64,000 nt of DNA from Pseudomicrostroma phylloplanum (lineage: Eukaryota; Basidiomycota; Exobasidiomycetes; Microstromatales). The first letter of the stretch is position 1. Each line of letters opens with the position of its first letter. A program made the translations under genes and the position numbers. The notes under the pieces were generated by a model. The model was given only the letters and a program-made list of their open reading frames with translations. It was not told where the DNA came from and did no database searches. This document shows, one piece after another, positions 1 through 64,000 of this stretch. The DNA lies in the NCBI GenBank assembly GCA_039545275.1, contig BCHS01000002.1:1984001-2048000 (forward strand), in the 5' to 3' direction.

Positions 1-2301
1 GCAGATCGCGCACGATACATCAGTGATGGCGCCGCTCGAAGCGCTGTCCAAGAGCGTCATGTCGAGCCTGGCAAAGGCAAGCAAATGGCCCCTACTGTAC
101 ATTCCAGCAAGGCCAATACAACGAAGGCGGCTCAGAAGCAACGAACAGGACCTCGCAAACCATCCGCATCTGCGTCAAGGGCTAGTTCATCAGCTCCCGA
201 TCTGATCTTGCCCTCTCAGTCCGATTCTGCAGACGCAGCAGGCTCAGTAGAGCCGGGTTCAGCCTCTCATAAGGGCGAAGAGGGCGAGTCTGCTCCGGTC
301 CGGCCAGTGTCACGTCCGTCCCTCGATTCAGCGCGCACTTTCGTGGACCGTAGACCGTCAACAACGTCGCTCAAGTCCACTTCAGGATCGTCGATTTGGC
401 ACGGTCGGTTACCCGGGGCACCAGTACCGCCATCGCGTCAGGCAGAGACGACGGATCGACTCAGAGACTTGTTTGGCGCACCTTTGTCGGCAACATCGCA
501 TAACCTCCCGGAACAAGCCTACGATGATACTGTCAAGCAGATCGAGCTGCCCCCTCGGCCCCTCTCGAATCAGACTGTTTCTGCTAACAAACATGCTGCG
601 ACTTCACCTTCGACTTCGGCGGGACAGGCAAATGAGCAGCAATTGCGTCGAGACACCTTGTTGGACATTGCTCGATTGCAGAGTGTCGCTCCACAAGGCA
701 ACTCTTTGGCAGCTCTAGAACGATTGCTCACAAATTCGCTGCGCAGCGAACCCGTCGATGAATCGAATTTAGCCTCAACATCAGGAGCAAGACTGTCCCG
801 ACAGGGTGCAATAACAAGCTCCACACGACATTCTAGGCCTCCGCCCCCGGTCCCGCCACGAACGCATGTGCCTCTGATCACCGCTGCCAGCATTGCTCGA
901 AGCGGTTCCTTCATCAATCCAAGGTCTTCCTTCGCTCCGCTACCTCGTCAAACTCGTCTGCCGACCATCACTGATGCTACCCGTCACTTTCCTCCCACGA
1001 CTGGTGATGGCGGTAGCGCTGCCGGTGACGAAGAGGCTGATGAGCAAATCGGAAGCGAGCGCAGACCGCCAGCACTGCCTCCGCGCCTTCCGGTAGCAGG
1101 TGGCAGAGTGTCGGCTTTATTGGAAAGGTTTGAAGGACCGCGGAGAGCGGGTGCCGATGTGGCGAGCTCTACCGGTTCGCATCGAGACGCCTCCCTGGGC
1201 GGCGTGGAAGCCATGTCCGCCTCAGCAGTTCGGCCAGCAGTCCAGCCTCCTTCGCCACCTCTGATCGACTTGTCTATCCCAGAGTCAGGACCGCCCACAA
1301 CACCTCAAAGACGTCGGCCGCCACCACCGCCGCCCCCCGCTCTCGCCGAGATTGACGGTCCACCGTCACATCGAGCCTCTCCAGCACCTCCACTGCCTGC
1401 TCGTATCGCAGAAACTCTGGCAAGCAGTCCAGAGGCTCCTTCACTTCCCCGTTCCAGCTCGTACCCTCACTTGTTTCGCACAGACTCTCAGCAAGATCGT
1501 GCACGGAGGAGCGCGCTGGATGCTCTAATCAGGAATGAAATCGCTGAGGAGAGGCCAGGGACGGCCTCTACCGCACCAGGCACCTCTGACTCCTCGAGGC
1601 TGGCGCAACGGCCTCCACCCAGTCTCCCTGGCGATAGTCCCTCGCGCTCCCTGCACAGCGGCGAGCGACGGCCACTTCCCATGACTCCAGGGCCGCCGGG
1701 TTCTGCCGTCGTACAGATACTGCCTCTGGGCAGTACGCAGCGGGCACCGGAAGCCTCAGCGACTGCTCAGCCGACTGCTCAGCCGTCTGCTCCTGTCGCT
1801 GATGGACCATCCGTCGCTCCAGCAGACAGTGTCAGCTCTGAGTCGGGCCAGCGATACATTACAGACTTGGACATTGTTGCTTCACGCTTAGAGGCCAATC
1901 CCTCCGCTTCTCACTTCGATGACATAGCTCTTCTACAAGACTTCTTGGGACCGGCACTCCCTTCTTCTCTCTCGCCTGCAGAGCTTTCCTCGATTCCACT
2001 GGGTATCGTCGAGGTCGAGAAGCGGAGAGTGACAAAGGAAGGAAAGACCAAGACGAAGCTTGCTTGTCTGGGATTGAGGGTGGATCGCTGTGGGATTTGT
2101 CTAGGCCAATTCAAAGAAGGACAGGGAGCCTATGTCCTAGGCGGCTGCCTGCACGTCTTCCACGGACGAGCCGAGACCGAAGGGGGTCCAGCTTCTGCTG
2201 GTGTGCCTTCTCCGGACTGTGCTCGAGAGTGGTTCAGGAGAAGCAGAGTCTGCCCGATGTGCCGCGTGCCGGCGCTTGACGAAGACAGGGCGAGTAGCTG
2301 A
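1..2301 (+). CDS. RING-type E3 ligase-like protein, proline/serine-rich, 5' end not in window
   Basis: The frame is open from the first base of the window; the first in-frame ATG is at 85 (738 aa from there), but no upstream stop is seen, so the true start may lie outside. Most of the protein is low-complexity and Pro/Ser/Arg-rich with polyproline stretches suited to SH3 or WW partners (around residues 255-260 and 410-420). The last 75 residues form a RING-H2-like domain: CGIC near residue 670, then CLHVFH and a final CPMC pair near 722, with an insertion between the inner zinc ligands. This predicts a ubiquitin ligase, but the substrate is unknown. The gene is convergent with the next one, 126 bp between stops. 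Single exon as read. Confidence 0.75.
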   Translation, partial: ADRARYISDGAARSAVQERHVEPGKGKQMAPTVHSSKANTTKAAQKQRTGPRKPSASASRASSSAPDLILPSQSDSADAAGSVEPGSASHKGEEGESAPVRPVSRPSLDSARTFVDRRPSTTSLKSTSGSSIWHGRLPGAPVPPSRQAETTDRLRDLFGAPLSATSHNLPEQAYDDTVKQIELPPRPLSNQTVSANKHAATSPSTSAGQANEQQLRRDTLLDIARLQSVAPQGNSLAALERLLTNSLRSEPVDESNLASTSGARLSRQGAITSSTRHSRPPPPVPPRTHVPLITAASIARSGSFINPRSSFAPLPRQTRLPTITDATRHFPPTTGDGGSAAGDEEADEQIGSERRPPALPPRLPVAGGRVSALLERFEGPRRAGADVASSTGSHRDASLGGVEAMSASAVRPAVQPPSPPLIDLSIPESGPPTTPQRRRPPPPPPPALAEIDGPPSHRASPAPPLPARIAETLASSPEAPSLPRSSSYPHLFRTDSQQDRARRSALDALIRNEIAEERPGTASTAPGTSDSSRLAQRPPPSLPGDSPSRSLHSGERRPLPMTPGPPGSAVVQILPLGSTQRAPEASATAQPTAQPSAPVADGPSVAPADSVSSESGQRYITDLDIVASRLEANPSASHFDDIALLQDFLGPALPSSLSPAELSSIPLGIVEVEKRRVTKEGKTKTKLACLGLRVDRCGICLGQFKEGQGAYVLGGCLHVFHGRAETEGGPASAGVPSPDCAREWFRRSRVCPMCRVPALDEDRASS

Positions 2302-2427
2302 GTACTCTCCTCTGTAGAATGAGACATCTTTGCGAGGCTGTGCTTGTGTGTGAAAACAGCGTGAGCTTGCAATTGTACGGTGGTCCGATGGTGGCTGGGA
2401 TAGACAGTTGTCATGGTGGTCTGGCAG

Positions 2428-3290
2428 TCAACGATTGTCTTGTAATACCATTGCCTGACTCTCTCGAGCGCCACTTCTCCGCTGTCCAGCAGCCAAGACA
2501 TGGGCAGTCATTCCTGCGCCTTCCCGCAACCTCATCCTCCTTTCGTAAATGTCGTCCGAAGCGGCCTTGAGTGCTGCGATTTCCTCCTTGAGTGGGGCAG
2601 TCGCCTGCTTCGCATCGTCTGCGGTGCCGCTGCCAGCGCTGTTGCTACTAATACGTCCCTCTATAGTGACGCCGCCGAGAGAGGAAGACGCAAGCTCCGC
2701 AAGCATCTTGTCCAGATGAGCAATCACTGCAGAGAGGGACTGCTCGGCTTGCAAGGACTGAGCTGTGGGAGAGAGGGAGGATTCTCTGGGAGGGAAGGCA
2801 GTCGCCGGTCAGGATCAGATGGCACCTCTACGGGGTCCTGCTGATCTGCTCACATTTGATCATAAAAGGCGTCACCCAGTGATGCCAGCTCTTTCAATGC
2901 TCCCTCAAGGGCGTCTGCCTCCTCTTCCACCGTCCTTGGTCGCACAGCATGGGTACCTCCAGCAACGACCGACTGGCTTCCGCTTCCACTACCTCTGCTG
3001 CCTCTCCACCCTTGTCCAGCCAAATGGGCAGGCGTCGGCGCCAGAAAGCTGCCCATTCCTGTCAAGGACCTTCCACCGATACTGACGGCGGGTGAGGCGG
3101 CTGATGTGAGTGGAGTGTTCAGGGAGGCAGCAGCGATGGTGCCAAGACGTGAGGGTGCGGCTGGGGTCGACGGGGACATGCCGAGCGCGGTGGCTGCCTG
3201 GAGCGGCGTGAGAGTAGACTGTGGTGAGGTGGAAGCCATAGCGATGAGCTGAGAGGCAGGCGAGGCTGCCATTGGTGTCGAAGACGACAT
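2428..3290 (-). CDS. Unrecognised protein, Ser/Ala-rich head and helical C-terminal half (2 exons)
   Basis: Exons 2854-3290 and 2428-2785 on the minus strand join in phase (437+358 nt, 264 aa). The donor is GTGAGC and the acceptor CCTCCCAG. The start at 3290 (protein begins MSSSTPMAAS) is preferred; the open frame reaches 3416 but that upstream part looks non-coding. Residues 1-115 are low-complexity Ser/Ala/Thr/Pro. From about 120 the protein is helical and charged, with two amphipathic stretches (EEEADALEGALKEL and LKEEIAALKAASDDIYERR). That layout resembles small subunits of Mediator or nucleoporin coiled-coil complexes, but I cannot assign a family. It lies 182 bp downstream of CHL1 on the same strand. 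Confidence 0.6.
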
Positions 3291-3472
3291 GGCGCTACGG
3301 TCCAGAGATTGGCAATATGGCGTGGTATGACAGGAAGGAGGGAATCTGGGACCGATCAAGACGAGAGAAGCATTCAGGCATTGACGCTCCGCCGCCACTT
3401 CCGTCTGGCCATACAAATGATCTGGGTATATTATATTGCAAGTGGAGACGTGGGTGCCGCTGACCTCTCACA

Positions 3473-6440
3473 TCACACCATCCCCTTGGCACGCTTAGCT
3501 CTCCACCAAGCACCCAAGTCCTTCATCGTCCCACCGAAGCCTTCCTGCACCTTGACTTCTCCGCGAATCCATCCAGGAAGCCCATTGCGAATTTCTTTCC
3601 GCGCGTATCTGCCATCGAGGAGTAGCAAAGATGCAAAGTCGCCCTGATGACGGATTGCCCTGCCAATCGACTGGTTGACGGCTTTGAGACACAGCGAGAG
3701 GTACAAAGCCTGTCCAGGGTCTTCTCGAGGGGCAGACGCTGCTGACAAGGCAGTGTCTCTCTTCAGTGACCTCACATACTTCATCCGTTCCATCAGCTCA
3801 GGAGACTGAGAGTTCGGAAATGGCATGCCAACCATGACCACTGCTCTAGCCAAACGATCACTGAAGTTGATACCTTCGGATAGCTTGGCGCCGACAACGG
3901 CAAGCAGTAGAGAGCCCGTGACGGTAGAAGCGGGCTTGACGTCCTCTATGGCTGAGGTGTAGGCTTGCAGCGTAGCCTCGACCTCGCTCGCTAGCTTGGG
4001 CTCGGTGAAGAGGGCCTTCCTCGACTGCAGACGAGTCCAGGCACCTGTCTCTTTCCACCGTGCCACTACTTCGTCCAACAACTTGTATGATGGTAGGAAG
4101 ACGACAATTCCGTGCGGTATCAGCGCAGCGAAGTTGGCAATGGCATTACCGAGATCGTCTAGTAACGCGGTGTCTCCCCTCTTGCCATAGGTGAAGTCGA
4201 AGGGCACACCTCGAGGTCCAGATGGTACAATCGAGCAGAAGAGGTTTTCGGATGGTACGATGTGCCCGCAAGAGAATGTGGACCATCGTTCGCCCGGCAG
4301 AGAGGGCAGGAGCTGTTTGCGGATATCAGAGATCGGCTCCATCGTTCCACCGGCCATGACAATGGCTCGAGACGCTGTGATGAGACTCGAGAAAGACTCG
4401 CTTGGGTTCAACAGTTGATACTTGAGCGAGACCACAGGAGCAGTGCTTGCAGAAGGGATCGGCGACCTTCCTTCGGCTGCTGGCAGCAGGCTCAACAGGA
4501 CACGACCGTCCTGCGCCCGGTTTGACAGAGACAGTATGAACGATTCGATACTGTGCATCGCAGCGATGGCCGAGGGCGGCAGCGGAGCAGCGGGCAACGT
4601 CCTACCATTCGTGGTGCTGCGGGCTCCTTTGACACCTCTTGAGCCTTCTGTGACTTCTTTCGCTTTGCTGGCCTTCTCTGCCACCTGCTCAGCGTAACCG
4701 CTGACCTTTCGAGCAATGTGCGACTCCTTCAGGAAGCTTTCCAGCTTACCGAAGTTGATGGTGTCAAGGTTCCCTCCCATTGCCTCGACCATTTTGCTGG
4801 CTGTCCAGACCTCTTCTTTTGCCGGTCTAGCACCATCGGCCCATTGCTTCGCCACGCGTTCTAGACCTTCGAGCAGCCTCTTCAGGGTCCTCAGGTGCAT
4901 CTCTGACTCTCCCTTGAGGCGACTGGCAAAGCGACGCAAATACTCATTGATCTGCGCCTTGGCTACCGTGAGTTGAGTAGAGGTGATGGTGCACGAGTAG
5001 ACTCCAAGGATAGTGTCGATGAGATTGTGCGACTCGTCAATTAGGATGACTGCACCGTCGAGGGAGATACCTAGCGACTCTCTAGCGGTCTTTTGCAGGA
5101 GCAAATTATAAGGAAGTGTGACGAGCTCGGCTTGCCTCGCTGCAGTTCTGCCAGCATAGTAGGGGCATGTTTTCATCTCTTTGCCAACTTCAACTAGATC
5201 CTCGATGTCTCTCACCTCCGCAAGAGCCCGGTCCCGAAAGTCAAGGACTTGAGCCCGTCCAATGGCATCTGTTGGGGGCAGAAACTGACAGCGCTTGCCC
5301 TTCTCTTTGCCCGATGCCAGCTCACGACAGGCCTCGTTCATGGCTTCCGTTCCCGCTTTGGCTCCGACCTTCTGTACGTCTTCGTTGATGCACATCTGCT
5401 TTCGAGACCCCAGAGGGATCGTGCGTATAGCAGGGATAGCCTGCGCTTCGGCCATAGACCCGTCTTGTCCTTCAATGTCTCTTCCAAAAGAAGTCTTTTT
5501 CAGCTCAGCGATGAACTGACTGAGCTGCGAGTGAGTCCGGGAGGCATAGATGACCTTCGGCGTCGTCTCTGGAAGTTCTTCGAGGTCATTCGTGCTTGGT
5601 CCAGAGAATTGGGCCATCAAGGCCCGCACGGCTGGAGAGAGGTTGGCATCGTCTTCGCCGCTAGAGGTCAGAGCATGCCATGCTGGCTGACCAGAGACGG
5701 ATGAAGAAGCACCGCCAGGAGAGTCTGACGGTAGGAAAGCCTCGTCGTCCGAAGGCGCATCATCGTCTGCGCCAGGGTCATCCAGGCGCTGCGAGGGCAA
5801 TGGTGGGACGTTGCGGAGATTCAGCGTCGAGCGATGAAGATGCACGATATCTTGAGCTTCACCTACTCACCTGCCTCTTCGCAAATCTAGCTGTGCCCAT
5901 CTTGGCCTCTCTCAACGCCCTCTTTCTCAGCTCGGCTTCCTTGACCTTGACTGCTGCTATCCGCTCCTTGAGCTCCTCCTCGTGACGAGTCAAGTCGCGT
6001 CTCTTCCTTTCAGCTGCCTGCCTTCTTACCCACGCTGGCTCTAGTAGAGTAGGAAGACCCATCGAGCAATACGCTTACATCAGCTGCCGTATCGCATCCC
6101 AACACCGTGGCTCGCCGCTCCACTCACCAGCATCAGGTCCCTCACCACCTTCATCGAGGGCAATAGCTTCCCTTCTCTTCTCATTCTCCCTCAGCCAGGT
6201 GAAAGTAGCGCAAATCAGGCTCAACGACTTGCCCGTCCCCGTAGGACTCTCGAAGACTGCCACCTTGCGTCCCTCGATTGCCTCGAAGAGAGCTGTCATG
6301 AGGTCGAGCTGGATTGAGTAGGGGGTGGGATACGGGAAGGAGAATGCGGCGCCCGTCCTTGCCGGAGTGGGCAAACGTGCAGAGGTGTTCGCTGCCGCAT
6401 CCCCGGTCGAGGGTCGAGGGTCCGCACTCGATGGCGCCAT
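3473..6440 (-). CDS. CHL1: ATP-dependent DNA helicase CHL1 (DDX11/FANCJ family, 3 exons)
   Basis: Exons 6128-6440, 5871-6040 and 3473-5788 join in phase to 932 aa. The start at 6440 ([10 protein letters not shown]) gives the usual length for fungal Chl1. Visible motifs: a Q-motif-like PYSIQLDLM region at 40-49, Walker A SPTGTGKS at 65-72, four Fe-S cluster cysteines at about 294, 315, 328 and 369, the DESH box at 412-415, and the helicase C motifs SEGINFSD and QSIGRAIRH near the end. This superfamily 2, XPD-like 5'-3' helicase acts in the nucleus on replication-coupled sister-chromatid cohesion; that role comes from the family. Both introns have GTGAGT donors. The gene is divergent from the next gene across 252 bp. 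Confidence 0.95.
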
Positions 6441-6692
6441 ACTGCGACCCACTCTACGAGCATAAAGCCATGTACGATGATGGCCAGAGGTCAAGACTGT
6501 AGCTGGCGGTATGGGTCCTCAAAGCAACCAACAACGAACGCCCCTTGGCAACGCGCCAATTTCCGCCTGGAGCGTGTCCGCGTCGGAAAGAACTTCGCTC
6601 AAGTGGAGTGGAGAAGCACAGAGGAGAAGGTCTTGGACAGAGGAAGTCTTATGCTCCTCTTCTTCATCTAACACTTCTATATACTCTGCAAC

Positions 6693-7577
6693 ATGACTTC
6701 TCTCCCCGATACCGCCGCTTCCAATGGTTCTGCTACTACAGTCAATGGGGACTCAGCCACCGGCTCAACTGCTGAGCGCTTCCCCGCACCGCCGAGGGAT
6801 GTCTTGTCCATCTTGCGCACCTTTCTCGAGACACAGCAGAGGAGGGTGGGCCTGTGGAACGAATACGAGGAGGCTATGGAGGGCCACCTGAGGGCTGTCA
6901 AGGCTGAGAAGGAGCAGATTGGATCAGTCAATGGTGGAAGTACTACAGGAGCGTCGCTCGCCAATGGACATGCTGAGCACGGAGCGAGCAGCTCAACAGA
7001 CCATGACGGCGCATCGGACTCAGATCTCCCCAATGCACACCCTCACACTCATGGCCATGGCTCGAGCCACTACGACTCGACACCGCTACCCTTGTCAGAC
7101 CCTGGTCTCCTCGCAAGGATCATCTCCCTCGTCACTTCCGGTCTCCTAGACTGTGCGCACGAGACGAGGACGATCGCCCTCGAGCTGAGCTCTCCAACCA
7201 GCACAGCAGAAGGAGCAGCCGCCGCCTCGTCATCATCAGTACCACCAGCCACCGCCACCGCCACGGCCACCGCCACGGCCTCTGCGCCTTTTGATCCACG
7301 TCCAGACTTGGCGCGTACCATTGGCAGGATTCAAGATCTAGAGAATAGCGTTCTGAGGAAGATTGTTCGCAGGGATCAGCTCAGGAGAGGATGGGTGGCG
7401 CCTTCGGCCGTGGGAGAGGACGTGACTACGGACTCGACGGCTTCTCATAGCAAGGAGGAAGAGGAAGCAGAGGTACAGGAGCTGGATGCCGAGATCGAGC
7501 GATTGAGGAAAGAGGAGATTGCGGAGCTGATGACGGAAGTGAGGGGAGAGATGGCCGACCTGCAACTAGGCGGGTGA
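6693..7577 (+). CDS. Unrecognised 294-aa helical protein
   Basis: Single-exon ORF that I do not recognise. Residues 30-75 form a charged helix (RDVLSILRTFLETQQRRVGLW). A His/Ser-rich stretch follows, then a second helical segment (LLARIISLVTSGLLDC). A Thr-Ala dipeptide run encoded by a GCCACC/GCCACG microsatellite lies near 187-195. The C-terminal 100 residues are strongly coiled-coil-like (LDAEIERLRKEEIAELMTEV). No signal peptide or membrane span is seen. It shares a short divergent promoter with CHL1 and is convergent with TUP1. A cytosolic or nuclear scaffold is plausible but not shown. Confidence 0.65.
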   Translation: MTSLPDTAASNGSATTVNGDSATGSTAERFPAPPRDVLSILRTFLETQQRRVGLWNEYEEAMEGHLRAVKAEKEQIGSVNGGSTTGASLANGHAEHGASSSTDHDGASDSDLPNAHPHTHGHGSSHYDSTPLPLSDPGLLARIISLVTSGLLDCAHETRTIALELSSPTSTAEGAAAASSSSVPPATATATATATASAPFDPRPDLARTIGRIQDLENSVLRKIVRRDQLRRGWVAPSAVGEDVTTDSTASHSKEEEEAEVQELDAEIERLRKEEIAELMTEVRGEMADLQLGG

Positions 7578-7811
7578 GAGAGAGAGGTTCAGGCGAAGCA
7601 CGCAGCAGACGGGATTACTATCAGATGATCTGGAACGAAGTAGCAGGACGAATAACAAAGGACAGATACGACTAGGGATCCTCGTATGAACAGCGCTCTT
7701 GACGTAGCAATTGCGGATCGACAAACCTGCTCCGCCTCTCGGTATTTTGACTTTCCTCCGGTCATCCCCTCCTCGCAAAACCTTGTACATCTATTCTCTC
7801 CCTCTACAAAC

Positions 7812-9884
7812 CTATGATCCATTCACTCGATCGTAGCTCCAGATCCTAGCATTGAAGTCTCCACTGCCACTGGCCAGGAGACCGCCAGCAGGGCTTAGAC
7901 TGATAGCAATGACCGAGTTCTTGTGGCCCATGAGGATCAGCTGAGTCTGACCCGTCCTTGGGTCCCAGAATTGAATACCACGGTCTTTGCTTCCAGAAGC
8001 AATCCACTGGCTGTCAGGCGAGCAGCTAACGGACAAGACGTAGTCCTTGTGTCCTGAAAAGGTAGTATAGCAAACGGCTTTTCCTACCCGCTCCTCGTCT
8101 GGCAGGCCCTGGTCTAGAGCCCTGTGGGTTCCTGACAGATCCCACATCTTCAGCGTCTTGTCAAGCGATCCACTGACCAAGTTTCGGCCATCGGGCGTGA
8201 AAGAGACGGAGTAGATGGAGTCCTTCTGCGACTTTAGCCTCTCTAGTTGCTGGCCGGTCTTGGTGTCCCAGACTCGCACGAGGGTGTCGAGAGCTCCAGC
8301 AGCTACGAGCCTGTTGTCAGAGGAGATGCTGACGGATGTGACACCTGCCTCGGAGGGACCCTGCTCCAGCCCTGGCGAAGTGTAAAGGGTATGCAGGAGA
8401 TTGCCAGACTCGACGTCCCAAATTCTGACCGTCTTGTCACCAGAGCCACTGGCAATGATCCTCCCATCCCGCGACCAGTCGAGAGAGTAAATCTCTTGCT
8501 TGTGGCCAGTGAAGACATTCTTGACCTTCTTTCGAGCAATGTCCCACACTCGCACTTGACGGTCCTCCGCGCCAGTTGCCAAGAACTTGCCATCCGGAGA
8601 GAAGCACACGGAGCGGATGTACAGGTCGCCCTTGTTTGCGGCAGCGGAGTCCATCAGGATGCACACCTTTGCTCCCGTCTTTGTATCGTAGATCTGAGCC
8701 GAGCGATTGCAACCAGTGGCCAGATACTTGCCGTCGGGGGAGAAACGAACACAGCAGACCACACTCTCGTGCATGAGGGTGTGAACGAGGTTGACGTCAA
8801 GGGTTCGCTTGACCTTGGGGTTGAAGATGGCGAGCCAGTCGGATCCCTCCTTCTTCAGGTCCTTGGGAACCTCATCGGGATCCAGGTCGCTCCAGCTTGC
8901 TAGTGTGTTGTTACCAGCAGCGCCGGGCCCCGGAGAGGGCTCAGCATCACGATTGGGAGGTGCAGGAGGTCCACTAGAAGGAGCGCTCGAGCCCTGTGGA
9001 GGCGGGCCGCCTTGGTAACCTGGTCCGCCGCCACTTCTCCGACCTGCCGCGGCAGTATCCCTTTCTGCTTTCACCCCAGCTCCTTCTCGACCAGGGCTGG
9101 GTGGCCCGCCCCCGTAGCCAGGGTGAGGGGGTCCTCCTGCGCCTTCGATTCTGATCCTCTTACTGTCCACACCTCCATTCCTCTCCCTCTCGTATCCTCC
9201 ATTCTGCTGGTGAGCAGCTGCCTCTGATCCTGGCGGGGCTCCAAAGGGGGCCGGTGCACCACCTTTACCCAGTGCGCCCGCGGGGGCAATGGGTGGTGGT
9301 GGCCCTTGTTGCTGCTGTTGCTGAAGACGAGGGGACCCTGGGCCGAGATCGGCAGGAGCGCCACCTCGCGAGTCGAGCACTTGTCGTAGCCTCTTGATCT
9401 CCTCCTCGTATCTGATAGAGGGAGGGGTACATGTGCGGATACAGTGGTGAGCGGATGATCTGCGGTAGTCAAGGGATCGCGACGATGATGATGATTATGG
9501 CACTCACTGCTGTGCCATCGATGTGTGACGAGCCTCAAGCTCCATGATGTGTTGCTGCATCATCTGTACCTCGCTCACTTGTTGGCCGACTAGTCGAGCG
9601 GAACAGAGGGCGGAAAGAAGTACGGGAAGGCAAATACAGTCAATCACAAGGCCTCACCAAAACTCAGTTGTACCCCAAGGACTTCTGTGGCCCTGATGCT
9701 CACCCCTGTGTTCGAACTCATCCCTCTGACTCTTGAAGGACTGAGCGTCTGTGCCGATTAGGTCGAACTCCTGCTTGACGAACTCGAGGAGGTCATCCAA
9801 CCTAGAAGCGGACACGCCCTGGGGCGCGGCTGCTACGGGTGCAGATGCTGGCACGAGGCTACGGTGCTGATAGACTCCCGACAT
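7812..9884 (-). CDS. TUP1: General transcriptional co-repressor Tup1 (3 exons)
   Basis: Exons 9704-9884, 9508-9589 and 7812-9411 join in phase to 620 aa. Residues 20-105 are the Tup_N tetramerisation coiled coil that binds Ssn6/Cyc8 (RLDDLLEFVKQEFD, then YEEEIKRLRQ). Residues 110-275 are a Gln/Pro/Gly-rich spacer with a polyQ run. From about 290 to the end are seven WD40 repeats with GH...WD signatures (SPDGKYLATG, GDKTVRIWD, SKDRGIQFWD). The protein should repress sets of genes in the nucleus by recruiting deacetylases and blocking Mediator, as known for the family. All introns lie in the N-terminal coding part. The upstream 0.9 kb is unusually repetitive (separate entry). Confidence 0.96.
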
Positions 9885-10788
9885 GTTGGGCCAGCAGTCG
9901 ATGTGGACTGAACGACAGAAGAGATGTGGGTTCAGATGAGATCAGCGCGCGAGGAGCGGGTGTCGGTGATCTTGGGGTTACGGGAGGATGCACGTCTTGT
10001 TATTTTGGGATCGTGTCGTCCGCGCCCCCTTGGTGGGTGTGCCGCTGTTGGCGATGTGTGGCTTGCAGAGGACAGTGGTAGCCAGTGGTACTGACGAGGG
10101 TGTGGATTGAACGGGAGCGTAGGCGTGTGCGTGGAGTGAGAGGATGGGTATGTGGGTGTGTGTGATGGTGCAGAAGGAGCAGGAGGAGCAGGAGAGGCGG
10201 AGGGCGACGATGGCGTCTGCGTCTGCGTCGGGCGAAGAGGATGGATGGATGGATGGGTGGATGGCTTGAGTGGCTCAGTGACGGGGCGCGTGGGCGAGCG
10301 GGGCGGGAGATTGGCCATGCAAGAAGAAAGGCCAAGCAAGAAGCGAGGCGGCACGCCTGCCGCTGTCCACCCGCCTGCAACTCGACAGCAAAGGCGGGCA
10401 GCAGCAACAGCAGCAGCAGCAGCCAGCATCCGCCCTCGCCCCCCCCCCCCCCCGCCACCTGAACTCAGGCACAGATGCGCGGACTGGACGGTGATGCAAG
10501 CGGAGAAACAACTCACACTTCTGGGTTCGCTTCCGCCTTTGCCGGCCGTGGGAAGCCGGAGCTAACAAGGCAGCGCACATCCACGCGGCTCATCTGTGTA
10601 CCAGTATTGCCATCTGCAACTGGCAACCTGTGTGTGACCTAAGCGAGCAATGGCAGGCCAGTCAGTCATCAGACGACGCTGGTGATTCAGCAAATGTAAC
10701 AGATCTATATAGTGAGTGGAATCGATAGCAAGACACAGCACATCTCAGGTCCAACAAATGCAAGACATCCTGTATGTCATCTTCTCCC
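9885..10788 (-). other. TUP1 leader/promoter with microsatellites; no gene supported
   Basis: This 0.9 kb between TUP1 and the 3' end of SRP40 holds a GGAT-type run (10231-10266), a CAG/CAA run (about 10393-10425), a 14-base C homopolymer (10440-10453), GT-rich stretches and GGA repeats. Minus-strand open frames of 150-194 codons here are composed of these repeats and show no conserved domain, so they are not called. It is most simply a long promoter and 5' leader for TUP1. Confidence 0.6.
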
Positions 10789-12281
10789 TTACTCGGGGAA
10801 CTTGTACGAGTGGCTGCTCTGATCGATCATTCCACCGCTGTAGCTGCCCTTCTTCTTCTTGTTCTTCTCCTTTGTGAAGCCCTTGCCCCGCGTCACAATC
10901 AGGTCTGCATGAGCCTTAGCACCCCAATCCCCAGCCCCAGGCTTGCCCATGTAGGACATGTCCTGCAGCGAGACATCCAGAGAGGAGACATTGTCCGACT
11001 TCACCCGTTGAAAGGGAACACCGACCGTACGCGCTTGCTTCTTTGGTCGCTCGCTCAGAAGCAGGGAGCTTGGCGCAGGGCTTGGAGACGCAGTTTCGCC
11101 ATTGACGATGGGAAGCGCCTTGGTGACTGGAGTCGAGGCAACCACAGGTGCATCGGCCATCTTCTTGTCACCATCATCGTCGCTGTCGCTATCACTGTCT
11201 TCCGAGTCTGAGCTAGAGGATGAGGATGAGGATGAGGAGGATGAAGAGTCCGAGTCCGAGGCCGAGTCCGAGTCCGAATCTGAGCTCGAGCTGGAGCTCG
11301 AGCTAGAGGATGAAGAGCTGCTGCTGCTGCTCTCGGACGAGGAGGAAGAGTCGTCGTCGGAGTCGGAATCATCGTCATCGTCCTCATCGTCCGATGAAGA
11401 GGAGCTGGAGTCGCTTGAGGAAGAAGAGCTAGACGACGACGAAGATGAGGATGAAGAGCTGCTAGATGAAGAGGATGAGGACGAGGAAGATGACGAGGAC
11501 GAGGACTAAGACCAGGGGGAAAGAAGAACCAGGTCAGCTACTTAAATACTCTTTCACGCTAAAGATCTGTCGACTAAACTCACATCACTGTCATCCGAGT
11601 CTGAATCAGAATCACTGCTATCGTCACTGTCACTGTCACTCTCGTCCCTATCTTTCCTCTTGCCCAGCGAATTTGCATTGGCAGTCACCGCGGCCGCCTC
11701 AGGCGAGGTGCTCTTGATCGTACTGGTGGTAGCAGAGGTGGAGCCTTCAGAAGACGCTGAAGATGCTTGCGCCGCCTCCTTCGGGGGAGGAATGACAGAA
11801 GCGGCTACCTTCTTCTCTTCCCCGTCATCGTCATCCGAGTCAGAATCGGAATCGGAATCCGAGTCAGAGTCAGAGTCAGAGTCAGAGCTGGAGCTAGAGC
11901 TAGAGTCGGAATCCGAGCTGCTCTCAGCTGCCGCCGCGGCAGCCTTGACCTCCTTTGCTTCTGTCTTGGTCTTCTTCTCTTCCTTCTTCACGAGAGGCAA
12001 GGCCGAGGCATGGTCCTTGAAGGACCCTGAAGCGCGAGCTGCAGAGACGATGCCTGTCAGTGCCTCGGATACTTCCGCAGGCTTCTTCACAGACGAGAGA
12101 AGGTCCGCTGGACCTGCCTTCTCGAGGGCCTTTGCAGCTGGCTTGGCATGTTGCTGCAGAAAGGCGTAGACGAGGCGATACGTATCTGTGGGGCACGAGT
12201 GGAGAGGACTCCGGGGTCAGATTCGGGCCGTGAGACAGTGCGTGTCCTACGTCGTCGCTCACCTGCGGTTGACTGGTCCAT
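10789..12281 (-). CDS. SRP40: Nucleolar phosphoprotein SRP40/Nopp140 family (3 exons)
   Basis: Exons 12263-12281 (19 nt), 11584-12185 and 10789-11505 join in phase to 445 aa. The N-terminus (YRLVYAFLQQHAKPAAKALE) matches the LisH-like start of the family. The centre is long alternating Ser/Asp/Glu tracts, predicted casein kinase 2 targets. The C-terminus carries the SRP40_C domain (about residues 385-445), including FQRVKSDNVSSL and GDWGAKAHADLIVTRGKGF. Family role: a chaperone for snoRNPs and RNA polymerase I-linked assembly in the nucleolus. The middle intron lies inside the acidic repeat and ends in CTTAG. The gene is divergent from DBR1 with 261 bp between starts. Confidence 0.93.
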
Positions 12282-12542
12282 GGTGATGCTGCGTTGTCCT
12301 CGTGATGGTGATGCTGAGTAGAACAGGCGCCGAGATTAGTAGACGCTGCTCGATCGAAATTTTTCTGGCCCCACTTCCGATTCTGCCTGCCAATCTGAGT
12401 CTCCGCTTCCCCGGAAAGGGAGACACGAAGCGGAAAGCTCCACACAGCAACCATCTGGCTCTCTCACCCGCGTATCCATCTAAGAAACAGTCGTACCCGC
12501 AGAGTCTTGCGCTTGCATTCATATCACCCAGCTACACAGGCG
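12282..12542. promoter_or_regulatory. Divergent promoter between SRP40 and DBR1
   Basis: Only 261 bp separate the two start codons, so both RNA-metabolism genes must share or overlap control sequence. No clear TATA box or known operator is recognised. Confidence 0.5.
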
Positions 12543-14496
12543 ATGAAGGTTGCGGTAGAGGGCTGCAGTCATGGCGAGCTGGACAACATCTATGCTTCGA
12601 TACTCAAGGCAGAAGAGCAAGGCAACTTCAAGACAGATGTGCTCCTTCTATGCGGGGACTTTCAGGCCCTCCGCAACGTAGCCGATCTCGAGTGTCTAGC
12701 AGTGCCGCACAAGTACCGTGAGCTAGGCGGCTTCCACCGATACTACTCCGGCGAGAAGGTTGCTCCGCTCTTGACCATTGTCATTGGCGGAAACCATGAA
12801 GCGAGCAACTACTTGTGGGAGCTGTGAGTGGCTTCCGAGCGTCGGGTGTGTTGCTCAGCTCACTCATCGCTGATCGTTGTACCCCGTTTGCCCCCTCTTG
12901 CTCTCGTCAGCTACCACGGAGGCTGGCTCGCACCCAACATCTACTTTCTTGGAGAGGCGGGAGTGATAGACGTAGGCGGTCTCATCATTGCAGGGGCAAG
13001 CGGCATCTACAAATCACACGACTACAACAGAGGCCGGTATGAGCAGATGCCCTACGACAAGTCCTCCATACGGTCCATCTACCATACCAGAGTGTACGAC
13101 ATCTGGAGGCTGAAGCTTCTAGCTTCTTCTGCTGCGTCTTTGCCTGATGTGGTCCTCTCTCACGATTGGCCCAACACGATTGAGCAGTACGGTGACACTG
13201 CTAAGCTCATCCGCCGCAAACCCTTCTTCAAAGATGAGATCCAGACTTCCACCCTCGGGTCTCCACCTCTGTTGGAGCTGCTCCGCTGCCTCCGGCCAAG
13301 GTACTGGTTCTCGGCTCATCTTCACGTCAAATTCGCTGCAATCTTCAGACATGGGGATGGTCTCGGCGGAGCAAGCGTGGGAGATGTGCAGGTCGGCGGC
13401 TTTGCAGCTGTCAATGTGACTCGTGAGGCCGAGGGTCTGGTCGGCGATCCCTCTAGCGAGAATCCGGAAGCTATAGACGTGGACTTTGATGATGACGAGG
13501 GCGCAGACGGAGGCTCAAACCCCACTGAGCAGCCCACAGCCAACGTGATCAGTAATCCAGATGAGGTCACAATCGATGAGGACGGAGACGCAACCCTCGA
13601 TGAAGATCCCCCGCACGACCACAGTGATAGGTCAGAGGCGCCGATGGCAGACGTGAGCAATCTCGACTCGACCTCAGCTGAAGACGAAACACGTTTCCTA
13701 GCCCTCAGCAAATGTCTCCCAGGTCAGGACTTTCTACAATTCCTTGACGTCCCCCGGCGCGGCGACGACGCCCTCGCCAATGGTGATGCAGCAGAAGCCG
13801 GTTCGAGTACTGAGCGTACGTTTCCTCCTCTGCGCTTCGTGCCCCGCTGGCTGGCGATCCTGCGGGCCACCAACCACCTTTTGTCGCTGACGAGGCAACA
13901 GCCCTATCTGCCTGAGCCCAATGACCTTTCACTGCTCGAGAGTATCGAAAAGGAGGAGGCGTGGGTACGCAGTGAGCTGCAGGCTCAGGCTGGTGAGGAT
14001 AGCTTGGCAATCGGTCGGATACAACAATTCGCACATACTGCGCCTACGGCTTCGTCGCCGCTTGGTGGTCAAAGAGGTCCTCGTGAGTGCAGAGAGAGTC
14101 TGCGACGAGTGTGAAGGTCCAAGGCATACTGACTGAATACTCTTTTGCTTTCTTGTAGCTCCGTGGTACACCAATCCACAAACGGAGGCATTGACCAAAT
14201 GGCTGTGCATCGATAATAAGATCAACCCGCCCCCAAGGAATGGGCCACCTGGTTCCAGCATGGGTCCTCCCTTTCAATTTGGCGCACCGCCTGAGAGACT
14301 TCCGGTAGCTGTCCCACCCTCGTTGACACCAGCCGACGAGGAGGCCGAAATCAAGAGGATAGAGGCCGCTGCTGTGCAAGCCAGCCGAGCTCGCAAACGC
14401 TTCAAGAGCGACGAAGAGAAGCCTGCAGAAGCGGAACCTCTGAGACTAGACGAAGATGAGAGCGTAGATGCCAGATGGAAGGAAGGGACGGGCTGA
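12543..14496 (+). CDS. DBR1: RNA lariat debranching enzyme Dbr1 (3 exons)
   Basis: Exons 12543-12823, 12911-14082 and 14159-14496 join in phase to 596 aa. The metallophosphoesterase core is clear: EGCSHGELD near the start, [24 protein letters not shown] spanning the first splice site, LSHDWP, and [10 protein letters not shown] near residue 250. The C-terminal half has an acidic Asp/Glu-rich insert and then the DBR1 C-terminal domain ([18 protein letters not shown]) and a tail with [14 protein letters not shown]. It hydrolyses the 2'-5' bond of excised intron lariats in the nucleus, fitting an intron-rich genome. The start at 12543 puts the conserved [11 protein letters not shown] at the N-terminus; the frame extends slightly upstream without conservation. 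Confidence 0.96.
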
Positions 14497-14962
14497 CTGG
14501 TCGCAGACTCCGCGAAAGGCAGGGGTGGGCTAATCTGTAAGTCGGTGCTGTAGCAAATCATCTTTCATCCAATTCTAGCGACGCATTATGTCATCCGCCC
14601 CAGTCAAGGCAATACTGATGGAGGTGTATTGCCGCGGCTGAAGAAGCTCATAGTTCTGGCGTTGCTTTGCGAAATCGAACCTACCCTTCTCCATCGTCCA
14701 AATCGGCGGTAAGGGTGTGTGAGCTTCATACGCTCTATGTCCGGACCGACACGAGGGGAGGCGCGGCTTGGTGTTCCCACCGGCTCAGAGGCGCGTCTTC
14801 GGAACGGAAGCCGGATTTAGACTCTGACAAGCCTCCGCCCGCTTTTGAAATGGAGTATAAGTTAGGCCTCTGTTAATTAGAACAGGCGGATCGGCTCACT
14901 TCTTCCTGCTGTGATCATCCCTCTCACATCTTCCAGTACACTTCTACCTTGTTCGGCTCGCA
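14497..14962. other. Intergenic, no gene seen
   Basis: This stretch carries DBR1 3' sequence and the SDR promoter. A TATAAG-like element lies near 14858, about 105 bp before the SDR start. No coding or RNA gene is supported. Confidence 0.5.
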
Positions 14963-15865
14963 ATGATCTCCAACGCAGCAAAGAAGGTCGTGGTCATCAT
15001 GGGTGCCGGGCCCGGCACAGGCTTCGCCATTGCCAAGCGCTTCGCCCAGGCCGGTCACCCAGTCGCTCTTCTAGCCCGCCAGCGCTCCCGCCTGGAGAGC
15101 CTCGCAGAGGAGATCAACAGTCTCAAAGCCGGTCCTGCACACGTCTTCGACGCGGACGCCTCCAAGAAGCAGAGCGTCGATGCCGCTTTCAACGAGATCA
15201 CCAAGTACTACCAGGGTACGAGCGAAAAGGCAAAGGTGTGGGGAGCGGTGTACAACCCTGGTGGATTCTTGATGTCCCCCCTGCTCGAGGTGACCGAGGA
15301 GAAGCTGAGGCAGGTTGTAGATGTGCAATTCTTTGGTGGATTCTTCTTTGCACAGGCTTACCTCAATGCTCTCACCAAGGGCGAGGAGGAGGGCTCGGCC
15401 TCATCTTCAGACGAAAATGAGGCACGAGGTTTCTTGGCATTCACGGGAGCTTCTGCCTCTCTGAAGGGCTCGGCCAAGTTCGCCGCTTTCAGTGCTGCCA
15501 AGGGAGCTCTGCGCAACTTGGCTCAGTCTACGGCGAGAGAGTGGCAGCCGCAGGGAGTGCACGTCTTCCACTCTATTGTGGACGGATTCATTGACACTGA
15601 AGCCACACGTGGCATGCTAGGCAAAGACGTGAGTGATGCTCCCTCTCCCTCTGAGTCTGAGGAGTCAGCTGCTATTCCGCGTCGTCTGCAGACTCTGACA
15701 GGACATCTCGCTCCGACATCCACTCCTTCTCGGTCACGACAGTTCAAGCCACACACCCGAATCGATCCGGCAGATATTGCAGAGAGCTACTACCGCGTAG
15801 CTGCTCAGAAGCGGTCTGCCTGGACACACGAGCAGGATCTGAGGCCCTTCTCTGAGACGTTCTGA
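14963..15865 (+). CDS. Atypical short-chain dehydrogenase/reductase with Phe at the catalytic Tyr position
   Basis: Single-exon 300-aa protein with a Rossmann NAD(P)-binding start (MGAGPGTGFAIAKRF, residues 13-27), the NNAG-equivalent reading YNPGG, and a conserved LAFTGASASLKG strand. Where classical SDRs have YxxxK, this protein reads F176-S-A-A-K180, so the Tyr is replaced by Phe while Lys is kept. The C-terminus WTHEQDLRPFSETF is typical of a bacterial and fungal SDR subgroup that, as I recall, also lacks the Tyr. Substrate unknown. A probable insertion of acidic and Ser-rich residues lies near 140-150. It is probably cytosolic, with no signal peptide. Confidence 0.85.
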   Translation: MISNAAKKVVVIMGAGPGTGFAIAKRFAQAGHPVALLARQRSRLESLAEEINSLKAGPAHVFDADASKKQSVDAAFNEITKYYQGTSEKAKVWGAVYNPGGFLMSPLLEVTEEKLRQVVDVQFFGGFFFAQAYLNALTKGEEEGSASSSDENEARGFLAFTGASASLKGSAKFAAFSAAKGALRNLAQSTAREWQPQGVHVFHSIVDGFIDTEATRGMLGKDVSDAPSPSESEESAAIPRRLQTLTGHLAPTSTPSRSRQFKPHTRIDPADIAESYYRVAAQKRSAWTHEQDLRPFSETF

Positions 15866-16460
15866 TTGAGAGGATAGTCTGGCCAAGGGAAAGCAGAGCT
15901 AAGGGAAGGCGCGAGGGCAGTGGTCGTGAGTGCGGTCAATGTAGCCAGTAACTAACACGTAATATTGGGGGGGGGGGGGTTTGAGCATATCATTGTCCGC
16001 GTCACCGAGCTCCGCGAGGGGGGGGGGGGTGNNNNNNNNNNNNNNNNNNNNNNNNNNNNNNNNNNNNNNNNNNNNNNNNNNNNNNNNNNNNNNNNNNNNN
16101 NNNNNNNNNNNNNNNNNNNNNNNNNNNNNNNGGGGGGGGGCGCGCACGTTTCTATCTTTGCCTCAGATAGTCTTGTCTCGACTGACGTATTCTGCTGCGG
16201 TGCCTTGACGTTGGGTATATCACGCTCGGTCTCTTGCTCTTCAGCGGCGGCCATACTGCGTACGATGATTGTACAGACGGGAGTCCCCAGCAGATTTCAA
16301 CACCGGAAGCTTCAGAACAGACATTGCAAACAGTTGGGTGTGCGGCAGTGATTTCATTTTGGGCATTTCATACATTCATAGATATTAACAAGCTACTCTC
16401 TCTCCAATCCTCCCCCTAACTGATCCTCCTTGTTGTTGTTTTGACTGCTCGAAGTAGCCT
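15866..16460. other. Intergenic with poly-G tracts flanking an assembly gap; no gene seen
   Basis: Between the convergent SDR and NmrA genes. It contains a 13-base G run (15967-15979), a G run ending at 16029, and a further G run starting at 16132. Nothing coding is supported here. Confidence 0.7.
16032..16131. other. Assembly gap (exactly 100 N)
   Basis: One hundred consecutive N bases, the conventional placeholder for a gap of unknown size. It is bounded on both sides by G homopolymers, which suggests reads failed in a G-rich or simple repeat. The true sequence and length are unknown. Confidence 0.98.
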
Positions 16461-17393
16461 CTACTTGAGAGCGGGCAGTGCGAGAGCCTTGACAACGTCA
16501 TCGATGCTGGAGAACTTGACACCGAGCTTGACGAGCTCAGGGTCAGGCAGTGTCTGACCCTGGTAAAGACCGTGGTCATTGTAAAGCCTGTGCATGTCAT
16601 CGATGTCACCGTTTCCGAAAGGTGGGAGCTCAACATAAGAGCCCTTGAGGCCGGATGCCTTCTCCACAGCGGAGACAAAGTCGCCCATGGATGCCTGGTA
16701 GCCAGCGGCTGGGATGATGCGGTTGAAGACGTTGGCGTCGGCGCCGGTGACGTGGGCCTCTACGACGGCGGCGGTGGCAGGTCCGAGGTCATTGGCGACC
16801 CAAGTCCAGGCGACCTTGGTCTCGGGCTTGAGGATGGAGTAGTTGACCTTGAAGGCGTCCGAGCCGTCCTTCTGGACCATGTGGAAAGTGGGGATGTTCT
16901 CGGCGAACCATCCAAGAGAGAGGGCAGTCCACTTGAGACCGGATGCCTTGAGGTACTCAGTGACCTTTGCCTTTGCCTCAAAGTGCTCAACCTCGGTGTA
17001 CTTGCCGCTGGACATCTCCTTTGCCGAGGGCAGGGTAGACCAGACAAAGAGACCAACATTGGCCTTCTTGGCAGCGTCGATGAGGGCCTTTCCTCGTGCG
17101 ACCTCCTTCTCGGGACCACCCTCAAAAGTGTTGGTGTTGGCAAAAACGACGTCTACTCCCTTGAGACAGTCGGCATTGTCCGAGGCCAGGCTGTCCAGGT
17201 CGATCTTGATGGGTTCAACAGCCTCTCCTCCAGGAATGTTGGAGAGAGCCTTGGACTTGTCCGAAGATGGGTCACGGGTCACAGCCTGGATCTTGACCTT
17301 CTTGGCCAGCTTGGAAGAAGCTGCGAGGGAGCGGACGACGGCTCCTCCTTGGTTACCGGTGGCTCCGAAGACGGCGATGGTAGTGTTCGACAT
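16461..17393 (-). CDS. NmrA-like NAD(P)-binding protein
   Basis: Single-exon 310-aa protein. It opens with a dinucleotide-binding motif, FGATGNQGGAVVRSL (residues 9-23), followed by the NmrA-type pattern AVTRDPSSDKSKAL, KGVDVVFANTN, LFVWSTLPSAKEMSSGKY and LGWFAENI. Classical SDR catalytic residues are not evident, as usual for this subfamily, whose members sense NAD(P) ratio or regulate partners such as the GATA factor AreA/Nit2; some act as quinone or isoflavone reductases. The exact role is open. CT-rich leader sequence lies directly upstream of the start. Confidence 0.9.
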   Translation of the reverse strand: MSNTTIAVFGATGNQGGAVVRSLAASSKLAKKVKIQAVTRDPSSDKSKALSNIPGGEAVEPIKIDLDSLASDNADCLKGVDVVFANTNTFEGGPEKEVARGKALIDAAKKANVGLFVWSTLPSAKEMSSGKYTEVEHFEAKAKVTEYLKASGLKWTALSLGWFAENIPTFHMVQKDGSDAFKVNYSILKPETKVAWTWVANDLGPATAAVVEAHVTGADANVFNRIIPAAGYQASMGDFVSAVEKASGLKGSYVELPPFGNGDIDDMHRLYNDHGLYQGQTLPDPELVKLGVKFSSIDDVVKALALPALK

Positions 17394-18128
17394 TGTGTGT
17401 ATGTGGTGAGTGGGTGTAGTGGTGGTGGTGGTGGTGTAGCAGTGCTAGGGTGGGTAGCTGTTGGTTGGTAGAATGTTTAATGAGAAGAACGATGGGCAGG
17501 AAGAAGCTGTCGGGACGTCGACTTCTTATACCTGTAGACCTCCCCTCGCACCTCTTTGGGCTAATCTTGCCCTTGGCTCAGCGAGCATTGTCGGACTGTG
17601 CTGGCCTCTTCGGTCTTGGAAGCTGATCGACGTGTGGAGCTAAGGGCGTCATCCGCACATTCCTTCCCGCGACCTGCCTCCGTCGGATCGGAACCTCGGC
17701 TCCAGATGGCCTTAGCGCCGCGCGTGGTAGAGCCTACAGCCCACGCGGGTAAGCCACCCTGCAGCTCAGCCGTTCCGATCCTCCCGCCCCTTAGGCTCTT
17801 AGCTCTAATTCTTGCGCCACGCCAAGCCACACTCCGGCCTTGGTGCGAGATTTTTCCTCGGGCGCCACACCCCTTCTCCCGTCCCGATCTGGGGATAAGC
17901 TACGCCCATAGCCTCCTCCTCGGGTCGGACGGAGGTATGCAGCAAAGGCAAACGTGGCAGAAGAAGCGAGAGGAAGTGCAGAGAAGGGGACGAAGCAGGA
18001 CAGACGACAGGCTTAGCCAGGGTCTCGCTCAGTCGGAGATCGAGCGCAGCGATCGGAAGCGCTAGCGAGAGAGAGCAAAGGCAGATGATGGTATTCCTTG
18101 ACGGCACGAGGGAACGGAGAGTTGCTCG
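17394..18128. other. Intergenic, no gene seen
   Basis: Promoter of the NmrA-like gene and the 3' side of the sterol-transfer gene. A GGT/GTG-rich run lies at 17401-17445. An open frame of 155 codons at 17598-18065 has no recognisable domain and is not called. Confidence 0.5.
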
Positions 18129-21100
18129 CTACATGCGTTTAGATGGGGCATTCTCGATAGTCTTCTTATCCTGACCAACCACCTTCTCCCACTGCTCCTT
18201 GAGTCTCTTCAGCCTGCCTTCCATATCCTCCAGCTCGGCCAAGATGCTCGCAGCCTCTCCTCGGCATTGCTCCACAGACAAGGGGTGGTGGGAGGTAGGC
18301 GGCACCAGACCTGAACCGATATGGCCCTTCATAGGCCCGAGGTGGTCGCGTAGCACGTCTCGCACCGCATTGGCAATCTCGACCGCTTCAGCGCTCAGCG
18401 CGGATTGCCGGGAGGAGGTGGGCGAGCTATTTCCCGAGGAACGCGAGCGCAGACGATGCGGGTCCAGGGGATCGCGGGACTGCCCGCCGCCAGCTCCCGA
18501 CGAGCTCAGCGCCCAGATGTTGGTGACGATGAGCAGGAGCACCACACCACCCAAGGCCAGCATCGACGGCGAGGCTTCTCCCAGCGCTCCCCCAACAAGG
18601 TCGGCAATGGTAGAGCCTACTGTCTTGGCCTGCTCCATGATCTGGGCCAGCATGCCTTCAGACTGCGATGCGTCTGCACTAGCTGAGCCCTTATCCGTCT
18701 CCTGCTTCGCACCCTTCTCGGCCTCCTCGTTGACCGTCTGCTCAACCTCATCAGGATCCTGACCCTCTTCCAAGAAGTCCTCTTTGTGATCTTTGATGTG
18801 CTTCTTGATCGCTGCATCCAAGTCCTTGTAGTATTGCTTCTGACCGTCAATGGAGGCCTTGTCGATGACACCCTTTAGCATACTCCTTCCAGTCCACTCT
18901 GTGGCACAGGTGACGAAAACCTTGGCTACGTTGCCGCCTCCGTTCCACGTGATACACGTCCGTGTCTTGACACTGAACGAGCCGCCAGAAGGAACCTCCG
19001 GCGTGCGAGTAGTAGTCAGCATCGTGATGTATTCATCGGCATCTACGTGGAGCGTCTCATCGGTGATGTTGCACTTGGTCTGCTTCGGACCAATCGAGCC
19101 GTTGAGGGGCTTGATGTAGGAGAACGTGCGGGTGGGTCCACTATCGCCATCCTTCCATTCATTGACCTCCAGGTCGAACAGCTTCTCGTCGACCGTCCAG
19201 AAGTTCTTCATAAAGTCATCGTTCTTGAACAGCAGGTTGTACACCTTCTCTGGAGTTGCAGGGTAGATGGTGTCAAGTGCAGTCACGGCCAGGTGCTTCT
19301 TCTCCCCCTCGCATGGGCACGAAGTGGCTGGGTGCTTCTCTTTGGATCCTCCAGCACCTTTTGCGCTCTTGTCATCGCCTTTGTCCGCTGCTGCGCCGCC
19401 ATTGGTCTTGGCGTCCTTCGTAGTGGCGGCTTCTGCATCTTTGCTGCCCTTGTTTGCCTTGAGCTTCTTCCTTAGCTTGGATGCCATTCCACTCGAGGCC
19501 GGAGTGACGGAAGCTCCGTCGTCACTCTCGTCCGAAGAGTCCCCGTCCATCTCATGAGTTGCGGCCGCTGACGAGGGGACGTCAGGATGACTCAGCTTCC
19601 AGATGTTGGCAACGAGGTCGTAGGTGGTGTCCCTACCGAGGAAGCTAGAAAAGGTGTGCTTGTGGTGAAGAGTGGCGATCTGAATCGCATTTGGGATGAT
19701 GAGAGCGGTCATACGCTTCTCAACGGAGACGATCTCGGAAAAGGGAATGACGATATTCGTCACCCACCCGAAGATGTTCGCGTTGAAGCAGATGTGGTGC
19801 TCTGAGACGTACAAGCGACCTTGAATGAACACCTCGCGAACGAGGGCGCAGCCGTAGTCTTCGATCAGATAGTCCTCATCGGACACGCTAGGGAACAAGG
19901 CGTGGAACTCGCCGTTGCGCTTCGAGCTTGCCACTGCGAAGCCTGTAATCTGTGAACTCATGTCAGAGCCCCAGCCTGCCGTAGACGCTGTGTCTGGCAC
20001 GCTCATTCGAGCATCGCGTGAAGCTGATCTGGGCTCGGCGTGCGACGGATCGAGGGCGATGGTTGGCGCCGCAGATCCGACTTGGTTTGGGCCAGCAGAA
20101 GGTCCAGGGAGAGAACCGGCCCCGCCCTGCATGGCTGCTGTGAAGCCAGCTGCTGCTGCAAGACCTTCACTAGCGTCGCTTTCGGCAAGAGAGGCTTCGC
20201 TGACGGCCCGAGACCGTGGATGAGACACACCCAGGAGCCGTGAGGCATCTCCCGTCTCATTGTTCCTCTCTACCATGGCGCCGGACTCTGGGTCTCGGTA
20301 GAGCCCGCCCTGAACATCTCCTACAAAGTCCTTGTCAACCGGTTGACCATGAGAGGCGTTGCGGATAATGGGACTGGCAGCGTGGGCAGCAGCGGCCACT
20401 GCAGCAGGTGATGTGCTTCTGTCTCCGTAGAGAGATTGAAGACCTTGGTACCCTAGGCCTAATGCTCCAGCACCAGCACCTGCGAGAGCAGCCCCAATGC
20501 CACCTTTGCCGGCGACAGCTTTCCTCCGTGACTGTGTAGGAGACTCACGTCCGCTCTCGCTGAGTGCCCCGACGGAGGAGGCATTAGATAGCTTGCGAGA
20601 GAGACGCGGCTTGCCTGGATTGGAATACTCCGGTAACAAGGCTGATGTAGACTGCGAGCCTTGCATGGCATGGGACCCAGTGCGAGCGGCGGATCCTTGT
20701 TCTCCAGGTACAAGCAGAGAATTTGTTCGGGAGGCAGCGCCCGTACCAGCAGAGCTAGAGGCAACTGGAACGTCGTTTGGCAGCGTCCTCGGAGATACAG
20801 AGGGATCATGCAATGCTGTAGACTCGGCATTGGAGCGAGCTACTGGGGCGTAAAGGGGAGCAGAAGCGCCGTTCTTGGCTGGAGTGGAGTGCGCTGCCAC
20901 ACCCTCGGCCGTGACAACCTCGTCGCCGCCGAGCAGGTCGATGGTGAGTGCACCTTCTCCTGGCTTCTCGCCGCCAATGAGGCCAAGACCGTTGCTAGAG
21001 CCGGCGGGACCTCTGGCCCTGCCTTCCTCTTCCCTCTGTTTCNCCCTCGCCGCCATATTGAAACGTGGGCTGTCTGGGCGGACCACTTCGCCAGCAGCGG

Positions 21101-21434
21101 CCGAGTGACTGTCCTCTGCGCCAGTCTGCTCGCCAATGGCGTCATTCTGAGCTTCTGCCATGGCCCTCTTCATTCGAGCGTGACGATTGAGTGGCTTGCC
21201 AGGGGAGCTGCCATGATCGCTGGCGGTGAGCGAAGGGGAGCGGAGGAGGTTGGACTGTGTACCAGAGGGGTAGCTGTTGGAAGACATATCGCCGTGACCG
21301 TCTTCGGAGGGCGCCCTGGACCCGCGACGTGAACCAGAGCGGCCAGAGAAGATGCTTGCCACAGTGGACATGGCCGAGGCTGCGTCGGAGCGCACCTTGT
21401 TCTGACCTGCCGAGGAGGAGCTGGGTCGAGTCAT
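18129..21434 (-). CDS. GRAM/VASt-domain sterol transfer protein (Lam/Ltc1, StARkin family)
   Basis: Single-exon 1101-aa protein with an ambiguous base at 21043. Residues 1-490 are disordered and Ser/Ala-rich. A GRAM (PH-like) domain occupies about 505-615 (FPSVSDEDYLIEDYGCAL, LYVSEHHICFNANIFGW). A basic/acidic linker follows, then the VASt sterol-binding domain at about 710-885 (YPATPEKVYNLLFKND, FSYIKPLNGSIGPKQT). A single transmembrane helix (LALGGVVLLLIVTNIWAL) lies near 957-975, followed by a short coiled tail. By family, it is anchored in the ER at membrane contact sites and moves sterol between membranes. It has one VASt domain, as in yeast Lam5/Lam6 rather than Lam2/Lam4. Confidence 0.92.
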   Translation of the reverse strand: MTRPSSSSAGQNKVRSDAASAMSTVASIFSGRSGSRRGSRAPSEDGHGDMSSNSYPSGTQSNLLRSPSLTASDHGSSPGKPLNRHARMKRAMAEAQNDAIGEQTGAEDSHSAAAGEVVRPDSPRFNMAARXKQREEEGRARGPAGSSNGLGLIGGEKPGEGALTIDLLGGDEVVTAEGVAAHSTPAKNGASAPLYAPVARSNAESTALHDPSVSPRTLPNDVPVASSSAGTGAASRTNSLLVPGEQGSAARTGSHAMQGSQSTSALLPEYSNPGKPRLSRKLSNASSVGALSESGRESPTQSRRKAVAGKGGIGAALAGAGAGALGLGYQGLQSLYGDRSTSPAAVAAAAHAASPIIRNASHGQPVDKDFVGDVQGGLYRDPESGAMVERNNETGDASRLLGVSHPRSRAVSEASLAESDASEGLAAAAGFTAAMQGGAGSLPGPSAGPNQVGSAAPTIALDPSHAEPRSASRDARMSVPDTASTAGWGSDMSSQITGFAVASSKRNGEFHALFPSVSDEDYLIEDYGCALVREVFIQGRLYVSEHHICFNANIFGWVTNIVIPFSEIVSVEKRMTALIIPNAIQIATLHHKHTFSSFLGRDTTYDLVANIWKLSHPDVPSSAAATHEMDGDSSDESDDGASVTPASSGMASKLRKKLKANKGSKDAEAATTKDAKTNGGAAADKGDDKSAKGAGGSKEKHPATSCPCEGEKKHLAVTALDTIYPATPEKVYNLLFKNDDFMKNFWTVDEKLFDLEVNEWKDGDSGPTRTFSYIKPLNGSIGPKQTKCNITDETLHVDADEYITMLTTTRTPEVPSGGSFSVKTRTCITWNGGGNVAKVFVTCATEWTGRSMLKGVIDKASIDGQKQYYKDLDAAIKKHIKDHKEDFLEEGQDPDEVEQTVNEEAEKGAKQETDKGSASADASQSEGMLAQIMEQAKTVGSTIADLVGGALGEASPSMLALGGVVLLLIVTNIWALSSSGAGGGQSRDPLDPHRLRSRSSGNSSPTSSRQSALSAEAVEIANAVRDVLRDHLGPMKGHIGSGLVPPTSHHPLSVEQCRGEAASILAELEDMEGRLKRLKEQWEKVVGQDKKTIENAPSKRM

Positions 21435-22132
21435 GATGTACTGAGGGGATGAGGATCCTGCGCAGCCCTTTGCAAGCGGGACAGACTTCTACTTGGAGAC
21501 GAGAGTGGGAAGCCTGGCTGTTCCTGGGAGATTGGCCCACTACTTCTCTATAAGGGTCTAGCTGGTGCTCTGCGTCTGGTAGGGGTCCACCGTCACACCC
21601 AACCTTGTGCTGCTGCATGTCGCCCGCGCTCCGTCGCGTGCATCGACTGGTTGGTCGCTGCCGCCCATCGCCTCCACTCTGGCGGAGGGGCGGGGCGGTG
21701 CCGAGACGCCACCTCGTCACCGTCTAGTCGAGCTGGCAGGCCGGCCCGGCGCACTCGTCTCGACCAGCCAGAACGGGACGAGATGATCACAATTGACTCA
21801 AGATCGACAGGATTGGCCAGGCCCTATTGCTCTTTTTCGAGACCAGACAATCACACACGACCGGGTGCAGTGGTAGTATCAGTTGGTCGGGAGTGAGAAA
21901 TGTCACCTGTCACTGCTGGGTGCACGGACGGGTTTCACTGCTTTCTTCCCACACAACACCGCCGAGCAGATTGCGGGGCATCAAGAAAGGGTGAACACAG
22001 CAGACCGAGTTGGCCGTTGAGTCTTTATGGATGTGGTGTCAAAGTGACAATTATATTTTCATCTTCTACAAATGCCCCTAGACGTCCTGACAGCTGAATC
22101 CCTTCATACCACCACTGCCACATTCCTAGCTC
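21435..22132. other. Intergenic, no gene seen
   Basis: Promoter of the sterol-transfer gene and 3' side of the peroxiredoxin gene. Short open frames only; no RNA gene or repeat recognised. Confidence 0.5.
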
Positions 22133-22729
22133 TTACTTCAGTTGAGACAGAACGTGGTCGGCAGCAGTGACCTTGACGTCGGGAGCGGCCTGCTCAACGA
22201 ACAGCTGAGAGACGGTGTTGTTGTCGACGACGGCGACGTATCGCTGACTCCTGGCATTGCCCAGCAGACCAGTGGCGTCAAAGCCCAGACCAACGGCATT
22301 GGTGAAGGCACCAGTGTCATCGGCCAGGAAGTGAACGTTGGGCTGCTTGGACTCCAGCTTCTCCTTCCATGCCTGAGTGGCAAAGGCGTCGTTGACGGCA
22401 ACAATGTAGATGTCCTTGATACCCTTGCTAGAGAATTTGTCGTAGCTGCCCACGTAGCCGGGCACGTGAGACGAGCAGGGGGGAGTGAAGGCTCCGGGAA
22501 CACCGATGATCAGGTTCTTGCCGGCGAGCTTGCCCAGGTCGACAGTAGCCTGCTCAGGGTTGTCCTCCTTGATGGCGTAGCCAGAAGGGATGGTGGATCC
22601 CTCCTTGATGGCGGGGATAGCCTCAGCGACCTTGCTAGCGAGCTGTGGCAGAAAGACGGATAAAAGTCAGTCGGTGGAAATGGCGCCTTTTGACGAGTAT
22701 TGACTCACAGTGTTTACCAGAGATGCCAT
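22133..22729 (-). CDS. AHP1: AHP1/Prx5-type peroxiredoxin (2 exons)
   Basis: Exon 1 is only 21 nt (22709-22729, MASLVNT). After a 66-nt intron (GTGAGT...CCACAG), exon 2 (22133-22642) follows in frame, giving 176 aa. The peroxidatic Cys is C63 in VPGAFTPPCSSHVPGY, the hallmark of the Prx5/Asp f 3/Ahp1 subgroup. Also visible are VNDAFATQAWKEKL and a C-terminal Leu-rich end. There is no obvious mitochondrial presequence. The C-terminal SQLK could act as a weak peroxisomal signal, but this is uncertain. The enzyme reduces alkyl hydroperoxides with thioredoxin or glutaredoxin. Confidence 0.95.
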
Positions 22730-23719
22730 TGTTGAGTATGTGAGTGTGTAGTTGTGTTGATCTGAATGTGTTGGTATCCGTGATAAGGTGTGGTCAGAAG
22801 CGAAGGAATAAATAAGAACAATGCGGGGTGGATTGACCTCACCGCTGTGCACCGGGCATCCCCTTTGCATCTCCACCTCGCACGGCGTTTGCACCACCAG
22901 GGACGCGGCGGCAAATGGCGTGCATGGCTCGCTGCTCCTTTTGGCGGCACATGGACCGACGGCCTGAGTGTTGCTGCTCTCGCCTCGCCTTTGGCTCTGG
23001 CCGGGGCAAGGGAACAGTCAGTGTGCGCCCAAATGCCGGGTGAGGGAGAAGTGGGCCGGCCATTCACCGGGGAAGGAGGGCAGCAGCAGCAGCCTCGCAG
23101 CCTCGAAAGCTCACCATCGTGTGGAGAAAAGGCGACTCCGATCGTCGGAGAAGGCGGCGGGCGAGAAGGTCAAAACGGACCAGGATTAGCGCCACGGCAG
23201 GTCACATGCTGACCACTTGCCGAGATGTTGCAGTAAGGGAGCCATCACCATAACACTCAAGCGTCGCTCACACGATGCCGCTGGTCCGCAAATACAGTAA
23301 AGCCTTGACCCGCCCCGTCGCAGCACGGCCGGTGGCAGCCACGCGAGGCTCGTCCTAACGGTCGCGAACACTTTCCCCCGCTGCTGCCGCGTATGCGGCA
23401 CGCCTGGCGGTCGTATCCCGTGTTCTGTAATTCGATACCTCGTGCCCTAATACGACCTCCTGATCCCGATTCTAGGGTCTCATCTCTTATCATTCTCCGT
23501 AAGGCCAAGCTTAGTGCCCGTATGAGCTCGACTGACTGACTGACTGCGCGACCCAGTTCTGGGGTGGTGTTGGTCTGAGCCCCGCGCGGATCACACACGG
23601 AAGGAGCGAGTGCAGTGGGAATTTTGAGCTTCCCGACGGCTGAGGCTCGCTCGCACAGCTCGACGATACCATTGCCCAGGTCACCACCCTCACAGACCTA
23701 CTCTGGGTGGTCCACGTGA
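22730..23719. other. Divergent intergenic region between AHP1 and CCA1; no gene seen
   Basis: About 1 kb with both gene starts pointing outward. Includes GC-rich sequence around 22830-23100 and a short GACT repeat near 23528-23545. Open frames up to 140 codons are present without recognisable domains. Confidence 0.5.
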
Positions 23720-26126
23720 ATGCTGGCCACACTCAGAACTCGTACATCTCGAAGAATTGGATTCACAGCTGCGTGCATTCTCCAGGGGACCTTCCGCCGA
23801 CCCATCGCCGAAGCCTCGCAGTTATCTCCACGGGTACCAATCAGTGGTACGCCCCGGCTCCCCACACCGAATCGGCTGTGGTGTTCCTACACTCTCCCTC
23901 GCCACGCCTCCTCTGTGCTGTTAGCTAGCAGTCCCCCTCCTCGTACCGACTTCAGGATGACTCATGCTAGCCCAAGCATCTCGCTTGATCCCAGCGAGGA
24001 GGAGATCGTGAGTCTCTTGGACTCCTGCTGCGATTGGATCAATGCCGAGCAGCCTCAGCCGAGCGAGGCAGAGGGTGGCTCCCAGGTCGAGTATGCGGGT
24101 GAGGTCACTGCTCGTATCGCAGGAGGATGGGTGAGAGACAAGCTCTTGGGCATGGACAGCCACGACCTAGACGTCTCCCTCTCGGTGATGACTGGGCTCA
24201 ACTTCGCCATACTCTTCAAGGCCTTCCTGCTACAGCGAGAAAAGGGAGCGGCATCAGGCGCCTCGTCGTCTACCCGGTCCGCCGCTGCCTCTGCAATGTC
24301 CCGCATCACCAAGATCTCTGCCAACCCAGAGCAGTCCAAGAGCTTGGAGACTGCCACGGCCAATATCCTAGGCCTGTCGCTCGACTTTGTCAACCTGAGA
24401 AAGGAGATCTACGAGGGCAACTCACGGATACCGATCATGTCATTCGGTACCCCTCTTGAGGACGCAGAAAGGCGAGACATCACCATCAATTCTCTATTCT
24501 ACAATGTCAAGACCAGGCAGGTGGAAGATTGCACAGAGAAAGGCCTGATAGATATGCGCGCAGGTCTGATCAGGACGCCTTTGCCGCCTCTGACGACCTT
24601 TCTAGACGACCCTCTCCGGGTACTGCGCTGCATCAGGTTTGCTTCTAGATTCAACTACAAGCTTGATGAAGATGTCCGCGCCTGCCTGGAAGGGACAGAA
24701 GACTCTGCGCAGATCTCTGTCAGCGACGATCCTCGCCTGCAGGACGTAGATCCAGCATCTATGTCACAGAAAGGTCGAGAGTTGGTGCGGGATGCTCTGA
24801 TGAAAAAGGTGTCGCGAGAGAGAGTGGGCATAGAGGTGGACAAGATGCTGTCCGGTGAGTGAGGACTGGAGTGATACCTGCTCACAGATGCGTGGAAACT
24901 CCTTACACCCTCTGTCCCAATCATCAGGCCCGAATCCACTCCTTGCCCTACGCTTGCTGAAGGAGCTGGATCTGTACTCCCTCGTCTTCCACATCGAGTC
25001 GTTACAGACCAAATGTACATTACGTTTGGCAAGCACTCAGACGCCGACATCCACTCCGGACCCTCAAGCAGCCTCGTCTCTAGCCATCGCAGCCTCACAA
25101 ATCCTCGACGATCTATCCCCTCACCCGACCACTCCAACCGATACCTTTAGCCAGATGAACCTTCCAGAGGAGGTCGCCTCGCCACTCACGAAGCCAGAGA
25201 CCCGGCGGTTACTGCACTTCACAAGTGCCCTTTTGCCTCTCTCTGATGTCGAGGTAGAAGAAAAGAAGGGCAAATGGAGCTGGAGTGGAGAGAAAATCCT
25301 CATGGCCGGGCTCAAGGTGAGATGACAAACGATGGACAGTCCACGATGAGTCTGTACTGACAATGACCTCTTCTCAAATCAGCTGGGTCGCAACAACACT
25401 CTCCTCCCCGTACTCTCCCTCATCCGGGCAATCCCCTTCCTCTCTAACCCCTCTTCGATAGATTCCTCGCGCGCTTCCCTTCTCCAAAACTTGCCCGACC
25501 AAATCGACGTCCCTCAAGGAGCTCTGGTGGCGCTACTGCTCAGGGACAAGAACCTGCACAACCCCTCGGTTGGAATCGAGTGGAAGACGGGTCTGACGAT
25601 GGCTTTTGTCAAGGATGTGCTAGACGTCAAAGGCGATTCCTCTAGGTTGAGGGGGATTGTAGACGCATACAGTGGGTTCTGCAAGTATGTGCGGGATACT
25701 CAGATCGAGGAGCGCTTAGACGAGAAGCCCTTGATGGATGTGAGTGATGTGGACATCGTCGAGCGATAACGCTGAGCAAACGCTGATGACTTCCTCTCGC
25801 CTCGTCACGTATGCGCTGCACAGGGCAAAGAGCTGCTCTCCGTGCTCTCCCTCTCCCCCTCACCGCTCCTGCCCAAGATCCAAAACGCCCTCCTAATCTG
25901 GCAGCTCTCCNGTCCACCTCCCTCAAACCCAACCGAAGTCAATTCCGCCAGACAGGAGGCTCGACAGTGGCTCCGGGAGAGGTGGGAAGCGGGAGAAATT
26001 GTGGATGTGGACAAGCGGAGTGGTGCTGCTGTCAAGAGTGGGACGAAGAAGAAGGGTCAGCAGCTCAAGGAGCGGAGCGAGGAGGGAGTGCCGCACCTTG
26101 AGAAGCGGAGGAAGAGTGAGGAGTGA
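23720..26126 (+). CDS. CCA1: CCA-adding tRNA nucleotidyltransferase Cca1 (4 exons, two plausible starts)
   Basis: Exons 23720-24854, 24928-25316, 25383-25739 and 25824-26126 join in phase to 727 aa, with an ambiguous base at 25911. The class II nucleotidyltransferase head shows GGWVRDKLLG (135-144), the metal-binding DLD (149-151), RRDITINSLFYN and the DPLRVLRCIRFASRF motif. The C-terminal half is helical and ends in a Lys-rich tail. The first ATG adds an Arg/Ser-rich, acid-poor N-terminus (MLATLRTRTSRRIGF) that looks like a mitochondrial presequence. A second ATG at 23957 (Met80) would give the nuclear/cytosolic form, as described for yeast Cca1. Repairs and completes tRNA 3' CCA ends. Confidence 0.95.
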
Positions 26127-26222
26127 ATGGCTCTCTGGCCATTTGCTCTTCGAATATAGTGATGTCTATGTATATTCAGGCGGGCAGCGGACTTGGGATA
26201 CATTCCTCCGTTGGAGATACAC

Positions 26223-27029
26223 TCAATGACATGCCATCCCTCGATCCTCTCCCTCGCTTTCAGCATCTTCCCCGTCATCTTCATCGCTGGTGGCAGGTCG
26301 ATTGAACAAGTAGTGGCCCAGCGCCGCTCCCACGATGATTGCGGAAATGCTGTCAATCGGTACGTAGGGAGAGGTGACTTCAGTCATGGGCTGGCTATGC
26401 GGAGGCGCGGCTGCCGGCTGACCAAGGAGAGACTTACACGTAGGCATTGTAGGTCATGAATAGTAGCATGAGGGTGTATGAGTAGGCGACTGCGAGAGCG
26501 TAGCCTATTGAGCGGATCATTTGATCTTCAAAGGGCAGTGTGAGGGTTGGCCTGGCACACGAGAAGGAGCAGTGACCAGATCCTGTCAGCTCAGACGACT
26601 TGTCAATCACTAACAGCCTCGTGAGACTCACATGTACAGCAGTCCCTGAGCGCCATCCCCGCCTCCCCTCTTCACCTTTGGGTCATACCTCCTCGTGGCG
26701 CTCCTGGCTCTACTGCTCCCCGCCTCGGCCGCGCCCAGCAGCGGCGCACTAGCAGCCGAGGTTCCGCCCCTCCTGCGAGCGGCGCCTACCAGTCTCCTAT
26801 CCAGTCTCTTTAGCACCAACCTTAGCCACTCATACCCAACACATAGTCCTACTATGACGAGCAGAGAGAAGTAGAGGCTGCCAGGTGTGGTGAGACGCCA
26901 AGAAGGGAAGATGAGACAGAGGTTCTCATAGGAGGTGTTGAAGGTCATGGACATGCTGCACGACTCGCCCGAGCCCATGTCCATATCGGGCATCCCGGGC
27001 ATGTGATGATGCGAGTGATCGTGGTCCAT
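26223..27029 (-). CDS. CTR-family high-affinity copper transporter (3 exons)
   Basis: Exons 26632-27029, 26438-26551 and 26223-26349 join in phase to 212 aa. The extracellular N-terminus is Met/His-rich (MDHDHSHHHMPGMPDMDM). The first membrane helix is LYFSLLVIVGLCVGYEWL (about 52-70). A basic, Arg-rich cytosolic loop follows. Helix 2 holds the pore motif M161-x3-M165, and helix 3 has G178-x3-G182 for trimer packing. These are the defining residues of Ctr copper pores. The acidic C-terminus ends in a Cys-His, which fits handover of Cu(I). It is convergent with CCA1 (96 bp between stops) and divergent from DOA1 (274 bp between starts). Confidence 0.95.
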
Positions 27030-27303
27030 CGCTAGGTCGTGGTGTGGTAGTAGATGGGGGAGATGCTTGGTATGAGTGGTGGGATGGTACCACTTACCTT
27101 ACCAAGGGCGAGTCGTGTGCCAAGGGGCGCGGATGACCGAAGCTCAGGAACAAAGTGGTCCTGGCGGTTGATGGGTGCATGGTCTGTGCTCACGCGCGCA
27201 TCCGGGCAGCCGTCGTCATCCCTCAAGCGGTGGAGCGAGGCGGCCACTCCTTCCTCACCTTCGGATACCAACACCACCACCGACAGATTCCCCTTTCTTC
27301 AGC

Positions 27304-30059
27304 ATGTCCTCTTCATCATCCTCGACGCCTTACAAGCTGTCGGTACAGCTGCAGGGCCACACTGGTGATGTGAGTCTTGCTGGGCTGTAGGCGGTGTCCT
27401 AATGAAGTTCTCGCTCACCCATTACGATTCGCCCAACCCACTGCCCTACCGCTACCGCTGATCAGGTCAGGGCTGTAGCCACGCATACAACGCCGTCAGG
27501 CTCGTCTCTCATCCTGTCTGCATCGAGGGATACGACTGCATGTATCTGGGCTCGTCTGCCAGGCGCACGGCATTTCGAGCCGCCACAGGTCCTGGGAGGA
27601 CATGGAGGTTACGTGAATAGTTGCCATTGGCTGTCTGATGGCGCCGGGGGCCGTAAGTCTGCAAAGGCGGTACCAGGGTCACAGGGAGCTTGGTTACTGA
27701 CTCTGATGCTTCTCATTGATTGCGCCTGACAGTGTTCGCCCTTACTGGTGGGCAAGACAAGCTCGTCAATGCCTTCGAAGTGTCAGTAGACGCAGATGGA
27801 AGAGCAACGAGCTCGAAAACGCCAGACTATACGCTCCTGGGCCACGAAGACAACATCTCCACTCTCGATGTCGGACCAGGTGGAGCTTACGTTGTCAGTG
27901 GGAGCTGGGACAAGACGGCTCGGGTCTGGAAGGGATGGGAATGCGTGGCTACTCTCAAGGGTCACTTGCAGGCAGTCTGGGCAGTGCTAGCGGTAGATGA
28001 GGATAGGGTCATCACTGGTGAGCAGATAGCAGTCGGCCCTCATTGACCGTTTGGGTACTGACAGCCTTCCTTCCTCCTTCCTTCGATAGCCTCTGCTGAT
28101 AAGATCATCCGGCTATGGTCCATCTCGCGTCCTGCCGAGCCTCTAGCCGTATTTGGAGGTCATGGTGACGCCGTGAGAGGCTTGACGTTGCTACAGGATG
28201 GCAAGAGCTTTGCAAGCTGTTCGAATGACGGGTACGTACGAAGGGAGGCTAGCAAACCGCCATCTGATGTCAGCTTTCCACTTACTCTGGCCCATCTGCT
28301 CCGTACCTTTACAGCACCATTAACGTGTATTCCTTGGACTCGCTCGATGCTCGAGGCACAAACAGACCAAAGCGCACAATGTCTGGCCACACCAGCTTCG
28401 TCTACTCCTTAGCGACCCTAGCGACCGCTGGCGAGCTCGTCTCATCAGGCGAAGACCGCTCCGTGCGCGTCTGGCAGGGCGACGCCCTGATACAGACGCT
28501 CACGATCCCTGCCATCTCGATCTGGTCTGTTGCAACTCTGCAAGACGGTGACGTGGTTTGTGGAAGCAGCGATCATCAGGTCCGGGTATTTACCAGGCAA
28601 AAGGAGAGAATAGCGGATCAGGAGGAGCTGGATGTGAGTTGACGCCCCAGTCTTGCGCCGATTCGGTTCTGCATGCTGATCAGTCGAGTCTTTCCCCCAC
28701 CCCCCATACCCCCATTTGAAGACGTACGAGCGTAGCATTGCTTCGCAAGCGCTCAACAAGACTCAAGTCGGCGATGTCCGGAAAGACGATGTTCCTGGCG
28801 TCGAAGCTCTCTCGCAGCCCGGCAGCAAGGAAGGTCAGACCAAGATGGTGTCCAACAACGGCGTGATCGAGGCTCACCAGTGGTCGATGGCATCACGACG
28901 GTGGGAGAAGATTGGTGAGGTGGTCGGGGGCGTCGGCTCGGGCCAAAAGAAGCTGCATCAAGGCAAGGAGTACGACTATGTCTTTGATGTGGATATTGCT
29001 GATGGCGTGCCGCCTCTCAAGCTGCCGTACAATCTCAGCGAGAATGCCTACTCGGCCGCTCAAAAATTCCTGGACAAGAATGAGTTGCCAGCCGAGTACC
29101 TAGAGCAAGTCGTGTCCTTCATCGACAAGAACGTCGAAGGGGCTACGATTGGCGGGAGGTCGAACGAGGCTTACGTGGACCCCTTCTCTGGGACGGCCGG
29201 TAGATATGTCCCTGGCAGTGGTGGGACTTCAAGCGGATCAACCGGCTCGCGGCCAGCTGCGACACCCAGTGCCCCGCCTGCCCTGAAGATCCTGCCTCAA
29301 AAGTCCTACCTCTCGTTCAAACAAGCCAACCTCCCTGCTCTTCAAGCCAAGCTCAATGAGCTCTCGGCCAGTTCTGGTTCACCCATCGATGCTTCAGGCA
29401 TTATCGGTGCTCTGGGCAGCTCTTCCTCTCCCGTCGACCTGGCTCCACTTTCACAAGCAATGACAAGCTGGCCTCCTGCTGCTAGACTTCCGCTGCTAGA
29501 CATCTACAGACTATCCGCGCTACAAGGTACGACTGCGTCTGTGCAAGAATTTGTATCAACGATCTTCGCAGCAGCCGAGTGGACTTCGCCTATCGACTCG
29601 AAAGCCAAGGAGACGAACACCATGCTGGCTGCCAGGGGTGTTGCGAACCTCTTTAGCTCACCTCAGGAGGGCCAGCTCCTCAAGCTTGGCCAGGAGCTCC
29701 TCGCTCAGCTGCACAGCGCTGATTTCGCAAAGATGAACAAGAACGGACGAGTGGCGTTCGCCACAATCGTGTACAACTTCTCCGTCTCTGTCACGACCTC
29801 TGCAGAGGTGCGGCCCTTCGCTGGAGCCGTGCTGGACGCGGTGGTCAAGATCCTCACAGAGGAGGAAGGGGACAGCGAGGTCATCTACCGCACGCTGATC
29901 GCGCTGGGCAACTTGCTCGTCTCGCCTTCGTCCAAGAAGCTCCAGGTAGGAAGTGTGCAGCTTGCGAGAGATGCTGCAGAGGCGTGGGGTAGCAGGCTGT
30001 CGGGTAGCGAAGAGAGAATGAGGGTGATTGCGGCGGATCTCAAGTCCCTCGATGTGTAG
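27304..30059 (+). CDS. DOA1: Ubiquitin-binding WD40/PFU/PUL protein Doa1 (Ufd3, PLAA; 6 exons)
   Basis: Exons 27304-27369, 27466-27652, 27733-28017, 28090-28231, 28315-28633 and 28722-30059 join in phase to 778 aa. Residues 1-333 are a WD40 propeller (LSVQLQGHTGD, GSWDKTARVWKG, SSGEDRSVRVWQG). The PFU ubiquitin-binding domain is near 410-470 (YDYVFDVDIADGVPPLKLPY, FLDKNELPAEYLEQV). The PUL armadillo domain that binds Cdc48/p97 runs from about 515 to the end. Family role: ubiquitin recycling, ribophagy and Cdc48 substrate handling. Introns interrupt only the propeller. The last acceptor reads AAG rather than CAG or TAG; the earlier AG at 28681-28682 would lead into a stop. Confidence 0.95.
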
Positions 30060-30197
30060 AAAAGCAAGGCCGAGAGATGTGGAGAAGTAGCAATGAAGGG
30101 ACAAAAGGCAGAGATTGTCGTAGATATCAATTACAGGCTTCTGCAATAGATTGCAGCAGCGAGCTCCTGCTGTTCAACACCATCAGCGTCCTGCCAT

Positions 30198-31045
30198 CTA
30201 GCGCCCCTTGCCTCCTTCATCCTTCGGTGCCGACGAGTCAAGTATATCCTGAATGACCTTCCTCCCTTCCATCCCATCCCCGTCACCCGAACCGCTCCCT
30301 CCCATGGTCCCCTCTGCATTCGGGTCTCCAGGCGAAAGAGGCGATGAAGGCGAGCTGGTGCTGGTGGCTGCAGCGCCATCTTGCGGTGTGGGCGCTCCGG
30401 GCGGACCTGGTGCAGAGGGGTTGTACAGCTCTTGTGTGGCACTCATGAACTCGTGAAGCTGGTAGAGCTGCTCTTCCGATAGCTTTTGAGGTGCACGGGT
30501 ACAGGGTTAGTGAGCGTGAAGAGGGAAGGATCAGCATGCCTGGCGGAGCAGCCTCCAGTACGACCTTCCCTGCTGCGCAAACTCACCTTGCTAAACTCCT
30601 CCTCCTTCAATCTCCTCCCCTCGAATTTCGCCCTCTCCTCTCCTCCCTTTGCATTCACTCCTCCCGCCTCAAGCTGATCAAGGTAGACCTTCCACTGACC
30701 TAGGAACCCCACGATCTGCAGTGGATTAGTGACGGCCTTGTGCCGCTTGAACTCGTCCTTGACGTACGTATCGCCGAGAGAGCGCATCTCGTACGAAAGA
30801 AGGTGTCTGTGTGCCCGTAGGAGGCGACGATACAGGGGTAGAGGAGGGAGGAGGGTGTTGGCTGTGCGGGACAGGAGGGAGGTGGGGTTTGCTACGGGAA
30901 GATTGCTGTTGTTGTCGGAGGAGGAGGAGGAGGCTGAGGAGGAGGCGGCAAATGAGCGGCTGGCTGCGGGGCGGACGGCGATCGCTGCTGCTCCTGCCCT
31001 AGAGCGTAGAGGTGCTGCTGATCGTGCAAGAGTAGGTGTTGCCAT
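30198..31045 (-). CDS. SDH7: Succinate dehydrogenase assembly factor 3 (Sdh7/Acn9, LYR protein; 2 exons)
   Basis: Exons 30587-31045 and 30198-30482 join in frame to 247 aa. The N-terminal 45 residues are rich in Arg/Ala/Ser with no acids, a mitochondrial presequence (MATPTLARSAAPLRSR). The LYR motif is at 71-73 (PLYRRLLRAHRHL). The Acn9 signature follows: GDTYVKDEFKRHKAVTNP and FLGQWKVYLDQL. After the splice, LSEEQLYQLHEFMSAT matches the family's last helix. A disordered Pro/Ser/Gly tail of about 75 residues is longer than usual. It helps protect the Fe-S subunit during complex II assembly. An upstream in-frame start at 31096 is possible but less likely. Confidence 0.93.
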
Positions 31046-31288
31046 GGTAACGCTGATCGATGGAAGGGAGTGTGCGGCGTGGACGAAGAATGTCAAGACT
31101 AAGAAGATCAGGATGATGATTACTAGGGCGGCGTTCTACCTTCCTCCACCTTTTGCTTAGTCATCAGCCCACGTCCTCCTTTCCGTTGCAAAGTCCAACC
31201 CTGAAGTGTACGCGTACCTCAACCTTCTCAGCAGCAGCAGCAAAGGCATACCTGAAGCAGCGACCAGCGACCAGCAAAACCAGCAAGG

Positions 31289-32359
31289 ATGTCGCACATC
31301 TACGATCCCCTCTCCAGGATCGACGTTCCGCCTCCTCGTCACGACGTCGAGTCTGACAGCGAAGAGGACTTCAGCGAGGATGAGGATGAGCTCCTCGCCT
31401 CTGCGGGTGAGAGCAGTGCCTCTGCTTCCCATCTGTCTCTTTCACCCGCAGCGCTCTCCAACAAGGCAGGAGCTGAAATTGTTACGGTCCTTGTTGGACA
31501 AGCCGGGGAGGGGGTAGCGAAAGCGCAGGGCTTTACTGAGGAGGGCAGGATAGACTGGAAGGGCCGGCAGGTGGGCAGCTGGGCTGCGCAGGAGGAAGGA
31601 ACCTGTATACTGCTATACCCTGGGAGTGCGGCCACCGAGAACATCTCGGAGCTGGCAGAGCTAGTCAAGACGCTGCTGAAGAAGGTTGCGGCAAAGAGGT
31701 GAGTCGCGGTAGCGAGGCTGTATCTACCTTGAGAGCGCATCTCTAGTGCATAAGAGGCTCCCATCCCCGCCGAAGCTGACGAGACTCCACCTCTCCTGAC
31801 TAGTCTGACTCTCGTCGATCAGTACAACACCACACTCTACATCGACACGGATCCATCAGCAGCGATGACGACGTCGTCGTCTTCTTCGGCGCCGGTGCGC
31901 TACCTCTCCTCTTCCAGCGGTCCCACCTCGACAGCAACCTACCTCTCTACGGCCACCCACTGCTTTGCGCCACCAAACTACCTCTCCCACCCTACGCATA
32001 CGGTCTCATCCCTGCTGGTGCAAGAGGCCGTCTATGCGGGCATTTCTACACAGGTGATCCTCCTCCCCTCGACGGCGCAGCAAGCTCGTCCTCACACCAG
32101 GCTCGTCAGCAGGAAAAGAAAGTCGAAGAAGAGGAGACCACAGGGTATGCAGGGTCTGACACTGGAGGAGGAGTTTCCGTCCGATGATGATGAAGAGGAG
32201 GAGGAGGTGCAGGATGAGGTCGATCCAGCGCCCCTGCAGGTGGACGCCGTTGGGCCAAGAACTACGGGGACTGCGGGCCCGCCTATGGCAGCGTTTGTCG
32301 AGAGCAGAAGGAAGTCGGCAGCAAAAGGAAGGGCAGTAGCAAGTGGCATGTACGTGTAG
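31289..32359 (+). CDS. Probable proteasome assembly chaperone 1-like protein (2 exons)
   Basis: Exons 31289-31698 and 31804-32359 join in phase to 321 aa. An acidic N-terminus (DSEEDFSEDEDELL) is followed by an alternating strand/helix domain (EIVTVLVGQAGEGVAKAQGF, TCILLYPG, LTLVDQYNTTLYID). The later segment PVRYLSSSSG...CFAPPNYLSHPTHTVSSLLVQEAVYAGISTQVILL, read in pieces, follows the order seen in PSMG1/Pba1, where proline, leucine and asparagine residues precede a conserved helix-strand. That match is from memory of the family and is weak. A basic, nuclear-localisation-like run (RKRKSKKRRPQ) sits near the end. Confidence 0.55.
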
Positions 32360-32452
32360 TAGGCTGCAAAAACAAATGCGATACCATCGATGCGATATTG
32401 AATTCGTTGTTCACTGCTCAGTCTATTACCCTTGGCTCTGATTTCATTTTCC

Positions 32453-32457
32453 AAAAA
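32453..32457 (-). terminator. Pol III terminator of tRNA-Ile(UAU)
   Basis: Five T residues on the minus strand start two bases after the tRNA discriminator base, the usual RNA polymerase III stop. Confidence 0.75.
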
Positions 32458-32458
32458 T

Positions 32459-32601
32459 TGCTCCTGGAGAGGCTCGAACTCTCGTAGTCATCGTTTCGTC
32501 TCTGACCCAGCGCTAGCTAGGGATGACATTTTGTGTATCGGCAGTCAAAAATTGACGAGCAAATATAAGCAATGCGGCTAGACCAACTCACCCACAGGAG
32601 C
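32459..32601 (-). tRNA. tRNA-Ile(UAU) with a 69-nt intron
   Basis: Read on the minus strand. The 5' exon is 32564-32601 and the 3' exon 32459-32494, 74 nt mature. The acceptor stem GCTCCTG pairs perfectly with CAGGAGC and is followed by discriminator A. The D arm carries the A box TGGGTGAGTTGG. The anticodon stem CATTG pairs with CGATG around the loop CTTATAA, giving anticodon TAT. The T arm is GAGAG-TTCGAGC-CTCTC. The intron (32495-32563) sits at the canonical position after base 37. Yeast tRNA-Ile(UAU) also has an intron of about 60 nt. The intron contains its own T5 run, an unusual feature for a pol III gene. Confidence 0.92.
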
Positions 32602-32998
32602 ATAGGAGAGAATCAAAGAGGTCAACACGCACAAAACGTATATATACGCGTGCGATTGGGAGAAGATCAGCGCGAGGCATGTCTCGCTTCGGTCCGCCTT
32701 GCATCGCTCTCCTTTCCGAAGCGCCTACCTCATACACGCTCGTTCCTCACCATAGCCTCAGCGTCCTGACCTGGGAGGCTGTCGCTCTTCAGCCCTCCGG
32801 ACTTCCCCACACCCTCTCGTCGCAGAGAGGAATTCAACGCCCCTACGTCCGTCAATCCAGTCGTCTCATTCCCGTTCCGGCCGTGACGGTGCGGCTCCGT
32901 CCTCTACCGTCCCATCCCGCCCTTTCCTCGACCTTGCTTGCCTTCCTCCTCAAAGCGAAAGGGTTTTTGGGCTCTTCATCGCGCTCGTTACCTCGGAC
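32602..32998. other. Intergenic between tRNA and NC2-beta; no gene seen
   Basis: Upstream sequence of the tRNA (TATATA-like near 32639) and the NC2-beta promoter and leader, which is pyrimidine-rich. An open frame at 32679-33056 runs over the NC2-beta start in another frame and is not called. Confidence 0.5.
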
Positions 32999-33636
32999 AT
33001 GTCTGACAATGAGCAATTTGGTAGCGGAGGTGGCGGTGGAGCAGATGAGGAGTTGACATTACCGCGAGCTACCGTGCAGAAGCTCATCTCGGGTGAGTGG
33101 TGACGGGAAGGGAGTACGAAGGAGGGAAGCGGTGAGAGGGACGCGAGACTTACACGGCAGCTTCTTTTCGAATGGTAGAGGCTCTACCGGGCGATCTATC
33201 TGCCTCCAGAGAGGTGAAGGAGCTCATTGTCGAAGCATGTACAGGTGAGTAGGCGGATAGGGCAGCGCGAAGCCTCCCGGACGTCCCGGTCCTGATGAAT
33301 CCGCTCTCCTCTCATCCATTTATGTCCTATCCCTCTCCGCTGCTCCTCTTGCCAGAATTCATCCACCTCGTCTCCTCGGAAGCCAACGAAATGTGCGAAA
33401 AGTCCGGCAAGAAGACGATCGGTCCGGACCACTGCATGGAAGCGCTCAAGGAGCTGGGCTTCGAGTCGTATGTTTCGCAAATTGGAGAGGTGTTGGAGGA
33501 TCACAAGGTGGAGATGAAGCAGAGGGAGAAGAAGGCAAGCAAGATGGCTGGAAGTGGACTGAGCGCTGAAGAGCTACAGGCGCAGCAGGAGGCGCTATTT
33601 GCTGCTAGTAGGGCGCGGTACGAGGCTGGAAACTAG
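32999..33636 (+). CDS. NCB2: Negative cofactor 2 beta (Dr1/Ncb2; 3 exons)
   Basis: Exons 32999-33092, 33179-33244 and 33356-33636 join in phase to 146 aa. The histone fold is complete: LTLPRATVQKLIS, LPGDLSASREVKELIVEAC, then EFIHLVSSEANEMCEKSGKK and IGPDHCMEALKELGFESY. The TBP-repression tail rich in Lys and Glu follows (QREKKASKMAGSG), then an EELQAQQEALF helix. NC2-beta pairs with NC2-alpha to clamp TBP on promoter DNA and block TFIIA/TFIIB. A Gly-rich stretch near the N-terminus (GSGGGGGADEE) is extra. Confidence 0.96.
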
Positions 33637-34385
33637 AGGCGAGAAATCTGAGAGGGCGATGAGCATGCAACCGTTAGAGTGGGTCATTAGTCCTCTCGGG
33701 GGGGAGGGGGGGGGGGGCCGGAGAGATCACGGTTGGACGCGGACATCGTGGCAGCAGGAATGCGTTGGCAGCTCTGCTGAAGAAAGTTGTGGCGACAGGC
33801 ACAGAGCAAGTCATCATCGAGCGCAGCGGCTCCGCTTGATGTATGTCAAGACCAAGAGTCAAGACAAAGGGTCAAGACAAAGAGGGATCTTGCGAATCAT
33901 GGCTGGAGCGACACGATCTGTATCTGCAAAGGAGCCGTAGATGAGGTACAATGATGGCAGGCAGCCACGGCCGACACCTTGAGCCCATAGGGCACCCACG
34001 GGCGATATCAGGACCAGTATCATCAGAAACACAATTTCATCCACAATCTCATACCATGCGATCAGGCCGTATCTGTGCTACAAGCGAGAGCATCACCCCC
34101 ACGCAGCTTCATTGTTCGTCGTCGCCTGTTCTGTCACATGCTCTCGTCTGTACATTCCAGGATGGCCCGCTCACGCTCTCGTTCCGTTCCGCGCATTTTT
34201 CCGTGTGTCCGTCCGCCGAGGGCAAATTTTGATTTCTAGACAGGCGCTTCTTCCGAGACGCTCGCGATTGCCATACGCTTGAAACCATCATCTCCACCGG
34301 TAGCGACAACAGACGAGCCTGTCAACGACTCCAGGATCCCTGCTGACTGCTGTACACATACCCCATATCTGCATCTTGGCTCACC
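33637..34385. other. Intergenic with a G-rich tract; no gene seen
   Basis: 3' region of NC2-beta and promoter of DRS1. Contains a G-rich run (33698-33717, two G homopolymers split by one A) with G-quadruplex potential on the plus strand, and a duplicated GTCAAGACAAAG-type motif near 33860-33882. No coding sequence supported. Confidence 0.5.
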
Positions 34386-37205
34386 ATGCCGACAGCGACG
34401 AAGCGTCAGAGCCTCGGCAGCGGCGCCAATGGATCCACCTCATCCCCTTCCGCTTCCAAGGCCGCCTCTTCATCAAAGAGGAAGGCCAACGATGACGACT
34501 TTATCATGACACTCGACTCAGACGACGAAGATGCCACTGTACCCACGTCTGTTGATGCCGCCGGCCCCTCTCACAACGGTCGGGCCGCAAGCGTGGGTCT
34601 GGAGGAGAAGGTCTCTCCCCCTCCTGCTGTCAGCGCCCCAATTGCCAAGCCCAAGGCGCAGCTGGGCAAGCGAGAGAAGATCATCGACGGCAAAGGCAAA
34701 GGCAAGGCTCCCTCTGCCTTTGATCCATCTGCAGCTGGAGACGAGCTGGCTCTCGATAAAGCCTTCTCATTCGACGTCGAGGAAGAGGAGGGCGGACATA
34801 ATGGCTGGAACTTCAATGTCAAGCAGGGCGGCGTGGAGGACGGCAGGATCACAGTAGACGACATCATCGAGAGGAAGCGGAGAGACAGGGGAGACGAAGG
34901 GCTCCGATTCTCTGATGACGAAGACGAGGAAGACGCAGCAGAGCCAGAGTGGACGGGCTTTGGCGAGGAGGACGAGGCAGACGGGTCAGTCGAAGAAGAG
35001 TTCGGAGTGACAGATAACGAAGACGAAGACGAGGACATCGACGAGTTCGGTGGAGCCGTCAAGCCGGAGTCTGAGTCCGAAGAAGAGGACAGTGAAGATG
35101 AAGAAGACGACGAGGACGAAGAGTCAGATGACGAAGAGGAAGCAGAGTCTGCTTACGACTCTGGCTCGGACGCGGAGTCTGACGAAGAGACGGCAGTGGA
35201 CAAAGCACGAAAGGCAGCCTACTTTGCCTCTGAGAGCGACCTGCAGGCTAACGGCAAGTCCAAGAAGGAGGGAGAGGAAGACGAGGCCACTTCGTCCTTC
35301 CAGTCTTTCGCCCTGGCGCGGCCTCTCCTCCGTGCTCTGGCGGATCTGTCCTTTGCCACGCCTACGCCTATTCAATCGCGTACCATCCCGATCGCTCTGG
35401 CAGGCAAGGACATTGTAGCTGGAGCCGTCACTGGATCTGGAAAGACTGCCGCCTTTATGCTTCCCATTCTCGAGAGGTTGGCTCACCGACCACGAGGTCC
35501 GTCAGAAGCCAAGACACGCGTCGTCGTCCTGACACCAACTCGAGAACTGGCAGTACAGTGTTGGAATGTGGGCAAAGCGCTGGGCAAGTACACGGACGTG
35601 CGCTTCTGTCTCTGTGTTGGTGGTCTGTCCCTCAAGTCGCAAGAACAGGAGCTCAAGCTGCGTCCGGAGGTCGTCATTGCCACGCCTGGTCGTCTGATCG
35701 ATCATATCCGCAACTCTGCCTCCTTCGGTATCGAGGACATCGAGATCCTCGTCATGGACGAAGCCGATCGAATGCTAGAGGAAGGATTCGCTGCTGAGCT
35801 CAACGAGATCATCCAGTCTACACCTAGGGGACGTCAGACGATGCTGTTCTCCGCTACCATGACAGATGACGTCGACGAGCTGGTCAGGCTCAGTCTCAAG
35901 CGACCAGTGCGACTCTTCGTCGACCCAAAGAGGACCACTGCTACCAAGCTCATTCAGGAGTTTGTGAGGGTACGAGGTGCTACCGGAGGAGGAACCGATG
36001 GCGAGGTGGTGAGACAGCCCAACTCTAAACGTACAGAGGACGAAGCTCGTCCAGCGCTCCTCCTATCTCTCTGCTTGCGCACCTTCCGCCATCAAGTGAT
36101 CGTCTTTCTTCGTTCGAAGAAGCTAGCTCACCAGCTCAAAGTCCTCTTTGGTCTGATGGGCCTCTCGGCGGGTGAGCTGCACGGAGACCTCTCGCAGGAG
36201 CAGCGTCTGCACGCTCTCCAGTCCTTCAAGGATGGGCGAGTGGACTTCCTCCTGGCTACAGACCTCGCCTCGCGTGGTTTGGACATCAAGGGCGTCCAGA
36301 CGGTCATCAACTACGACATGCCTGCCCAATTCGAAATCTACATCCACCGAGTGGGTCGAACGGCTCGTGCGGGCAACAATGGTCGAGCAGTCACGCTGGT
36401 GGGTGAGCAGGACCGTCGTCTGCTCAAGACGGTCCTGAAGAGCTCTCCCGCCGAGCAGATCAAGCATCGCCTCATCCCCGTCGAGATAGTGGCAAGTGTA
36501 CGAGACAGGATCGAGTCTCTCAAGGGCGACGTAGAGGAGGTGATGCGCGAAGAGAAGGAAGAAAAGGCGCTCCGCCAGGCCGAGATGGAGCTCAAAAAGG
36601 GCACCAATATGATCGAGCACCGCGACGAGATCATGAGCAGGCCAAAGCGCACCTGGTTCCAGACTGAAAAGGACAAGGAGGCAAACAAGAGCCTCTCTGC
36701 CTCCGAGTACAGGAATAAAGTCGNCCCCGCCTCGGCATCGCAGAAGCGCAAGGAGGACCGACAAGCCTCCTCCTCTTCTGCAGCAGCAAAGCACGATCGC
36801 TTCTCTGGTCTGTCTCGTAAGCAGAAGCGCACAAAGATGGCAAAGGAGGAGCTCGCGGCAGAGGAAAAGGGCAGCGGGATGGGCCGCGGAGCCATCGAAG
36901 CTGGCATCCGCAGCGCAAAGAAGGCCGCTAGACCCAAGGAGCTGGGCGTGCCCGAGCCCCGCAAGGGCACGAAGGTGGCAAAGGAGGGAGCGGGAAGCAA
37001 GAAGAAGAGGAGTAGCAGTGCTGCGCTCAAGGTGGGCAAGAAGGGCGGAGGGTTCAGTCGAGATTTCAGCGAGAGGGGAGAGGGCGGGGGCGCTGGTAAG
37101 AGGTCGAGCGGTGGTAGTGGTGGCGCTAGTAGAGGTGGTGCATCTGGGGGCAAATCGAGGGGCTCGCCGGTCAAGAGGGGCGGCAAAGGTGGTGTAAGGA
37201 GGTAG
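34386..37205 (+). CDS. DRS1: DEAD-box RNA helicase Drs1 (DDX27), ribosome biogenesis
   Basis: Single-exon 939-aa protein with an ambiguous base at 36724. The first 300 residues are disordered, ending in a very acidic Glu/Asp stretch. The helicase core follows in order: Q-motif region (TPTPIQSRTIPIAL), Walker A GSGKT near 353, PTRELA, TPGRLIDH, DEAD near 457, SATMTDDV, then ATDLASRGLDIKGV and HRVGRTARAG. The tail is Lys/Arg/Gly-rich with nucleolar localisation character. By family it works in the nucleolus on 27S pre-rRNA to build the 60S subunit. A long antisense frame exists but is a shadow. Confidence 0.96.
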   Translation: MPTATKRQSLGSGANGSTSSPSASKAASSSKRKANDDDFIMTLDSDDEDATVPTSVDAAGPSHNGRAASVGLEEKVSPPPAVSAPIAKPKAQLGKREKIIDGKGKGKAPSAFDPSAAGDELALDKAFSFDVEEEEGGHNGWNFNVKQGGVEDGRITVDDIIERKRRDRGDEGLRFSDDEDEEDAAEPEWTGFGEEDEADGSVEEEFGVTDNEDEDEDIDEFGGAVKPESESEEEDSEDEEDDEDEESDDEEEAESAYDSGSDAESDEETAVDKARKAAYFASESDLQANGKSKKEGEEDEATSSFQSFALARPLLRALADLSFATPTPIQSRTIPIALAGKDIVAGAVTGSGKTAAFMLPILERLAHRPRGPSEAKTRVVVLTPTRELAVQCWNVGKALGKYTDVRFCLCVGGLSLKSQEQELKLRPEVVIATPGRLIDHIRNSASFGIEDIEILVMDEADRMLEEGFAAELNEIIQSTPRGRQTMLFSATMTDDVDELVRLSLKRPVRLFVDPKRTTATKLIQEFVRVRGATGGGTDGEVVRQPNSKRTEDEARPALLLSLCLRTFRHQVIVFLRSKKLAHQLKVLFGLMGLSAGELHGDLSQEQRLHALQSFKDGRVDFLLATDLASRGLDIKGVQTVINYDMPAQFEIYIHRVGRTARAGNNGRAVTLVGEQDRRLLKTVLKSSPAEQIKHRLIPVEIVASVRDRIESLKGDVEEVMREEKEEKALRQAEMELKKGTNMIEHRDEIMSRPKRTWFQTEKDKEANKSLSASEYRNKVXPASASQKRKEDRQASSSSAAAKHDRFSGLSRKQKRTKMAKEELAAEEKGSGMGRGAIEAGIRSAKKAARPKELGVPEPRKGTKVAKEGAGSKKKRSSSAALKVGKKGGGFSRDFSERGEGGGAGKRSSGGSGGASRGGASGGKSRGSPVKRGGKGGVRR

Positions 37206-37609
37206 ACTTTCCTGCGCTTTCTTCACTTCGGTTCAATATCAGACAATTACCCTGCGTCCACCGAACCAAAGTGTGAATGAAGAAGATGTTGTCATTGCCA
37301 GAAAGGAAACGCTCGACGACAGAATGATGTAGGCTGTCAGATGGTGGATGTGGGTTGGTGACGTCGAATTGCTTGCCTATTTGTTGCGGAGTCCGTGCTG
37401 TAAGCGATTCGTAGAGGTATCTCGGGTGGGGAAGATGGTAGAGCGAACGACGGCTGAGTCGCTTGGCTTCTCCGGATGGATGTATTGTAGTCTTGCTGTT
37501 GCTTTGCTGCCGGTCAATTTCATTAGTCGTCAAGTCGCCTCCGAAGCGATCGTTACGTGGGTGTCTGAGGATTGCTTTGGTACGTCGCGATCATCAGTCG
37601 CGAGTCTCC
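37206..37609. other. Short convergent intergenic region, no gene seen
   Basis: Lies between the stop codons of DRS1 and the RING/RRM gene. No open frame with a recognisable domain and no repeat. Confidence 0.5.
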
Positions 37610-40600
37610 TCAATGGCCATCGCTGGCGCCGACGCCGGCATGGTTGTCAACCTCGTGCCAGTGCCTGTTGTCGCCATGTCCTAAAATGCCTTGAGACCTG
37701 TCCTTGAGTCCATTGCCGGAGTGAAGGATCTTCTGAATGTGCTCTTCAGCGAATAGCCAGCGGTCCGCATGTACCGCTCCGACAGCTGTTTTGTTCATCA
37801 TCGCCGGGGTGAACGCTGGAGTCGAGCCTACCATACCATTTCCGATGTGGCCAAAAGCGAAAGGGGGCGCTACGTACTCCTCGGAAGGTCCAAGTGTGGC
37901 GTATGGTGGGAAGGGAAAGCCAGCTGTGCCGTTGTGCGAGTGATAGGCGACAATTCCACAGTCCGTTCCTTGATCTCGATATTGGTGAGATGATACGGCA
38001 GTCGAGTCTGGAATGTCAGGATTGGTGCCTTCCCGCATCGCCGCCGCCTTCTCAGGCATTGCGTGGCTCTTGATAGCCGAACCTGCCTCTGTGTTGACGC
38101 GGATGTTGGGGATCTGTCGTACGTGCTGGCATCGATTGCGAGCAGAAGAGACAGTTGGTCCCGAGCCTGTCAGCTATCCTGATCATGCTACCGGCCTTTT
38201 CATCCTCACTCACCTCGACAATGCGATCTTTTTGAACCCTGGTAAAGGTCCTGTTGTTGACGCTTGCTTGGATCAGGCGGTGCAGAGCAAAGAACAACCC
38301 GTCGACACGACTGTTGAGCCACTGCGTTCCTTTCTTGAGGACACCGAGTGCCTTCTCAGCGAGAAGATCGCGCTGATCTGGTGACAGATCATCTGGTACA
38401 AGCTGGATAAGGGAGATGATATACTCGATTGGCTTCAAAGGTGACTTCAGCTGAGGGCCGCCGCTCCTGAGTAACTGAATGAGTTGCTCCAGTTGCCACT
38501 TGGTGAAGTAGGTGAGAAGACGGGTGGGTGTGCCTGGTGGGAAATGCTCTACGGCTGGAAAGACTTCTCCGATGACCTCTTCATAGTTGGACAGCAGAAG
38601 CGATACAGGTCTTCCACAAAGCTTGGTGTTGTTTCGGCGTCGGATCAGCTTTTTGGCAGACCCTTCGTCCTTCAGCTCAATGAAGGCACAGTTGGCAGTC
38701 TTTCCTGTCTTGACATCGATGGGGACGTGCACTGGCTGGGCTACGTCTGCTGGGTCGGGCAGCAATTCGTAAGGATCAGGGATCCACTTGACGATGTCCT
38801 GGTAAGAGGTCTTCCAGGGAATGTTATCGACTCTGACTACGGCAATGAGGTAGCTTTCGGCTGGCAAGGGCTCGACCTCGATGTGATCGTCAGAGACTGG
38901 AGTTTGGGTGCCCGCTGCTTTGTTAGGAGACGGTAGCTGATTCCTGGCCTCTTGTCGCCCTTCGCTTGCAATTTGTCGGTTGGCATCAGCGTTGGTCTCC
39001 TTAGCGCTACGGTCTACGTGATTGCCTCCAGTACAGATTCTTGGACGTCGTCGCGAGCGTTGGGGACCGTAGAATGAAGCGTCCTCGCTGAAGGTGATAG
39101 ACAAGTCGGCAGTATTGGAGGTCCTGTCGGAGCTTGTGTGCTGAGGTGTGCTCGTACATTCGGGCTGTAGGATCGGAAAGGGTTGATCAGCACGAACTGA
39201 TGGTCAGCAGACTCATTCGGGCAGGGCTAGACTCACCTTTTCCGATGGGAGTGGAACAACGGGCTGACGAGCCAGAGCAGCAGCCACTACGTCGTCATTG
39301 GTACCACGAATGGGACGATCGATACCAAGCAAGGCTTCAGCTACACCAGGAAATCGTCCTGTCAGGTCGGCCCTGCTGGACGCAGTAAGGGCATGCGTAG
39401 GTACAGGCGCCGGATAGAGACTAGGATCAGTGTAGGCTGTCCGCCTGGCAGATTGCTCAGCATCACCTCCCCGCGACCAAGCCGCGGCTTGGGCAGCTTC
39501 GGCCGCCGGTAGAGACAGAGTCAAGCCGGTGACCACCCCTTGACAGGCAGCACATACGTGTCGACGAGGAGGCGTCGTCGAGACCTGATTGACGCCCGAG
39601 CAGCAGCAAGCGGAGCAAGCTCGATGATTACAGGGCAGAAGAATGGCCCAGCGGAGAACCAGTGCTCCGCAAAGCTCACATGAAATCTTCCTTAGATCTC
39701 GTCCAGTTGCACCACTGGGAGAGGTGCGGTGGTATTGCAGGGCAGCAGCTACTGCTCGCGGGTCGGCTTCATCGAGCGTGATTTGCTGGTCCTTTGTCTG
39801 ATGTCTAGAGCGAGCCTCTTGCTGACCATACTGGTCGAAGTATTCTCCATGCAGCAGGCCAGCGTGACTTTCAGGAAAGGGGGAGAACACGCCCTGGCAA
39901 TCAGGAACTGCGGAGAGCGCTGGGCTTGAGACTAGTCGGAGAGATGCCGGTGCGGTGTATGTACCAAGGACAGCGGTGACTGCTCGTCGACGAGATCGTG
40001 CGACGTAATCGACATGGCTGTCAGGCCGATTGCTGTTGGAGGGTTGGCGAGAATGGCCAATCTGACTGCTTTTGCATGGTGAGTGGTTTCCGACCCTTGC
40101 AGATTCGACGCCGTGTGACCCGAAGATGTCCTCGTCTCTTACAGCTGCCGTGTTCGCTCGGGAAGGCTGACCCAGAGGAACATCAGCGGCAGTCTTAGTC
40201 ATTGTCAACGCGGTGGTCTTGGAACGTTGGGAAGCACCTTGCCTCATAGCAGAGGGAAGATGTCCAGTACTGTTGACCTTGGAGACGTGAGGGTGAGAAG
40301 TGGTAACAAGCTGCGCGCTGTTGGCTGCAAATCCTCCGGAGTCTGTTCGAGCATGGAGGCCTCTTGCCTGCTCAGGGGTCCCATGCTCTGCGTCACCAGA
40401 GATTTCGAAGCTGTCTGTAGATCTGTCGCTGCCATGCTCTTCGGCCACACTTCGGGGCTCCGCTACTCTGCGAGTTCGGTCAAGTACGTTGAAAGCTTCA
40501 GGTCGTGCTGCGTTGTTCCTCATCCCATTAGAGGTCTCGCTCATATCACTTGTATAGTGAAAGATCGCTGATCGCAAGTTGACATCGAGCAGCCATTCCG

Positions 40601-41351
40601 GATGATAGTTGGTAGAGGCGAGATAGTCTGACTCTGCATGACATGAGGATGCGTACGAGCTGGCTTGAGTGCCATAGCCAGACTTGGGCGGAGAGCTGAG
40701 TTGCGAGGGACTTTGCCATGGGTGGGCTGAGAAGGTGGTCGCCCTCAGCCTTTTTGTGACATCATTCGTGTCCACCTGGTCTCGTCCTTGGCGGTAGTCA
40801 TACCTGACCGGCTCGGTGGTCTGCGCAAAATTCGAGCGGGTAGGACTTTGGTCGCTGACAAGTGAGAGGCCAAGGCGAGAAGAGCGCCGGTGAACAGCAG
40901 CGGTCAGGCCTAAAAGGCGGGGGCGTGGCGAAAGCGGGAATGTCAGAGTGAATCGTCAGCGTCGGCGACAGAGAGATGTAGCGCACCATGGGCCAGATCT
41001 GCAGCACGTTCTCTCATTCGCTCTGTACATACCTTGTCTGTCCGTTGAGGTGTAAGTGTCTCGGTCAGCAGCACAGAAATTACCTTGAGGCGATCCTTCG
41101 GCTTTGGCTCGAGGGTAGTAAGCGCTCTGGAGCAACTGTGCCTCTGACTTTGATCGATGCCTGGCGGCGATGACGGGATCTGACCCTGGATCCAAGACGG
41201 CTGTAGCAAAGCCAGGTGAAGTGAGCTGTTCTGTATCGGCGACTGCATTGGTTGGTGTTCTTGGCGGACTTGGGCTGGGAGTCGATGGCGAGTAGTCAGA
41301 AGGCAGCAATTGCCAACTAGCTGTGCCAGACCCCGCAGTGGTGGGGGCCAT
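37610..41351 (-). CDS. Large RING-like zinc finger plus RRM protein (4 exons)
   Basis: Exons 41033-41351, 39237-40909, 38214-39164 and 37610-38113 join in phase to 1148 aa. The first splice (GTATGT to CTTTTAG) has an alternative donor GTAATT that would drop 17 residues. Residues 1-490 are Ser/Thr/Arg-rich and disordered. A C4-type or RING-like finger lies near 510-560 (CELCG, LPCNHRACSACC, CAAC). An RRM lies near 770-850, with RNP2 VVRVDNIPW and RNP1-like NCAFIELK, followed by a helical extension (WQLEQLIQLLRSGG). The C-terminal exon is Gly/Pro/His-rich. Combined zinc finger and RNA binding recalls Not4, but the domain order and spacing differ. I cannot name an orthologue; an RNA-linked E3 ligase or mRNA regulator is inferred. 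Confidence 0.75.
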
Positions 41352-42558
41352 AGTCGGCGACTCGTGCCTGGGCCAAGGACTGCTCTGGGGGCGAATGCAG
41401 AAGTACTGAGGGTATAGAGGTCAGGACGATGACAAGAAGGCGTGAAACAGATGGAGGGGATCTGCGAAAGTGAGTGGTGGTGGCGCTGTGTGTGTGTATG
41501 CTGTGAGAGGGAGGTGGGGATAGCTGTGGGGATGCGTAGGAGGGGAGTGACTTGAAGGGAGGGCAGGGGGCGCGATGGTGATGGCTGGAATGGTAAGAGA
41601 GGATGGGGAGAGAGAACGTGAGGATGAAGGCGAGGGCGAGAGTGATCAGAAGAAGAGGCCCCCAGTCAGACGGCGGACGAGGCATGAGGCGATGCAGGCA
41701 GCTGCATCACCTACCATCGATCGAAGGGGAGGGACAGTCGTCCGCATGGCAATGGCACTTCCCGCCTCGGCAAGGCAGGGCCAGTCTCCTTGTTCTTCAC
41801 TGCACGATGTCCGGAGCACTACCATCTCTCGGGTCGTTCCGGCTAGCTTGATTGCGTATATCGAGTCATCGAGTACTAATAAGCTCGCATGAGTCTAGAT
41901 CGCCTCACTTTGACAAGTTGCGGCCCTCCGGCGGTGCGTAGGGCGAAGCAGCTGCTTGTGATCAAAGGGTCAGGCGTGCTGCAGTGTAGCTTGCTCCGTC
42001 ATAGAGGGATTGCATTGCTGCCGGTGCTTGCTGCCTTGACGGTGAGATCTGCCTGTCATCGTGCTCATCTCTCCGTCCTCCAGAACTGTGATTGGCGTTG
42101 TCGCTCCCTCCCTTCTGATTAGAATTGGATGGACGCCGATGCATCTGGGCGGGCGGGGCCACGCGGGAAGCCACTTCCGGCGGAGCGGAGGTGACTTGCA
42201 AATCAACACCTCGGCTAAAGGAGAACAACAGACAGGCAGTCCGAGGCAAATCACCTTTTCCCCCTAGTCATACCGAGGAGCCCTGACACCTCGACTTCGC
42301 CAGCCAGCCAGACTACAAGAGGGCTACAAGAGACCATCCACTCCCACCTTCCTCCCTCTGCTTCACTACCATCTTCCACCACCCTCAAATTACTACCACC
42401 CACCGCTTTACCCCCTACCACCACCACCACCACCACCAGCCCGCCCTTGCCCTTTCTTATTGCCTGCTCTCCACGCTGCCCAGCTCAGGAAGCTTGCGCT
42501 ACTCACCACACCTTCCCTCTCGTCTCAGCACTCAGCGTCGTACCCCTCCTCCGCCAAG
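41352..42558. other. Divergent intergenic region with simple repeats; no gene seen
   Basis: 1.2 kb between the starts of the RING/RRM gene and the elongase. It holds a GT run near 41489-41498, GAGA-rich sequence at 41590-41640 and a CCA run at 42418-42439 in what is probably the elongase leader. No supported coding region. Confidence 0.55.
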
Positions 42559-43599
42559 ATGTCGCCTACACCAGTCTACGATACCCTCGCCGCCATCTGG
42601 CACACTGTCACACCCGCCTCCCTCCACCCCGGCCCTAACTCGCCCTACCTGACATGGCAGGAAGGAGTCACTCCGCTTTCCACCTTTCCCATCGTGGCCC
42701 TCTCTACTGCCGCTTACCTGGCTACGGTTCTCGGCGGCCGTGAGCTGATGAATCGATTCAAGATCCCGCCCATGCAAGTCAAGGAGGCCTTTGTAGTCCA
42801 CAATATCTTCCTCAGCTTCGGTAGTCTCTGTCTCTTGCTATGCATGCTCGAGGAGATCCTACCCATCTGGTACCAGCACGGCTTCTTCTATGCCGTCTGC
42901 CACGCCAAGTCCTTCACTCCTCGACTGGAAGCCCTGTACATCCTCAACTACTACACAAAGTACCTCGAGTGGGTAGACACCCTCTTCCTGGTCATCAAGA
43001 AGAAGCCACTCGCCTTCCTACACGTCTACCACCACGCCGCCACTGCACTCCTCTGCTACTCTCAGCTTCTGGGACGTACCAGTACCTCTTGGTTGGTCAT
43101 CACCCTCAACCTCTTTGTACACGTGGTCATGTACGCCTACTATGCCCTCACCTCGCTCAAGATCCGATGCCCTTGGAAAAAGGCAGTGACCACTCTGCAG
43201 ATCACCCAATTCATCATCGACCTCGGCGTAGTCTACTTTGCCTCATACACCCACTGGGTAGAGAAGTACGCCGTGCCCCTTCTGCCGGTCATGGGAGCCT
43301 GTGCGGCCGAAAAGGAGCACGCCGTCGTCTCGGGCGTGGCCATCCTCTCCTCGTACCTCGTCCTGTTCGTCATCTTCTACAAGAAGACCTACAGTAAGAG
43401 CTCCGCCAGCACCCGCTCAGGCAGGTCCGGTCCAAGGTCGCCCATCCGCGAGAAGGACGCTTCGGAAGTTCTGAGCAACACTGGCACCCGAGTGGTCAAG
43501 GCTGCTGCCGCCGCCAGCGGTAATGGACTGCTCACGGTGCAGGGAGACCTCAAGGAGCGACCTACCACGCCTCAGCTCGAGTCGGGCCACAAGGAGTAG
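42559..43599 (+). CDS. ELO-family very-long-chain fatty acid elongase
   Basis: Single-exon 346-aa membrane protein. The start at 42559 sits in a good context (GCCAAGATG); an in-frame ATG 99 bases upstream is less likely. The catalytic histidine box HVYHH is at 155-159. KYLEWVDTLFLVIKKK, NLFVHVVMYAYYAL and QITQFIIDLGVV match ELO family helices. About seven hydrophobic segments are visible. The Ser/Arg-rich cytosolic tail after FYKKTYSKSS is long and ends with GHKE, without a clear dilysine signal. It condenses malonyl-CoA with acyl-CoA in the ER to make C20-C26 acids for ceramide. Resembles yeast Elo2/Elo3 more than Elo1 by overall motif, an inference. Confidence 0.94.
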   Translation: MSPTPVYDTLAAIWHTVTPASLHPGPNSPYLTWQEGVTPLSTFPIVALSTAAYLATVLGGRELMNRFKIPPMQVKEAFVVHNIFLSFGSLCLLLCMLEEILPIWYQHGFFYAVCHAKSFTPRLEALYILNYYTKYLEWVDTLFLVIKKKPLAFLHVYHHAATALLCYSQLLGRTSTSWLVITLNLFVHVVMYAYYALTSLKIRCPWKKAVTTLQITQFIIDLGVVYFASYTHWVEKYAVPLLPVMGACAAEKEHAVVSGVAILSSYLVLFVIFYKKTYSKSSASTRSGRSGPRSPIREKDASEVLSNTGTRVVKAAAAASGNGLLTVQGDLKERPTTPQLESGHKE

Positions 43600-44353
43600 A
43601 GTGGAGCTGACCAAGTGGACTCGAGACAAGAGCATCTCTGCGGGTACCTTGAGCGTCTAGCCTTGCTTCAACTTCTAGCATCACACTATCCTCCTCCCCG
43701 AACACGAAGAGCCTCAAGTCTCCGCCTCCTTCTTTCCCTTAACATATCCGGACTTCGACAACGGCGCGACGTTGGATCAGCATCTCTACCGAATTCCCCC
43801 TCCCCCTGTTCGCCTTCGCCTTCGCCTCCTTCTCTGAATCCTTCCTCTCTCTACTTCGCTCTTGGTCTTTCTTCATACCTTCACTCGTCTCAGCTCTACG
43901 ATAGACCCATGAACCACCAGACTACCTTGTCTCTTGTCTCCTTTGCAAAACTCTCCACAGAAGCGCTTTACACCTCACCTCACCTCGTCAAAAGGACCCC
44001 CGATTTCCCGCTTCATCGCCTCCCCTCATTCCCAGACTCCGGCAATCCAGAGAATCGTCAATCAGAGAATTGTCAATCGTCAAATGTCAATGTCAATGTC
44101 CATCCAGATCCAGCTTGTACTCCTCACTGTGCGCTGTGCGCCTTGCGCTCTGAGCCTGAGTAGGTGCGGTCATGAGCACCACTGTCGCCTCTTGGCAGAG
44201 GGGGCTGGGGCTTCGCATCCGGTCTGTTCTGTTGCATCATACTCTGCTATGGTGTGGTCGTATATCGGTTGGTATTGTACTTCCTCTCTCTCTCCCCCTC
44301 TCCCCTCTATCTCTCTCCTCTTGTACACTTTTCTCTCCCCTTTCTTGTCTCGT
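43600..44353. other. Elongase 3' region, CT-rich; no gene seen
   Basis: Pyrimidine-rich sequence with CTCT runs (44280-44350). Plus-strand open frames of up to 182 codons are low-complexity and not called. Confidence 0.5.
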
Positions 44354-44671
44354 CTACTCTTCTCCGCGCTGCTTCCTAGCGTCCTCCTTTAGCTTCTCGA
44401 TGTTGGCCGGGTGGGTCAGAGCGTCTACTGCCAGGTCTGCTCGCCGGGGGGAAGAGGAAGACGGGAGGAGGTCAGCCTCTTACTCCTCTACTCTCGCTGG
44501 CACTCGCACTCGCTCTCGCTCTCAGTTGCTCTGCCACTCACAAACAGTGAATGCTCCCAATGCGATTCCGAAGCCGGGGAAGATGTTGCGCATGTAGAAT
44601 CGGTGGGAGAAGATGGGGTGCTTGCGCCATGCTTCGCGCTTCGCCCAGGGGTCTCTGTAGAGTTGCGACAT
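44354..44671 (-). CDS. Complex I small accessory subunit, NDUFB3/B12 type (2 exons)
   Basis: Too short for a simple ORF search. Exons 44542-44671 and 44354-44436 join in phase to 70 aa. The donor GTGAGT follows ACTGTTT, the acceptor is GAGCAG, and the splice makes a Tyr codon. The protein reads MSQLYRDPWAKREAWRKHP, then FPGFGIALGAFTVYLAVDAL as a single membrane helix, then a Lys/Glu tail. The DPWAKREAWR motif before one helix is typical of the NDUFB3/B12 family in fungi (RDPWARREAWR). It should lie in the inner-membrane arm of respiratory complex I. Only 70 residues, a usual size. Confidence 0.85.
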
Positions 44672-46248
44672 TGCCGACTTCAAGGCCCAGAGAAGTTGAG
44701 GGAGAGAGTGAGTGGGGATGTGAGTATACCCTGAGCTAGAGGTGAGAGGGAGGCGAAGTCTCTTCCTGTGTTTCCCTCGCCCTTTCTACTGCTCCTTTTC
44801 TCTTGTTGTTCCCCTCCCCCGCCATCTCGCCTGTCTACTATGTCAGGACAATAACGCAAATGTTTGGTGGCCCAGCATCTTTCGATGAACGTCGCCTTTT
44901 GATAAATTCTGTTTTCGGTTGCTCATCATTTAGGTAACGGGGGTGTCGTCTCTACTCTGCCCCCTCCTCTAGACCCTTTCTGACTGGTGGTGGATGGGTG
45001 TGCTGTACTCACAGTGAAAAGGAAGTCGAGGTGCGACTAGTGATTGGCAACGAGGCGAGGAAAGGGAGGACGAAAAGATGTCAGCTACGCAGTTGAGATG
45101 AAGAATGGCTGGTACCTCTCCGTGCCTAGAGTGTATGCCCCCCTCCTCTGCGAGCAGCAGACATCTTTGGTCCGTAGCACTCTCGCCCTCTGTTCCTCGC
45201 CCTCCTCCTTGGGCTACACCCAATCAGTCTCTCCACTAGATTATTGTCACCCCACCCTCCTCTCGAAACCAAGTCGTATGACGAGGTGAGTTGGAGGGCA
45301 GTCATGGGATTGACAGATTGATAATTGGTTGAAATGGACTCATCACGTTGGGGTGCGTAGGGTTGTTGATGGGTTGCTTGCGTGCGTGGTCGATGTTGCT
45401 ACGTATGCTCTGCGTAGCTGGGATACTCACGATCAAGATGATGCTACCGGGTGGGTCAGACGATGGACACGCGGCGAGGATGGTTGGACCGAGGTGCGAT
45501 CGACGTCTAGCCGAAGGAAGTGTGTCTCGGGGGGGATGAGGGCGGGGCGGAGATTGAAGTCGTGTGGTGCCCATGGCTTTCGTTCGCCCTTTGGCTGCTC
45601 CCCTTGTTCTGCCTCTGCCTCTGCGCTCTTCCACCCCCGCCCCGCCCCGCGCCCAGTGGCCGCCCGGCGTCGATCTCTCGTCATCCCAACCCCGCCTGCG
45701 TTGGTGCTGCCCATCCTCGGCCTCTTAGACGACGTCCCCGGCATCAGCCAGGCGCACACTTGCGAGCACCACCCACTTTCACCTCTTGTCTTGTCCACCC
45801 AGATCTCCTCGTAGCATCCCCACCACGTCAGTCTGCGGCAAGACACTCTGATCATCCCCTCCTCCTCCCCTCCTTGGTAGCCACGCCCTCTCACCACACC
45901 CACGCCGTCCCCCGCACCTCCGTCGGCCCGCACAGCCTTGTGCAGTGCGTACCTGACAATCATCCAGGGCCCTCCGAGCAGCTAGTAGTAGATTCCTCTC
46001 CGCCCCTCCTTCGCGCCCTCCCTCCTACCCTCACCTCCTCCCATTCCTCCTTGTCGTTTTCTGCCCCTTGTGCCTTGATCGACGTGCATACAGGCTCATC
46101 AACTTGGGCCAGCGATCAAAGCGGAGGCTTACTCCTCACCTCCTCGCTTTGCAACCGACGGACCGGTCACACAACCTTGCCCTCCTCTCCACCGCTCGCG
46201 CCCCACAGGAAGCATTACGAGCCGCACACTTGAATCACATCCGGCTTC
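44672..46248. other. Long gene-poor interval, probably leader of the FHA-RING gene
   Basis: 1.6 kb with pyrimidine-rich sequence rising toward 46248. Minus-strand GTGAGT donors at about 45010 and 45428 might belong to short exons of a small unrecognised gene or to 5'-UTR introns of the NDUFB3-like gene, but no convincing protein could be joined. Most likely promoter and long 5' leader. Confidence 0.45.
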
Positions 46249-49200
46249 ATGTCCATCCCCTACTATCCAGCCTCAACTGGACTCCAGCAGCAGACTCAAC
46301 ACGGATTTCCCTCTTCCTCTAGCCCTTCACAAGGCAACATTCCCATAGCCTCCAGCGGCACCAACCAAGCTGCCAACGGCGGCGGTCCCACATCGCCCCT
46401 GCGCTCTGGTGCCTTCTTTGAGCGTCACAACATCTTTGGCCGATCGCGATCCTCCCTGTCTTCCGCGGCAGCCGCTTCTGTCCCGTCCCTCCGATCCGAC
46501 TCGCCGGACCCAAATCAGCTCGGGTACTCACCCGTGGAGCCAGCCTCGCCCACCAGCAGGAGGTCAGCATTTCGACCAGGCCTCCTCACCCGTCACTCCT
46601 CCTCTTCCACCAGCCGCATCCCACTGGAGCACGTGAGGTCCAACAGCTCTTCCAACAACGATAGAGTCGGCTTCCCTTCCTCTCGTCCATCAACCAGCTT
46701 CCGTCTCCCCCAAGACGAGCAAGAAATGTCCGGCAGCAACGGGCCCAGGATGGCAGGCAGCAACCAGATGGTCAGGACCGAAAGCTCCGGCGGCACAGGC
46801 TCCAGCACAAATCCCTTTGGTAGGATGTTCAGGAGGTACAGTCAGGGTCAGGGTGGGCATGTCAGGACAAGCTCCAATGCTAGCGATGCTCCTCCGCAAC
46901 TGGGCAGGACTGCCACACCCACGGGCACCAGTGGCAGAACTACAAGTACCACAGGCAGAAACCTGCCAGCCTTGGACACAGTTTCCAACAACGACCCAGT
47001 GCCGGCTGCCATCGTGTCTGCCACCCCCGAGCGTTCCCTTTCTGAGCAAGGCAGTGGTGCCGTGACCAATGGACCCCCTGCTTCTGCTCCCGCGGCAACG
47101 ACGAGCACGACGGCCGGGTCTTCCTCTACATCTGGTACCAACCCATCCCTTCAGGCTGGTGTCCATCGCCTCCGTCTCGTCCCACACCTCGAGGCTACAC
47201 GCTCACTTCACTTTGAGCCAATCGAGAGGGATGTCCGAGAGAGTGCCACGCCCGTCAAGATTGGGCGCTTCACCGACAGGGGTCCCACTGCAGCTGCAGC
47301 TGCAGCTATCGAAGAAACAGCTTCAAGTCGGCCCGTCGGGTCGACTGCCCCCTCTGGTTCGGCACCTGGCAACCGAGGAGGCGCAGTACCTACAACGGCC
47401 GGTGGTGGAGGTCGCATTGACTCTACTCGGATCGCGTTCAAGTCAAAGGTCGTCTCTAGAGGCCATGCAGAGATTTGGTGTGAGACTGGCGGCAAGTTCT
47501 TTATTCGAGACACCAAGAGCTCTTCTGGTACATTCCTGAACCACATTCGTCTGGCTGGCGCCAATATCGAGTCAAAGCCATTCCCAATCAAGGATGGGGA
47601 CATCCTGCAGCTTGGAGTCGACTATCAGGGTGGTACAGAAGAAATTTACCGCTGTGTGAAGATCAGGGTCGAACTGAACCGCGGATGGCAGCGCGAGGCG
47701 AACCAGTTCAAGTGAGTAGAGATTCCGGGGTCACTCGCGATCGCGAATGCTTGCTTACATCCTTACTCATGCGCCGCCCATCACAGTGTCAATGCTTTGA
47801 GACAATTGCGAGCTCTGCAAGGTAGCCCCATCCAGACGACCTCCTCAAAGGCCGCTGTTACAAGCCCCGGTGCCGGAGAGCTCCCTACCAACCGTCAATC
47901 TATGAACGTGACGGACTGCTGCATCTGCCTCTTCTCAGTCACAGTCTGCCAGGCCCTCTTCATTGCACCATGCTCTCATGTCTTCCACTACAAGTGCATC
48001 CGGCCGCTCTTGAGCTCCCACTATCCGGGCTTCTCTTGCCCTCTGTGCAGGACCTTTGCCGACTTGGAAGCAGACGTGGAAGAGGACGAAGCTTGGCAGG
48101 AGGCTCTACTGAAAGAAGCACAAGCTGGGGAAGCCGATAAGGCGCGAGGACCTTCTACCCCCATGGTCGAGCTGCCCAGCTCTGTTGGCACCAGCGGCCA
48201 ATCGACCGAATCTCCCTTCGTCCCTTCGCAAAGCGCCAACCAGCGAGAGGGTTCCTCTTCGGTGCCCTCACAACCCTCGGTCCCCTTCACGTCCAGCCGC
48301 CTTCGTCAACAGGTGCATCACGATGGAAGCAGTGTAGGCGGGCACGAGGGCGAACAGCGGCCCGCCACTGCAGTTGCCGATACTGCCTTCCTCGAAGAGC
48401 AGTACGATGGCACCATGGTATTCCCTGAAGGCTCCCGCAGGGCATATGGGCGGGGGTCTAGCAGAGATAGCAATCACAACGAGGAAGCAGACGACGATGA
48501 CGAAGAGGAGGAAGAGGACGACGAAGAAGAGGAAATGCTACTCGACAATCGTACTGGCTTTGGAGCGGATGTCATGCACGAGATCGACCGTATCTCCGAG
48601 GAGGTGGACAGATCAGGGTCTTCATCCTTTGCTAGAGGCACTAGCTCCCCACGCGGCATACAGGCTCGTCGGGGCTCTCAGCCCATTGCGATTCAGGGAG
48701 TCGAGGGCGGCAGATTCCCCGCAGGCCAGACAGCTGCAAGTAGCGGCTTCTCCCCGCTTGAGGAGGCTCGTACCCCAGTCAATCAACACGTGCTGAGTGT
48801 ACTAGCAGAAGCACCTCCCCCAAGCAGTGCAGCTGCTCGACGTCTGGCGGCTCAGCGACAGCAACAACCCTTGGGAGGTGTCGGGCTGCCCAGCTTTGGC
48901 GGAGCATCGTCTGATCTGCTCGACGTTGGCGCTCCTCTCAGCGGACCGAGGGGATCGGATGCTGGCTCGAGGAGGGGCAGCAACGTCTCCGAGGACGCCG
49001 GATATCTGACGCCTGCGGAAGGCAGTCAAGATGGACATGCAGACGTCGACGCCAGCAGTGGCGTGCATCGTCCCACCTCAGGAGGAGCTAGGGCAAGTCC
49101 GTCTGCCAATCGTCGATCACCTGGCAGCGGTAGTGGTAGCTCACAGGAGCAACGTCAAGGTCAAGGTGCGGCAGCCTCTACCTCTACCTCTTCCAATCGC

Positions 49201-49545
49201 GCAAGTCCCTCCACTGCTGGGGACATGGAGGTGGACGAAGATGGTGAGGATGAAGACGACGAAGATGACTATGCCATGGTGGATGCCACGAGCGGACCTC
49301 GCGGAGCGGACGCACAGGGTAGTCGTCGTGGCTCTGCCATGGGAAGTAGTACAAAGGGTAAGAGCAGGAAGAGGGAGACGAGCGCCCATGGCAGCTTTGA
49401 CAGTCAGGGAAGCCATAACAACCAGCAACAGCAACAGCAGCAGCAGCAGAGACATGGTCAAGCTTCTCCTACGGCACTGCAGGGAGGTACAGCCAAGGTC
49501 AAGTCGATGTTCAGGAGGGCATCGGGCGCAGGAGGTGCTGCGTGA
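46249..49545 (+). CDS. FHA-RING ubiquitin ligase, Dma1/Dma2/Chfr type (2 exons)
   Basis: Exons 46249-47711 and 47787-49545 join in phase to 1073 aa. Residues 1-300 are Ser/Thr-rich and disordered. An FHA phosphothreonine-binding domain spans about 305-480 (PVKIGRFTDRG, KVVSRGHAEIW, FIRDTKSSSGTFLNHIRL), interrupted by a low-complexity Ala/Gly insert between the first strands. A RING domain follows at about 533-577 (CCICLFSVTVCQALFIAPC, HVFHYKCI, CPLC). The last 490 residues are a disordered acidic, Ser- and Gln-rich tail, far longer than in yeast Dma1 (416 aa). Family role: spindle-position and mitotic-exit checkpoint and septin control. Confidence 0.92.
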
Positions 49546-50145
49546 GAGAGTGGAAGAGAGAGGGTGATGGTGCGGTATGTCAAGAGGAGAGAAGGCCGGG
49601 GGTGGTGCCTGCGTTCGTATCTTTCGCCGGTCCCTGTGATCGAAGTCTTAGAAGAGAGAGAGGGGGCAGGTGATGTGCTTCTCGATCCTCCTCGATCCTC
49701 CGCGAGGTTTTCGTCTTTTTGTTTTGTTCCTATGTTGTTCTGGTTGCCGTGCTAGGCGACCTTCTGCTTCTTTACCCCTCACCATGAATATATGACTCCT
49801 TAGATTGTAGGCGATGTCTAGTGGGGTGGGCGAGAGGAGGTCGCAGGCGGGCAGGCACTGGCACTGGCGCGGCGGCAGGAGGCGAGGCTTGCAGTCCAGG
49901 CGTGGCGCCTCGCCTGTGCTTCTCCTCCACTGCGTCTGGCGTCGAGTCAAAGGCGGGGCACAAGGAACGGCGAGTTTTCTTTTGCATGGCTGCCGCACGC
50001 ACATCTTCCTGCCGACGACGAGGTAGACGCAACGCAACGCATATACTCTACTCTACCATCCTACCATCACCATCACCCCCAACCCCCAACCCCCAACCCC
50101 CACCTCGTCTGGCATCACTCAACGTGCCGCTTCCCGCAGCCAGGC
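49546..50145. other. Intergenic; includes a C5A2 repeat before the fusion gene
   Basis: 3' region of the FHA-RING gene and promoter of the DAHP synthase-ASADH gene. A GC-rich imperfect palindrome lies near 49890-49915. The perfect C-rich repeat at 50076-50101 is listed separately. No gene is supported. Confidence 0.55.
50076..50101. repeat. Four C5 runs with AA spacers (G-quadruplex motif on minus strand)
   Basis: CCCCC runs at 50076-50080, 50083-50087, 50090-50094 and 50097-50101 are each separated by AA. The complementary strand is G5 repeated four times with two-base loops, an ideal intramolecular G-quadruplex. It ends 44 bases before the fusion gene's ATG, in the leader or core promoter. 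Confidence 0.9.
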
Positions 50146-52647
50146 ATGTCCCTCTTCCACACCACCCACAGCCCCCTCTCGGCGCTGGACGATACCCGCA
50201 TCAAGTGTATCCGCCCCCTAATCCCCCCGCAGATCCTCATCGAGGACTACCCCCTCAGCGAAGCCGCCGCCCTCACCATCTCCACCGGCAGAGCACAGGC
50301 AGAGGCCATTGTCAAGGGCGAAGATGACAGACTCGTCGTAGTCGTTGGACCTTGCTCTGTTCACGATGTTGTGGCAGGAATCGAGTACGCAAAGCGTCTG
50401 GCAGCCTATGCCGATACGGCCAAGGATGACCTGCATATCATCATGCGCGTCTACTTTGAGAAGCCACGAACCACCGTCGGATGGAAGGGACTGATCAATG
50501 ACCCTGACCTTACTGGGTCCTTCAACATCAACAAGGGACTTCGACTTGCCAGGGGCTTCCTACTACAGGTCAATGACCTCGGTTTGCCCGCAGGTACCGA
50601 GTGGCTGGACCCCATCACGCCCCAGTACAATGCCGATCTGGTCAGCTGGGGAGCCATTGGTGCCAGGACTACCGAAAGTCAGGTGCACCGCGAGCTGGCT
50701 AGTGGTCTGTCCATGCCCATCGGTTTCAAGAATGGTACAGACGGTAGCATTCAAGTCGCTGTCGATGCCATCAAGTCTTCCTCGTCCCCGCACTCCTTCC
50801 TCTCCGTCACAAAGCAGGGCATCTCTGCCATCGTTGAGACCCACGGGAACGACGCCTGCCATGTCATCCTACGAGGAGCCAACTCTGGCCCCAACTACTC
50901 TCCTGAGCACATTGCCAAGGTCAGCGCTTCCCTTGAGAAGGCCGGCCTGCCAAAGAAGATCATGATCGACTGCTCTCACGGTAATTCGGAGAAGAAGCAC
51001 GAGAATCAGATGAAGGTCGTCAAGAGCATCAAGGAGCAGCTGGGTGGTGAAAAGGGAGCGAACATCATCGGAGCTATGATCGAGTCTCACATCAACGAGG
51101 GCAAGCAGAATATCCCCAAGGAGGGACCTGCTGGACTGAAGTACGGCCAGTCTATCACTGATGCTTGCATCAACTGGGAGACGACCATTGAAGCTTTGGA
51201 GGAGCTGCGGGCCGGTGTGAGGGCAAGAAGGAGCGCAGGCTTCGCTACCGAGCTGCCCACTGTGGCTCGCACTGGGAGGGAGCTCTCGAGGGGTGGGCCC
51301 GCTACTTGGTCGCAGAGCAGCACACCCACCCGCTCCCTCAGCGCTGTCCGATCCGTCGGCGGCGGTAACTCGGAGCAGCTGTCGATGGAGAGCTCCATTG
51401 AGGACATGGCCGGTCTGGGCGAGCGATTCGGCAAGGGCTTCAACGATCAAGCGCTAGTCGATGGGCTGGGCAAGGTCGCTTCTCCTGCCCCTGCCACGGC
51501 CACAAGCGGTCAGAACTCGTCCCTGGTTGCACCTCCTGCTTCCTCCACTGTTTCCTCTTCTTCTCAGAAGCTCAAGGTCGGTGTGCTGGGAGCAACAGGA
51601 ACGGTCGGACAGCGCTTCATCCTGCTCCTGGCCAACCACCCCAACTTTGTCGTCCACGCACTGGCAGCATCGAGTGCCTCAGCCGGGAAACCCTACGCAG
51701 AGGCCGTGGCAGGGCGCTGGAAGCAGGCTCGTGCTATTCCCGAAGAGGTGAGGTCTCTACAGGTGACAGAATGTCTCGTCGAGCACTTCAAGGACTGCGA
51801 CGTCGTCTTCAGTGGTCTAGACAGCGGACCAGCCTCTACCGTCGAGCCTGCCTTCCGCGCTGCCGAGCTGCGCGTCTTCTCCAATGCTCGCAACTACCGC
51901 ATGGACCCACTCTGCCCCCTCGTGGTCCCCCTCGTGAACCCATCTCACTTCAACATTATCCCGCACCAGCGCGCCTCGCTCCCGACACCCACCAAGCGCG
52001 GCTACATCATCACAAATGCCAATTGCTCCACGACGGGAATCGTCGTCCCCCTGAAAGCCCTGCAGGACGCTTTTGGTCCCCTTGAAAAAGTCGTAGTAGC
52101 CACCATGCAAGCCATCTCCGGTGCGGGCTACCCAGGTGTCAGCTCATTCGACATCCACGATAATGTCGTTCCCTTTATCTCTGGTGAAGAGGAGAAGATC
52201 GAATCCGAGACGGCCAAGATCCTCGGCAGCCTCAATGGCTCCTCCACGGCTTTCGAGCATGTCCCAGTGCAGATGTCAGCGCACTGCAATCGTGTGCCGG
52301 TGCTGGACGGACATACCGAAGTCCTCTCTGTACGTTTCGCCCATCGACCTCCCCCCTCCATCGAGCAAGTGAAAGAAGCCCTAAGAAACTACACCTGCGA
52401 GGCACAACGTCTCTCCTGTCCCTCCGCCCCAGCACAAGCCATCACCCTCCACGAAGAACCAGATCGGCCTCAACCCCGTCTGGATCGAGACTGGCAGAAT
52501 GGAGCTGGTGTCAATGTTGGACGAGTCAGAGAGTGTGGAGTCTTGGACGTTAAATTTGTGGTGCTGAGTAATAATGTGCAGATTGGAGCGGCGACGAGTA
52601 GTGTGATGAATGCGGAGATTGCATTGAGGATGGGGTACCTCTCGTAG
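50146..52647 (+). CDS. Bifunctional fusion: DAHP synthase + aspartate-semialdehyde dehydrogenase
   Basis: One uninterrupted 833-codon frame. Residues 1-363 are a full class I DAHP synthase (yeast Aro3/Aro4 are about 370 aa): GPCS 68-71, EKPRTTVGWKG 105-115, GARTTESQ 172-179, GFKNGTDG 193-200, DCSHGNS 275-281 and ESHINEGKQ 313-321. Residues 364-474 are a Ser/Ala/Thr-rich linker. Residues 475-833 are a full aspartate-semialdehyde dehydrogenase (yeast Hom2 is 365 aa): GATGTVGQRF 482-491, catalytic Cys627 in NANCSTTG, and the His723 loop NRVPVLDGHTEV. All key residues of both enzymes are present. The first condenses PEP and erythrose 4-phosphate; the second makes aspartate semialdehyde toward Thr, Met and Ile. 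No stop or splice signal separates them. Confidence 0.93.
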   Translation: MSLFHTTHSPLSALDDTRIKCIRPLIPPQILIEDYPLSEAAALTISTGRAQAEAIVKGEDDRLVVVVGPCSVHDVVAGIEYAKRLAAYADTAKDDLHIIMRVYFEKPRTTVGWKGLINDPDLTGSFNINKGLRLARGFLLQVNDLGLPAGTEWLDPITPQYNADLVSWGAIGARTTESQVHRELASGLSMPIGFKNGTDGSIQVAVDAIKSSSSPHSFLSVTKQGISAIVETHGNDACHVILRGANSGPNYSPEHIAKVSASLEKAGLPKKIMIDCSHGNSEKKHENQMKVVKSIKEQLGGEKGANIIGAMIESHINEGKQNIPKEGPAGLKYGQSITDACINWETTIEALEELRAGVRARRSAGFATELPTVARTGRELSRGGPATWSQSSTPTRSLSAVRSVGGGNSEQLSMESSIEDMAGLGERFGKGFNDQALVDGLGKVASPAPATATSGQNSSLVAPPASSTVSSSSQKLKVGVLGATGTVGQRFILLLANHPNFVVHALAASSASAGKPYAEAVAGRWKQARAIPEEVRSLQVTECLVEHFKDCDVVFSGLDSGPASTVEPAFRAAELRVFSNARNYRMDPLCPLVVPLVNPSHFNIIPHQRASLPTPTKRGYIITNANCSTTGIVVPLKALQDAFGPLEKVVVATMQAISGAGYPGVSSFDIHDNVVPFISGEEEKIESETAKILGSLNGSSTAFEHVPVQMSAHCNRVPVLDGHTEVLSVRFAHRPPPSIEQVKEALRNYTCEAQRLSCPSAPAQAITLHEEPDRPQPRLDRDWQNGAGVNVGRVRECGVLDVKFVVLSNNVQIGAATSSVMNAEIALRMGYLS

Positions 52648-52943
52648 CCGCAGGATGGGAGCTTCAGCTGTTCTGCACTATTGTTTTCATTGGCACCAAT
52701 AGGATGAGATGAGATGAGATTTGGCCCAGCAACTCGTCCATGAGCGTGGTTCTTCATCAAAAACTCGTAAAGTTCTCTTTTACATGCGTTCCTCTCGGCG
52801 TGTGTGAGACAGCGTTTCCTTCCGTGCCTGTATTGACATGATGGACATGGTGACTACGAAAAGAGGACACGAAAGAATAGCAACACCCTTGGCAGTGCTC
52901 CCTCCTCCCGCTTCCTTCCATATGAAAAGACGTACAACCTCAA

Positions 52944-55900
52944 CTACAACCGCTCCTGTACAAACTCCTCATCCCCGTCCCTCTCCCCTTCCCTCTCCCT
53001 CTCCCTTTGCCCCTTCTCCTCCAGCAGCTCCCTCATCTCCTCCCCAGCCCGCTTCAACTCCTCCAACCGCTGCTGCATCGTCTCGAACCACCGCTCTGCA
53101 TTCTCCTTCATCACGCGGAGGTGCTCCTCCAAGGCGTGCTGAGCTGCTGCGTGTCGAGCGAGATCGGCAGAAGTGGGGCTGGCGCTACTGGATGAGTGTG
53201 AGGACGGGTAGAAGGGGGGTGGGAGGGGGAGGAAGGGAGGGAGGATGGTGCTGGTGCTCCCGCTGGTGCTGGCGCTTGTTGGGCCGGCTGATGGTTCGGG
53301 GGAGGAGGAGATGGCCAAGGAGATCTTGCTTGATGTTGAGCGCGTCTTACTTGCTGCCTTCTCTTTCCCTGTGGCCTTTCCTTTGCCTTTGCCCTTGGCT
53401 TGGACGAGCGGAGGAGGCTTCTTGCGACGCCCTGCAGGACTGACCGCCTCATCTTCGGCACTCTCGTCGTCCTCGTCCTCGTCTTCCCCTTCCTCTCCCC
53501 TCTCGTCATCGTCGTCGTCCGCTTCATCCGTCCGATCAGCGTAAGAGTACAAGCTGGCAAGTCTCCTCTTGCCCGCCGCTGCCGCCTGCCGCTTTGGCCT
53601 GCCAGACCCAAGGTTGGTGTCCCTGGGTTTAGAGGAACAAGCTTCCTGCGACGGGTCCTCCTCGTGGTCTTTGTCGTCGGCAATGGTGATGGCTGAACTG
53701 GAAGCGGTAGCGGCTGATTTGCCCCTGCGAGAGTAAGTAGGTGCTGACTTGCTCGTTGATACTCTGCGTGAAGTGAGAGGAGGTGACGAGGGCTGCTCAT
53801 CCTCATCTTCGACATCCTCCTCTTGCCTGGCCGATGATACTCTTCCCTTGGCGGCGGCCTTGCTCTTCTTCGCTTTCGCTTTGGTCTTGGGCGGTGCTTT
53901 GGATTTCGCAGGAGAGACTGCAGTCCTTGGAATAGGCGATTGCCCCTCTTCCAGCTCTGCATCCAGCATAGATTCGTCCTCTGCACCTTCAGACTCTGCA
54001 TGCCTTGCCTTCTTTGTCTTCCTGGCAATCTTGACGACACTGGCAATATCCTCAAAAGGTTTACTGTATCGCGCAGGAGGTTCCACCTGTCCGTTATCCA
54101 CCTGCGGGACCCCACCAGCTTCATACTTGTGGCCTTCCATCTCTCGGCAGGCTCTCCAAGCATGCCAGAGCATCGACTTGAGCTGCAGCACGTCCTCCTT
54201 CCAGCTGCGCACCTTGTTATTGCTCAATGCCCTAAACTCGGCCGTGAGCCGGAAGCACCTCGCCACATTCTCCGGAGAGACAAAGTCGACGGCAATCTTC
54301 ATGCAGTCCGTCAGGTTGCAGACCTGGTGAGCGCATCCGGCAGGGATGAAGATGGCGTCGTGGGCCTTCTGGTATATCCGCCAGCTGCGCACACCCTTGG
54401 TGTCCCACAGTCGTTGACGATCGCCAGCATCAAGGAAGTACCTCTGCGAGTGGATCGGGTCTTCGTAGGCCTCCACCCTCCTCGTCTCTCGAAGATATTC
54501 GCGGATCTTGTTCGAGTCCTCGGCGGGAAAGATGTCCCAGGCAGCAACGCCGTCGCGGTGGGCTAATGGGAGCTCCTCCGCATTAAGCGGCTTGGCGGCA
54601 TGGTACATGATGTTGACAGCATCGGCTATGTCCATGTGAAGTCTTGTGGATCCCATGCCAACCTGATCTTCGCTGGATGGCCAGGCGTTGTACATCTTGG
54701 GTCCCAGATCGGGAGCATTGGCATTGGTGGGGAAGAGCGCGGAGATGTTCATCCGCCCATCGCGACGAGTAAACGCAGGAACAGGCAGAGCTTTGTTGAA
54801 GTGCTTGTAGAGGTCGGGGAAAGCATCGTCGAATGCCGAGCTTGGCGGCCAATCCTTGAGCTTCCAGACTCCGTTGCCGAGCTTCGCCATCTTTTCTTCG
54901 GGAGACATGCCAAACGTGGAAAAGAAGTCCGAGACGTACACGTACTGATGCGCATTATCAGCGTCGCAGCGCGTAATCATGCATGGTTCTTCTTGCCACC
55001 GGGAAGTGCAGAAGCTCTCAGGACCCCACTCTGCAGGAGGGGCTGCGGAAGATGCACGTTCGGTTTCGCTGACGTCGCTGCGTTCTGCTTCTTCGCCTTG
55101 CTGGGGTTCGCGAATGCAATCATGAACGATCAGAGGTTCGCCTCTAGCCCAAAGTTTCCGGAAAGCCGCCTCGTTCTTCCCTAAGCGGAGCTCCGTCAAC
55201 GGATGCGAGCCGATGGCTTGATCCACTGTAGGGCCATCGAGGCTCTTGTACCATTCCCGTGTCCGTTCCTCCAGAGGGACAGATTGTGCGGCCACTGCTG
55301 GAGGCGCATTCCCCTGGGCCGCATCAAGCTGCACAGGCTGTTCTGGCAATTGGGATCCAGCCTCGGATGAGCTAATCTTCATAGATGTCACACTCTGCTG
55401 TAATCTTTCCATCTCTCTGACCTCGTCTTGCAGCTCTTCGACCCTGAATCTTGTCAAGGGCCACAACTCGCTGAACTTATGCACCCTTTTGAATCGACAC
55501 TTCTCGACAGACGCGGTTACGTTCCACCTGCCAGGATTCTTCTCCTTGCTCTTGAGTACTTCAGTGCATTCGAGGCAGTATTCCTTTCCGCAGCATTGAC
55601 AGCAGTACGAAGCAGAAAAGAGCGAAGTCAAGCAGAAGTCGCACTGAGGGCGTATCACGAGCTCGGGGTTGCGCCACAGTGTTTCAGGCTTGGCAGCGTG
55701 ATCTAGCTCCGTCTTCATAGTCTGACATAGAGAAGCGGCGACAGTCCGTTTGATATCGCTGATGCTTTCCGAGTCAGCGGCGGGATAGAGCGACTTAGCT
55801 CTCGGATATTCGAATCTGACATTTCGAGATACCTCGTCTCCAAGGAAAGGCGCGTAGTCCAGCGCATCAACGTCATCCGGGTCAGCCAATGTGAGCTCGC

Positions 55901-57197
55901 CGTCCAGATTCCGCAACGGAAAGATCCGGAGATTAACAAAGCGGCAGGTGTCGCCCATTTGCCTTACTGTGCAGTGCGTACATTTGTACCATCGCGCCCA
56001 ACGGCTGTGCTGGCAATTTGATGCTTGATACTCGTACCATCGATCGCTCATCTGAAAGCGAATGATCTCCGAGACGGCAGCAGAGGGCCGAGGATTTTTC
56101 TTTGCTTTCGCCTTTTTCTCGGCCTGAGGGCTGCTGGCCTCCTTGGCAGCATCACCAGCTTCTGTAGGGACTTCGGCATACGACGCCCGAATTTTGTTTG
56201 ATGCAGCGCGCCGAGGCCTCGAGCCAGGTCTGAAGTCTTCGGCCATCGCCGCCTCCAGTGCCGCTCGATCAGCCTGGTCCAAGTCTTGAGGTATACTCTG
56301 CTGCGATGCGAGCAGCATAATCGCATCGTCTTGGCCGGAACGGGCGGCAGAACCGGAGGGACCAGGCTCGCCAGCCGTCTCATCTACCACCATTTCGAAC
56401 TGGGGAATCGAAGCTCGAGCAGACATCCTCCTGCGCCCCGTTGGAGCAGGTGGAGAGGAGGACTCGGTCTTTTGCTTCTTGGCCTTCCCAGGTTCCTTCT
56501 TTACGGGTGCAGCCCTCTTAGCGGCCTTCGATTTCTGTGCGGGACTCGAGGAAGATGGGCCGGCCTCGACATCCTCGTGCTCTAGAACGTGGTCACCGTC
56601 CGAGATGTCTGATAGTGGGGAGCTACGGTTCGAGAAGCCTCCCGCTCCGGTACTGAGATGCTCTCCCTGTGTCCGATCAGACGAAGTGGAGTGGCCATGG
56701 GCTGGAGGAGCGGATGATGTGATAGATGGAGCTTGGACCATACTGCTCGGCGGGTGCAGAGGTGTCAGCTTGGGGAGGAGAGGAGTGACTGGACCCGAAG
56801 AATGGCCGACATACGGCTTTCTCTCATTGAAGTGGCTGCTGATGAGCCGCGCTCTGTCGTCCGAATTCAGCGCGGACGGCCGTGAATCCAGATCCTCTTG
56901 CTTGACAGCGTGTGTGGCATTGCTGCCTACGTCTAGCTGCTGGTGCTGAGCAACATCGCTGGCAGGCGTAGTGGGGTCCTCACTATCGCTGCCTTCCCTG
57001 CTGCTCTCCGTGTGGCTGTTTGTCAGAGCCTCGGTAGCGATGCCGGTCCCACTTGTCCGGGTCTCTTCTTCGCCGGAGGAAGGAGCAGGCTCATAAGTCC
57101 CTCGGTAGGAGCTAAACATGGTCGATCCGCCTGACACAGGCATGGCAGGTGATGTGTGAGCCATACTGCTAGCATAAATGCTGTAACCGGTGTTCAT
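52944..57197 (-). CDS. JmjC-domain histone demethylase-like protein (KDM3/JMJD1 type)
   Basis: Single-exon 1417-aa protein. The first 350 residues are disordered with basic and acidic blocks. A cysteine-rich zinc region lies at about 385-550 (YKCTHCTVRQMGDTC, CDFCLTSLFSASYCCQCC, EYCLEC), followed by the KDM3-like HPLTELRLGKNEAAFRKLW and EPLIVHDC. The JmjC domain holds the Fe(II) ligands H854 and D856 in TRLHMDIADAVN and H957 in GCAHQVCNL, all present, so an active 2OG-dependent demethylase is likely, with H3K9 the family's substrate. The C-terminal 370 residues are disordered and basic/acidic with a final coiled coil. It is convergent with the fusion gene. Confidence 0.93.
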   Translation of the reverse strand: MNTGYSIYASSMAHTSPAMPVSGGSTMFSSYRGTYEPAPSSGEEETRTSGTGIATEALTNSHTESSREGSDSEDPTTPASDVAQHQQLDVGSNATHAVKQEDLDSRPSALNSDDRARLISSHFNERKPYVGHSSGPVTPLLPKLTPLHPPSSMVQAPSITSSAPPAHGHSTSSDRTQGEHLSTGAGGFSNRSSPLSDISDGDHVLEHEDVEAGPSSSSPAQKSKAAKRAAPVKKEPGKAKKQKTESSSPPAPTGRRRMSARASIPQFEMVVDETAGEPGPSGSAARSGQDDAIMLLASQQSIPQDLDQADRAALEAAMAEDFRPGSRPRRAASNKIRASYAEVPTEAGDAAKEASSPQAEKKAKAKKNPRPSAAVSEIIRFQMSDRWYEYQASNCQHSRWARWYKCTHCTVRQMGDTCRFVNLRIFPLRNLDGELTLADPDDVDALDYAPFLGDEVSRNVRFEYPRAKSLYPAADSESISDIKRTVAASLCQTMKTELDHAAKPETLWRNPELVIRPQCDFCLTSLFSASYCCQCCGKEYCLECTEVLKSKEKNPGRWNVTASVEKCRFKRVHKFSELWPLTRFRVEELQDEVREMERLQQSVTSMKISSSEAGSQLPEQPVQLDAAQGNAPPAVAAQSVPLEERTREWYKSLDGPTVDQAIGSHPLTELRLGKNEAAFRKLWARGEPLIVHDCIREPQQGEEAERSDVSETERASSAAPPAEWGPESFCTSRWQEEPCMITRCDADNAHQYVYVSDFFSTFGMSPEEKMAKLGNGVWKLKDWPPSSAFDDAFPDLYKHFNKALPVPAFTRRDGRMNISALFPTNANAPDLGPKMYNAWPSSEDQVGMGSTRLHMDIADAVNIMYHAAKPLNAEELPLAHRDGVAAWDIFPAEDSNKIREYLRETRRVEAYEDPIHSQRYFLDAGDRQRLWDTKGVRSWRIYQKAHDAIFIPAGCAHQVCNLTDCMKIAVDFVSPENVARCFRLTAEFRALSNNKVRSWKEDVLQLKSMLWHAWRACREMEGHKYEAGGVPQVDNGQVEPPARYSKPFEDIASVVKIARKTKKARHAESEGAEDESMLDAELEEGQSPIPRTAVSPAKSKAPPKTKAKAKKSKAAAKGRVSSARQEEDVEDEDEQPSSPPLTSRRVSTSKSAPTYSRRGKSAATASSSAITIADDKDHEEDPSQEACSSKPRDTNLGSGRPKRQAAAAGKRRLASLYSYADRTDEADDDDDERGEEGEDEDEDDESAEDEAVSPAGRRKKPPPLVQAKGKGKGKATGKEKAASKTRSTSSKISLAISSSPEPSAGPTSASTSGSTSTILPPFLPLPPPFYPSSHSSSSASPTSADLARHAAAQHALEEHLRVMKENAERWFETMQQRLEELKRAGEEMRELLEEKGQREREREGERDGDEEFVQERL

Positions 57198-57599
57198 GAT
57201 GCCATGCCCAGCACGCCTGCTGGTGATGGGCGTCGAAGGTCAGCCGAGCCTTTGCAGGCTTGGCAGTCGTCTCTTGATGGCGCGAGTACTACGAACCAGC
57301 CCTGATTCACAATGCGATGGCGGCGAAGACAATGATGACAACACAGTCTGTACAATCTCGAGAGCTGTTGGAATCCCGAGTGGATGTGCGATCTGGCGTA
57401 CGACAGGGATGATGGTGTGGTAGTGGAAGCAAGGGTGGAGTCCCCGGATGTCGCCTCGCGTAGACACTTTTGGGCGGAAGTGGCTCCCCGCCGGCGGAGA
57501 CAGACGCCGCACGCACAGGCGCAACCAGGCACACAGGCACACCGCCGCCTCTACCCAACACCATCGACCAACAAAACGTTTTTCCACTCCCGGGCGCGT
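57198..57599. other. JmjC promoter region up to the left flank of the mobile element
   Basis: Upstream of the JmjC gene. Minus-strand frames of 112-209 codons and plus-strand frames here lack recognisable domains. The border with the transposable element was not found. Confidence 0.4.
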
Positions 57600-57687
57600 G
57601 TGTCCGGGACTCGCGTCCGCGGGGCTGTCCCAGCTCAGGCAAAAAACTCCCTCTGGGCTCATCGGCCCCGCAGGGAGAAATTTTGGG

Positions 57688-57712
57688 CCTGGCACTTGGA
57701 AAAGTGCCCAGG
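57688..57712. repeat. Imperfect hairpin near left flank of the element
   Basis: CCTGGCACTT is followed four bases later by its near-perfect complement AAGTGCCCAGG. Together with the palindrome at 57772-57791 it marks a structured end of the repeat array. No function shown. Confidence 0.6.
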
Positions 57713-57762
57713 AAACATTGCCTTCGCGTTCTAAGATGCTTTTCAAATACACTGTCTATCAT

Positions 57763-58573
57763 CCTGAAAGTGAGACCATTGCAATGGTCTCTCAAAGACC
57801 TTTCTAACGGTGTAGATTTCATGTCTGTTGCTTCTGTTCTGAGGAAGTCATCTGAGACGCGCTGGGTCTTGGGCCTTCTTGTGTGCTGGAGGCATCCAAA
57901 CATGCTGTACTTGATTCTCAATAGCTTGCCGCACAAGCATCCTCAGAGTGTCTCGTTGATACCGTTGGAAAGCCCCTTTTCAGACCTTTCTGATGGTAGA
58001 AAGTACACCGCAGAGCGATCAGTATTGGCTGTGAGGGAGCGAGGTCTTTCAAGCCACTCCTTTAAGCCAAAGCTGCACGGTAGGTGCAGCTGCAGTCCAA
58101 GATACTCCTTCTACGATCTCCTCTCACGCCCCCAATACTGATGCTGTGGCATTGATTTTGGTACCGCTGGAAAGCCCCTTACACAAGCTTTCGAACAAGC
58201 CTAAGAACGTTGCATAGGGTTGCTGTGTCACTGCGTGAGAGCGAATCGCCCTGAGCCACTCCTTTAAGCCAGAGGAAGTCACTACTAGAGATGCCTCCGG
58301 GTGGGTGAGATACCTTGGCTACGATTGGTGCTCACGCGCTCAATACTATCCGCAACGCAATGAACTTGGTATTGCTAGAAAGCCCCTTACAAGACCTTTG
58401 CAACAGTACCAAAATCAGCTCAGACGCGTCAATATTGACAGAGTAACTAAGAGCTAGGCGAAGCCACTCCTTTAAGGATACCTCAGGCAGGATGGCATCC
58501 TTGAAGGCATCACCCTCTTTCTTGCACCGCTACGCAATGAGTTTCCAGCCTCCCATGGGCAATCGTATATCAT
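57763..58573. repeat. Degenerate tandem repeat, about 205-bp period, about four units
   Basis: Unit starts marked by GGAAAGCCCCTT or AGAAAGCCCCTT occur at about 57965, 58167 and 58375 (spacing 202 and 208). A second block, AGCCACTCCTTTAAG, recurs at 58052, 58254 and 58462 with the same spacing, and a third CAATACT block follows in the first two units. A weaker first unit begins near 57763, and a partial one near 58574. It lies directly downstream of the dioxygenase gene stop. Probably part of the mobile element's untranslated end. Confidence 0.8.
57772..57791. repeat. Perfect 20-bp palindrome
   Basis: The half-arm GAGACCATTG is followed directly by its exact reverse complement, in the first degenerate repeat unit. 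Could be a binding site for a dimeric protein, such as the recombinase. Confidence 0.85.
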
Positions 58574-58661
58574 CAGAAAGGTCTCGTTGCCGGCATTCTA
58601 GTGGTGCAATCAGATCTACAACACGTCTTCTCCTCACAGAGTTATAGCAAGAGCAAGACGG

Positions 58662-59621
58662 CTACTTTGAGTGCCTTGCCATAGACCATCTTCTCCCTTG
58701 AATCCCTGCTGCAGGGACACTGTTCTCTCTGGCTTGAGACTTGACCTCTTTCAGCCTAGCGAACTCCACAATCTCCTTACGAACAAACCAGCCCATCCCC
58801 CATCTCTGCAGCTCCTTCTCCTTTGCCTGACCATCTGCTACCCGGGTCCGGTGGAAGATACTGCAGCTGTTGAAGAAGACAACGTCCCCATGGTGAAGGA
58901 TGATCTCTTGCTTCCAGTTTGGTTGCTTCCAGCTCTTCCCATTCCCATACAGCTCGAGGATCATCTTGCAGTTGAAGTTGATGAGCATGGATGGTGGAGC
59001 ATCTTTCCGGTCTCTGTGGGGATCCTTGCCTGTAGGACCAGAGAAGAGGGCGAGCATGGTGTACCACGGATGCAGACACTGCAACTGCTCTTCACCCATC
59101 TTTTCCTTGAGCTCAGCAAAGCCACTGCTACGAGCATCCAAGTGAGCAAGGAAAGCTGGAGCTACTTCCTTCTTTCTTGAGAAGACAAACTGCTGGAAGA
59201 CTCGATGGGACCACTGCAGCATTGGGTCCCCAAACTCCTCGACTTCCCTGTGCTGACTGGTCCAATTTTGAAGCCCATACTGCCGCCACAGTCCTAAGTG
59301 TACAACTTTCCCTCCATGGTGCTTGTAGGCCTGGATCTTCTTGAAGATCTGCTCTTTCAACGGCTCGCCTTTGTTCAAGAGGCCGTTGAGGTGTCTGCCT
59401 TTGTGTCTAGAGGAGAAGGAGAATCGCTGGAGCAGAGGCTCACCGTTGGCATCGTGTAGGAGCACTGTCCCAGGCTCAGATCCTAGAGGTCCCTCGTGTG
59501 CTATGTCTGCTTGATGCCGGATAGGCTCTTTGCCTCTTGCTAGCACCTGCCTCTCCTTCCTCCTCTGGACCCTCCTCAGCTCTCGCCGCCGCTCGATGGC
59601 AGAATTCACTTTCCTCGGCAT
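58662..59621 (-). CDS. 2OG-Fe(II) dioxygenase-like protein, probable element cargo
   Basis: Single-exon 319-aa protein beginning with an Arg-rich helix (MPRKVNSAIERRRELRRV). The C-terminal domain fits a double-stranded beta-helix: DPHRDRKDAPPSMLINF gives H202-x-D204, ILHHGDVVFFNSC is the beta strand before the distal His, and SIFHRTR gives H257, with R273 in QRWGMGWF as a candidate 2OG-binding Arg. All three metal ligands are present. Transposon-linked TET/JBP-type DNA-base oxygenases are known in basidiomycetes (with KDZ elements); whether this belongs there is unproven. It could also act on protein or small molecules. Confidence 0.6.
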   Translation of the reverse strand: MPRKVNSAIERRRELRRVQRRKERQVLARGKEPIRHQADIAHEGPLGSEPGTVLLHDANGEPLLQRFSFSSRHKGRHLNGLLNKGEPLKEQIFKKIQAYKHHGGKVVHLGLWRQYGLQNWTSQHREVEEFGDPMLQWSHRVFQQFVFSRKKEVAPAFLAHLDARSSGFAELKEKMGEEQLQCLHPWYTMLALFSGPTGKDPHRDRKDAPPSMLINFNCKMILELYGNGKSWKQPNWKQEIILHHGDVVFFNSCSIFHRTRVADGQAKEKELQRWGMGWFVRKEIVEFARLKEVKSQARENSVPAAGIQGRRWSMARHSK

Positions 59622-59724
59622 GTAAGTTGGAGCATAGACTTGGAGTGATGGTTAGGAAGGAGAGAGTGGTGCAGGTGAACAGAGAAACGCAGCCTGAGTC
59701 AGAGGAACCTGCGGCGCAACCATG

Positions 59725-62430
59725 TCAGGGCAGAGCGTCAAGGCTGCCGCCAACCTTCTTGAGCTGCTCTGCTAGCTGATGCAGTGTGAGGCGGTGGAGG
59801 AGGCGGTACCGCTCCAACTCTTGCGCGACCACAGACTCGGGGCCTGCCTGCTTGACAGCTGCTGCTTCAATTGCCTTGATGATAGGGAGCCGGCGTTGAA
59901 GATGCTTTCTTTCGGCATCCGTCTTCCGTGTCTTGCAGCCATTGCCGTACACCAGGACTGCTGGTGGCTGCCCAACCAAGCCGTGCCGCCACTCCATCCA
60001 GAGATCGGTGACAGTAGTGATACTCCGGTCCATACAGAATCCAGTATTGGAAGACCGAGGCAGGAGACCAGCAACTGAGCGCAGCTGGGCATCGAGTGTC
60101 TGTGTCAGCAACTCCACGGGGTTGGACGCTGTTGCGGTGGAAGGAAGAGGGGAGGTTGGAGCATTGGTGGCGGCCAAGGCAGCAGTGCCAGAAAGACGGT
60201 CTGAATCTCCACTTGGCATATCTGCGGGATACATGACCTGCGTCTTGACGACCGCCTTCCCAGTGGCAAGGTCCGTCATCAGCTGGGCCATTGGATTCAG
60301 GATCCCCTTGACCTCTCGAAAGTTGCCCTTTGATGAAATGTCAAGTTGTTCAAGTCTGCCGTGCATTGCCGCACTGAGATTGGCCAGTCTCTCGGCAATG
60401 ATCGGGATGCAGCCTTCGAGAGCAAGATGCTTGGGATTGGCCTGTGCTGCTGCTGCTTGCAGGGCATCTACCCGGTAGCGCTGATACATCTCTGAAGCAA
60501 AGATAGGGTGCCGGAGGAGGAAATGCTGGGGATAATGCTTCCCCAGCATGACCGAGTCCTGCAGCCAGACCCTGGCAAGGACCTTGAGGAGATTCAAGAA
60601 ACCAAAGCCCGCAATGTTTGCCTGACATCTGTCATTTGCGTGCATTCTTGTCAGCCACTCAGAGGCTTCTGGAAACACTTGCCCTACAAGCCCCTCGGGC
60701 ACAGGCACGTCCCTTGGCAGCCAGAAGGAGCCACCTCCTGCCTCCCATCCGCAAAGGACACGCATGGCCTCTCTGGGCAGCGTTGTCAGGTATGCCTGCA
60801 CCATCACACTTGAGTCCCACCGGCCTGCCCGCCGGATGCTTCCCTCGCTGGCTCCACCCAGGTCTGCCATCCTTGCTGCCGAGCCTCCAAAAGTGTGGGT
60901 CACCTTGCTGCTCACAATGCCAGCCGCAATGAGGAGTTGCTTCTGTGCCTTTGCCTGAGCCACTTGTGTGATTGGCTTGGTGACCTCTTTCTCGGAGTGG
61001 GGGAAAAGGTAGAGGTCATACCAGTCCTGCGCTTGTGCAAAACTGGGAAAGCGGGTGGTGCTGGGTGGGCAGACTCTGGCCGACATGTGGAACATGTAGA
61101 AGAGCCACATGGCAAGTGATCCAAGCAGGCACTGGTCCCACTCTTTGGCTCGCATTGTTGCTCCCACCTCTGACCGACCTTCTTTGTTTGTCTTGCCGTT
61201 CCTCAGCACGGCCACCAGTGCCGGGCATTCGCCCATGCCACCCTCATTGGGAAGCAGCACGCTGTGGAGATCAGCAAGCTGTAGTTGCCGGCAGTCGTTT
61301 GCGCGAAGCAGGTTGTGGTGCTGGAAGAGAAACATGCAGCGGTCTTGGAGGCCTTCGGCAGTGTTTCTGGCCAGGCCATGGTTAGCCAGGGTGGCCACCT
61401 GATAGAAGTTGTTGTAGCCGTCTTGTGTGGAATTGGTGCCACGGTCCTTATATGTCCTCTTGCTCATCTCAAAATTGGTGGTCTTGATTGACTTCAGGAA
61501 GCGGCTTACAGCACCCATCCGTGGGTTGTCATTGCTGTTCATGTTCCGCTCCACCTGTAAGGACCACTCACTGACAACAGCAGCAATGTAGGTGTTGATG
61601 TGGGATGCACTGAGGTAGATTGTCCGAGGCTCCCCACCAAGCATAATACCGCGCTCACCATTGTCATCGTCGTCATCCTCCTCTTCCCCCTCCCCCTCCT
61701 CCCCCTCCATTGGCACGTCTGCAGCCTGATAATCCGGACTCTTGGCAGCCAGAGTGACCTCAGCCAAATTCTCTGTCAACCGCTCCCTGGCTTTCTGTGC
61801 CTCCTCCTCCTTGGCCAGCCGTCGCTGCTCTTGGGCAGAAGGTGCAAACCTGCCACAAGCAAAGCGCTTCCGGAAGACAACCTCCTCCTGCAGGAACGCC
61901 ATCAGCTTATCGCCGGTGATGATTCGTGCATGGGGCTGCCCTGCATAATGGAAGTCGCACCAGCTGAAGAACTCCTGCACTTTGGGCTCGTAGCATTTCT
62001 TGGTCTTGGTTGCCCTTACTTCCAGTCTGACTTGACGGGCGTCTTCCAGTAAGCCTTCCACCCGGGGAGAGTTCACGCTGCTATATGGATAGTGGCGCAG
62101 TCTGTTGATGGGACGAGGAGCCATGGAGGCCCGGCTGCGTTGGTGGCCACCCATGGGCAGAGGGACTGGAACAGATAGGTGGGAGTACTGTGGCAAGCAG
62201 TGAGATGGAGAAGCCCCTGCAGGCCTGCCCTTGGCGCATGGCTTGCAGTCTGGCGTGTGGTCTGGCTGGTTGAACCAACTCCAGTTGGTCGGCCTCTGCC
62301 GTTGAAAAAACTCAAGTTGGCCAGAACCCTCCCGCGTAGGATTGCTGGGACACCCTGCCATGTGGCGCGCGTCTCTGGCAGGGCGTGTCCCAGGTGTCGC
62401 GCGCGGGACACATGCCGGACCGTGGGACAT
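59725..62430 (-). CDS. Crypton-type tyrosine recombinase with Gcr1_C-like tail
   Basis: Single-exon, 901 aa from the ATG at 62430; the frame extends upstream only to a TTG at 62460, and later in-frame ATGs (for example 62124, MAPRPINRL) are possible. Catalytic-core signatures: R376 in LLRANDCRQLQLADL, K413 in LRNGKTNKEG, H512 in VTHTFGGSAARM, W538 in RRAGRWDSS and Y547 in QAYLTTLPREAM. The usual second Arg of HxxR is missing: it reads HTFG. A helical SAM-like DNA-binding part precedes the core. The C-terminus (TVTDLWMEWRHGLVGQPPA, RKTDAERKHLQRRLP) resembles the Gcr1_C DNA-binding domain found in fungal Cryptons. Acidic run at about 220-240. Confidence 0.85.
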   Translation of the reverse strand: MSHGPACVPRATPGTRPARDARHMAGCPSNPTREGSGQLEFFQRQRPTNWSWFNQPDHTPDCKPCAKGRPAGASPSHCLPQYSHLSVPVPLPMGGHQRSRASMAPRPINRLRHYPYSSVNSPRVEGLLEDARQVRLEVRATKTKKCYEPKVQEFFSWCDFHYAGQPHARIITGDKLMAFLQEEVVFRKRFACGRFAPSAQEQRRLAKEEEAQKARERLTENLAEVTLAAKSPDYQAADVPMEGEEGEGEEEDDDDDNGERGIMLGGEPRTIYLSASHINTYIAAVVSEWSLQVERNMNSNDNPRMGAVSRFLKSIKTTNFEMSKRTYKDRGTNSTQDGYNNFYQVATLANHGLARNTAEGLQDRCMFLFQHHNLLRANDCRQLQLADLHSVLLPNEGGMGECPALVAVLRNGKTNKEGRSEVGATMRAKEWDQCLLGSLAMWLFYMFHMSARVCPPSTTRFPSFAQAQDWYDLYLFPHSEKEVTKPITQVAQAKAQKQLLIAAGIVSSKVTHTFGGSAARMADLGGASEGSIRRAGRWDSSVMVQAYLTTLPREAMRVLCGWEAGGGSFWLPRDVPVPEGLVGQVFPEASEWLTRMHANDRCQANIAGFGFLNLLKVLARVWLQDSVMLGKHYPQHFLLRHPIFASEMYQRYRVDALQAAAAQANPKHLALEGCIPIIAERLANLSAAMHGRLEQLDISSKGNFREVKGILNPMAQLMTDLATGKAVVKTQVMYPADMPSGDSDRLSGTAALAATNAPTSPLPSTATASNPVELLTQTLDAQLRSVAGLLPRSSNTGFCMDRSITTVTDLWMEWRHGLVGQPPAVLVYGNGCKTRKTDAERKHLQRRLPIIKAIEAAAVKQAGPESVVAQELERYRLLHRLTLHQLAEQLKKVGGSLDALP

Positions 62431-62551
62431 CGGGTGGAACCAACACTTGGCCGTGAACAAGTTCGTACCTCGTTATACCTCACGAGAGAAGACTACGTGA
62501 GCTTCTCCGGGACTACAAGCTGCTCGCCATCTATCCCTTAGGCGCAGCACG

Positions 62552-64000
62552 ATGGCCAGCGCACCGTCGCCGTCGGCTGGTTTGTCGGTGGAGCAGGCCC
62601 TCTCACAGCCAGTAGAAGAGCTCCTACCCGATGCATCACACGCCTCGACGTCTTCGCAGCCGCCCACCAACGGATCGTCTGCGATCCACGTCTCAAAACC
62701 TCTCGATGGAGGACTGAAAGCCGCTGACTCGGCTGATCAAGATGACCCAAGCTCGATGGACAGGGAAGACCTGATGGAGGAGCTCAGGAGAGTGAGAGAG
62801 GAGCGTGATGGCTTCGAAGGACAATACAAGGGTCTGCTGGGCAAGCTGACACAGATGAGGAGCACATTAGGAGACCGGCTGAGGCAAGATGCGGTAAGTC
62901 AGGGCTGCTGTACAGGCCATTCACCAGTTATCTGATCGCAGACTGCATTGCTGGAATATTCCCCTCACAGGAAGAACTGGACCGCCGAGAGTCACAAATC
63001 GAGGCTCTAACGAGGCAGGTGCAAGAATTGCAAGCATCCACCTCAACGCTCAAATCCGAGCTGATATCTTCACATACAGAAAGCGAGAGGGTGACAAGAG
63101 AGCTCGATGCACTACGGCAGTCTTCGGCAAAAGCCATCGAGGAGGCCACCGCGGCAGCTACTGCAGCAGCAGCACTCTCATCATCCTCTTCCGCAGATGC
63201 CGCTCTCGCTGAAGAGCGTGATCGGCTCGAGATGCAAGTCGTGCACCTAAACCAAAGTCTGGAGAGCCTCAAAGTCCAATCGTCGCAACAAGAGGCGGCT
63301 CGCAAGGAGGACATGGCTAGGAGAGAAGAGACGGAGGCTATGGCGGAGCAAGCCAGGATGGACAAGGAATACATGGAGGAGGAAGTGAGCAGATGGCGAG
63401 AAGTTGCAGAGAGGGAAAAGGAGAGCGCAAGAAATCTCCAGCTGGTGTTGGAGGAATTCCAGAGTGGTGAGTAGCTTCGTGAAAGTAGGTGCTCTGGTTA
63501 GCTCTGCTCACGATATGAGTGTTACATTGTTCATACGTCCACAGAACAAGATGCTGAGCTCCAGCGAGCCATCGGTGACTACCAACACAAGTACGACTCG
63601 ACGGCCGCTTCGCTGGAAGAGTACAAGGAACGGGCTACGAAAGCTGAGAAGCAGTGGCTCGATTCCAAAGACTCGTCTGAGCGGGGCAGAGCTCTGGAGC
63701 AGGACGTCAAGGAGAAGAATCTGCTCATTGGCAAGTTGAGGCACGAAGGTAGGTCGAGGAGAGAGCATCATCACCGCCTTTGACCTTCGACGCGCTGACG
63801 CCTGTCATACTTTGCCCTCCTTTCTCCAGCTGTGATACTGAACGAGCATTTGACAGAAGCTCTACGTCGCCTCAACCAAGACAACTCGAGTCTGACAGTA
63901 GACCGGCGGCTCGTCACGAACGTCTTGCTGCAGTTCCTCACAACACCGAGACAAGACGCCAAGCGCTTCGAGATGCTCAGCCTCCTCTCTTCGGTCCTGC
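62552..64000 (+). CDS. RUD3: GRIP-related golgin Rud3/GMAP-210 type, 3' end beyond window (4+ exons)
   Basis: Exons 62552-62893, 62971-63466, 63545-63748 and 63830 onward join in phase, 404 aa in the window. After a Ser/Pro-rich head, the protein is almost entirely coiled coil (DLMEELRRVREERDGFEGQY, EELDRRESQIEALTRQVQEL). The last visible exon holds LTEALRRLNQDNSSLTVDRR and VTNVLLQFLTTPRQDAKRFE, the GRAB domain that binds Arf1 on cis-Golgi membranes. Family role: tether at the cis-Golgi, maintaining Golgi structure. It starts only about 90 bp from the recombinase gene, so its promoter may lie inside or be disrupted by the element. Confidence 0.88.

Follow-up and report, generated by a model that had tools for sequence, protein, structure and literature searches.

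The window analysed here, a 64,000-base stretch of Pseudomicrostroma phylloplanum DNA, contains a frame of 833 codons that translates into one protein with its sole stop at the end (Table 1). No intron is apparent in the frame, and a search of the organism's own genome returned it as an unbroken match of 100% identity at C2:2034146-2036644. The protein combines a DAHP synthase (DAHPS) with an aspartate-semialdehyde dehydrogenase (ASADH), as indicated by the Pfam domains DAHP_synth_1 (residues 53-349, 4.4e-91), Semialdhyde_dh (residues 477-602, 8.3e-29) and Semialdhyde_dhC (residues 636-811, 3.7e-38). NCBIfam models span almost the entire length of each half. TIGR00034 (aroFGH, residues 15-362) scores 508 bits against a cut-off of 173 and places the first half among the type I DAHPS enzymes, while the second half exceeds the cut-off of NF006416 (residues 474-832) and scores 371.5 bits against 301.2 for TIGR00978 (asd_EA, residues 476-827), which places it among ASADH enzymes of the fungal/archaeal type. 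The best solved relatives are AroG over residues 15-362 and the ASADH 5cef over residues 474-831. The original prediction that two full-length enzymes share this frame is thus borne out by translation, by both sets of domain models and by the solved relatives. An artefact of assembly or gene modelling is unlikely, as the frame is continuous in the DNA and recurs in Microstroma glucosiphilum.

Table 1. Parts of the fused DAHPS-ASADH frame, in window coordinates
Feature	Position	Strand	Basis
Fused DAHPS-ASADH frame, 833 codons plus stop	50146..52647	+	Translation, Pfam, own-genome match
DAHPS core, residues 15-362, type I, AroFGH/ARO3-like	50188..51231	+	TIGR00034, AroG alignment, Pfam
Native DAHPS C-terminal tail, residues 363-443, predicted disordered	51232..51474	+	Motif of unfused relatives; pLDDT
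Junction segment that looks new, residues 444-465, fast-evolving	51475..51540	+	Alignment of three fused sequences
Ser-rich segment, residues 466-474, like an unfused ASADH N-terminus minus Met	51541..51567	+	Comparison with sister genera
ASADH core, residues 475-833, fungal/archaeal type	51568..52644	+	NF006416, TIGR00978, 5cef

Less than 600 bases upstream of the frame there are TGACTC-type sites at 49793 and 49944, where about 0.4 would be expected from the 38 sites on both strands of the 64-kb window. These sites are weak evidence that the fused gene may be under general amino-acid control. Frames near the fusion (46249-49545, 52944-57197 and 59725-62460) encode FHA, RING-finger, JmjC (minus strand) and NDC10_II/GCR1_C proteins.

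The catalytic motifs of both halves had been described as intact, and this holds for the metal-binding and catalytic residues, all of which could be located in the sequence. Aligned with AroG, the DAHPS half has C70, R101, K106, R174, K195, R243, H278, E313 and D339 as counterparts of C61, R92, K97, R165, K186, R234, H268, E302 and D326, the metal and substrate residues of that enzyme. The catalytic set of ASADH (the Cys of NANCSTTG, Gln, Arg and His) is present as C627, Q655, R716 and H723. The fusion also keeps S220, the Ser of an SVTK motif that belongs to the Phe site. Additionally, it keeps D155, Q160 and K223 as equivalents of D154, Q159 and K222, which one report names as Phe-site residues of Aro3 (PMC10349828), with Aro3 numbering transferred by motif and spacing rather than by alignment to Aro3. 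Since these Phe-site residues are kept, inhibition by Phe is likely, and the DAHPS half is likely a Phe-sensitive enzyme of the ARO3/AroG type. The same report states that the Aro3 N-terminus contributes to the inhibitor site of the partner subunit (PMC10349828); the N-terminus of the DAHPS half stays free in the fusion.

It had been proposed that proteins with both domain sets be sought in related fungi. A search with the full-length protein scored 8000 candidates, of which 560 passed the threshold, and the best 120 of these are considered here. The two best matches, P0002 from M. glucosiphilum (831 aa, 97% identical) and P0003 (756 aa, 75% identical), each carry all three Pfam domains and share with the window protein the same enzyme pair in the same order on a single chain. 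No other protein among the best 120 of 560 matches has domains of both enzymes. A distant fusion would be expected to rank high because both halves score, and genes broken by introns could escape. P0003 has no alignable counterpart to the first ~80 residues, probably due to an intron in its contig. These fused relatives, including that of M. glucosiphilum, are already deposited under single-enzyme names (3-deoxy-7-phosphoheptulonate synthase; aspartate-semialdehyde dehydrogenase). The longest contig recorded for P0003 measures 14,121 bases, as does that for P0262, a Malassezia-like DAHPS that is not fused, and this may be one and the same contig.

Several other long proteins appeared in this search. 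The high-scoring rows P0004-P0010 are apparently tandem DAHPS proteins with two copies each; P0005 has two DAHPS copies, and the SVTK motif occurs twice in P0004, P0005, P0006, P0008, P0009 and P0010. The names of several of these rows point to marine protists (chlorarachniophytes). Among the best 120 of 560 matches there are also composite proteins that join DAHPS to the cytochrome c1 domain PF02167 (8 rows), DAHPS to PF12348 (4 rows, Coemansia) and ASADH to ribosomal S4e PF00900 (6 rows), and these may be either real or merged gene models.

The region between the two enzymes had been regarded as a 111-residue Ser/Ala/Thr-rich linker. The frame is indeed open throughout, but most of the segment does not appear to be linker, as ~81 residues belong to the native C-terminal tail of DAHPS, ~9 are ASADH-like and only ~22 (444-465) look new. 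The DAHPS tail closes with GFNDQALVDGLGK (residues 431-443), and residues 363-443 are considered native tail because a GFNDQALVDGLGK-type motif closes the DAHPS of unfused relatives. For example, unfused DAHPS proteins of sister fungi end in GLGKGGRQ, GLGKARRQA, GLGTGALSS or GLGKGTGAGAV, whereas the fused proteins continue past this point with GLGKVASP... or GLGRSGTL.... The regular expression FNDxxLxxLG[KR] matched 37 of 236 scanned rows (a set in which DAHPS and fused rows are mixed with some of ASADH), in every case at 0-7 residues from the C-terminus, and the named rows among the 37 are Ustilaginomycotina. Microstromatales tails read FNDxxLxxGLG, one residue longer, and hence fall outside the 37; a shorter FND occurs in some Pucciniomycotina DAHPS tails. 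FNDxxLxxLG[KR] is a conserved short motif that closes the disordered DAHPS tail (P0242-P0284) and that has become internal in the fusion. As a DNA pattern searched across the whole genome, the tail motif gave 4 forward and 0 reverse matches versus 1 and 1 for a backward control, which does not point to a docking motif used throughout the genome. Two GFND copies occur in the tails of all 4 unfused Microstromatales rows examined versus one in all 3 fused rows, possibly a shared loss.

On the ASADH side, residues 466-474 are similar to the Ser-rich starts that unfused ASADH has in sister genera (compare MSSSNQSKLKVGVLG, MASQQASSSKLKVGILG, MSAQASSSKLRVGILG). Unfused N-termini read MSSSNQSKLKV, MASQQASSSKLKV and MSAQASSSKLRV, and the fused counterpart reads SSTVSSSSQKLKV, without the Met. 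Across columns 443-465 the M. glucosiphilum protein matches at only 12 of 21 positions and the alignment has 2 gaps, as compared to 345/348 in the DAHPS core and 351/360 in ASADH, which indicates that the junction evolves fast. The distance between GLG[KR] and KLK is 31, 29 and 34 residues in the three fused proteins (counted by eye), and the junction is open in all three even though its sequence and length vary. A stop-free linker is by itself within chance, as 1224 of 20000 mononucleotide shuffles of the linker also had no in-frame stop; what raises the case above chance is that P0002 and P0003 exhibit the same domain order in one chain.

An AlphaFold2 model built from a 47-row alignment folds both halves with a mean pLDDT of 76.0 and a pTM of 0.49. 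Residues 369-472 have pLDDT below 50 and are predicted to be disordered, and the pTM suggests that the halves would have no fixed mutual arrangement. The pLDDT is also low at residues 106-128 and 658-679, which contain conserved active-site loops, and the model is weak there.

Jaminaea and Parajaminaea encode DAHPS and ASADH as separate proteins, which indicates that the fusion joined two resident genes. Their unfused DAHPS proteins (Jaminaea P0244, 84% identical across the DAHPS half; Parajaminaea P0243, 89%) have the tail motif near the C-terminus as in the fusion but stop at the tail. Similarly, the ASADH proteins of Sympodiomycopsis (P0122, 80% identical across the ASADH half), Jaminaea (P0124, 77%) and Parajaminaea (P0125, 77%) stand alone at 366-370 aa with their own Met and a short Ser-rich start, unlike the fused ASADH with its missing Met. 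In a DAHPS tree the fused rows, the unfused Jaminaea and Parajaminaea rows and two further rows form a 7-row group (100/100). Without the tail, P0003 falls outside the other six Microstromatales rows (89/80); with the tail, and with three long-branched rows removed, the three fused rows group together (82/87, not starred). In the ASADH tree Microstroma adjoins five unfused Microstromatales rows (89/89) and P0003 lies outside the Microstromatales group in a part of the tree without resolution, but holding the fused rows together is not rejected (p-AU 0.523). The history may comprise a single fusion event, two such events, or a single event with splitting afterwards.

The contigs of the unfused genes were compared by hand in 11 named smut species, with Tilletia left out for its several copies and short contigs, and on the understanding that short contigs cannot reveal separation. 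The longest contig of the DAHPS row differs in length from that of the ASADH row in 10 of the 11 (Parajaminaea, Tilletiaria, Thecaphora, Violaceomyces and six Malassezia), while in Jaminaea rosea the longest contigs of both rows are equal in length (3,091,552). The latter suggests, but does not prove, that both genes are on one scaffold in this species.

Whether separate HOM2 and ARO3/ARO4 copies exist had also been raised, and the answer differs for the two enzymes. A second, unfused DAHPS is present on contig C6 (L003:1381-2772) with three exons that are 51-55% identical to the fused half. No other ASADH was found, as the ASADH half matches only itself in the 17.08-Mb assembly of 20 contigs. 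The Pfam pair PF01118 and PF02774 does occur at one place besides the fused gene, on C1, but this was rejected as a second ASADH since it is an ARG5,6-like gene in which AA_kinase and NAT domains also occur. The C6 paralog contains the motif FMGVTTQG, with Thr where yeast Aro4 has K229 and with Gly at the position where Tyr-type enzymes have Gly. The Aro4 change K229L is reported to abolish Tyr inhibition (PMC10349828), and the C6 paralog may be poorly inhibited, with weak Tyr inhibition. A second DHQ-synthase-like gene with DHQS_C and DHQ_synthase domains (L015, C1:1998828) is present besides AROM.

We favor, with a probability of roughly 0.72, a lineage-specific fusion in the Microstromatales that yields a single chain with two independently active enzymes on a disordered arm. 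A resident Phe-type DAHPS gene (ARO3-like) would have been joined to a resident ASADH gene (HOM2-like) within this order of Exobasidiomycetes through loss of the stop codon of the former and the start codon of the latter, which would have been a few dozen bases apart. The product would be one chain with a disordered arm of ~105 residues, the greater part of which is native DAHPS tail. Its first half would convert PEP and E4P into DAHP under inhibition by Phe, and the ASADH half would convert aspartyl phosphate into aspartate semialdehyde for synthesis of Thr, Met and Ile. The product of neither half feeds the other, so this is not a pathway-coupled fusion of consecutive steps, and no channelling is expected because no metabolite is common to both active sites. 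The main effect of the fusion would instead be joint expression, the one consequence that can be counted on, and joint assembly. We infer activity of both halves, expression as a single chain, Phe sensitivity and an absence of cross-talk between the halves. The halves would be present in equal amounts only in the absence of an internal start, an early transcript end or cleavage. The coupling might serve amino-acid starvation, as the original prediction suggested.

Such events define the strongest alternative, in which the gene is fused but the enzymes work separately because ASADH is freed by an internal start, by a promoter within the gene or by proteolytic cleavage of the arm. We consider this unlikely. 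The long arm predicted to be disordered would suit such a release, and there are in-frame Met codons at residues 414 and 421 (51385 and 51406) that are conserved in M. glucosiphilum. However, Met 421 needs no role as a start because it is inside the conserved native DAHPS tail, and by eye the tails of P0003, lgn333, Parajaminaea and Jaminaea have Met there too. The 333-base linker also has no TATA-like box and no AATAAA or ATTAAA, signals that are loose in fungi.

A regulatory fusion, where binding of Phe or assembly of DAHPS alters the activity or placement of ASADH and the supply of aromatics thereby gates the Thr/Met branch, or where aspartate semialdehyde feeds back on amino-acid control, is more doubtful still. 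The fused DAHPS is of the Phe type by its Phe-site residues, and it would carry the entire ASADH complement, given that no unfused ASADH was found in the genome. In S. cerevisiae, accumulation of aspartate semialdehyde is reported to speed degradation of Gcn4 (PMC4117449). Against this, the model, with its disordered arm and low pTM, does not suggest that the domains form an interface, and the Phe site is on the free N-terminal side. It is just as improbable that, with all ASADH tied to a Phe-sensitive DAHPS, Phe-driven changes in the DAHPS half, or co-assembly of DAHPS and ASADH oligomers through the arm, determine how active the Thr/Met/Ile branch is or where it is located. If true, an obligate cross-pathway enzyme would coordinate aromatic and aspartate-family synthesis at the protein level.

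There is very little to recommend reading 51475-51567 of the junction (93 bases, GTCGC...TTCTCAG) as a stop-free in-frame intron, and the protein would be fused in any case, with a shorter arm. A pyrimidine-rich run does lead up to the CAG before AAG-CTC-AAG, the length is divisible by three and GC3 of the junction is 0.48 as compared to 0.65-0.69 in both enzyme cores. But the donor GTCGC is not GTRNG-like and is unlike those of the C6 paralog, whose two introns start GTGGGT and GTGAGT, no CTRAY branch-like site occurs in the linker, and none of the three fused proteins has a stop in this stretch. Finally, aspartate semialdehyde is a dehydroquinate precursor in M. jannaschii and haloarchaea (PMC4162585), but an archaeal-type route from it into aromatics is close to inconceivable here, as PF01959 (archaeal-type dehydroquinate synthase) was not found in the genome by a search whose control was positive in 3 of 14 genomes, each of them archaeal, while the genome does have an AROM-like gene that combines DHQ synthase and EPSP synthase domains and DAHPS itself is part of the classical route.

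The original prediction knew of no described fusion of these enzymes, and no paper recognisable as describing a DAHPS-ASADH fusion was found in the open-licence literature that we searched. Multifunctional enzymes of amino-acid synthesis are known, and include AROM, aspartokinase-homoserine dehydrogenase and DAHPS-chorismate mutase. Like the present fusion, AROM places several biosynthetic enzymes on a chain and the other two are likewise single chains, but each joins steps of one pathway, as most fused biosynthetic enzymes do to our knowledge. In contrast, the present fusion unites an enzyme of the aromatic pathway with one of the aspartate pathway, and what appears to be new here is a fused biosynthetic enzyme that crosses pathways, which is unusual. 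The new joint formed where a conserved disordered tail ends, and only ~22 residues were added. ASADH is under discussion as an antifungal target, and in these fungi its gene also carries a second essential-type activity. Present in at least two lineages and containing the sole ASADH found, this cross-pathway fusion provides a natural test of whether such a joint is a tolerated accident or a form of metabolic regulation.
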